Source of the DNA: Pseudomonadota bacterium
Lineage (GTDB): Bacteria; Pseudomonadota; Gammaproteobacteria; Steroidobacterales; JBCBZW01
Length of the DNA: 37,463 bases
NCBI GenBank assembly: GCA_039815145.1
Contig: JBCBZW010000042.1
Coordinates: 1-37,463, forward strand
Reading direction: 5' to 3'
Positions 1-37,463 of the stretch are shown here, piece by piece. Each line of letters starts with the position of its first letter. The stretch's first letter is position 1. The position numbers were made by a program, and so were the translations under genes. The notes beneath the pieces are model-generated. The model saw only the letters and a list, made by a program, of their open reading frames with translations. It searched no databases and was not told the DNA's origin.

Positions 1-1121
1 AGTTGCGCGCCGTCGGGGGCGGCATCGCGCACCACCTGTTCGTGGGCTCGGGCGGCGACCACCGTCGCGCCCGCGTTCACGTAGGGCGCCACGCCGAGCA
101 CATGATCGGAGTGGTGGTGGGTGAGCACGCCGTAGCGCAACGGCTTGTCGGTGGCCTCGCCCAGGGAGTCGAGGCTCGCGGCCACGGCCGCCGTGCCGCC
201 TATGCCGAGTACGTAGTCCTCCATCTCCACGAACAGGGCGTAGGTGCCGTTGCCTCCAATCAGGTAGACGCCCTCATCGATGGCTTGGCGCTGAAAGGCG
301 TCGGGCGCCAGGGGGGCGCTGTGGGCGAACGCTTCGGGCATCTCGACGAAGGGCGCCGAGTCCACATCCAGCGCCATCTTCAGGTTGTTTCGCTCGAGGT
401 TGATGTCGCCGTTAAGTCGCAGTTCGAAGCGCTTGTGCAGGGGGATGCCGTCGACCGTCTCGTAGTCGGAGAAGTGGTACTCGACCAGGCCGAAACCGGG
501 GAACACACGCTCGCTGCGGTTGATCAGGCCGCTTTGCCGATCGACGTAGAGGCTGATGGCGGGGCCCACGGTCATGCTGAAGGTCAGCACGTCGTGGGGT
601 CGGTCCTGGTAGGACGTCTCCCCGAGGTAGTGCGCTGTGCGGCTCTGCTCGTTCAGTTGGCGCAGGAGCAGCACCGGGGTGACCCGAACGAAGGGACCGC
701 TGGTATTGGCGAAGTCCGGCTCGGCGATCGGCGTCATGGTGTGATCGCGGTAGTTGACCTGGAAGTTCTGCTCGCCGTTCAGCAGCGTGCCGTTGGCGAA
801 GGCGCCTCCGCCGCCGCTGCCGTAGACGCGGTTGGCGAACACCTGGTTCTGCACGTCGATGAACACCTGGCCGTGGCTCTCGCCGCGATCCCAGGGTTGG
901 GCGGTGCCGCGGCTCTGGTTGACGCTGTAGTTCGTGTCCTCGAATTCGACGGCCACCGAGCGTAGGCCCATCACCTTGTCGCGGCCGCCGTAGGCCTCAT
1001 TCGCCCGCTGCAGCACGGTTTGCACCTGCTCGAGGCTCTGCTGCGTGAGGGTCTGCGCTGGCGCCGTGTTGGCCACGGCGCAGCACGCCGTGACGAGTAT
1101 CAAATCGCGGAGTGCTCTCAT
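1..1121 (-). CDS. Secreted metallo-beta-lactamase-fold hydrolase (3' end outside the window)
   Basis: I translated the minus strand from the ATG at 1121-1119. The frame stays open for 373 codons and runs off the left edge. An AAGGGGA ribosome-binding site lies just upstream. The first 23 residues form a signal peptide ending in Ala-Pro-Ala-Gln, so the product is exported. Residues of about 30-300 resemble the substrate-carrier-like N-terminal part found in some MBL-fold proteins; that part is inference. The zinc motif HxHxDH is seen as H335-x-H337-x-D339-H340, the hallmark of metallo-beta-lactamase-fold enzymes; it is preceded by Thr and followed by VLGV. The remaining metal ligands lie beyond the window, so the substrate cannot be assigned. 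The family includes hydrolases unrelated to antibiotics, and nothing here argues for a true beta-lactamase. It diverges from the RND pump genes. Confidence 0.85.
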   Translation of the reverse strand, partial: MRALRDLILVTACCAVANTAPAQTLTQQSLEQVQTVLQRANEAYGGRDKVMGLRSVAVEFEDTNYSVNQSRGTAQPWDRGESHGQVFIDVQNQVFANRVYGSGGGGAFANGTLLNGEQNFQVNYRDHTMTPIAEPDFANTSGPFVRVTPVLLLRQLNEQSRTAHYLGETSYQDRPHDVLTFSMTVGPAISLYVDRQSGLINRSERVFPGFGLVEYHFSDYETVDGIPLHKRFELRLNGDINLERNNLKMALDVDSAPFVEMPEAFAHSAPLAPDAFQRQAIDEGVYLIGGNGTYALFVEMEDYVLGIGGTAAVAASLDSLGEATDKPLRYGVLTHHHSDHVLGVAPYVNAGATVVAARAHEQVVRDAAPDGAQ

Positions 1122-1216
1122 GGTGGGTCCCCTTACCTGGGTTGCCGAGGGAGGCCTCGAGTCTTCCACAGGGCCTCGTTCCTCGAGGCGCCTTTGCGGT
1201 GAATCGAGCGGGTTCA

Positions 1217-1261
1217 ACGACGAGGCGTTTCGACGTAATACGAGCGGTTTCGTCTCGTCGT
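1217..1261. promoter_or_regulatory. 8-bp inverted repeat between divergent genes, candidate operator
   Basis: ACGACGAG at 1217-1224 is the exact reverse complement of CTCGTCGT at 1254-1261, with a 29-base centre that contains two GTTTCG-like copies. It lies in the 253-base gap between the MBL gene and the RND permease gene, where a shared regulator would be expected to bind. No convincing -35/-10 pair was found, so function is inference. Confidence 0.3.
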
Positions 1262-1328
1262 GAATGGCCTTCGTCCCGCCGGATTCGCCTTTTCTTGGCG
1301 CCCTGTCGCCGTCACTGTGAGCCTCCCA

Positions 1329-1345
1329 AACGGCGCGTCGCCGTT
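1329..1345 (+). promoter_or_regulatory. 7-bp perfect hairpin in the leader of the RND permease gene
   Basis: AACGGCG at 1329-1335 pairs perfectly with CGCCGTT at 1339-1345 across a 3-base loop, about 30 bases before the ATG at 1375. No T-tract follows, so it is not a typical intrinsic terminator. It could influence translation or be incidental in GC-rich DNA. Confidence 0.25.
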
Positions 1346-1374
1346 CGCTTCACCGTGGGACGAGGGTTCGCAAC

Positions 1375-4300
1375 ATGTCACTCATTCGCCTGTCCGCCGA
1401 CCATCCGCCGGCCCTATTGGCCAGCGCGGTCCTGGTGATCGTGCTGGGCGTGGTGGGGGTGGCGACGCTGCCCATCCAGATGCTGCCGAACATCGAGTAT
1501 CCCCAGATCAACATCAACACCGCGTGGCGCGCAGCCGCCCCGCAGGAAGTGGAGGCCAACATCATCAAGCCCCAGGAGGACGCCCTGCGCGCCGTCCCCG
1601 GGGTGGTGAAGATGAGCAGTCGCATCAACGCGGGCGGTGGCAACATCCGCCTCGACTTCGATCTGGAAACGGACCTGCGCCAAGCCATGCTCGACGTGCT
1701 CAGCGCGCTTAACAACACTGATGACCTGCCGAGCGACGCGCAGGAGCCCTCCATTCAGGTGGGCGGTTGGGACGCGCCGATGGCCACCCTGCTCGTACAC
1801 CCGGAGGTGCCCGTGCCCGGCACGGACGTGACGGAGTTTCAGCGCATCATCGAAGACGAGGTCGAACCCCGCCTGCTGGCGGTGGACGGCGTGCAGCGGG
1901 TGGACCTCGCGAGCGAACGCGAACCCCTGGTGCTCGTGACCTTCGATCCCCACCGCGCAGCGAGCCTCGGGGTCGAGATCTCACAGATCAGCGAGGCGCT
2001 GAATCGTGCCGTGCACAGCACCGGCGGCACGGCGAGCGTGGGGCGTCGTCAGTACACGGTGCGCTTCCTCGGCGGCTTCGACCTGTCGCAGCTCGGCAAC
2101 CTCATCGTGGCGCGCCGCGCCGACCAACCCATCTACCTGCGCGACATCGCCGAGGTGACCACGGAGCTGTACCCGCGCTCGGGCTTCATGTACCGCACGG
2201 GCTACCCCGCCTACTACATCCGCGTGCAGGGCAAGTACGGCGCCAACACGGTAACCGTGCTGGATCAGATCAACGGCGTCATCGAAGAACTCAACGCGGG
2301 CCCCCTGCAGCAGGAGGCGCTGCGGATCGTGCTCAGCTTCGATGCCTCCGTGCACATTCGCCGCGCCATCGCGTTGGTAAACGGCAACCTGCTGTTGGGT
2401 GTGGCCCTCGCCCTCAGCGTGCTGTGGCTGTTCCTGCGCGGGTGGCGGGCGACGCTCCTCATCGCGCTGACGATACCCTTCTCCCTGCTATCGGCTTTCA
2501 TCGCCTTGAGCTTGCTCGGGCGCAGCCTCAACGTCGTGTCCCTGGCCGGGCTGGCGTTCGCCGTGGGCCTGGTGCTCGATGCGGCCATCATCGTGCAGGA
2601 GAACATCGTGCGCCTGCGCCAGGGCGGCATGCCCATGGGGCAGGCGGTCCGCGAGGGGCCCTCGCAGGTGGTGGGGGCGCTGTTCGCCTCTACGGTCACG
2701 AGCGTCGCCATCTTCCTGCCGATCCTGTTCATGCGCGGTATCGAAGGTCAGCTGTTTGCGGATCTCGCCCTCACCCTGTCGGTGGCCGTGGCCGCCTCGA
2801 CGGTGGCCGCGCTGACCGTGTTGCCGGTGGCGAGTGGCTTCCTGCTGCGCGGCGTGTCGGTGACCGATCGACTCTCTCCCCTGTGGGACCGGCTGACCGC
2901 CACGTTGATGGCGCTCACGGGATCGCCCCGGCGCCGCCTCATGTGGGTGGTGCTGCTGCTGTCCGTGCCGCCGGTGCTCACGGTCACCCTGGCGCCCAAG
3001 CTCGACTTCCTGCCGCAGGCGGACGCCGACGGCGTGCAGGTGTCCTTCAGCCTGCCCGAGGGCATTCCCTTAGGCACCATCGAGCGCGAGCTCATGGCCG
3101 ATGTGATGCGGCGCCTGAAGCCCCACGTGGACGGCGAGGCGCGGCCCGGCATCCGGGGCTACAACCTCTACTCCTACGGCGCCAACGCGTCCGGCGTGTT
3201 CATCTATCCCCAGGATCCGCGTGAAGCACCCGAGCTGATGGAATTGCTGCGCGAGGAGCTGCTCGCCGGCTTGCCCGGCACCGATGTCTTCGTCTCGCGC
3301 GCCTCCCTGCTGAACATCGGCGTCTCGGGCGGGCGCAACATCGACATCGACATCCAGGGCCCGGAGCTGGTGCCCCTGATGGAAGCGGCGCGTGCGGGGC
3401 AGGCGGCGATCGACGCCGGCCTGGATGGCTGGTCCGCCCGCGCCATGCCCGGCGTCACCCTCTCCAAGCCTGAGCTGCAGCTGATGCCCGACGACCTTCG
3501 CATCGTGCAGGCGGGGCTCGATCGCGCGGACATCGCCGACGCCACGCGTGCCTTCACCGGCGGCCTCTTCGGCGGGCGCTACTTCGACGGCAACGAGGGC
3601 TACGACGTGATCCTCTGGGGCGGGGGTTGGGAGACGCCGGAAGACCTGGCCGCCACGCCCATCGCCACGCCGCTGGCGGGCGTGCAGCTACTGGGCGAGT
3701 TGGCTCAACCCCAGCGCACCGTCGGCCCCACGCAGCTGCGCCGCGTGAACGGTCAGCGCACGATCACCCTGCAGGTGCTGCCCCCGGCGGAGCTGACCAT
3801 GGAGGAGGCGCTCGAGACCCTGCGCGGCGTGGTCGACCCGGTGCTCGCCGACGCCCTGCCGGCCCAGGCGAGCGTCTTCTACCGCGGTACCGCCGATCAG
3901 TTGGCGGGCGCCGTGAGCACGATGGCGCGCAACTTCGTCCTCGCCATCCTGATCCTGCTGCTGATCATGGCGGCGATGTTCCGCTCCCTGCGCGACAGCC
4001 TGATCGTGGTGCTGGTGATGCCCTTGGCCGTGGTGGGGGGCGTGATTTCCCTGCGCGTCCTGAACCTCTTTACCCACCAGTCGCTGGAGCTGCTCACGAT
4101 GATCGGCTTCATCATCATGCTGGGCCTGGTGGTGAACAACGCCATCCTGCTCGTGCATCAAACGCGTGCGGCGGAGCGCGAGGGCGCTTCGCGGCGCGAC
4201 GCCGTGGCGCAGGCCATACGCCTGCGGGCCCGACCCATCTTCATGAGTACGTTAACGTCCGTGTTCGGTATGTTGCCGCTGATGCTGGTGCCGGGCGCGG

Positions 4301-4455
4301 GCAGTGAAATCTATCGCGGACTGGCCACGGTGATCGTCGGCGGCATGAGCGTGAGCGCCGTGTTCACGTTGGTGCTGTTGCCGAGCATCTTGCGCCTCGG
4401 GGAGCGGCGCCAGGCGACCGCCGACGGATCGCTCGCGCCCCTGTCCGCCGCCTGA
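1375..4455 (+). CDS. RND efflux transporter, permease subunit (HAE1/AcrB-like)
   Basis: This 1026-residue inner-membrane protein has the length and layout of the hydrophobe/amphiphile RND exporters: an N-terminal membrane helix followed by LPIQMLPNIEYPQI, a large periplasmic loop, a block of helices near residues 330-490, a second periplasmic loop, and a final helix block near 860-1010. Such pumps use the proton gradient to expel drugs, lipids or other amphiphiles. In helix 4 the AcrB Asp407-Asp408 pair is reduced to one Asp (D402, followed by Ala). In helix 10 the AcrB Lys940 position is Asn (N921-N922). Both are common in the non-AcrB branch of the family. The gene is followed 19 bases later by its membrane-fusion partner. 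No outer-membrane TolC-like channel gene is present. The substrate is unknown. Confidence 0.93.
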   Translation: MSLIRLSADHPPALLASAVLVIVLGVVGVATLPIQMLPNIEYPQININTAWRAAAPQEVEANIIKPQEDALRAVPGVVKMSSRINAGGGNIRLDFDLETDLRQAMLDVLSALNNTDDLPSDAQEPSIQVGGWDAPMATLLVHPEVPVPGTDVTEFQRIIEDEVEPRLLAVDGVQRVDLASEREPLVLVTFDPHRAASLGVEISQISEALNRAVHSTGGTASVGRRQYTVRFLGGFDLSQLGNLIVARRADQPIYLRDIAEVTTELYPRSGFMYRTGYPAYYIRVQGKYGANTVTVLDQINGVIEELNAGPLQQEALRIVLSFDASVHIRRAIALVNGNLLLGVALALSVLWLFLRGWRATLLIALTIPFSLLSAFIALSLLGRSLNVVSLAGLAFAVGLVLDAAIIVQENIVRLRQGGMPMGQAVREGPSQVVGALFASTVTSVAIFLPILFMRGIEGQLFADLALTLSVAVAASTVAALTVLPVASGFLLRGVSVTDRLSPLWDRLTATLMALTGSPRRRLMWVVLLLSVPPVLTVTLAPKLDFLPQADADGVQVSFSLPEGIPLGTIERELMADVMRRLKPHVDGEARPGIRGYNLYSYGANASGVFIYPQDPREAPELMELLREELLAGLPGTDVFVSRASLLNIGVSGGRNIDIDIQGPELVPLMEAARAGQAAIDAGLDGWSARAMPGVTLSKPELQLMPDDLRIVQAGLDRADIADATRAFTGGLFGGRYFDGNEGYDVILWGGGWETPEDLAATPIATPLAGVQLLGELAQPQRTVGPTQLRRVNGQRTITLQVLPPAELTMEEALETLRGVVDPVLADALPAQASVFYRGTADQLAGAVSTMARNFVLAILILLLIMAAMFRSLRDSLIVVLVMPLAVVGGVISLRVLNLFTHQSLELLTMIGFIIMLGLVVNNAILLVHQTRAAEREGASRRDAVAQAIRLRARPIFMSTLTSVFGMLPLMLVPGAGSEIYRGLATVIVGGMSVSAVFTLVLLPSILRLGERRQATADGSLAPLSAA

Positions 4456-4474
4456 CCTTGAGGAGACCGCCATC

Positions 4475-5524
4475 ATGAAACGTCCCACGCTGTCGATGAG
4501 TGCCTTGGCCCTGCTGCCCCTGGCAGCGTTCGCCCAAGTGCCGAACGGGCCCAGCGTGCCCGTCACCGTCTCGCAGGTGATCTCCGAGGCGCTGATCCCT
4601 CGCATCGCGAGTGCCGGCACGGTGCACAGTCGAAACGCGGCCTCGCTCACGGCGGGCCTCGACGGTCAGCTGCAGTGGGTGGCTGAACCGGGCACCTACG
4701 TGCGCGCCGGTGAGGCCGTCGCGCGCTTCGACTGCGATGCCCTGCACCTGCAGATGGAGGAGCAGCAGGCGGAGGTGGAGCGGGAGCAGATCCGGGCGCG
4801 GGCCTTCGCCGAGGAGGTGGAACGCCTGGAGCAGGCGCAGCTGGCCGCGTCCGTGAGCCAGGTGGCGCGGGTGCGGGCCGATCGAGACCTCGCCCGCATG
4901 GAGGGGCGCATCGGCAGCGTTCGGGTGCGTCAGACGCGCAAGGCGCTGGAGCGTTGCACGGTGCCGGCGCCCTTCGCGGGCGTGGTGATCACCCAGGCGC
5001 GACGCGGCGGCGAGGACGTGTCCCGCGGCGACGTGCTCGCGGAGATGACGGATACGCGAACCCTCGAAGTGCGTGCCGCTGTGCCCGTGCGCCACTTGCC
5101 GCGCGTGTCGACGGGCGTGCAGGTGGATGTGACGCTCGGCGAGCTCACCCTGCCCGGGCTGGTGCGCACGGTGGTGCCGGCGGCCGTGGAGGCGTCGCAG
5201 ACCTTCGAACTGCGCATCGACCTGCCCGGGGACGCGTCGACCTATCTGGCGGCGGGCCAGCTCGTGAGCCTCGCGATTCCCATCTCGGCGAACCACGCGC
5301 TCACCGTGCCCCGCGACGCGGTCGTGCTCGGCGCTGACGGCGCCTTCGTCATGCGCATCGGCAGCGACAACCGCGCGGAGCGCGTGGCCGTACTGTTGCG
5401 CGAGGCGAGTGGCCCGCGCGTGGCGGTCGAGGGATCGTTGAGCCCTGGGGATCGCGTGGCTGTGCGCGGTGCCGAAGCCCTCGATGACGGCGAGGCGGTC
5501 GCCGTGCTCACGGCGGGGGGCTGA
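4475..5524 (+). CDS. RND efflux periplasmic adaptor (HlyD/MFP family)
   Basis: This 349-residue protein has a signal peptide ending around Ala-Phe-Ala-Gln (residue 21). A lipoyl/barrel-sandwich half follows around residues 50-80 (PGTYVRAGEAVARFDCDA), then an alpha-helical hairpin rich in Glu, Arg and Gln around 85-160. The second lipoyl half reads CTVPAPFAGVV near 165, and beta-barrel domains complete the C-terminus. Membrane-fusion proteins of this kind bridge the inner-membrane RND permease and an outer-membrane channel. GAGGAG precedes the ATG at a normal distance. Gene order is permease then adaptor, the reverse of acrAB, and the two surely form one operon. A lipobox Cys is lacking, so the protein is probably periplasmic and not lipid-anchored. 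Confidence 0.9.
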   Translation: MKRPTLSMSALALLPLAAFAQVPNGPSVPVTVSQVISEALIPRIASAGTVHSRNAASLTAGLDGQLQWVAEPGTYVRAGEAVARFDCDALHLQMEEQQAEVEREQIRARAFAEEVERLEQAQLAASVSQVARVRADRDLARMEGRIGSVRVRQTRKALERCTVPAPFAGVVITQARRGGEDVSRGDVLAEMTDTRTLEVRAAVPVRHLPRVSTGVQVDVTLGELTLPGLVRTVVPAAVEASQTFELRIDLPGDASTYLAAGQLVSLAIPISANHALTVPRDAVVLGADGAFVMRIGSDNRAERVAVLLREASGPRVAVEGSLSPGDRVAVRGAEALDDGEAVAVLTAGG

Positions 5525-5549
5525 ATCCTGCACGCGTTAGCCCAAATCC

Positions 5550-5569
5550 CACAGGGTGATGCGCCTGTG
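5550..5569. promoter_or_regulatory. Inverted repeat before the histidine kinase gene
   Basis: CACAGG at 5550-5555 and CCTGTG at 5564-5569 are perfect inverted copies around an 8-base centre, 14 bases upstream of the kinase start. The kinase ATG has no visible Shine-Dalgarno sequence, so this short segment is likely to hold the control signals. It could be an operator or a small RNA hairpin; neither is proven. Confidence 0.3.
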
Positions 5570-5583
5570 CGATTCTTATCCCC

Positions 5584-6657
5584 ATGAACATCCGGGAGCT
5601 GCTGGCGGACCGCAACCGCTTCTATTGGGCCTTGAACCTGAGCGGGTGGGCGGGCTACGTGGTGACCGCCTACATCGGCGCCTTCGCCTACGACAAGCCC
5701 GAGTCCTACCTGTGGGTGATCTCCGTCTCGGGCCTGCTCGGGATCGCCTTCACCGTGCCCATGCGAGCGATCTACCGGCGCTGGTGGTCCTTCCCACCGG
5801 TGAAGCTGGCGCTTTCGGCGCTCGCCCTGTGCTTCGCCCTCGCCAGCGTGCGCTCCCTGGTGATCAACCAGCTCTACTTCGATTGGGTGAAGGGCGGCTG
5901 GACGCCGAGCGACTGGAAGAGCTACTTCGGCGGCTACCTCGGCACCTTCTACCTCTTCGTGTGCTGGAGCGGGCTCTACTTCGGCATCAAGTACTACCAG
6001 GAGCTGCAGGACCAGACGCGTCGCGCCCTGAACGCCACGGCGGCGGCGCACCAGGCGCAGCTCACCATGCTGCGCTACCAGCTCAATCCGCATTTCCTCT
6101 TCAACACCCTGAACGCCATCTCCACCCTGATCCTCGATCACCGCACGGAGATGGCCAACGAGTGCGTGACGCGCCTAAGCGATTTCTTGCGCTACTCCCT
6201 GGACAACGACCCCATGCGCCGGGTGACTCTGCGCCAGGAGCTGGAGGCCCTGGATCTGTACCTCGAGATCGAGAAGGTCCGCTTCGGCGAGCGCCTCACG
6301 ATCCAGCGCGAGGTGGCCGGTGATGCCCTCGACGGCCTCGTGCCCAGCCTGATCCTGCAGCCGCTGATCGAGAACGCGGTGAAGTATGCGATCAGCCCGC
6401 GCGAGGAGGGCGGCACCATCCGCATCGCCGCCCGCACCCATCACCAATCCCTGATGGTGACCATCGCCGACGACGGCCCGGGCCTCAAGAACGGCAGCAC
6501 CGCAAGCCACGGCTCCACCGGCGTGGGCCTGAAGAACACCCGCGAGCGCTTGAAGCAACTCTACGGCGACGCCCAGGCCCTGACCCTCGCGCCGAACAGC
6601 CCCAAGGGCTTGGTCATCAGCATCAACCTGCCCCTGGAGCGCGAGGCCTCGAGCTAG
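5584..6657 (+). CDS. LytS/YehU-type membrane sensor histidine kinase
   Basis: This is a 357-residue protein. Four hydrophobic segments occupy about residues 14-145. A His_kinase (PF06580-type) domain follows, with the signature QLNPHFLFNTL; the phospho-acceptor is H170. The ATP-binding domain shows the N box PLIENAVKYA (N264), the DDGPGL loop and the GVGLKNTRERL motif. Kinases of this class phosphorylate LytTR response regulators, and such a regulator lies directly downstream. There is no extracellular sensor domain, so the signal is probably sensed in or near the membrane. The start at 5584 has no clear ribosome-binding site, but no alternative in-frame start lies closely upstream. A 224-base gap separates it from the regulator, unusually long for a paired system, so the regulator may have its own promoter. 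Confidence 0.92.
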   Translation: MNIRELLADRNRFYWALNLSGWAGYVVTAYIGAFAYDKPESYLWVISVSGLLGIAFTVPMRAIYRRWWSFPPVKLALSALALCFALASVRSLVINQLYFDWVKGGWTPSDWKSYFGGYLGTFYLFVCWSGLYFGIKYYQELQDQTRRALNATAAAHQAQLTMLRYQLNPHFLFNTLNAISTLILDHRTEMANECVTRLSDFLRYSLDNDPMRRVTLRQELEALDLYLEIEKVRFGERLTIQREVAGDALDGLVPSLILQPLIENAVKYAISPREEGGTIRIAARTHHQSLMVTIADDGPGLKNGSTASHGSTGVGLKNTRERLKQLYGDAQALTLAPNSPKGLVISINLPLEREASS

Positions 6658-6881
6658 GGGAGGCGGTCTGCCGGGGCGCGTCCCAGGGACGAGGTGCGCT
6701 GACCGGCGAAGGGGGCGAGCGGTACCGGAAAGCGCTTCGATCGGCCTGGGACCTTCCTTTCGCAGGCGCCTCCCTTCGGTGTTTCGGAACCTCTCGTGCG
6801 ACGCACTGTCTCCTGAGATCATCAGGGCACTAGGAGAACCTGGCGGATGGCGCCGCCCGCGAGGCCAGGGGGAACTCGGGA

Positions 6882-7694
6882 GTGAAGACACTGAGAACGA
6901 TCATCGTCGACGACGAGGAACTGGCCCGCCGGGGCCTGGAGATCCGCCTCCGCAAGGAGGAGGACATCGACATCTGTGCCCGCTGCAGCACCGGCCGTGA
7001 AGCGATCGCGGCCGTGCGCGAGCACGAACCGGACCTCGTGTTCCTGGATATTCAGATGCCCGTGCTCGACGGCTTCGCCACCCTTCGCGAATTCGCGGGC
7101 CCGCAGATGCCCATCGTCATCTTTGTCACGGCCTTCGCCGAGCACGCGATCCGTGCCTTCGAGGCTAACGCCCTCGATTACCTCCTGAAGCCCATCGACG
7201 ACCGACGGTTGCAGGCCGCCCTGCAGCGCGCCCGTGCCCACGCCGTGGCGCGCGAGGCGTCGGACCACCGCTCGCGTCTGCTGAAGTTGATCTGCGACAT
7301 CACCGGTGAGGAGATGTCCCTGGAGCAGGCGCTCGAGAACGAGGGCGCCTTGCAGGCCAAGCCACGACGCCTGGCGATCAAGAACGCCGGCCGCACCACC
7401 TGCGTGGACATGGACGACATCGCCTGGATCGAGTCGGCGGGCGACTACCTGTGCGTGCACGCCCTCGGCGAGACCCACGTGCTGCGCGGGACCATGAAGC
7501 AGATCGAGCAGATGCTGGGCACGGAGCGCTTCGCCCGCGTGCATCGCTCCACCATCGTCAACATCACCCGCGTCTCCTCGATCCGCGGGCATATCAACGG
7601 CGAGTCCTTCCTAGAGCTCGACTGTGGCAAGGAGCTGAAGGTCAGCCGTAGCTACCGCGATTGCGTGGAGCGTATCGCCCAGCAGCTCTCGTAG
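6882..7694 (+). CDS. LytTR-family DNA-binding response regulator
   Basis: This 270-residue protein starts with GTG at 6882; AGGGGGA lies about 8 bases upstream. Residues 1-120 are a receiver domain with the acidic cluster DDEE at 9-12, the phospho-acceptor D56 in FLDIQMP, and the conserved Lys in LLKPIDD. Residues of about 160-268 are a LytTR DNA-binding domain, recognised by WIESAGDYLCVH, the FARVHRSTIVN segment and the final KVSRSYRDCV. It is the expected partner of the kinase encoded just upstream. LytTR regulators usually bind pairs of direct repeats and often control export, secretion or virulence genes. Control of the RND genes or the diverging MBL gene is possible but is only inferred from position. 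Confidence 0.92.
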   Translation: MKTLRTIIVDDEELARRGLEIRLRKEEDIDICARCSTGREAIAAVREHEPDLVFLDIQMPVLDGFATLREFAGPQMPIVIFVTAFAEHAIRAFEANALDYLLKPIDDRRLQAALQRARAHAVAREASDHRSRLLKLICDITGEEMSLEQALENEGALQAKPRRLAIKNAGRTTCVDMDDIAWIESAGDYLCVHALGETHVLRGTMKQIEQMLGTERFARVHRSTIVNITRVSSIRGHINGESFLELDCGKELKVSRSYRDCVERIAQQLS

Positions 7695-8254
7695 GTGAGG
7701 CCCTCAGGTCTGGCCTGCTTTGCCAACGCGTACCATTCGCCAAAGCTGGGTTGTCTGCGCTATCAGCGCTGGCGAGGGGCAGGTGATTGGAGGTGCCGGT
7801 CGGCTCGCCCCACCGTACCAGCAGGCTCAGTGGCTGCAGACGAGTGTAAGCTCAGGGTTACCCTCAATGTCAACAATAATCTTGGTTGAGCTGTGGCAAT
7901 TGCACGAAGGCGACCGCAGTCCGCGGCGTATGCCGGGCACGATTGCAAGCTCCAGCAACTCCTCTTGAGTGAAAATCGCCAAAAAGCCTCGATCAACAGC
8001 GTCTGCGAGTTCGATGAGAGCCAACACCTGACGATTGCGTAAGCCGAACCTTCGCGAGTTAGCTCTCAACTAGGGGCTTGTTGCGGTGCCGCGGGTTCCT
8101 TTCCAGGTGATCGGGTTCAGCCAAAGCATGGTGTGCAGGGCTGGTATAGCTCCTCCTTCTAACGCGATAATGCGACGTTCGCCTCGACTTGCGATGCAGC
8201 ATCGTGGGCCGAAGCCCTTACCACCGCTTCGGGTTCGCTCTGAGGAGACTACGC
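7695..8254. other. 560-base AT-richer intergenic stretch
   Basis: This region lies between the LytTR regulator and the triple-PAS GGDEF-EAL gene. Base composition falls below that of the flanking left-hand genes. A 5-bp hairpin (AGGCC at 7698-7702 with GGCCT at 7712-7716) just after the regulator stop could be a weak terminator. A short minus-strand reading frame (7827-8069) is listed separately. A TATAGC hexamer occurs about 110 bases before the downstream start, but no matching -35 was found. No repeats or integrase remnants were recognised. Confidence 0.5.
7827..8069 (-). CDS. Possible small hypothetical protein (80 aa)
   Basis: An 80-codon frame opens with ATG on the minus strand inside the intergenic islet. 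The product has an acidic, helix-prone middle (IELADAVDRG, TQEELLEL) and a C-terminal part with Cys-Asn-Cys-His and a final Cys-Ser-His. I recognise no family. No strong ribosome-binding site is seen, and the codon use lacks the GC bias of the neighbouring genes. It may be a decayed or transferred fragment, or not a gene at all. A second overlapping minus-strand frame (7763-7996) is equally unsupported. Confidence 0.2.
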   Translation of the reverse strand: MRANSRRFGLRNRQVLALIELADAVDRGFLAIFTQEELLELAIVPGIRRGLRSPSCNCHSSTKIIVDIEGNPELTLVCSH

Positions 8255-10777
8255 GTGACTTCAGGCTCAGACGATGCTCTCCCGACGCACTACTTACAAC
8301 GAGAGCTTGAAAACCTGGTGCGCGAGAGCCCTTCCGTATTCCGGTTTATCGAGGAGGGGTCGCTGGATGGTTTGTGGTATTGGGATCTAATCGACGGCGA
8401 TGCCGAATGGATGAGCGATCGCTTCTGGTCCGTGTTGGGGGTCGATCCCGCAACGAAAACAGCTTCCGCGTCCGAGTGGCAGGCGATCATTGACCCTCAC
8501 GATCGAGAGGTCGCCCTAGCGAATGCGAAAGCTCACATGGCGAATCCTGACCACCCCTACGACCAGGTTGTCCGGTACAGGCACGCCGATGGACACACGG
8601 TATGGGTGCGGTGTCGCGGCATTGCCATCCGTGATGGAGACGGAGTTCCGGTTCGGATGCTCGGCGCGCACAACGATATCAGCGACGTTATGCGCCGACA
8701 GCAAGCACTCGAGCGAGCGGAACAACAGCTTCGGGTTTCCTTCGACAATGCCCCTATCGGCATGGTACTTGCGCGGGTCGATGGCTCCCTGTTCGCCGTC
8801 AATGACGCCTTCTGTGACTTCGTTCAACGGGACCGGGCTTCGCTGCTCAAAGCAGACTACCAGTCCATTACGCATCCGGACGATGTGGAGAGCAGCGTAG
8901 GGATTATCGAATCACTCATCCACGGTGAGCTGCGGTCAGCTCAGGCCGAGAAGCGCTACCTTTTGCCCGATGGATCCCCTGTGTGGGGGATGTTGTCGGT
9001 CTCAGTGGCCCGCGACACGAACGGAGAACCCCTCCACTTCATCGCTCAAGTCAAAGACCTCAACAAAGAAAAAGAAGCACGGCAGGTGGCCGAGCGCGCT
9101 GAAGCACTCTTCCGGGCCTCGTTCGATGACTCGTCCTCCGGACAGCTCCTGGTTTCGCTCGATCCTGGGGAGTTAGGGTGCATTGCGGAAGCGAATAACG
9201 CGGCAGAGCGCATTCTGCGCACTGACGATCTGCCCGGAAACCTCTTCATCGATTTCATTGGCCCCGATCATCGCTCGGAAGCAGACTCAATGCTGAACAC
9301 CTTGGCCCAATCAGGCTCTCGGTTCGAGTTGGAGTGGCAGGCGCAACCGTCCTACGACGAGCAAAGCCGATGGGTTCGCGCAGTAGGCACACGAGTTGGT
9401 GAGCATAGTGATTCCAACCCTCATGCCCTCGTTCAAATCGAGGACATTACAGAGCGAAAAGACGCACTGGAACGCCTCGAGCACATGGCCAACCATGATC
9501 TGCTCACGGGGCTGCCAAACAGATCGCTAGCGGTCGATCGACTGGAGCAGGGGCTTGCAAGGGCGCGTCGTCGCAACTCTCGGGTCGGATTGCTGTTCCT
9601 CGACTTGGACAACTTCAAGGTGGTGAACGACAGCCTCGGCCATCCGGCAGGGGATGAGCTGTTGCGGGCTGTCGCCGCAGTGATCGTGCGGGTGGTGCGC
9701 GAGAGCGACACGGCGGCTCGCTTCGGTGGAGATGAGTTCATCGTGATTTGCGATGACCTGCCTACTGACCTCGCCGAGGCTGAGCGAGTCTTGAACGCGA
9801 CCGCTGAGCGTATCTCCGACGCGCTCCTCACACCGATTGAGGCCTCAGGTGGGCTAAGCACCGTGAGAGTCTCTATAGGCGCCCGTCTTTCCAACGGTTC
9901 CGAAGACACGGCGCAACTCATGATTAGCGATGCGGACGCCGCCTTGTATCGAGCCAAGTCGCTGGGCCGTTCAAGAACACAGATGTTCGAAACTGCTATG
10001 CGACAGCGGGCCGTGGATCGGATGAACATGGAGCGTGAACTTCGTGATGCGATCCGTGAGCATCAACTGTCGGTGGTCTATCAACCAATCGCCAATCTCA
10101 TCTCCGGTGAGGTCTCCCACGCGGAGGCGCTGGTGCGATGGAATCACCCTGAAAAGGGCGTGATTCTGCCAGGTCGCTTTATCGAAATAGCTGAGGACAC
10201 GGGGCTCATCGTGCCTCTCGGCGAATTCGTATTTGAGCAAGTACTTCAGGACTTGCAGCGCTTCCCGAAGGAGCTGAACGGCATGAGGGTCGCGATCAAT
10301 GCTTCTGCTAGGCAGATCGGGCAGACAGATTTCGCCGGTCTCGTTCGGCAAGGGCTCGATCGCCACCAACTCGAGCATCGAGTGTCTATCGAGCTAACGG
10401 AAAGTGCGATGCTGCAAGCCTATGGGTCGATGCGGCGTCAAATCGACGAACTGAGGGCCCGTGGCATTCCGGTCGGCGTAGACGACTTCGGCACGGGGTA
10501 TGCCACGCTCTCATCGGTCAGGGCGCTTCCGGTGGATTTCTTGAAAATCGACTCGTCATTCGTTGAGCGAGTGGCTGAAGACGCTGCGGACAAAGCCATC
10601 GTGTCTTCAATCCTAGCCTTAGCGTCTGGGCTCGGTCTCGGAGTGATTGCCGAGGGCATCGAGACCACCGCCCAACGAGATACGCTGATCGAACTAGGCT
10701 GTACCCTTGGTCAAGGGTATTTGATGTCACCGCCTATCCCACCTGGCCGCTTGCGCGACAAGGTGCTCGCAGCGTAG
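8255..10777 (+). CDS. Triple-PAS GGDEF-EAL cyclic-di-GMP enzyme
   Basis: I chose the GTG at 8255 because TGAGGAGA lies 6 bases upstream; the longer frame from 8189 has no such site. The 840-residue product has no membrane segment or signal peptide and should be cytoplasmic. Three PAS domains lie at about residues 25-150, 155-275 and 285-400. A diguanylate cyclase domain follows with GGDEF at 491-495, preceded at the canonical spacing by the RESD inhibitory site. An EAL phosphodiesterase domain has E624-A625-L626 and the catalytic loop DDFGTGYA. Both catalytic motifs are intact, so it may make, degrade or switch between making and degrading cyclic-di-GMP in response to a PAS-bound signal. Base composition and codon choice are less GC-rich than those of the flanking genes, consistent with later acquisition. 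Confidence 0.93.
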   Translation: MTSGSDDALPTHYLQRELENLVRESPSVFRFIEEGSLDGLWYWDLIDGDAEWMSDRFWSVLGVDPATKTASASEWQAIIDPHDREVALANAKAHMANPDHPYDQVVRYRHADGHTVWVRCRGIAIRDGDGVPVRMLGAHNDISDVMRRQQALERAEQQLRVSFDNAPIGMVLARVDGSLFAVNDAFCDFVQRDRASLLKADYQSITHPDDVESSVGIIESLIHGELRSAQAEKRYLLPDGSPVWGMLSVSVARDTNGEPLHFIAQVKDLNKEKEARQVAERAEALFRASFDDSSSGQLLVSLDPGELGCIAEANNAAERILRTDDLPGNLFIDFIGPDHRSEADSMLNTLAQSGSRFELEWQAQPSYDEQSRWVRAVGTRVGEHSDSNPHALVQIEDITERKDALERLEHMANHDLLTGLPNRSLAVDRLEQGLARARRRNSRVGLLFLDLDNFKVVNDSLGHPAGDELLRAVAAVIVRVVRESDTAARFGGDEFIVICDDLPTDLAEAERVLNATAERISDALLTPIEASGGLSTVRVSIGARLSNGSEDTAQLMISDADAALYRAKSLGRSRTQMFETAMRQRAVDRMNMERELRDAIREHQLSVVYQPIANLISGEVSHAEALVRWNHPEKGVILPGRFIEIAEDTGLIVPLGEFVFEQVLQDLQRFPKELNGMRVAINASARQIGQTDFAGLVRQGLDRHQLEHRVSIELTESAMLQAYGSMRRQIDELRARGIPVGVDDFGTGYATLSSVRALPVDFLKIDSSFVERVAEDAADKAIVSSILALASGLGLGVIAEGIETTAQRDTLIELGCTLGQGYLMSPPIPPGRLRDKVLAA

Positions 10778-10781
10778 AGGC

Positions 10782-10815
10782 AAAAAAAGCCCCGCCGCAG
10801 GTCATGCGACGGGGC
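10782..10815 (-). terminator. Intrinsic terminator of the TonB-dependent receptor gene
   Basis: On the minus strand, 25 bases after the receptor stop, a stem forms from GCCCCG and CGCA (10789-10799) with TGCG and CGGGGC (10805-10815). It has one mismatch and a 5-base loop, and is followed by seven T residues (A7 at 10782-10788 on the plus strand). This is a textbook rho-independent terminator. The hairpin lies only 11 bases past the stop of the convergent GGDEF-EAL gene, so it may also slow transcription from that side, although no T-tract follows in that direction. Confidence 0.9.
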
Positions 10816-10840
10816 CTACTCACTCAGTTCGCTTACGCGA

Positions 10841-13576
10841 TCAGAACTGACCGCGCAGCTTCAGGTACCACAGGCCGCCGAAGAAACCGCTCGGCGAGGT
10901 GGTCGGGTACAGGGCGCCCACGATACCGGCGAACGGGTTCTCGTCCGGGAAGGTATCGAACACGTTCTGTGCACCCAGCACCACTTCGATGCGGTTGTCG
11001 AACATGGTGGCGGCTGCCTCCATGTCCACGGTCACGATGGCATCGCTGTCGATCGGCAGGTCGCAACCGCCGAGGGCCGGATCGTCGTTCGTGGCGTCGA
11101 GGTGGCACTCGAAGAACTCACCCCAGTAGTTCAACCGCACCATGCCGCGGAACGGGCCTTGGAAGTGGTTGAAGGTGAGGTTGCCGCGGAAGTTCGGGAT
11201 GTTCTCCTCGAGCTGACGCTGACGACCCAGGGACAGCGGTGCTGCCGTGTCCAGGCCGCGATCGGTCACTTCCGTGTCGGTCCAGTTGAACGCCAGGGCC
11301 AACGACGAGCTGGAGCCGTCGTAGATCGTGAAGTCCGTGTTGGCGACCAGGTCGATACCCTGCGTGCGCGTGTCGAAGGAGTTGTTGAAGAAGCCGAAGC
11401 TCGCCAAATCCTCCGAACCGGCGAAGTCCGCTGCGTTCAGGATCCCCGCATCGTCCAGGGCGAAGAGCGCCTGGCTGGTGGTGGGGTTGTCCGGCAGCAT
11501 CACGCCGTTCTCGTCAGCCGTCGCGATCAGCTCACCCTGGAAGTCCTGCTGGGTGGAGATCGAGATGCGGTCGTCCACTTCGATGCGGAAGTAGTCCAGC
11601 GTGAAGCTGATCGGACCCGCGTCGAAGGCTGCACCGATGGAGAAGTTCACCGAATCCTCGGGGCCGAGTTCGGGACGTACACCCGTCTGCGCTTCCAGGC
11701 GATCAGCGATGAACTGACCGGCTGCGCTCGAGAGCGGAATGGTGCCCTGGTCGTTCAGCACGCCGCCGGTGAAGGCGGTGGTGATGTTGGTCACGTTGGC
11801 CTGACCCGCCGTCGGGGCCTTGAAGCCCGTGCTGATGGTGGAGCGCAGGGTGACGTTGTCGCTGGCCTTGAACAGACCGCCCAACTTCCAGTTGGTGGTG
11901 CTGCCGAAGGTGTCGTAGTCCTCGAAGCGAACGGCGCCTTGCAGGACCAAGCGGTCGGTGATGTCGGTTTCCGTTTCGAAGTACAGAGCGTAGTTGCTCT
12001 GGGAGTTGGTGCCGGCGCTGGCGGCGGTGAAGCCACCGAAGCCGTTGGAGCTCGAGGAGAAGCCCTGACCGGCCGGGAAGGCGTCGGACGGGGCGGCCAG
12101 CGGACCGATCTCGAAGGAGTTCGCGTCACCGGCGATGATCTCGAATTCCTCTTCGCGGTACTGGAAGCCGAAGGCGATACCGATGTCCGAGGCGAAGACG
12201 CTGTTCGGGATGCCGTAACCGAGGTTCAACTCGATGTTGTTATCCGTCTGCACGTAGCCGCCCGGGTTGAAGTCGCGGGGCGAATCCGGACCGAGGGACG
12301 CGTTCAGCGTGTTGTTGATGAAGAAGTTGATCTCGTTCTCACCCCAGTAGTAGCTGAGGTCGTAGGTGAGACCGTTGCCCCAGGGGATCTCGCCGCGCAG
12401 GCCAACCGCCACCGACGCATCTTCCAGGTCACCACCGAAGCGCGGCGTGAAGCCGCCGGGGATGGTCTCGACGAAGGAGAAGCAGTTCGGGTCAGCGATC
12501 AGGGCCGCCAGGCCGTCCGGGTCAGGCAGGCCGTCGACCACAGGGACTACGGGGCAGTTGCCGGAGCCGTCGGGCGTCAGGTCGCCCACCAGCAGGTTGG
12601 CGCCGCCGTCGTTGGAGTACACACCGCCGCGGTTGGTGGGGTTGCGGTAGAAGAAGCCGCCGTCCACGTTGCGCTCGGCGTAGTTACCGAAGGCGTAGAG
12701 CTCGGCGTATTCGTTCAAGGGCAGGCCGGCATTGACGAAGACGGAGATGTCATCGTTGATGTTCGGCTGACCCCAGATCTGGGTGAACTCGTCGGTGACG
12801 CCGTTCACGGAGATATCCATGACGTCTGCGTTGCCGGCGGCGATCAGGCCCAGGGCGTCGTCGCGCTGGACGGAGCGGATCGTGTCGTTGATCTCGCTGT
12901 ACTCGGCGCTGATGTTGACGAAGCTGCCGTCAGTCCAGAGCGGGAAGCCCACGTTACCGGAGATGGAGAACTGCTCACCGTCTCCCGCGTAAGCCTCGCC
13001 GCCCTCGATCTCGAAGGAGGCACCTTCCGAAGCATCCTTCAGCACGAAGTTGATCACGCCGGCGATGGCGTCCGAACCGTACTGGGAGGCGGCGCCGTCG
13101 CGCAGCACTTCCACCTGCTTCAGGGCGATGGCCGGGATCACGGAGATGTCCGGGCCCTGGGCACCGTCGGAGATACCGCCGCCGAGGAAGCTGATGACCG
13201 CGGCGCGGTGGCGGCGCTTGCCGTTCACCAGGACCAGGGTTTCATCCGGCGCCAGGCCGCGGAGGTTGGCGGGGCGGATGAGCGTGGCCGCATCGGAGAT
13301 CGGCTGGGAATTCACGTTAAAGGACGGCACGGAGGTACGCAGGATGTTCTGGATGTCCGTGTTGCCCTGGTTCAGCAGTTCGTCCTGCCCGATCACGTCG
13401 ACCGGTGCAGGCGTCTCTGCTGCGGAGCGTTCGGCACGTCGGGTACCGACGCTGATGACTTCTTCCACCGGGCCTTCGCTCTGGGCGAGGGCTAAGGTGG
13501 GCAGCCCGCCGCTGACGCAGGCGGCGGCGACGGCAACGACCAGCGGTAGCCGTGACTGGTGAGTCGATAACTTCAT
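10841..13576 (-). CDS. TonB-dependent outer-membrane receptor
   Basis: This 911-residue protein has a signal peptide ending LALAQ (about residue 32). A TonB-box-like EEVISVGTR stretch follows, then a plug domain at about 45-180 (VDVIGQDELL, RGLAPDETLVLVNGKRRHR, EVLRDGAASQYGSDAIAGVINF). A long beta-barrel ends in Phe, as expected for outer-membrane insertion. Such receptors import large or scarce nutrients using energy from TonB-ExbB-ExbD, none of which is encoded here. At 911 residues it is far longer than BtuB (about 600), and it resembles the broad class found in Xanthomonas, Caulobacter and marine gammaproteobacteria. It diverges from the cobalamin operon, but no cobalamin riboswitch is visible on its own side, so a role in B12 uptake is only a positional hint. 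AGGGGGAA precedes the ATG. Confidence 0.93.
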   Translation of the reverse strand: MKLSTHQSRLPLVVAVAAACVSGGLPTLALAQSEGPVEEVISVGTRRAERSAAETPAPVDVIGQDELLNQGNTDIQNILRTSVPSFNVNSQPISDAATLIRPANLRGLAPDETLVLVNGKRRHRAAVISFLGGGISDGAQGPDISVIPAIALKQVEVLRDGAASQYGSDAIAGVINFVLKDASEGASFEIEGGEAYAGDGEQFSISGNVGFPLWTDGSFVNISAEYSEINDTIRSVQRDDALGLIAAGNADVMDISVNGVTDEFTQIWGQPNINDDISVFVNAGLPLNEYAELYAFGNYAERNVDGGFFYRNPTNRGGVYSNDGGANLLVGDLTPDGSGNCPVVPVVDGLPDPDGLAALIADPNCFSFVETIPGGFTPRFGGDLEDASVAVGLRGEIPWGNGLTYDLSYYWGENEINFFINNTLNASLGPDSPRDFNPGGYVQTDNNIELNLGYGIPNSVFASDIGIAFGFQYREEEFEIIAGDANSFEIGPLAAPSDAFPAGQGFSSSSNGFGGFTAASAGTNSQSNYALYFETETDITDRLVLQGAVRFEDYDTFGSTTNWKLGGLFKASDNVTLRSTISTGFKAPTAGQANVTNITTAFTGGVLNDQGTIPLSSAAGQFIADRLEAQTGVRPELGPEDSVNFSIGAAFDAGPISFTLDYFRIEVDDRISISTQQDFQGELIATADENGVMLPDNPTTSQALFALDDAGILNAADFAGSEDLASFGFFNNSFDTRTQGIDLVANTDFTIYDGSSSSLALAFNWTDTEVTDRGLDTAAPLSLGRQRQLEENIPNFRGNLTFNHFQGPFRGMVRLNYWGEFFECHLDATNDDPALGGCDLPIDSDAIVTVDMEAAATMFDNRIEVVLGAQNVFDTFPDENPFAGIVGALYPTTSPSGFFGGLWYLKLRGQF

Positions 13577-14147
13577 AGGATCAAGTTCCCCCTAGACTCA
13601 AATACATTCCCCGCCCGCCAGCACGGCGACGGTTCGTTCATGACACGCAACGCCAGGACCCGGTCGAAAGCGGTTTCCCCTTCGCTAGCCTCATCCCGGC
13701 CCTGTCTCCGAGGGTGCCCCCCCTCTAATGGATCACCCGCGGAATGCGTTGCAGGCCGTTGTCTTCACAACGGGTTTACCCTGCACTGCAGTGTCATGGA
13801 TCCGCAATATAGCCCAGTGTTGCGCGAAGTTGTATTAAAGCTTCCGGACGATCCTCTGTGGGGTGTCGAATTTCCTGTCCCGATGTTGCTTTGACGCAAC
13901 GGATGCCTGCCGGTGCCGGGAGTCCTGAAGGGGGCGCGGAGCTGCCCGCGTCCCCGAGGTCGCCAGGGCCCTTCGAGACCGACTGAACACTTAGGGGCGA
14001 ATGATGAGCAGCGGGCGGCAACGGTCGCACGCTTTCCGGTCGACGGTCGCGAGCGGTGCTCGCCGGTGTCTTCGCCGGGTCAATCGGCTCGCTAGGCGGT
14101 GCGTGTCGCTTGTGCCCGCGTAGGGCGAAACCGTGCCAGGAGCCGCG
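13577..14147. other. Long divergent intergenic region with hairpins on the receptor side
   Basis: This gap lies between the receptor gene and the promoter of the cobalamin operon. A 7-bp perfect stem (CCGTTGT at 13756-13762 with ACAACGG at 13767-13773) and a 10-bp palindrome CACTGCAGTG (13784-13793) lie about 180-220 bases before the receptor start. A TATATT hexamer on the minus strand (13806-13811) could be the receptor's -10, with only a poor -35. A further GTTGC/GCAAC pair spans 13885-13900. If the TATATT promoter is right, the receptor mRNA has a roughly 220-base structured leader. No open frame here is convincing. Confidence 0.45.
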
Positions 14148-14176
14148 TTGACAGGGGCTACGCCCTGTCCCATAGT
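14148..14176 (+). promoter_or_regulatory. Sigma70-type promoter of the cobalamin operon
   Basis: TTGACA (14148-14153), identical to the -35 consensus, is followed after exactly 17 bases by CATAGT (14171-14176), which matches four of six bases of the -10 consensus. The predicted start of transcription is about 14183, three bases before the first conserved part of the cobalamin riboswitch. The fit of spacing and position makes this a strong candidate. Confidence 0.75.
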
Positions 14177-14185
14177 CCCGCGAAG

Positions 14186-14350
14186 ATGGTGTCCGGTAAG
14201 GACTTGATAGGGAACCCGGTGCAACTCCGGGACTGTGCCCGCAACTGTAAACGGTGAGCAGGCAGCACTGACGCCACTGGCTTTCGCGTCCACCGCGAGG
14301 CTGGGAAGGCCGCTGCCGAACGCGACGACCCGTGAGTCAGTAGACCTGCC
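14186..14350 (+). promoter_or_regulatory. Cobalamin riboswitch (AdoCbl aptamer)
   Basis: The segment carries the conserved blocks of the cobalamin aptamer in order: GATGGTGTCCGG, the GATAGGGAACCCGGTGCAA block, ACTCCGGGACTGTGCCCGCA followed by the B12-box core ACTGTAAACGG, the GCCACTGG and GGGAAGGCC stretch, and the closing GTGAGTCAGTAGACCTGCC at 14332-14350. This RNA class binds adenosylcobalamin or another cobalamin and usually shuts off downstream transport and synthesis genes when the vitamin is plentiful. Here the genes below it are btuF, btuC, btuD and cobQ, which fits. The predicted promoter starts transcription just before it. The expression platform runs to the btuF start and includes a strong hairpin at 14481-14500. 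Confidence 0.95.
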
Positions 14351-14480
14351 ATCGCGTCGCTCGTCCGGGGCCGGGTCCAGCCCTCGAGGACAGGAATTCC
14401 TGCATTCCCTTGAAGCGACACGGTGTCCGATACCGCGCCCCAGGTGTGCCCTGTAGCGACGGACTCATGTGGCGAAATGC

Positions 14481-14500
14481 GCTCGCGTCGGTACGCGAGC
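14481..14500 (+). promoter_or_regulatory. 8-bp hairpin next to the btuF ribosome-binding site
   Basis: GCTCGCGT (14481-14488) pairs perfectly with ACGCGAGC (14493-14500) around a CGGT tetraloop. It ends two bases before the GGCGGGA Shine-Dalgarno-like sequence and 15 bases before the btuF ATG at 14516. It is not followed by T residues, so it is more likely part of a translation-controlling expression platform than a terminator. Its presence also argues against the longer reading frame from 14423. Confidence 0.55.
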
Positions 14501-14515
14501 TCGGCGGGAACACCC

Positions 14516-15394
14516 ATGACGGCGCGCCTTCGCGGAATCTGCCTCGGTCTCCTTGCGACGCTGCTCGGGGCTTGCGGTCACCCACCTGATCCCGCGCCGT
14601 CCGCGGCGCTGCCGCCTGCACCCGCGCGGGCGCAGCGGGTCATCAGCCTCGACTACTGCGCAGATCAATACGTCGTGGCGCTGCTCGATCGCGAGCACAT
14701 CCTGCGCGTCTCGCCGCACGCCACGGCCACCTACTCGTGGGTACGCGACCGCGCTGAGGGCTTGCCCAGCGTGCGCCCGAGCGCCGAGGACGTGCTCGTG
14801 CTGCAACCGGACCTGGTGGTGCGCAGCTACGGCGGCGGACCGCGGGCTGGGCAGTTCCTTGCCCAGGCCGGGATCCCCGTGGTGCAAGTGCCCTACGTGA
14901 ACGACATCGCCGGCGCCAAGCGCAGCGTCGAGGCCATGGGCGCAGCGCTCGGTATGCCCGAGCGAGGCCGCGCGCTCGCCACGCGGATGACGCAGCGTCT
15001 GGCGGCTCTTGCAAACCAGGCGACGAGCGATGGGCCCAGCGTGCTGTACCTGCCATCCTCGGGCGTGAGCGCCGGGCCCGGCACCCTCATAGACGAGATG
15101 ATTCGCACGGCCGGACTGCGCAACTTCCAGCGCAAGGCAGGGTGGCATCCCATTCCCCTCGAACGGATGGCCTACGAAAAGCCTGAGGTGATCGCCCTCG
15201 CCTTCGTGGGCGATCGCGATCCCATCGTGGACGCCTGGTCCTCCGCCACCCACCCGGTCGCCCGTCGCCAGGTGCATACGCTGCCGACGGTCAGGCTGGA
15301 CTCGTCCTGGGTGGCCTGTGGCGGTTGGTTCCTGGTCGAGGCGGTGGAAGCCTTGGCCGGCGTGGCGGTGGTCGCCGAAGCGGCCCGGCGATGA
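14516..15394 (+). CDS. btuF: Cobalamin ABC transporter substrate-binding protein
   Basis: I chose the ATG at 14516, giving 292 residues. From here the product begins with a hydrophobic signal followed by LLGAC, a lipobox that would place a lipidated Cys near residue 18. The longer frame from 14423 has 31 extra residues without signal character and overlaps the regulatory hairpin. The mature part follows the periplasmic helical-backbone binding fold: ARAQRVISLDYCADQYVVALL near the start, then SAEDVLVLQPDLVV, and GTLIDEMIRTAGLRNF in the second lobe. This is the BtuF/FhuD family. Specificity for cobalamin comes from the riboswitch upstream and from btuC, btuD and cobQ downstream, not from sequence alone. 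Its stop overlaps the start of btuC by four bases (ATGA), indicating translational coupling. Confidence 0.9.
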   Translation: MTARLRGICLGLLATLLGACGHPPDPAPSAALPPAPARAQRVISLDYCADQYVVALLDREHILRVSPHATATYSWVRDRAEGLPSVRPSAEDVLVLQPDLVVRSYGGGPRAGQFLAQAGIPVVQVPYVNDIAGAKRSVEAMGAALGMPERGRALATRMTQRLAALANQATSDGPSVLYLPSSGVSAGPGTLIDEMIRTAGLRNFQRKAGWHPIPLERMAYEKPEVIALAFVGDRDPIVDAWSSATHPVARRQVHTLPTVRLDSSWVACGGWFLVEAVEALAGVAVVAEAARR

Positions 15395-16407
15395 GCGCTT
15401 GGCGCCCGCCGCGGGATGCGGCGCTCATCATCGCCTTGCTGGTCGCCATCGGCCTCGGGCTGTTCGCCGCCACGTTGTTGGGTTCGACGCCCCTGCCACT
15501 GACGCGCGTCCTGGGCGCCCTGGCCGGCGTCGGCACGCCCGGCGATGCCATCGTGGTGTGGGAGATTCGCTTGCCGCGGGCCGCCGCCGCCTTGCTCGTC
15601 GGCATCGCCCTCGGCGTGAGCGGCGCAGCGCTGCAGGGGTTGTTACGCAATCCGTTGGCCGAGCCCGGGGTGCTGGGCGTCTCGGCCTCGGCGACCCTCG
15701 GCGCCACCCTGGTGCTGTACTACGGCCTCGGCACCGTGAGCGTCTTTCTGGTGCCGATGAGCGCGGCGCTGGCCGCAGTCCTCGCCACCGCGCTGTTGGC
15801 GGCCGTCGCCCTGCGCGTGCGATCCGTGGTCACGCTGATCCTGGTGGGCGTGGGGCTGTCGAGCTTCGTCGGTGCCGTGATGGCGCTGTTGCTCAACCTG
15901 GCGCCGAATCCCTTCTCCCTGGCGGACATGATCAACTGGACCCTCGGCACCGTCGCCAACCGCAGCGCCCGCGATCTCGCCGTGGCCGTGCCCTTCATCG
16001 GCACGGGCGTAGCGATCCTGCTGATCTCGCGTCGCCCCCTGACGGCGCTCGCGCTGGGCGAGGAAGCCGCCGCGGCGGTGGGTGTGCACCTGGCGCAGGC
16101 GCGTCTGCGGGTGGTGATCGGGGCCGGCATCGCCACTGGCGGCGCCGTTGCGCTGGCCGGGGCGGTCGGCTTCGTCGGTATCGTCGCACCCCACGTGGTG
16201 CGTCCCCTCGTGCAGTACGACCCGGCTCGTACCCTGATCCCCGCCGGCTTGCTGGGCGGCTTGGTGCTGGTGCTGGCGGACATCGCGGTTCGCCTGGTGC
16301 CCACCAGCAGCGAGCTCAAGCTCGGCGTGGTGGCGGCCCTGCTTGGCGCGCCCGCGTTCGTCTGGATCGCCATGCAACGCCGATCGGGTCAGGGGGAGCG
16401 CCCATGA
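15391..16407 (+). CDS. btuC: Cobalamin ABC transporter permease (FecCD family)
   Basis: This 338-residue protein starts at the ATG that overlaps the btuF stop. It is almost wholly hydrophobic, with about nine to ten membrane helices typical of FecCD/BtuC permeases. Recognisable family stretches are IRLPRAAAALLVGIALGVSGAA near residue 55, LQGLLRNPLAEPGVLGVSA, the WTLGTVANRS region, and the coupling segment GAVALAGAVGFVGIVAPHVVR followed by a final pair of helices. It forms the inner-membrane pore through which BtuF delivers cobalamin. An earlier in-frame ATG at 15325 would add a Gly/Arg-rich, non-membrane extension inside btuF and is rejected. It overlaps btuD by four bases. Confidence 0.93.
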   Translation: MSAWRPPRDAALIIALLVAIGLGLFAATLLGSTPLPLTRVLGALAGVGTPGDAIVVWEIRLPRAAAALLVGIALGVSGAALQGLLRNPLAEPGVLGVSASATLGATLVLYYGLGTVSVFLVPMSAALAAVLATALLAAVALRVRSVVTLILVGVGLSSFVGAVMALLLNLAPNPFSLADMINWTLGTVANRSARDLAVAVPFIGTGVAILLISRRPLTALALGEEAAAAVGVHLAQARLRVVIGAGIATGGAVALAGAVGFVGIVAPHVVRPLVQYDPARTLIPAGLLGGLVLVLADIAVRLVPTSSELKLGVVAALLGAPAFVWIAMQRRSGQGERP

Positions 16408-17201
16408 GCGTCGCCACGCCCATGGCTCTGGTGCTCGAGGGGGTCAGCGCGTCGATCGGTGATCGTGAGGTGTTGCGATCGATCGATCTGCGCATCTCCC
16501 AGGGCGAGCTTGTGGTTCTGTTAGGTTCCAACGGTGCAGGCAAGACCAGCCTGATGCGCTGCGCGCTCGGCTTGGCGCCGATCAGTGCGGGTGTCGCCTC
16601 AATCGGTGATGCGCCAGCCAATCGCTTGTCACCGGTGGAGCGCGCCCAGCGCGTCTCCTACCTGCCGCAGAGCCGCTCGCTGGCGTGGCCGGTCCGAGTG
16701 ATCGATGTGGTCTCCCTGGGACGCTACGCCTACGGGGCGACGCCCGGCCGGCTCGGTGACGACGATCGCCGAGCCGTGCACGATGCGCTGACCGCTTGCC
16801 ACCTGAGCGATTTCGCCCACCGCCGCGCCGATGCCCTGTCCGGGGGCGAGCTGGCGCGGGTGCATCTGGCGCGCGCCCTCGCCGCCGAGGCGCCGCTGCT
16901 GGTGGCGGACGAGCCCGTGGCGGCGCTCGATCCGCGCTACCAGTTCGATGTGATGCACGGGCTGCAGCGCTACGTACGCGAGGGCGGCGGCGGCGCGCTG
17001 GTCGTGTTGCACGACTTCGCCCTGGCGGCCCGCTTCGCCGATCGCCTGGTGTGGCTGCAGGACGGGCGGATCGTGGCCGACGGTCCACCGCGGGTCACCT
17101 TGACGCCGCAGCGCCTACGCGATGTCTTCGCCATCGAGGGGCGTGTGAGCGAGGACCCGGACGGCCTCACAGTGCGCATCGTCGACGCGTTGGCTCCCTA
17201 G
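16404..17201 (+). CDS. btuD: Cobalamin ABC transporter ATP-binding protein
   Basis: This 265-residue ATPase starts at the ATG overlapping the btuC stop, with AGGGGGAG just upstream. Walker A is GSNGAGKT at residues 41-48. The Q-loop region lies in YLPQSRSLAWP, the signature motif is LSGGELARVHLARAL, Walker B is LLVADEP, and the switch His is in VVLHDFALAARF. It powers the BtuC pore. The frame is open far upstream through btuC, but only the start at 16404 gives a sensible N-terminus. Related ABC ATPases serve siderophore importers (FecE, FhuC); the cobalamin assignment rests on the riboswitch and on cobQ immediately downstream. Confidence 0.93.
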   Translation: MSVATPMALVLEGVSASIGDREVLRSIDLRISQGELVVLLGSNGAGKTSLMRCALGLAPISAGVASIGDAPANRLSPVERAQRVSYLPQSRSLAWPVRVIDVVSLGRYAYGATPGRLGDDDRRAVHDALTACHLSDFAHRRADALSGGELARVHLARALAAEAPLLVADEPVAALDPRYQFDVMHGLQRYVREGGGGALVVLHDFALAARFADRLVWLQDGRIVADGPPRVTLTPQRLRDVFAIEGRVSEDPDGLTVRIVDALAP

Positions 17202-17210
17202 CATTCAGCC

Positions 17211-18725
17211 ATGTCCACCCGCGCCATCATGATTCAGGGCACCGGCTCCAACGTCGGCAAGTCGGTGATCGTGGCCGGCCTCTGCCGGGTCGCCAAGCGC
17301 CGAGGCCTGAGCGTGGCGCCGTTCAAGGCGCAGAACATGTCCAACAACGCGGCCGTCTGTGCCGATGGCGGTGAGATCGGTCGGGCGCAGGCGCTCCAGG
17401 CCCGCGCTTGCGGCATCTCGCCGAGCGTTCATCACAATCCGGTGCTGATCAAACCCGAGAGCGACTGCGGCGCGCGCTTGATCGTGCGCGGACAGGTGGC
17501 CGGGCAGTTGCAGGCGAGCGCCTACCGCGAGCGGCGCGAGCACTTGCTGCAAGCGGTGCTCGGCAGCTTCGCCGAGCTGGCCACTCGCCACGAGCTGATC
17601 ATCGTCGAAGGGGCTGGCAGTCCGGCGGAGGTCAACCTGCGCGCGGGCGACATCGCCAACATGGGCTTTGCGACCGCCGCCCAGGTGCCGGTGGTCATGC
17701 TGGCCGACATCGATCGCGGCGGCGTTATCGCCTCGCTGGTGGGCACGCAAGCGGTGCTGGCCGCTGACGACGCAGCCATGATCCGGGCCTTCCTCATCAA
17801 CCGCTTTCGCGGTGATCGCGCTCTGTTCGACGATGGTCTCACCTTCATCCGCGAGCGAACGGGATGGGCCAGCCTCGGCGTGATCCCCTGGCTCGATTGC
17901 GTGGCACGTCTGCCCGCGGAGGACGCGATGGACCTCCAGTCGCCGCCGGCGGTGCCTGGGTTGGCGGCTGCGCCCGGCCTCGAGCCCCTGCGCATCGCCG
18001 TGCCGCTGACCTCGCGCATCGCCAACGTGGACGACCTCGATCCCCTGCGGGCGGAGCCTAACGTTTCGGTTGAGTGGGTGGCGCCGGGCCGTGCGCTGCC
18101 GGCGCAGACCGATGTGGTGCTCTTGCTCGGAACGAAATCGACCCTCGCGGACATGCGCATGCTGCACGAGCAGGGGTGGGCCGAGCAGATTCGCCTTCAC
18201 GCGCAGCGGGGCGGCTGGGTCACGGGCATTTGCGGTGGCTTGCAGATGCTGGGTGGGCGAATCGTCGATGAGGCGGGCGTAGACGGCGATCCGGGGGGAA
18301 TCGAGGGGCTGGGTCTGCTGCCGTTCGTGACGCGGATGGCGAAGGAAAAGCAGGTGCGCCAGGCGCAGGGCCAGTGCCTGCGCAGCGGCGCGCCGGTGAC
18401 GGGTTACGAGATTCACTCGGGGGTCAGGGTAGGGCAGAGGAGCGGCGATCCCTTGCTTAGGCTGAACGGTGTCCTCGAGGGTGAGCGCAGTGGCGATGGG
18501 CGGGTGGAGGGCACCTACCTGCACGGCATGTTTCACGGCGACGAGTTCCGCCGGGCATGGTTGGAGACCCGCCGGGCGGGGGCCGGATCGGCCTTGGCCT
18601 TCGACGCCAGCGTGGAGGCGGCGCTCGACGAGTTGGCGGATGCCTTGGAGCGGCATGTCGATGTTCGTGCACTGTTTTCCCTGGCGCAGCCTGTGCCCGA
18701 GGACGTTGGTCAGCCCGTCGCGTAG
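17211..18725 (+). CDS. cobQ: Adenosylcobyric acid (cobyrate) synthase
   Basis: This 504-residue enzyme, of typical CobQ length, catalyses ATP- and glutamine-dependent amidation of the b, d, e and g carboxylates of adenosylcobyrinic acid a,c-diamide. The N-terminal dethiobiotin-synthase-like ATPase domain has the P-loop GTGSNVGKS at about residues 10-18 and the family stretch PFKAQNMSNNA. The C-terminal class I glutamine amidotransferase domain has its nucleophile C341 in GICGGLQMLGG and the catalytic His H438 in TYLHGMFH. The gene starts 9 bases after the btuD stop without a strong ribosome-binding site, so it is probably translated by coupling within the riboswitch-controlled operon. No other corrinoid synthesis genes lie in the window, consistent with salvage or with a scattered pathway. 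Confidence 0.95.
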   Translation: MSTRAIMIQGTGSNVGKSVIVAGLCRVAKRRGLSVAPFKAQNMSNNAAVCADGGEIGRAQALQARACGISPSVHHNPVLIKPESDCGARLIVRGQVAGQLQASAYRERREHLLQAVLGSFAELATRHELIIVEGAGSPAEVNLRAGDIANMGFATAAQVPVVMLADIDRGGVIASLVGTQAVLAADDAAMIRAFLINRFRGDRALFDDGLTFIRERTGWASLGVIPWLDCVARLPAEDAMDLQSPPAVPGLAAAPGLEPLRIAVPLTSRIANVDDLDPLRAEPNVSVEWVAPGRALPAQTDVVLLLGTKSTLADMRMLHEQGWAEQIRLHAQRGGWVTGICGGLQMLGGRIVDEAGVDGDPGGIEGLGLLPFVTRMAKEKQVRQAQGQCLRSGAPVTGYEIHSGVRVGQRSGDPLLRLNGVLEGERSGDGRVEGTYLHGMFHGDEFRRAWLETRRAGAGSALAFDASVEAALDELADALERHVDVRALFSLAQPVPEDVGQPVA

Positions 18726-18769
18726 GACGGCCAAGAGGTCGGAAACGCTAGCGGGTCGGTTGCTGCGCC

Positions 18770-18787
18770 CCTGCCGATCTTGGCAGG
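18770..18787 (+). other. Hairpin after cobQ, possible end of the cobalamin operon
   Basis: CCTGCC (18770-18775) and GGCAGG (18782-18787) form a perfect 6-bp stem with a 6-base loop, 45 bases past the cobQ stop. No T-tract follows, so termination strength is doubtful. It separates cobQ from the small lipoprotein-like gene. Confidence 0.3.
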
Positions 18788-18816
18788 CTCGTGCAGGCGT
18801 CGAGCGAACAGGAAGG

Positions 18817-19152
18817 ATGAGGATGCGACAGCTTCGAGTGATGCTCACCACCTTGGTCGTGCTTACGGGCGGTGCCGCCTGCAGCAGCGTCCACACCTAC
18901 AGCGGCACCGTCGTCGACGGGTCGGGCGTGCCGATCGAGCGCGTGCGGGTGGAGGTGATGCGCCAGGCGCCCAGGCCCTTCTCCGAGCCGAAGCGTCTCA
19001 CCACCACGACAGCCGATGATGACGGACGTTTCTCCATCGAGGTGCCTCGTCGCTCGACCTACCTACTGATCGGTGGCTGGGAGGTCGACGCGGCGGAAGC
19101 GGCCGGCGGCGAGTACCCGCAGATCGCCCTGCCGGGATCGGAGGACGATTAG
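18817..19152 (+). CDS. Small secreted protein with a carboxypeptidase-regulatory-like domain
   Basis: The 111-residue product (109 if the ATG at 18823 is used; GGAAGGA fits that start slightly better) has an N-terminal hydrophobic signal ending GGAAC-SS, a weak lipobox, so it may be a lipoprotein. Residues of about 28-90 fit the beta-sandwich pattern of carboxypeptidase regulatory or transthyretin-like domains: YSGTVVDGSGVPIERVRVEV, then TTTTADDDGRFSIEVP. Such domains usually stabilise or present surface proteins. A tail rich in Asp and Glu follows. It lies just after cobQ in the same direction, but nothing links it to cobalamin. Function unknown. Confidence 0.72.
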   Translation: MRMRQLRVMLTTLVVLTGGAACSSVHTYSGTVVDGSGVPIERVRVEVMRQAPRPFSEPKRLTTTTADDDGRFSIEVPRRSTYLLIGGWEVDAAEAAGGEYPQIALPGSEDD

Positions 19153-19218
19153 CCGTCGCGTATGTCGTGCGTTCGCCCCGCGTGCCTAATGAAAATCCAA
19201 GGTAGTACGCAGGGGTAA

Positions 19219-19303
19219 ACGCCTTGGCGTGGGATCCGAATCCCAATCTCTCAACATAACGATCGGTTCTTGGGAAGTGTGTCCCGCGTCGATGACCGAT
19301 CGT
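19219..19303 (+). other. Structured intergenic segment with three consecutive hairpins
   Basis: Three stems lie side by side: ACGCC/GGCGT (19219-19230, 2-base loop); TGGGAT/ATCCCA (19230-19245, CCGA loop); and ACGATCGGT/ACCGATCGT (19259-19267 with 19295-19303), a 9-bp perfect pairing that encloses an inner GGGA/TCCC stem (19272-19285). They lie 123-207 bases before the start of the propeller-GGDEF gene. The density of perfect pairing in 85 bases suggests a structured RNA leader or a multi-site operator. I could not match it to a known riboswitch; the GEMM cyclic-di-GMP core is not recognisable. A TACAAT hexamer at 19380-19385 is a possible -10 downstream of it. Confidence 0.45.
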
Positions 19304-19425
19304 CGGATGGGTCACAAATTCCTGACCTTGACAGGGCAAAGCGTGGCTCGCGCCACCGCATGGGCGCGATCGTGGTGGCTACAATCCAGGGCTCCGATCG
19401 GCCTCTCCGCTGAAGGAACCAGCCC

Positions 19426-22400
19426 TTGCCTTTGACCGGGTCCCTGCCACGTTTTGCGAGTTCGTGCGCCTTGCGGCCGCGGCGTTGTCACGCTGCGCTG
19501 TTGGCGCTGCTCGGCGCATTGCTACTCCCCGCGGCTGTCCATGCCCTGGACCCGGACAAGCAGATCCACCACTACTTCACGGACACCTGGGGCTTGCAGG
19601 ACGGGCTGCCGCAGACCCAGGTCACGGCCCTGGCCCAGGGCGAGCGCGGTTACCTCTGGGTGGGCACGCGTGGTGGCTTGGCGCGCTTCGATGGTGTGCG
19701 CTTTCGCAGCTTCACCCCGCAGTCGGCGCCCGAGCTCACGGGGGCGATCATCCGTGATCTCCACCGGGATCGTCGCGGTCGCCTGTGGGTGGCCACGTAC
19801 CGGGGCGTGTCGGTTTACCACGATCAGACCTTTCGGGCGCTTCACCTAACACTTCCGAATGCCAGCGAGAGCGTCGCCTTCGACGCGCGCGAGATCGCCG
19901 AGCGGGACGACGGCACGCTGCTGGTGGCGACCGATCTCGGGTTGCTGCGCACGGCGGGAGAGCAGCTGCAGCCTTGGAGTGAGGCCAGGGAACCCGTGCA
20001 CGCGGTGATGACCCGCGGCGCCGAGGTGTGGGTCGGTGGCGTCGGCCGGGTCTGGCGGGTGGATGGCGATGCGCCCGCCGCAGCGACGCCGCCCCTACCG
20101 CAGGCTTTCGCCACCGCTACGGTCTCGAGACTGCGCCACTACGAAGGGGCGGTTTGGGCGGGCACCAACCGCGGCGTCCTCCGCCTGGACGGCGGCGAGT
20201 GGCGCCAGGTCTTCGGCGCCGAGCGGGCGATCACCAATCCGGTGACGGCGATGCACGTGGATGGCGACGGCATGCTCTGGGTGGCCACGGACGAGCATCT
20301 GTTGCGCTTCTTCCAGGGCGCCCTCGTCGCAGACTCCCCGGGCGCGCCCACCTACCCGGCCATTCGCGCGTTCACTGAGGATCACGAAGGCAGCCTGTGG
20401 CTGGGGGATCACACCCTGAGCGTCGTCCGCGTGCGCAACGGGCTGACCAAGCGCTTCAGCGAGCGCCACGGGTTGGTGGAGCGCGGCATCTGGTCCGTCG
20501 CCGCCGATCCGCGTCGCAGCGATGCCCTGTGGGTGGGCGCCCTGCAGGGCCTCTACCACTTCGCCGACGATCGCTACGAACTGATCGCTGCGCCTCAAGC
20601 GCTACCGCACCCGGAGATCTACACGCTGTTCCCCGAGGACGAGCGGGTGTGGCTGGGCACCAACGGGGGTGGTGTCGCGGTGCTGCAAGCGGGCGAGGTG
20701 AGCATTCCCGGAGGCACGCAGTACCTGGTCGACGCGAAGATCAGCGGCATTCTCCGCGACCCTGAGGGGCCCTTGTGGATTGCCAGTAGCAAGGGCGTTT
20801 GTTCCTACGTGGGGACGGAGCTCTCATGCTACGGGCGCGAGGCGGGCCTGCCGAATCCCTCGGTGCGTGTGGTGCACCTGTCTGGGCGCGGTGAACTCCT
20901 GGTGGGGTCTCAGCAGGGGTTGTTCCAGCTGAGTGATGGGCGCTTCGAGCAGGTTGCGGGCGAGCTGATCCCGCTCAGCGAGGACATCACCTCCATCAGC
21001 GAACTGACCGACGGCACCCTGGTCGTCGGGTCACTCTCCTCTCACGTCTACCTGCGCCGCGAGGGCGAGTGGTACCGCTACGGCATGGAGGACGGACTGC
21101 CGGAGCTTACGCCGTTCTTCGCTGCTCGGGATCAGTCGCGTTTTCTGTGGCTGGCGGGCCTGCGCGGTCTGTATCGCATCCCCTTCGCCCAGTTCTCCGC
21201 CTACGAGCGCGGCGCCATCACCAGCCTTCAAGGTCAGATGCTCCTCACCGAGCGCGGTGATGTGCTCGGCTCGGACAAGGCCTACTGTTGCAACGGCGCG
21301 GGGCGTGCCAAGGGCGTGTTCGGCGACGGCGTGCTCTGGCTGCCCACCCGCGACGGGGTCATCGCCGTGGACAGCGAGCGCGTGCAAAGCAACCCGCACC
21401 AGCCCGAGGTGGTGGTGGAGCAGGTCGATGCGGGCGAGGGCTGGCAGGATTTCTCCCGGGCCGGCGCCGTGGTGCTCGCACCCGGTAATCGCAACCTATC
21501 GCTGCGCTTCACCGGCTTGAGCTTCGCGTCACCTCAGAGCGTTCGCTTCCGCTACCGCATGCGAGGCTTCGACAGCGAGTGGCGGCGCCCTGGGGATAAG
21601 GCACTGCGCACGGCCTTCTACACCAACCTGCCGCCGGGGCGCTACACCTTCGAGGTGACGGCAGCCAACAACGCGGGGGTGTGGAGAGAGCAGCCGGCCG
21701 CCGTCGAGGTGCACGTGCTGCCGCAGTTCTATGAGACCAGATGGTTCCGGGCCTCCCTGGTGTTTGCCGTGCTCGGCTTGATCTGGCTCGGGTTCCGCCT
21801 GCTGCTGGAGGGCCAGCGACGCCAGCGTGCCCGCCTGCGGGCCTTGGTGCAGGCGCGCACCCAGGAACTGCAGGAGGCCAACCGTCACCTGCGCGAATAC
21901 AGCCGGCGCTTGGAGAGCGCCTCGAGCACCGATCCCCTGACGGGCCTGTGGAATCGCCGTTACCTCGACGATCAGCTGCCCATCGATCTGTCCGTGCTGG
22001 AGCGCAAGCTGCAGGCCACGGGAGACAGCGAGCTGGTCACCGTGTTCGCGTTGGTAGACCTCGATCACTTCAAGGCCTTGAACGACCAGCACGGCCACGG
22101 TGCCGGCGACCAGGTGTTGCGTGAGTTCGCCGCCCTGGTGAGTGCGTTGGTGCGCGAGAGTGACTACGTCGTGCGCTGGGGCGGGGAGGAGTTTGTGATC
22201 GTGCTGCGCGACGTGTTGCCCGGCGATGCCCAGCGCACCCTGCAACGGCTGTGTCAGGCGGTGGCCGATCATCCCTTCGATCTGCTGAGCCACGGCGATG
22301 AGCCCTTGCGCGTCACCTGCTCGATCGGCTTCGCGTGCTATCCGTTCATGCCCCTCGCTGAGAACACTTTCACCTGGGAGCGTACGATCGAGGTGGCAGA

Positions 22401-22593
22401 TGTCGCCCTCTATATGGCCAAGCACGCCGGGCGCAACCGGGTGCACGGGTTGCTCGCGGGCGATGAGGCTTCAGCAGCTAACGTGACTGTCAAGCAGGTG
22501 CGGGCACAAACCGACGCCCTGATCCAGGGCGGCGTCCTACGCCACGTCGAGCTTGGTGCGCCAGAGCGTTCGTCAACGGAGCGTAATCACTAG
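19426..22593 (+). CDS. Beta-propeller / Y_Y_Y / GGDEF membrane sensor diguanylate cyclase
   Basis: This is a 1055-residue protein. The start is a TTG at 19426, 7 bases after GAAGGAA; the next ATG would fall behind the signal peptide, so TTG is preferred. A signal sequence ends near AVHALDP. Residues of about 45-680 carry repeated two-component-regulator-propeller motifs (DGLPQTQVTALAQGERGYLWVGT, REGEWYRYGMEDGLP and many WVGT/WLG repeats). A Y_Y_Y domain follows (RFRYRMRGFDSEW, NLPPGRYTFEV), then one membrane helix near 780, a coiled coil and a GGDEF domain. Its active motif GGEEF is at 919-923, with an RESD inhibitory site five residues earlier. The architecture senses a periplasmic ligand, often a polysaccharide or its products in related hybrid sensors, and makes cyclic-di-GMP inside. 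Confidence 0.93.
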   Translation: MPLTGSLPRFASSCALRPRRCHAALLALLGALLLPAAVHALDPDKQIHHYFTDTWGLQDGLPQTQVTALAQGERGYLWVGTRGGLARFDGVRFRSFTPQSAPELTGAIIRDLHRDRRGRLWVATYRGVSVYHDQTFRALHLTLPNASESVAFDAREIAERDDGTLLVATDLGLLRTAGEQLQPWSEAREPVHAVMTRGAEVWVGGVGRVWRVDGDAPAAATPPLPQAFATATVSRLRHYEGAVWAGTNRGVLRLDGGEWRQVFGAERAITNPVTAMHVDGDGMLWVATDEHLLRFFQGALVADSPGAPTYPAIRAFTEDHEGSLWLGDHTLSVVRVRNGLTKRFSERHGLVERGIWSVAADPRRSDALWVGALQGLYHFADDRYELIAAPQALPHPEIYTLFPEDERVWLGTNGGGVAVLQAGEVSIPGGTQYLVDAKISGILRDPEGPLWIASSKGVCSYVGTELSCYGREAGLPNPSVRVVHLSGRGELLVGSQQGLFQLSDGRFEQVAGELIPLSEDITSISELTDGTLVVGSLSSHVYLRREGEWYRYGMEDGLPELTPFFAARDQSRFLWLAGLRGLYRIPFAQFSAYERGAITSLQGQMLLTERGDVLGSDKAYCCNGAGRAKGVFGDGVLWLPTRDGVIAVDSERVQSNPHQPEVVVEQVDAGEGWQDFSRAGAVVLAPGNRNLSLRFTGLSFASPQSVRFRYRMRGFDSEWRRPGDKALRTAFYTNLPPGRYTFEVTAANNAGVWREQPAAVEVHVLPQFYETRWFRASLVFAVLGLIWLGFRLLLEGQRRQRARLRALVQARTQELQEANRHLREYSRRLESASSTDPLTGLWNRRYLDDQLPIDLSVLERKLQATGDSELVTVFALVDLDHFKALNDQHGHGAGDQVLREFAALVSALVRESDYVVRWGGEEFVIVLRDVLPGDAQRTLQRLCQAVADHPFDLLSHGDEPLRVTCSIGFACYPFMPLAENTFTWERTIEVADVALYMAKHAGRNRVHGLLAGDEASAANVTVKQVRAQTDALIQGGVLRHVELGAPERSSTERNH

Positions 22594-22601
22594 CTCTGGC
22601 C

Positions 22602-23051
22602 CTAGCCGTGCTGCGCCAGGAGGCGATCCAGGGCGTTGGCGAAGGCTTGCTTCTCGCGTTGGCCGAACGCGCTCGGGCCTCCCCCCATCTCCACCCCGCT
22701 CGAGCGCATCGTATCCATGAAGTCACGCATGTTGAGGGCGGCGCGTACGTTCTCGCGCGTGTAGAGCTCGCCGCGGGGGTTGAGGGCCTGGGCCTGCTTG
22801 TCGATGGTCTCGGCGGCGAGGGGGATGTCGGCGGTGATCACCAGGTCCCCGGCGTTCACGCGGCGCACGATTTCGTGATCGGCGGCATCGAACCCCTTAG
22901 GCACCTGCAGCATGGTGACGTTCGCTGCGCGCGGGACGCTGAGCGCCTGGTTGGCGACGAGCGTCAGCGGCACACCCGTGCGCGCGGCGGCCCGGAACAG
23001 GATCTCCTTGATGACCCCAGGGCATGCGTCGGCATCAACCCAGATGTGCAT
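22602..23051 (-). CDS. YaiI/YqxD family protein (UPF0178, DUF188)
   Basis: This 149-residue protein starts at the ATG at 23051, where [11 protein letters not shown] gives the family's characteristic N-terminus. Other family blocks are VTLVANQ-like [11 protein letters not shown], then the DAADHEIV and [12 protein letters not shown] segments, and [20 protein letters not shown] near the end. The DADAC and ADIPLA motifs resemble PIN-like acidic active sites, and a nuclease-like fold has been proposed for the family, but its biochemical role is not established. The longer frame upstream is Arg/Ser-rich and lacks homology. Its stop lies 8 bases from the stop of the convergent GGDEF gene. Confidence 0.9.
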
Positions 23052-23190
23052 GGCGGCGTCTCGTAGATGCGGCTGGTGATCGCGCATTGTACCCGTAAGC
23101 GCTGCCCAGCTTTGCCGCGATCGAGCGCGCTGGGTACCCTGACCACTGCATGCGCTGGCAGCGGGATAGCCGGCACGCACGGAGGGACGA

Positions 23191-24267
23191 ATGAGCGGAC
23201 CGCGCAAACGCACGGTGATCACGCAGGCGGGGCGGGCCTTGCTCGCCGGCAAGCGCGCATGGCGCACGTGGCGCAAGGAAAACCCCAACGCGCCAACGCC
23301 TGATCTTCGGCAGTTACCGCTCACGGGGCGCGATCTGAGCAGCCTCGATCTCACCGCCGTGGACCTGCGCGGTGCGGATCTCTCCCAGTCCAACCTGCGC
23401 CGTACGCGGCTGGAGGGCGCAAATCTCGATGGTTGTCGGGCGCGCTTCACCCGGTTCAGCGAGGCGCGCTTCGCCGACGCCACCTTGCGCAAGGCGGACC
23501 TGCGCGCCTCGAGCCTGCGTCGGGCGGACCTGCGTCGAGCGGACTTCACCAAGGCTGTCATGCGCTTTACGAGCATGGCGGGGGCGAACGTGGACGAGGC
23601 GATCTTCGCCGAGGCCGAGGTCTACGGCGTTGGCGCCTGGGCCCTGCGCGGGGAGCCATCGAATCAGCGCGGCCTCATCATTCGCGAGCGAGAAGGTGAG
23701 GTGGCGACCACCGTGGATGATCTCGAGACGGCCCAGTACCTGTTTCTGCTGCGCGAGAACCGCAAGATCGCCGATGTGATCAACACGGCCAGCCACCGCA
23801 CTATCCTGCTGCTGGGGCGGTTCACCGGGCCCAACGCCCACGTGTTGCAGGGCCTTCGCGATCACCTGCTGGAGCGCAACTTCGTGCCGGTGGTGTTCGA
23901 TTTTGCCCAGCCGATCGGCCGAGACCTAACGGAGACGATCACTGGCCTGGCGCACATGGCCTGCTTCGTGATCGCCGATCTCACGGGTGCGCGCAGCGTG
24001 CCGCAGGAGCTCAGCCACATCGTGCCGTTCCTGCCGTCTGTGCCGGTGATTCCCCTGCTCGCGAAGGGGCAGCCGCTGTACTCCATGTTCGAGCACTTCC
24101 GGCGCTACCCCTGGGTGTACGAGCCGGTGGAGTACGACGATCTGGAGCACCTGCTCCAGATCGCCGAGAAACAGATCATCAGCGTGGGCTTCCACGCCGC
24201 CATGCGCGCCCGTGGGGTGAGTGGCGCGCGCCTGCCTCGGCCCGCGCCGCGCTCGAGGCGTCGCTGA
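23191..24267 (+). CDS. Pentapeptide-repeat protein with a TIR-like C-terminal domain
   Basis: This is a 358-residue cytoplasmic protein with a basic N-terminus. Residues of about 45-140 are pentapeptide repeats of the A(D/N)Lxx type ([20 protein letters not shown] and following), which fold as a square beta-helix. A linker (about 150-200: [27 protein letters not shown]) leads to a Rossmann-like domain at about 205-335. Its elements are RTILLLGRF, a helix, [27 protein letters not shown], then SVPQEL and VPVIPLL. The strand order and the Glu after SVPQ recall TIR-like domains, whose Glu can be catalytic for NAD cleavage; this is inference. I have a general memory that pentapeptide proteins with this C-terminus occur in several bacteria. 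No antiphage partner genes are adjacent. It diverges from the YaiI gene. Confidence 0.82.
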
Positions 24268-24273
24268 GGCGGC

Positions 24274-25221
24274 TCAGCTCCCCGCCGAGACCAGGCCGCC
24301 GCCGCCGGTGGTCATGGGCAACCAGCTGTAGATCTGCAGGCCGGGCTTCACCCGCGCATGCTCCTGAGCGTTGTAGCAGCGCTTCTTCGCCAGGCGCGAG
24401 CCGAGCTCCGAGTTGTCCACGCAGATCGTCTTCGGAATGCGCTTGTTGTTGGAGTAGTGCAGGGAGGAGCTGAGCACGGTCATGTTCTTCGGCTCACCGT
24501 CGACCTCGCCGGGGATGAAGCGCGACGCTTCTACGGACTCGTGGGCCTTGTCCATGAGCATGTCCTTATCGCCGGTCAGGGGGTTGGCGCGGCTACGGGC
24601 GTTGGTGGGTGCGCCCGTATCGTCCACGTCCACGTAGACCACCAGGCGGAAGGCGCCATCGTCCACGCATGCTTCGCGCGGCTCGCGCCCGTTGGCGCAG
24701 GCATCCGTGTCGAGCATGCGCTCGTACCAGGTCTCTCGACTGGTCAGGATCTCCTGGGGGGCGATGTAGTTGTCGCCATGTTCCTTGGAGTACAGGCCGA
24801 GGTTCGGGTAGGCCTTGGTCTCGCAGCGGTCGCCCACGCAGCGAACCCTCACGCGCACGCTCATGACCACGTCGACCGGCTTGCCGTTCTCCTCGGCAGG
24901 CTTGAACTTGGCGCGGCGCAGGCCCGCGTAGGTGGCGCCGAGCACGCTCTCGGAGGTGCTCCCCTTGGCGCCCTCCGCGAGGCCGCACTTGGAACCGGCG
25001 GCCTTGCCCTTGCTGGTGACCAGGACCTGACAGTTGATCGAGGCCACGCCGTTGGCCCATCTCATGTTCTTAGGTCGCTCCACCACGCTACTCAGCGGGA
25101 TCTTGCCCCCGTCGGGCAGCGCCGGTGAGTAGGACGCGTGAGCGGTCGAGCCGAGCGCGAGCGCGGCGACAAGCGTTGAAATGAGGGGCGCTGCCAGGCG
25201 GCGGGCGGTGGATAGCTTCAT
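24274..25221 (-). CDS. Secreted protein with two TonB-C-like domains, Cys-rich
   Basis: I chose the ATG at 25221 because GGAGGA lies 9 bases upstream and the product then begins with a clean signal peptide ending STAHA (about residue 29); total length is 315. Two similar segments are visible. One is at about 45-125 (VASINCQVLVTSKGKAAGSKC, ATYAGLRRAKFKPAEENGKPV). The other is at about 190-265 (AFRLVVYVDVDDTGAPTNAR, AHESVEASRFIPGEVDGEPK). Each resembles the C-terminal domain of TonB-like energy transducers, with the x-F-x-P-(A/G)-x-x-x-G-x-P motif. The N-terminal membrane anchor and Pro-rich stretch of real TonB are missing, so the protein is probably soluble in the periplasm. About ten Cys residues suggest disulfides. 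Function unknown. It is convergent with the pentapeptide gene, 6 bases apart. Confidence 0.75.
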   Translation of the reverse strand: MKLSTARRLAAPLISTLVAALALGSTAHASYSPALPDGGKIPLSSVVERPKNMRWANGVASINCQVLVTSKGKAAGSKCGLAEGAKGSTSESVLGATYAGLRRAKFKPAEENGKPVDVVMSVRVRVRCVGDRCETKAYPNLGLYSKEHGDNYIAPQEILTSRETWYERMLDTDACANGREPREACVDDGAFRLVVYVDVDDTGAPTNARSRANPLTGDKDMLMDKAHESVEASRFIPGEVDGEPKNMTVLSSSLHYSNNKRIPKTICVDNSELGSRLAKKRCYNAQEHARVKPGLQIYSWLPMTTGGGGLVSAGS

Positions 25222-25340
25222 TGGGGAGACTCCTCCGTGTTGAGCTGTTGCGACGGCACAACGTTTGGTCCGATTCTTTACCGATCGGCTTGCCAGAGGT
25301 GAGCTTACACCGTTCGCGGATTGGCAGCATTTCATTTAAT

Positions 25341-25350
25341 TTGCGCGCAA
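25341..25350. promoter_or_regulatory. 10-bp perfect palindrome between divergent secreted-protein genes
   Basis: TTGCGCGCAA is its own reverse complement and sits in an AT-richer gap, 38 bases before the downstream start at 25389 and about 120 bases before the start of the minus-strand gene. It could be a regulator site for one or both genes. No matching promoter hexamers were firmly identified. Confidence 0.3.
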
Positions 25351-25388
25351 ACACATATGGCTGTGGCGTGTCGGAGGGAGGCGTATCG

Positions 25389-25784
25389 ATGGTGCAACAA
25401 CGAGTGCCTGTGGCGGCGTTTTTTCTGCTGCTTGGTGTGTTTTTTGGCCTCATCACGGGGCCCGCGGCAGAGGCGGGAGAGGTCGAGGTGGTGGCGGTGG
25501 ACGTGCAGCATCAGCAGGGGGGCCGCTATCGCTTCGCCGTGACCTTGCGCCATCAGGATGAGGGATGGGCCCACTACGCGGATGCGTGGGAAGTGCGCGG
25601 TCCGGACGGCGAAGTGTTCGGGCGACGAGTGCTGGCGCACCCTCACGTGGACGAGCAACCGTTCACTCGGTCCTTGAGCGGCGTGAAGGTGCCCGCGGGG
25701 ATCGCCGAGGTGACGGTGGTGGCACACGACAAGGTGCACGGCGAGAGCGCCGCCTTCAAAGTCCCCCTGCCGCCGGCTGGGTAG
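25389..25784 (+). CDS. Small secreted protein of unknown function
   Basis: This 131-residue product starts at the ATG at 25389, with GGAGGGAGG about 8 bases upstream. A strong signal peptide (AAFFLLLGVFFGLI, cleavage near PAAEA) directs it to the periplasm. The mature part is a predicted beta-sandwich of about 105 residues, with alternating strands (VEVVAVDVQHQQGGRYRFAV, TVVAHDKVHGESAAFKV) and a central HYADAWEVRGPDGEVFG stretch. His residues are frequent (more than ten), which might hint at metal binding, but no fixed motif is evident. I do not recognise a family. It diverges from the TonB-C-like gene and is followed by the TetR gene, whose promoter begins 16 bases after this stop. Confidence 0.7.
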   Translation: MVQQRVPVAAFFLLLGVFFGLITGPAAEAGEVEVVAVDVQHQQGGRYRFAVTLRHQDEGWAHYADAWEVRGPDGEVFGRRVLAHPHVDEQPFTRSLSGVKVPAGIAEVTVVAHDKVHGESAAFKVPLPPAG

Positions 25785-25800
25785 AGTTCAGAAACGGAGC

Positions 25801-25828
25801 TTGATCAGTCACATATAGGCGATAAAAT
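25801..25828 (+). promoter_or_regulatory. Promoter of the TetR regulator gene
   Basis: TTGATC (25801-25806) and TAAAAT (25823-25828) are separated by 16 bases and match four and five of six consensus bases. They lie in an AT-rich stretch that stands out from its surroundings. Predicted transcription start is near 25835, leaving a leader of about 22 bases before the GTG start at 25857. Confidence 0.6.
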
Positions 25829-25839
25829 ATACTAGAACA

Positions 25840-25859
25840 CACGACTTGAGAATCTCGTG
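25840..25859. promoter_or_regulatory. Candidate TetR operator overlapping its own start codon
   Basis: CACGA (25840-25844) and TCGTG (25855-25859) are inverted copies around a 10-base centre, forming a 20-bp site of the size usual for TetR dimers. It sits just downstream of the predicted transcription start and covers the GTG start codon, where bound repressor would block transcription. Arms are only 5 bp, so chance is possible. Confidence 0.35.
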
Positions 25860-26429
25860 GGCAGGAAGTCAACGCTGGATGAAGCCGCCGTCTTTCGCTA
25901 CGTCGGCGCCACCCTCGCCAAGGCAGGCGCGGTCACGCTGCAGGGCGTGGTCGAGGGCACCGGGTTCTCCATGGGCTCGCTCTATCACCGCTACCGCTCC
26001 CGCGAAGGCTTGCTGGCCCATGCCTGGTTGGATGCGCTGGAGGCGTTTCAGAACCAGTTCGCCGACCTGATCGAGCACGGTGGCGTGGAGGCGGGCGCCC
26101 GCGCGGCCATGCTCACACCCGCCTTCTGCCGCCATCACCCGGCCCGCGGTGTCGTGCTCGCGTGCTGTCGCGCCTCGGAGTTTGTGGGTGAGAAGACGCC
26201 GCCGGCCCTGCGCGAGCGCATCGACTTGGCCAATCGTCGTGGGGCGGGGGCGTTGAAGCGGTTCTCCCAGCGCACGCAGGTGGACCTGATGACTTGCCAG
26301 CTCGCCGTGGTCGGCATGCCCCTGGGCGCGGTGCGCCTGTTCCTGCCAGCGCAGCCCGTCCCCCTCTCCATCGACGAGCGAGTGCAGACGGCTTACTGGG
26401 CGCTAATGAAGTCACCCCAGGTGGCTTGA
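25857..26429 (+). CDS. TetR/AcrR-family transcriptional regulator
   Basis: This 190-residue protein starts with GTG at 25857. Residues of about 5-60 form the helix-turn-helix domain, with the family pattern VTLQGVVEGTGFSMGSLYHRYRSREGLLAHAW, in which SLYHRYRSRE is the recognition-helix end typical of TetR proteins. The C-terminal half (about 65-190) is all-helical, as expected for ligand binding and dimerisation, and includes the segment CRHHPARGVVLACCRASEF. Most members repress their own gene or a neighbour, commonly transport or redox genes. The preceding secreted-protein gene is the only close same-direction partner, so the target is not clear. No strong ribosome-binding site is seen, only a weak TTGAG. 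Confidence 0.88.
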   Translation: MGRKSTLDEAAVFRYVGATLAKAGAVTLQGVVEGTGFSMGSLYHRYRSREGLLAHAWLDALEAFQNQFADLIEHGGVEAGARAAMLTPAFCRHHPARGVVLACCRASEFVGEKTPPALRERIDLANRRGAGALKRFSQRTQVDLMTCQLAVVGMPLGAVRLFLPAQPVPLSIDERVQTAYWALMKSPQVA

Positions 26430-26578
26430 GGTGAGTTGATCACGGCACCGGTCTGCGCGAGGGTTGTTGGCCGAGCGAACCCGCCAGCGCCAGGCAAATG
26501 CTGCCGCACCATCGCTCGTTTTGCCGCCCGCCCTGGGGCGCTTTCGCAGTGCCTACCGTCCAACGGCTAGAGTGACTC

Positions 26579-26974
26579 GTGATGACCGCCGCAGCGCTCT
26601 ACATCGAAGACGGTCGATTCGACCGCACCGTCTTCGCCACGCACTTCAACGCCATGAACCGTGAAGACCTCACCCTGGACGTTGCCGAAAGCGTGGAGGC
26701 TGGTCTGAGAGTCTTACGAGCGCGCATGCCGGACATCATCTTCCTCGACAATCGGGTGCCACCCCACGAGGACTACGAGGAGAGCCTTGCCGAGCTGACG
26801 AACGCAGGCTTCGTCGGGCCCGTCGTTCTCATCACAGGCCTTCCCACTCTCGAAATGCAGGATGCGGTCGACGGCGCCGGACCTGTGTGCGCGTTGCTCG
26901 ACAAACGCGGCCTCAGTGCGACGCGCTTGACCGAGGTGATCACCCCATTGCTCGCCCGATTGCCGAATGGCTAG
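26579..26974 (+). CDS. Stand-alone receiver-domain response regulator (CheY-like)
   Basis: This 131-residue protein starts at the GTG at 26579; the adjoining ATG at 26582 is equally possible and no ribosome-binding site settles it. It consists of a receiver domain alone. ALYIEDGRFDR supplies the acidic pair, D57 in IIFLDNRVP is the phospho-acceptor, the Thr in VVLITGLPT is the switch residue, and the Lys in LLDKRGL completes the active site. With no output domain it should act by protein-protein contact. It lies directly before a PAS-GGDEF-EAL gene in the same direction and may belong to the same signalling path, although a separate promoter appears to drive the downstream gene. Its kinase is not identifiable from the window. 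Confidence 0.88.
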   Translation: MMTAAALYIEDGRFDRTVFATHFNAMNREDLTLDVAESVEAGLRVLRARMPDIIFLDNRVPPHEDYEESLAELTNAGFVGPVVLITGLPTLEMQDAVDGAGPVCALLDKRGLSATRLTEVITPLLARLPNG

Positions 26975-27007
26975 ATTTGTAGCGCCTTGCAACAAGTCAG
27001 CGAGAAA

Positions 27008-27023
27008 CGTGATCTACATCACG
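27008..27023. promoter_or_regulatory. CRP/Clp-like binding site
   Basis: CGTGATCTACATCACG is a perfect 6-bp inverted repeat around CTAC and contains GTGA-N6-TCAC, the core of the CRP-family consensus TGTGA-N6-TCACA. The flanking left side (AAA before CGTGA) also matches the consensus. The centre lies between 27015 and 27016. Confidence 0.7.
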
Positions 27024-27044
27024 CCGTCGGTGGATTGCTATCAA

Positions 27045-27050
27045 TACATT
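27045..27050 (+). promoter_or_regulatory. -10 element of a class II CRP-type promoter
   Basis: TACATT matches four of six -10 consensus bases. Taking it as -12 to -7, transcription starts at 27057 and the CRP-like site is centred at exactly -41.5, the spacing of class II CRP-activated promoters. The leader to the ATG at 27134 would be 77 bases. Confidence 0.55.
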
Positions 27051-27133
27051 CGTCGTGTGGATTCTGTTAACTGGGCGAGTTGTCGGGTCGGGTTCGTCGC
27101 ACTCGCGCGTACCCGCCGGACCGGAGTAAGTGG

Positions 27134-28915
27134 ATGACCCCCGGATCCAGTACCTATCGACCCTCGGCAACCGATAGCGACACCCTGCAAAGTTATATCG
27201 CCGAGTTGCAGCAGCAGTACCTGGAGATGTGCCGCGTCCGTGACGAGCTCGAAACGTCGCGCGAGTGGTATCGCTTCATGTTCCAGAACTCGCCTGTCGC
27301 CTACCTGTGCTTCGACCGCTTCGGCGTCGTGAGTGACGCCAACGATCGCGCCCTCGAGATTCTCGGGCAGAGCGCCGATCGGGTGATCGGTAAGCCCGGC
27401 TTGCTGTTCTTCTCCACTGCGGGCAGGCGTGCCTTTGCCACCCACATTCGTCATGTGCTGGAGGAGGGGCAGCGGGAGATCGAACTCGAACTGAGCTCGC
27501 CCGTCCACGGTTGGCAGCACGTGCTCATGTCGAGCATCCCGATCCCCCACGAGTCCGGCACGCCCACCCACTGCCAGTCTGCGCTGATCAACATCTCCGA
27601 GTTGAAGCGCACGCAAGAGCGCCTGGTGCAGACCCGCGATCACATGGAGACCCTGGCGCACCACGATGCTTTGACCGGGTTACCTAATCGCCTCCTATTC
27701 ACGGATCGCCTTGAGCATGCGATCAATCGGGCTAGCCGAGAGAATTTGATAGGGGCGGTAATTTTCTTTGATCTCGACCGGTTCAAGGTGATCAATGACT
27801 GCCTCGGGCACGAGGCTGGGGATACGCTGCTCAAGCAGATGGCTCAGCGCCTGCGCGAGACCACCCGTGCGGAAGACACCGGTGCCCGCTTCGGCGGTGA
27901 TGAGTTCACCATCCTCCTCGAGAACATCGTCAATCACGAGAACGCGGAGAACGTCGCGCGCAAACTGCTGGCCAGCTTCGAGCGCCCCGTGGCGCTCAAC
28001 GGGCAGACTGTGCGGGTCACCCCCAGCATCGGGATCGCGATGTTTCGGGGTAACGATCTGGAGGCGGGGGAGATCATTCGCCGCGCCGATGTGGCCATGT
28101 ACGCGGCGAAGGCGGCCGGCGGCGCTACGCACCATCTGTTCAAGGCGGCGGACGACGAGCTTGGCGATCGCCACGAGCTCGAGACCCAACTCTACTCGGC
28201 GCTCAACGAGGAGCAGTTCCGGGTGGTGTTCCAGCCCCAGTTCCGCTCGGACGGTGCCACCGTCGCGGGGCACGAAGCGCTCGTGCGCTGGGAGCACCCG
28301 CAGCGCGGCACCCTGCTGCCGAACGACTTCGTGCCCCTCGCGGAGGAGGCCGGGTTCATCGGTGAGCTGGGCTTGTGGGTATTGCGCGAGGCCTGTCGCC
28401 AGAACATGCGCAACGGCGACGGCAAGACGCCGATGGCCCGCATCGCCGTAAACGTCTCACCCCTGCAGCTGGCTGCCGGCAATCTGGTCGAGGCCGTGCA
28501 GAGCGTGCTCGATGAGACGGGCCATCCCGCCGACTACCTGGAGTTGGAGATCACCGAGACAGCCGTGATGTCAGAGCCGTCCACGGTGGTCGGCGTGCTC
28601 GATCGCTTGCGGGCAATGGGCGTGAGCATCGCGGTGGACGATTTCGGCACCGGCTACTCGTCCCTCGTGCTGCTCAAGCGCTTCCCGATCAATCGCCTGA
28701 AGATCGATGGTTCTTTCGTGCAGGGCATCGAGGATCAGCCCTCGGACCGAACGATCGCCCAAGCGATCATCTCCCTCGCGCAGCAGATGGCCATGGAGGT
28801 GGTGGCGGAGGGCGTCGAGACCCGCGCCCAGTTCGACTTCCTGCAGGATGCGGGTTGCGAGCTGTTTCAGGGCTATCTGTTCTCGCCCCCGGCGGACACC
28901 CTGTACCACGCCTGA
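27134..28915 (+). CDS. PAS-GGDEF-EAL cyclic-di-GMP enzyme
   Basis: I chose the ATG at 27134 because GGAG lies 7 bases upstream and the earlier frame start (27080) adds an Arg-rich stretch within the leader. The product has 593 residues and no membrane segment. A short coiled coil (about 15-45) leads to a PAS domain at about 45-160 (WYRFMFQNSPVAYLCFDRFG). The diguanylate cyclase domain has GGDEF at 254-258 with an RAED inhibitory site five residues earlier. The EAL domain has E381-A382-L383, ELEITETAVM and DDFGTGYSS. All key motifs for both activities are present, so net direction cannot be told from sequence. A CRP/Clp-like site and a -10 element lie upstream. The stop is 6 bases from the convergent chemotaxis-fusion gene. 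Confidence 0.93.
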   Translation: MTPGSSTYRPSATDSDTLQSYIAELQQQYLEMCRVRDELETSREWYRFMFQNSPVAYLCFDRFGVVSDANDRALEILGQSADRVIGKPGLLFFSTAGRRAFATHIRHVLEEGQREIELELSSPVHGWQHVLMSSIPIPHESGTPTHCQSALINISELKRTQERLVQTRDHMETLAHHDALTGLPNRLLFTDRLEHAINRASRENLIGAVIFFDLDRFKVINDCLGHEAGDTLLKQMAQRLRETTRAEDTGARFGGDEFTILLENIVNHENAENVARKLLASFERPVALNGQTVRVTPSIGIAMFRGNDLEAGEIIRRADVAMYAAKAAGGATHHLFKAADDELGDRHELETQLYSALNEEQFRVVFQPQFRSDGATVAGHEALVRWEHPQRGTLLPNDFVPLAEEAGFIGELGLWVLREACRQNMRNGDGKTPMARIAVNVSPLQLAAGNLVEAVQSVLDETGHPADYLELEITETAVMSEPSTVVGVLDRLRAMGVSIAVDDFGTGYSSLVLLKRFPINRLKIDGSFVQGIEDQPSDRTIAQAIISLAQQMAMEVVAEGVETRAQFDFLQDAGCELFQGYLFSPPADTLYHA

Positions 28916-28921
28916 GCGCTG

Positions 28922-31900
28922 CTAGCTCAGATCAGCTCGCGGCAGCGTGAAGCTCACGGTCGTGCCCTTGCCCACCGTCGACTCCAACCAGATGTGCCCA
29001 CCGTTGCGCTCGATGATGCGTTTGCAGATCGGCAATCCGGCCCCCACGCCGGTAGGCCCTTCGCCGGCGTTGGGGGCAATCAGGCCGAACACTTCGAAGG
29101 CACGGTCGAGTTCGCGCTCCGACATCCCGTAACCCGAATCCTTGATGCGCAGGGTGATCATCTCGTTGCTGCGCTCGTGGCTGACCTGCACGCGGGCGGG
29201 CCGCGCGGAGTAGCGAACGGCGTTGTCGAGGAGGTGGTAGAAGACCCGGATAAGCTGACTGCGATCGACGTACACTTCGGGGAGCTCGTCGATTTCGATT
29301 TTGGCGCCGTCGGCATCGATCAAGGGGCGCAGGAGTTCGATGGCTTCGTAGCAGGCGGCTGCGCTGCTGGCAGAGGCGGGTGGGGTGCCGCGGGTCTCCA
29401 CGCGGGCGAACTCCAGCAATCCCTTGATCATCTGCACCGCCTGATCCGCTGCCTCGCCAGCAGCACGAAGCATTTCGCCTTCGTGATCCAGGAGTCGATC
29501 GCCCATGGATTGCTGTAGGGCGCCGCTGGCGGTGCCGACGATGCGCACCGGCTCCTGCAGGGCGTGAGAGACGGCGTAGGCGAAGCGTTGCAGCTCCTCA
29601 TGAGAGGCGCGCAGCTTGCGGCTCGCGCTCATCACGCGCTCGACGCTGACGAAGGTGACGACGACGCCGATCACCTGCTCCTCAGCGTCCCGGTACGGGG
29701 TCATGCGCAGCAGTAGGGTGGCCCCAAAGCGGTCGCGTACTTCGGTCTCGAAGAGCTGCTGGTCGCGTAGCACCTGCTCGAGGTGCTCGTTGAAATCCTC
29801 GAATTCGATGTGCTTTTCGAGGTGGGCGATGGGGCGCCCGATGTCCTGTTCCAGCAAGTTGAACTGATAGGCGGCGGTCGGGGTGAACTTGCGGATGCGC
29901 AGCTCGCTGTCGAGGAACACGGTGCCGATCTCCGTGCTCTTGAGGAGGTTGTGCATGTCCGAGGTGAGCTCGGTGAGCTCGTTGATCTTGCCTTCGTGTT
30001 CGCGGTTCACCGTGTAGAGCTCCTCGTTCACCGAGTGCAGCTCTTCGTTCGTGCTCTGCAGTTCCTCGTTGGCGGCCATCAGCTCTTCGTTGGTCGCCTG
30101 CAGCTCCTCGTTGCTGGTCTCGAGGTCTTCCACCGCCGTCTGCAGGTGCTCGCGGGTGTAGCGAAGCTCCGTCTCCAGGTCCAGTACCTGGTCATCGGTG
30201 CTGTGCGAGTAGTCCATTTGGATCGGCGTGATGCTTGGCTCCGGCCGCGCCGACTCCTCGAAGCTGAGCAGGATGTAGGCTGGCGTGTCACGGCCCTGCT
30301 GGGGCAGGGGGCGTGCGCGGAGGTCGATCCTTTTCAGCTCGCCATCAAGGGTCACCTTGATGCCGTTCAGTGACAGAGGCTCTCCGGTGCTGTGGACCTT
30401 TTGCAGAGCGCTGATCACGGCCAATCGCAGGTCCGCGATGACCAGCTCTGAGAGGTATAGGCTGGCCACGCCGGTCTGCGAATGCAGGAATCGGCGTGCG
30501 TCGCCGAAGGTGTGGGCGATCTCCCCCGACCCGCTCACCAACACCGAGGCCGGCATGTACTGCTCCATGAGCACGTCGTAGGCGCGGATCAAGCTGGCGG
30601 GGCGCCCGCCAACCGCGCCACGGGAGAAGCTCGGTGCCATCGGAGCGCGGTGCTCGTCCATCGGCGGGCGGCGCACGGGGGGCACGCGGAACGAGGCGTT
30701 GGCGATGCGTCGCTCCGTGCGCTTGGTGAACACCTTGAAACGGTTGTTCTCGGTGCTGAAGTCGTTCACTAGATCGCCTAGGGATTCACTTGGGCCGAGG
30801 AACAGGAAGCTGTCTTTGAGTAGGGCGAAGTGGAACATCGCCAGGGCGTTCCGCTGGGCCTCGGCGTCGAGGTAGATCAGCATGTTCCGACACACCACCA
30901 TGGCGAGCTTGGTGAAGGGCGGGTCGGTGGTGACGTCCTGGCGGGCGAACACCACCATCTTGCGAATGTCCGGCTTGACCAGGTAGCCCTTGGTCACGCG
31001 CGCGAAATGACGCGCCAGCCGCTCCTGCGGTAGGGAGGCCACCTGATTCTCGTTGTAGACGCCGCTCGCGGCAAACTCCAGCGACCCCTTATGGACGTCG
31101 GTGGCGAAGATCTTCACCGGCAGCTGGATACGCTGCGCCTCCATGGCCTCACGGACCAATATCGCGAGGCTGTAGACCTCTTCGCCGGTGGCGCAGCCAG
31201 GCGTCCAAATGCGTAGATCGCCCTGTGCCTGCGCACGGGTGAGCAGTCGCGGGATGATCTCCTCTTCGAGGTAGGACCAGGCGGTGCTGTCGCGGAAGAA
31301 TGCGGTGACGCCGATCAGCAGGTCGCGGTAGAGCTGATCGAGTTCCTCCGGGTTGGCGGAGAGGAAGTCGACGAACTCCTCCATGGTGGTGAGGTGCGCC
31401 TCGTGCATGCGCCGCTCGATCCGCCGCGCCACGGTGGCGATCTTGTAGTTGTTGAAGTCCAGGCCACACTCGCGCCGAAGCAGGGCGAACACGCCCCCGT
31501 ACACCGGGTTATCGCTCGGCTCCGGGATGGGTAGCTCTTGCTTGTCCCGAATGCGCACGAGAGCCGGGGGGATGTGCTCCGGCGCCAGCACCAGATCGAC
31601 CACGCCGGTGGCCACCGTGTTGTTGGGCATGCTGTCGAAGCCCGAGGAGTCGGAGGTCTGGGCGATGACCAGGCCTCCGACGTCGTGCACGGCCCTCGCC
31701 CCCTCCGCGCCATCATCCCCGGTGCCGGACAGGACGACGGCGATCGCCGCTTCGCCCCATTGCTCGGCGAGGGACACGAAGAAGTGATCGATCGGTCGTT
31801 GGCGCGCGGCGTCGGCGGAGATGGGCACCGGCTGAAGGGTCTGGCGGGTGGTGAGCAGCTCGCAGCCTTCGGGCATCACGTAGAGGTGATTGGCCTGGAT

Positions 31901-32134
31901 GGTGAGGGCGTCACGCACCGAGTGGATCGGCATGCGCGTACGCCGCCCGAGCACCTGGTCCATGACGCTCTCGAAGTCCGGTGCGAGGTGCTGGACCACC
32001 ACGAAGGCCATGCCCGTATCCACCGGCAGGGACTCCACGAAACGCTCGAGCGCCTCGACCCCGCCGGCGGACGCACCGATGCCGACCAGGTGCGTCGCGG
32101 CCGTCAGCTGACTCCCCACCACAGTGTCGTCCAC
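28922..32134 (-). CDS. CheB-CheR-PAS-histidine kinase fusion protein
   Basis: This is a 1070-residue cytoplasmic protein. Residues of about 12-195 form a CheB-type methylesterase domain with S22 (GIGASAGG), H49 (VVQHLAPD) and the Asp of [11 protein letters not shown]. About 215-480 is a CheR-type methyltransferase domain ([13 protein letters not shown] and the SAM-binding [15 protein letters not shown]). A long heptad coiled coil follows, with repeats such as [11 protein letters not shown] and [15 protein letters not shown] domain is at about 725-830. The kinase region has phospho-His H857 in SHALQEPVR, an N box [17 protein letters not shown] and [10 protein letters not shown]. In most relatives the residue after the His is Asp; here it is Ala. 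The CheB receiver domain is absent. Such fusions occur outside chemotaxis clusters and probably sense intracellular signals. Targets are unknown. Confidence 0.92.
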
Positions 32135-32419
32135 GATGTTGGCTCCTCACCGGTTTGCGGGTGCGTGCACCGCGCCAGGATGCGGCGGTGTTTTGGGATC
32201 AGCATACCCTGGGATATCGAGCGGAGCGACGATTATTGTCATCTTCGTTTCCCGCGATCGGCTCGCGCCAGGGGTAGCCTGGGCGGCACGCTGGGGCCGC
32301 AGCTCGCTACGCCGCAGGTAGCGCGAAACAGGTGGCGCTCCTGGGTGGATTGCAGTCGGCGACATCGCATCGCGCAGGGGGGCTACCGGGCGTGCTCGCA
32401 ATCGCGCCGACCATGCGAC

Positions 32420-33751
32420 ATGCTCGCCATCCCACCCGTGCTGGAGAGTCACTTGCGATTGCTGCTCATCCCCTCGCTGGCGAGCGCACTGCTCTGCGCC
32501 ACGATCACCTTGGCCGCGGGCGATGATGGTCCGGTCGACGCCGTCGCGTTGCTGCCGACGCCGGCGAGCGCCATGAGCGCGCAGCCGCACCTTGCAGGCG
32601 TAGGGGACACGTTGGTGCTCAGTTGGCTCGAGCCCGACCCGGCGGGGGGCAAGGTGCTGCGCCAAGCGGTGATGGACGATGCCGGCTGGGAGACCCGACC
32701 GGCCGTGGCCGCCGGACGACGTTGGTTCGTCAACTGGGCGGACTTCCCCTCGGTGGTGCCCATCGACGATCAGGGGCTATGGGCCGCCCACTGGCTGCAA
32801 CGCCGCCCGGGGGGGCGTTACAGCTACGACGTGTTCCTGAGCCTCTCGCAGGACGCCGGCCAAACCTGGTCGGCGCCACTCATTGCGCACACGGACGACA
32901 CGGCGACGGAGCACGGCTTCGTCAGCCTCTTCCCCTGGGACGGCGTGGTCGGCGCACTCTGGTTGGACGGCCGCTACACCGGCGGCGACCACCACCAGCA
33001 CGGTGCGGCGCAGAGCGATCGTTCGCAGGCGCGCGGCATGACCCTGCGGGCCGGGCGCTTCTCGCCGCTCGGTGAACGCCTGCAGGCCGTGGAAGTGGAT
33101 GATCTGGTCTGCGACTGCTGCCAGACCGACGTCACGGTGAGCAGCGCCGGACCCGTGGCGGCCTACCGAAACCGTACGCTGGACGAGCTGCGTGACATCC
33201 ACATCGCCCGCCTCGTGAATGGGCGATGGACCGTGGGCGGCCCCGTGGGAACGCGTCGCTGGCAGGTGCGAGGATGCCCCGTGAACGGCCCCGCCATCGA
33301 CGCAGACGGCGATCGCGTGGCCGTGGCCTGGTACAGCGGTGCGGATGATGAGCCGCGCGTCAGCGTCGCCTGGTCAGCGGATGCGGGGGCTCACTTCGGA
33401 CCGGCGGTGACGATCGATGCGCGCTCGCCCCTCGGTCGGGTGGATGTGTCGTTGCTGAACACCGTGCCGGGCGCCTTAGTGAGCTGGTTGGGCCGAGGTT
33501 CGGATGGTGAGGCGGGGCAGCGCGCGCAGATCAGCGTGCGTTTCGTCGGCGAGGATGGACGGGTGGGGCCGATCCTGCCCTTGGTGCAGACCCTGGCCGC
33601 GCGGCCCTCCGGGTTTCCCCAGCTCGCCCTGTGGCGCGAGCAGCTGGTCCTCGCCTGGACTGACGCGGAAGCGGAGCGGGTGCGCTCGGCGCGCGTGCCC
33701 CTGGCGGCGCTGCTGCCCCGGGCGCTCGGCGAGGGTGTTCCGGCGGACTAG
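32420..33751 (+). CDS. Secreted sialidase-like (Asp-box/BNR) protein
   Basis: The 443-residue product is taken from the ATG at 32420. The TTG at 32453, preceded by GGAGAG, would give a cleaner signal peptide (LRLLLIPSLASALLCA) and may be the true start. The mature protein is a predicted beta-propeller with Asp-box motifs SQDAGQTW and SADAGAHF, typical of sialidase/BNR-fold proteins. An unusual CDCCQTDVTVS motif sits at C231, C233 and C234, with another Cys near 285 in RGCPVNGP. Catalytic sialidase residues (the RIP motif and the Arg triad) are not recognisable, so enzymatic activity is doubtful. It diverges from the chemotaxis-fusion gene and overlaps the convergent DUF4124 gene by four bases at the stops. 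Confidence 0.75.
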   Translation: MLAIPPVLESHLRLLLIPSLASALLCATITLAAGDDGPVDAVALLPTPASAMSAQPHLAGVGDTLVLSWLEPDPAGGKVLRQAVMDDAGWETRPAVAAGRRWFVNWADFPSVVPIDDQGLWAAHWLQRRPGGRYSYDVFLSLSQDAGQTWSAPLIAHTDDTATEHGFVSLFPWDGVVGALWLDGRYTGGDHHQHGAAQSDRSQARGMTLRAGRFSPLGERLQAVEVDDLVCDCCQTDVTVSSAGPVAAYRNRTLDELRDIHIARLVNGRWTVGGPVGTRRWQVRGCPVNGPAIDADGDRVAVAWYSGADDEPRVSVAWSADAGAHFGPAVTIDARSPLGRVDVSLLNTVPGALVSWLGRGSDGEAGQRAQISVRFVGEDGRVGPILPLVQTLAARPSGFPQLALWREQLVLAWTDAEAERVRSARVPLAALLPRALGEGVPAD

Positions 33752-34263
33752 CGTTCGCCTAACGGTAAGCTTTGGCTGCGGGCCACGCGCTGGGCGTGGA
33801 TGCTGGAGTTGATGCTCACCGGGCGTCTCGGCCCGCTCAGCCCTCGCTGGCCCAAGGCTTGTCGCTGCGCCTGGCCAAGGCTCGGGTCGTTCGGTCTCGT
33901 TACGGGTACCGCCGGTAGGACGCTGAAGAACCAGCCGTCACGGCGCACCGTGGGCGGTGGGGTGATTGGCGTCACGACTGGCTGTACCACGTGCGTCACC
34001 GGGCTTGGTGCCACGACCGCCTGCGTCACCGGCTCGGGTGCCGCGCGCACGGTCGGTGTCGCGCGCACGGTCGGCGTGGCCACCGGCACGGTGATCGCTT
34101 CCGCGCGTTTGGTGAGTGGAGGCGTGTCGCTCAGGTGCACGATGCCGTCGCCGTCGACCCAACGGTACACCTCGCGCGCGTGGGATAGGTCCACGGCGCT
34201 GAGCGTGAGGATCGCAGCCCCGAGGGTGCTTGCGAACAGGGCTGTCGTGCGGCGTGAGAACAT
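33748..34263 (-). CDS. DUF4124-domain secreted protein with Pro/Val-rich repeats
   Basis: This 171-residue protein has a signal peptide ending DLSHA (about residue 29). The DUF4124 signature follows immediately: REVYRWVDGDGIVHLSDTPP, a short domain common in exported gammaproteobacterial proteins of unknown role. Residues of about 58-105 are low-complexity, with a direct repeat ATPTVR-ATPTVR and several PVT/PVV units encoded by near-identical DNA repeats at about 34035-34085. The C-terminal part is basic and Ser/Arg-rich. The stop codon overlaps that of the convergent sialidase-like gene (TAG on each strand within CTAG). Probably periplasmic or envelope-associated. Confidence 0.85.
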   Translation of the reverse strand: MFSRRTTALFASTLGAAILTLSAVDLSHAREVYRWVDGDGIVHLSDTPPLTKRAEAITVPVATPTVRATPTVRAAPEPVTQAVVAPSPVTHVVQPVVTPITPPPTVRRDGWFFSVLPAVPVTRPNDPSLGQAQRQALGQRGLSGPRRPVSINSSIHAQRVARSQSLPLGER

Positions 34264-34371
34264 CGTTTCTCCGAGCGGCTAGTACAGAAGGATAGACCGT
34301 TTTCGGTGCCGTAAGTTCCCCACGACGGGGCGGCCGCTGGAGCGCAGGATTATCGATGAGAGAGGGGGGCG

Positions 34372-35052
34372 ATGGGTAAGCGCCAGGCGATGGGCGGTGA
34401 GTTGGATGGCGCTGACGTAGAGGCAGTCTTTCGAGCGATTGCCGAAGCGATGCCCGGCCGGGTGCGAGGCGCCAAGGGGCCGAAGGGCCAGCCTGACGCC
34501 TTTCGCGGGTGTATCTCCTGCATGCTCTCCGCCCAGTCCCGCGATGCGAACACGGCGCTCGCCAGCAAGGCGTTGTTCCGCCTGGCGCGCTCGCCCCGAG
34601 GGCTGCTCGCCTTGGACCAAGCCACGATTGCCCAGGCGATTCGCCCCTGTGGGCTATACAACATGAAGGCGCGCAACATTCACAAGTTCTGCAGGGCGCT
34701 GCTCGACGAGCACGGTGGGGTGGTACCGGACACGCGGGAGGGGCTGATGTCCCTGCCGGGGATCGGTCGCAAGTGCGCCGACATCGTGCTGCAGTTCCAC
34801 TTCGAGCAGGACACGATCGCTGTCGACACCCACGTGCACCGCGCCTGCAATCGCACGGGCCTCGCCCGCGGCGCGACTGCGGATCAGACCGCGCGCGCCC
34901 TCGAGGCGCGTGCCCCTGACTGGGCGATGGCCGAGGGGCACTTCTGGCTGATTCAGTTCGGCAAGCGCGTGTGCACCTCGCGTGCCCCCAAGTGCACCGA
35001 GTGTCCCGTGGCGACCCTATGCGTCCATCGGCAATCGGAGCAGGAATCCTAG
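34372..35052 (+). CDS. nth: Endonuclease III-type DNA glycosylase/AP lyase
   Basis: This 226-residue protein has AGAGGGGGG before its ATG. The helix-hairpin-helix motif LMSLPGIGRKCADIVL carries the catalytic Lys, and the conserved Asp follows in VDTHVHRACNR. Four Cys near the C-terminus have the spacing C-x6-C-x2-C-x5-C (CTSRAPKCTECPVATLC), the [4Fe-4S] cluster pattern of endonuclease III. The enzyme removes oxidised pyrimidines from DNA and cleaves the resulting abasic site. The first 40 residues, including KGPKGQPDAFRGCISCMLSAQ, differ from E. coli Nth, where the corresponding segment is LLSAQ, so this is a divergent branch. It stands alone between a DUF4124 gene and convergent opgH. Confidence 0.85.
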   Translation: MGKRQAMGGELDGADVEAVFRAIAEAMPGRVRGAKGPKGQPDAFRGCISCMLSAQSRDANTALASKALFRLARSPRGLLALDQATIAQAIRPCGLYNMKARNIHKFCRALLDEHGGVVPDTREGLMSLPGIGRKCADIVLQFHFEQDTIAVDTHVHRACNRTGLARGATADQTARALEARAPDWAMAEGHFWLIQFGKRVCTSRAPKCTECPVATLCVHRQSEQES

Positions 35053-35088
35053 CAGCTCGCAACCGAGTGGAATCGTTAGGTTCTGTTT

Positions 35089-37287
35089 CTACAGCATCGC
35101 CCCGGAGCGCCGCCAGGCTGCGGTCGGCGGCACGACCACCTGACGATCCGCGTCGAAGTTCTCGAAGAAGGGTCGGTAGTTGATGAGCGCCTTGAGCTGA
35201 GGGCCATCCAGCCAATCGGCGAGCTCCTCGATGTCCGTGCAGCGATCCGCCTTGGCGAGGGCGCTCAGCAGGGCTTCTTCGTAGTCGGTCACCTGCGACG
35301 GCGGTGCGGGGAGCTGCGCGCAGTGCCAGCGCCGGAGCTGGCGGTCCAGCGCCAGCCGCCGCAGGGGCGATGGCTCGGGTGTCGCCTGTGGCAGGCGCTC
35401 GCGCCAGTGGGCAACCCGCGCGACGAGGGCGTGGGGTTGGCACTCACTCGGCACGCGACCGAGGCCCAGCCAGTGCGTGAAGCGTCCGAGTCGTGTGCTG
35501 GCGCTCGCCATCGACAGGGGGATCGACAGCACGAGGCCGAGCGTGAGCGGCGCCAGCCAGTAGAGCAGATCCCGCTCGACCCAGGCGGCGGTGGCGGCGA
35601 GGGAGATCCCCAAGAGGGTGTCGAACCAGTGCGCACGGCAGGCATCGACGAAGGCCAGTCGCGCGCCCTCGCGCTGCTGGGGCTTCCAGCCGCTGTCCGC
35701 GCCGACCAGCACGGCGGCCACCGTGCGACATTGGGCGGCCATCAGGACGGGGGCGTAGAGCGCCGAGGCCAGGGTCTCGAACACTACGCTCGCCGTCAGG
35801 TTCAAGGGCCCCGCAAAGGCTCGCCAGCGACGCGGTTGCAGCAGCAGGTGGACCAGGGACAGCAGCTTCGGCGCGAGCACCACCGCCACGGTCACGCCGA
35901 GCAGCTGGACCGCGCGTTCCGTGTCGAACACGGGCCAGGTGGGGAACAACGAGGGCTCGGCGAAGTAGTCCGGCGGCACCAACTGCACCTGCAGGGCGAG
36001 CCCCAAGCCGCAGAGGATGAGGGCGAACCACACGGGCGCGCTGAGGTAAGCGTAGATGCCCTGCAGCAGATGCAGGCGGCTCATGGTGCGCAGGCCCCGG
36101 GCGCCAAGCACGCGTGCGTGCTGGAGGTTGCCCTGGCACCACCGTCGATCGCGCACGATCGTCTCCACCAGGGAGGGAGGTGCCTCCTCGTAGCTGCCGC
36201 CGAGGTCCGCATCGAAGCGTACGCCCCAACCGGCGCGGCGCAGGAAGGCCGCCTCGATGAAGTCGTGGCTGAGCAGATGGCCGCCGAAGGGCGGATTGCC
36301 CGGCAGCACCGGCAGCCTGGCCGCCTCGGCAAAGGCCTCGATGCGGATGATGGCGTTGTGTCCCCAGTAGTTGCCCGAGCGTCCGTGCCAGGCGGCGAGG
36401 CCGCGGGCGTGCAGGGCGCCGTAGCAGGCGCCGGCGAACTGCTGCAAGCGGGCGAAGAGCGTGCGGCCTCCGGCGACCACCGGCAGGGTCTGAATCAACC
36501 CAAGATCCGGGTTAGCCTCGAGGCGCGCCGCGAGGCGACTGACGCAGTCGGCGCTCATCAGGCTGTCCGCGTCGAGGATTACCATCGCGTCCCAGGCGGC
36601 GCCCTGGCGCGCCACCCAGTCGGCGATATTGCCGGCCTTGCGCTCGTGATTGTCTCGGCGTCGTCGGTAGTAGAGCGGACACCCCTGCGGCGCTCGCTGC
36701 GCAGCATCGGCAAAGACTGTCTCCTCGGTGAGGATCGCACCGGAGTCTCGCGTGTCACTCAGGAGGAATATCGCGACGGCGCCCTCCTGCGAGGTGGGTG
36801 GGGCGGCCGCGATGGCCTCTGCCATGGCGAGGGCCCGCGCGCCGACGCTGTTGGCATCTTCCTGATAGACCGGAATCAACAGCGCCGTGCGCAAGGTGCG
36901 AGCGCGCGGCGCTCGACGGTCGCGGGAGCGGCTGACGGCAAATCCGATCACCGATTGGGCCAGGGTGAGCGCGACCCAGCTGAAGTTGAGGGCGAACAGC
37001 ACCAGGAAGGCCCATTCCAAGGGCGTGATGCCGCCGGCGGCGATCACCCCGTGAGCCTCGCGGATACCGAAGGTGCATAGCGCGAGGGTCAGGGCAAGCA
37101 CGAGCAGGCGGGTCAGCGCCAGCCGCAGTCGTTGAGTCCATGGCCTCGCACTTCGTCGCAGGCGCGTGGGGCGGCGATGCAGCGCCGGCGCGTGCAGTGC
37201 GAGGGGGGCCTCGGGCGGCATCGCCGGGGCGATCACCGCGGGGGTGTCGATGGCCTCAAGGGGTGAGGCGATAGAGCCAGGTTTCAC
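35089..37287 (-). CDS. opgH: Osmoregulated periplasmic glucan glucosyltransferase
   Basis: This 732-residue inner-membrane enzyme uses UDP-glucose to build the linear beta-1,2-glucan backbone and pass it to the periplasm. The start is GTG at 37287, inside the 3' end of opgG (32-base overlap), with GGGAG upstream. Membrane helices lie at about residues 55-75 and 90-115. The family 2 glycosyltransferase core (about 130-400) shows LIPVYQED, VILDADSLMS (the DxD-type motif), SHDFIEAAFLRRAGW and the RDRRWCQGN (QxxRW-type) motif. Further helices follow at about 410-600. E. coli OpgH has about 847 residues, so the N-terminal cytoplasmic region here is shorter. It forms a translationally coupled pair with opgG. 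Confidence 0.93.
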   Translation of the reverse strand: MKPGSIASPLEAIDTPAVIAPAMPPEAPLALHAPALHRRPTRLRRSARPWTQRLRLALTRLLVLALTLALCTFGIREAHGVIAAGGITPLEWAFLVLFALNFSWVALTLAQSVIGFAVSRSRDRRAPRARTLRTALLIPVYQEDANSVGARALAMAEAIAAAPPTSQEGAVAIFLLSDTRDSGAILTEETVFADAAQRAPQGCPLYYRRRRDNHERKAGNIADWVARQGAAWDAMVILDADSLMSADCVSRLAARLEANPDLGLIQTLPVVAGGRTLFARLQQFAGACYGALHARGLAAWHGRSGNYWGHNAIIRIEAFAEAARLPVLPGNPPFGGHLLSHDFIEAAFLRRAGWGVRFDADLGGSYEEAPPSLVETIVRDRRWCQGNLQHARVLGARGLRTMSRLHLLQGIYAYLSAPVWFALILCGLGLALQVQLVPPDYFAEPSLFPTWPVFDTERAVQLLGVTVAVVLAPKLLSLVHLLLQPRRWRAFAGPLNLTASVVFETLASALYAPVLMAAQCRTVAAVLVGADSGWKPQQREGARLAFVDACRAHWFDTLLGISLAATAAWVERDLLYWLAPLTLGLVLSIPLSMASASTRLGRFTHWLGLGRVPSECQPHALVARVAHWRERLPQATPEPSPLRRLALDRQLRRWHCAQLPAPPSQVTDYEEALLSALAKADRCTDIEELADWLDGPQLKALINYRPFFENFDADRQVVVPPTAAWRRSGAML

Positions 37288-37463
37288 CGATGGGCACTCC
37301 CTCGTGCTCGGGAACGAGGCGCAGTTCCGCCTCCTTCCTCAGGGGCAATCGGTAGTCGATTACCACCCGAAATCCTTGGGTATGCGGGTTGCGTTGCACC
37401 CGCGTGGTGGCGGCCAGTTCCGTTGGCGCTTGTAGTCTTGGGGTGATGGCATCGAGCATGGCC
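37256..37463 (-). CDS. opgG: Periplasmic glucan biosynthesis protein, C-terminal end only
   Basis: The frame is open on the minus strand from the right edge to a TGA at 37258-37256, encoding about 68 residues. The product ends GVPIGETWLYRLTP, closely like the GETW-Y-L ending of OpgG (MdoG). RNPHTQGFRVVIDYRLP upstream also fits this beta-sandwich protein. OpgG acts in the periplasm on the glucan made by OpgH, probably in branching or release. The 5' part lies beyond the window. Confidence 0.85.
   Translation of the reverse strand, partial: AMLDAITPRLQAPTELAATTRVQRNPHTQGFRVVIDYRLPLRKEAELRLVPEHEGVPIGETWLYRLTP

Follow-up and report, generated by a model that had tools for sequence, protein, structure and literature searches.

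The locus analyzed here raises the question of whether a palindrome upstream of a gene for a GGDEF-EAL protein is a site at which a regulator of the CRP family activates transcription, and to which ligand such a regulator would respond. The palindrome lies within a 37,463-nt stretch of DNA (the window, by which we mean the whole stretch analyzed), in the 159-nt intergenic region between a gene for a receiver-domain-like protein and the GGDEF-EAL gene. A protein search of 59 genomes, including the one that carries the window (G000), yielded one congener (G001) and no further member of the family, and the locus was compared with this congener. Its features are:

26582-26974, + strand: upstream gene for a receiver-domain-like protein (Pfam Response_reg, below the curated cut-off), with an ORF at the corresponding place in the congener (L129)
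27008-27023, + strand: CRP-type operator CGTGATCTACATCACG with a GTGA-N6-TCAC core, centre 27015.5, read directly
27037-27072, + strand: 36-nt run identical in the congener by alignment, spanning the -10 region, the predicted start and the first bases of the leader
27045-27050, + strand: -10 hexamer TACATT, 21 nt from the operator, read directly and invariant in the congener
27057, + strand: predicted transcription start (+1), placed from the hexamer position, six bases behind the hexamer
27123-27126, + strand: probable Shine-Dalgarno sequence GGAG, read directly, inside a 60-nt run identical in the congener (27121-27180)
27134-28915, + strand: PAS-GGDEF-EAL gene (593 aa) with GGDEF, RxxD I-site and EAL motifs, from domain search and motif reading

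Both the operator and TACATT were read at the positions where the sequence-only reading of this DNA had put them. Its description of the operator as a perfect inverted repeat holds for the 6+6 arms (CGTGAT/ATCACG), but not for the central four bases, CTAC, which are not palindromic. The site carries the GTGA-N6-TCAC core of a CRP binding site as an inverted repeat, but the outer T:A pairs of TGTGA/TCACA are replaced by C:G on both sides in both species, so we claim only the core here and not the full CRP consensus. At class II CRP promoters the site is centred at -41.5, and the operator centre lies at -41.5 from the predicted start at 27057. A generic scan found no sigma-70 promoter, that is, no -35/-10 pair, in 26400-27400, which is compatible with a class II promoter, and TACATT agrees with the -10 consensus at only four of six positions. 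The class II layout (a centre near -41.5 relative to the predicted start, a -10 element and no -35) is present and is kept in the congener. The operator could also form a 6-bp stem with a 4-base loop (folding energy -4.7 kcal/mol), and a terminator scan found no intrinsic terminator at the locus.

The gene downstream, which had been described as encoding a GGDEF-EAL protein, proved to be an intact PAS-GGDEF-EAL ORF beginning with the ATG at 27134, which gives a leader of 77 nt if +1 is 27057. The other EAL motifs that we looked for in the 593-aa protein were present, and, given the established roles of the GGDEF, I-site and EAL motifs, the protein could synthesize c-di-GMP, break it down or do both. 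Among the matches listed from named genomes (best 80, near genomes possibly left out), the best protein match has 46% identity over residues 134-586. A riboswitch in the leader was considered and rejected, as Rfam, searched at gathering thresholds, gives a single hit in the window, a distant cobalamin riboswitch (RF00174, 107.8 bits, 14170-14367, + strand), and so was a special folding of the leader (z 0.95). The conserved run 27121-27180 holds several GGA motifs and spans the Shine-Dalgarno sequence and the first codons, whose third positions are unchanged in the congener; the genome has two matches to CsrA above the cut-off, and post-transcriptional control by CsrA through this run is possible. 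Within the upstream receiver gene, which is otherwise diverged (71.5% overall relative to the congener), a 32-nt run identical in the congener (26927-26958) contains the palindrome GGTGATCACC at 26935-26944. Elsewhere in the window we observed a CheB-CheR-PAS-histidine-kinase fusion gene convergent with the GGDEF-EAL gene (28922-32134, - strand), a Reg_prop/Y_Y_Y/GGDEF gene (19426-22593, + strand) and a second EAL-domain gene (8189-10777, + strand) with no CRP-like site near its start.

How far the arrangement departs from chance depends on how much of it is counted. Over 200,000 dinucleotide shuffles of the 159-nt intergenic region, GTGA-N6-TCAC is expected 0.0039 times per shuffle and the core with a 6+6 palindrome 0.00031 times, and the core followed by a -10-like hexamer at a 21-nt gap has an expectation of 0.000025 (2.5e-5) per dinucleotide shuffle. 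Across the window, TGTGA-N6-TCACA with at most two mismatches is not enriched (8 observed, 9.3 expected), and for the exact core GTGA-N6-TCAC the count is 4, with 0.68 expected under a first-order Markov model. Most core matches in the genome are ORF-internal, and a core by itself therefore says little.

In the congener, the PAS-GGDEF-EAL orthologue is 97% identical, and its operator, CGTGATCTCCATCACG, differs at 1 of 16 positions, in the central N6, with the arms unchanged and the same 125 bp from GTGA to ATG, while 26 of the 159 intergenic bases differ overall and 7 of 14 in 27024-27037. Arms, hexamer and distance are all retained in the one congener compared, so the site and its spacing are kept in a close relative. 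By permutation, the chance of finding the 12 arm bases intact is 0.10 and that of the 36-nt run within the intergenic region is 0.017, so this two-species comparison is only modest evidence. Conservation of the 16-mer as such is not special either, since four other CGTGA/TCACG pairs that are ORF-internal in both genomes have motif partners at corresponding loci (L203/L206, L213/L237, L219/L210 and L225/L236). The L225/L236 site lies right where its ORF begins and could precede the true start.

The motif and its spacing can also be followed through both genomes. TGTGA-N6-TCACA occurs at 12 sites in G000 and 11 in G001, with none for the reversed control in either, and 10 of the 12 and 9 of the 11 are intergenic by an ORF heuristic based on codon position, with thresholds that vary slightly between motif searches. 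These sites form 8 orthologous pairs, with 4 of 12 (G000) and 3 of 11 (G001) partnerless in the other list, and 6 of these 8 differ in the central N6; since the motif search itself fixes the arms, what counts in this comparison is the pairing. The eight pairs, found independently of the window site, show TGTGA-N6-TCACA to be in use in the genus as a putative operator. Genes adjoining the sites, named from their Pfam domains, include glnA and glyQ (L149), purT (L160), a sugar transferase (L164) and receiver-domain proteins (L158, L162). The form with outer C:G pairs, CGTGA-N6-TCACG, gave 18 hits in G000 and 27 in G001 (reversed control 6 and 8) and is mostly coding: 16 of 18 and 23 of 27 are ORF-internal, with 2 and 4 intergenic. 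One of the intergenic sites in G000 (L224, between sigma factor and ABC transporter genes) has CGTGA/TCACG, and its counterpart in G001 (L167) has TGTGA/TCACA. The genome count of GTGAT-N4-ATCAC (G000 16 and G001 11, against 1 and 4 for the reversed control) was rejected as evidence for sites, 13 of 16 and 9 of 11 being ORF-internal.

For the eight TGTGA pairs, with the window excluded, a conserved -10-like hexamer (A2 and T6, at least 3/6, in both species) stands at a gap of 21 nt in 4 of 16 site-directions, and every other of the 70 gaps has at most one. Including the window pair, gap 21 is found in 5 of 18, or in 3 of 18 at a 4/6 threshold; when each of 15 site groups is represented once, that threshold gives gap 22 (3) slightly more often than gap 21 (2). 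The clearest gap-21 hexamers are those of L160/L174 (CATAAT) and L166/L169 (TATACT), and neither of the two ORFs tested downstream of them has a Pfam match. The gap-21 hexamer at L176/L165, which faces the 3' end of purK, is probably due to chance. The CRP site of L166/L169 (1501-1516) lies just 3' of a GGDEF-EAL gene and in L166 precedes a short ORF without a Pfam match.

Any such operator needs a regulator, and the CRP homologue presupposed by the sequence-only reading is indeed encoded in the genome, by two paralogues. CRP/FNR regulators were listed with HTH_Crp_2 (PF13545) alone, which has six matches, two of them above the curated cut-off: CRP1 (contig C51) and CRP2 (C232). The cNMP-binding domain has nine matches, eight above cut-off. 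In the numbering of E. coli CRP, residues 180, 181 and 185 contact the DNA and residues 71, 72, 82, 83, 127 and 128 belong to the cAMP pocket. Both proteins have the E. coli-type contact residues R180, E181 and R185, and both retain five of the six pocket residues (G71, E72, R82, S83 and T127), with S128 replaced by Asn; positions 82/83 are R/S in CRP1 and CRP2 versus R/E in Clp. Among PDB chains, CRP1 scores 253 bits with the best CRP chain, 241 with Vfr and 200 with Clp, and CRP2 is 51.5% identical to E. coli CRP and 50.5% to Clp. CRP1 was matched in 24 of 30 genomes (its own counted), G000 and G001 have two CRPs each, and CRP1 is identical in the congener at 226 of 227 positions. The sole change is at E. 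coli position 101, which we take to be part of activating region 2, and which is Cys here, Arg in the congener and Lys in E. coli. The genome encodes one class III cyclase with an FHA domain, and no class I cyclase was found in it. Because the pocket Ser83 is kept in both CRPs versus Glu in Clp, and because a class III cyclase is present, cAMP appears to be the likeliest ligand of CRP1 and CRP2; here we infer that position 83 decides the ligand.

We found CRP-like sites near the starts of other EAL-domain genes as well. The scan covered -350 to +250 around the stop-bounded starts of Pfam EAL genes and accepted GTGA-N6-TCAC, or 9 of 10 positions of TGTGA/TCACA; this rule was set with the window gene and its paralogue already in view, so the P values below are exploratory. 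Sites were present at 6 of 31 scorable EAL genes in G000 (32 in all) and at 5 of 28 in G001 (29 matches, two being pieces of one gene), counts from the full Pfam EAL list that supersede an earlier one of 5 among 13 top-scoring GGDEF-EAL genes. Each of the five G001 hits has a partner among the G000 hits, and all five pairs were aligned (G000/G001):

the window gene and its orthologue
C5:66969/C15:9869
C80/C58
C5:43438/C26:69016
C5:22390/C26:48061

In two of the five the arms are unchanged and three central bases changed; the sixth G000 hit (C47) had no match among the ten G001 loci compared. As background, 400 kb of G000 were scanned, with 204 genes encoding 200 aa or more, and 5 of these have such sites; this sample is hand-picked and not random, and includes two EAL genes (C1:113617 and C23:29180), both without a site. 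Against it, Fisher's P is 0.0009 for G000 (0.004 without the window gene) and 0.003 for G001 (0.013 without the window gene); against background genes with an upstream gap of at least 120 nt (4 of 89), P for G000 is 0.018 (0.044 without the window gene). The closest paralogue of the window gene (47% identical; L127 in G000, L128 in G001) has the CRP-like site TGTGATCCGCTTCACG at 1255-1270, identical in both species although set in a diverged upstream region, followed by the conserved CCCTACATAACATCTGGCCTCGTGTGG, and TAACAT stands in a conserved stretch at a gap of 22. Among the six G000 hits, only the window gene and this paralogue have a recognizable -10 at gap 21 or 22; the other four could act as class I sites, repress, or have no function. 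In the genus, EAL-domain genes appear to be preceded by at least five conserved CRP-like sites, the window site among them, and cAMP-CRP likely controls several c-di-GMP enzymes there.

Taken together, we consider it quite probable that a cAMP-type CRP at 27008-27023 drives class II transcription of the PAS-GGDEF-EAL gene. A CRP dimer akin to E. coli CRP and Vfr, with cAMP as its likeliest ligand, would bind the operator, cover the place of the missing -35 and bring RNA polymerase to TACATT. Transcription of the gene would then begin at about 27057, in the manner of a CRP-activated class II promoter. What we infer from the sequence comparisons is that CRP binds, with which ligand and through which paralogue, where transcription starts, and that the effect is activation and not repression.

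Other explanations of the palindrome have to be weighed against this one. The sequence-only reading had suggested a link of the Clp type, in which the CRP homologue would bind without cAMP and be released by c-di-GMP, so that the gene product would act back on the promoter of its own gene. Clp shares with the regulators here the stretch SRQELARLVGCSREMAGRVLK around the recognition helix, and the activity of Vfr, too, is reportedly inhibited by c-di-GMP according to the available part of PMC5449483, which leaves some room for c-di-GMP feedback. However, the Ser at position 83 of both CRPs where Clp has Glu, the higher scores of CRP1 with E. coli CRP and Vfr, and the class III cyclase in the genome all argue against this link, which we regard as very unlikely; for CRP2, the identities to E. 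coli CRP and to Clp hardly differ. A related extension, in which a CRP module acts on c-di-GMP turnover through at least five EAL genes and one CRP paralogue also senses c-di-GMP, so that the enzymes would feed back on their regulator, is one to which we give little credence.

A cAMP-type CRP might, on the other hand, repress at this site or act with a second factor instead of activating simply as at a class II promoter. Negative control is reported for a P. putida diguanylate cyclase gene, which CRP represses, and for CdgA of V. cholerae (available part of PMC11139211), and at Shewanella lrbR CRP assists another activator (available part of PMC12415220). At our locus, however, the absence of a sigma-70-like -35/-10 pair from the scanned region and the predicted centre at -41.5 favor activation, and the gap of 21 recurs in the genus, so that repression or a second factor seems unlikely. 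It is similarly unlikely that the palindrome is no CRP site at all and arose by chance, serves another regulator or forms an RNA hairpin after the upstream gene. Its stem and loop, its lack of outer T:A pairs and the mostly coding location of CGTGA-N6-TCACG, conserved also within coding DNA, would fit such an origin, but the scan found no terminator-like site, the only two proteins in the genome that pass the PF13545 cut-off are both CRP-type, and the spacing to the -10 hexamer agrees with that of independent sites. Class II activation by a cAMP-type CRP is thus the reading that we prefer.

The predicted promoter resembles E. coli class II CRP promoters of the galP1 type (class described in the available part of PMC5449483) in having GTGA-N6-TCAC over the -35 position and a poor -35, and differs from them in its replaced outer T:A pairs, its organism and a start site that is predicted. 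With Clp of Xanthomonas (available parts of PMC12564702 and PMC5449483; PDB 3IWZ), the regulators here share the CRP family, the recognition-helix stretch and a link, predicted here, between c-di-GMP and transcription, but Clp has Glu at position 83 where they have Ser, and identity is about 50%. In Shewanella putrefaciens, cAMP-CRP binds in the intergenic DNA that separates a regulator gene from the phosphodiesterase gene lrbR and promotes transcription of lrbR (available part of PMC12415220), which appears to be the nearest reported case among the literature examined. There, CRP aids the activator LrbA, and its site was not found as far as the available part of that paper goes, whereas the site here is explicit. 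CRP/Vfr also controls P. putida gcsA, V. cholerae CdgA and P. aeruginosa fleQ, which belong to c-di-GMP metabolism or its effectors; according to the available part of PMC11139211 these are cases of negative control, whereas we predict activation of the PAS-GGDEF-EAL gene. A limited literature search found no single paper that combines a class II CRP-dependent promoter, GGDEF/EAL and cAMP, which does not imply absence from print. The review that gives the gcsA, CdgA and fleQ cases, in its available part, calls knowledge of cross-regulation between cAMP and c-di-GMP "extremely limited" (PMC11139211).

In this organism, a cAMP signal probably controls enzymes of the second messenger c-di-GMP. 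The locus would provide a concrete predicted DNA link from cAMP to c-di-GMP in this lineage, and would add to the links between the two messengers already known elsewhere a case in which activation is predicted and the operator is explicit. If the five conserved sites at EAL-domain genes are real, cAMP may set c-di-GMP as a coordinated programme and not at a single gene.
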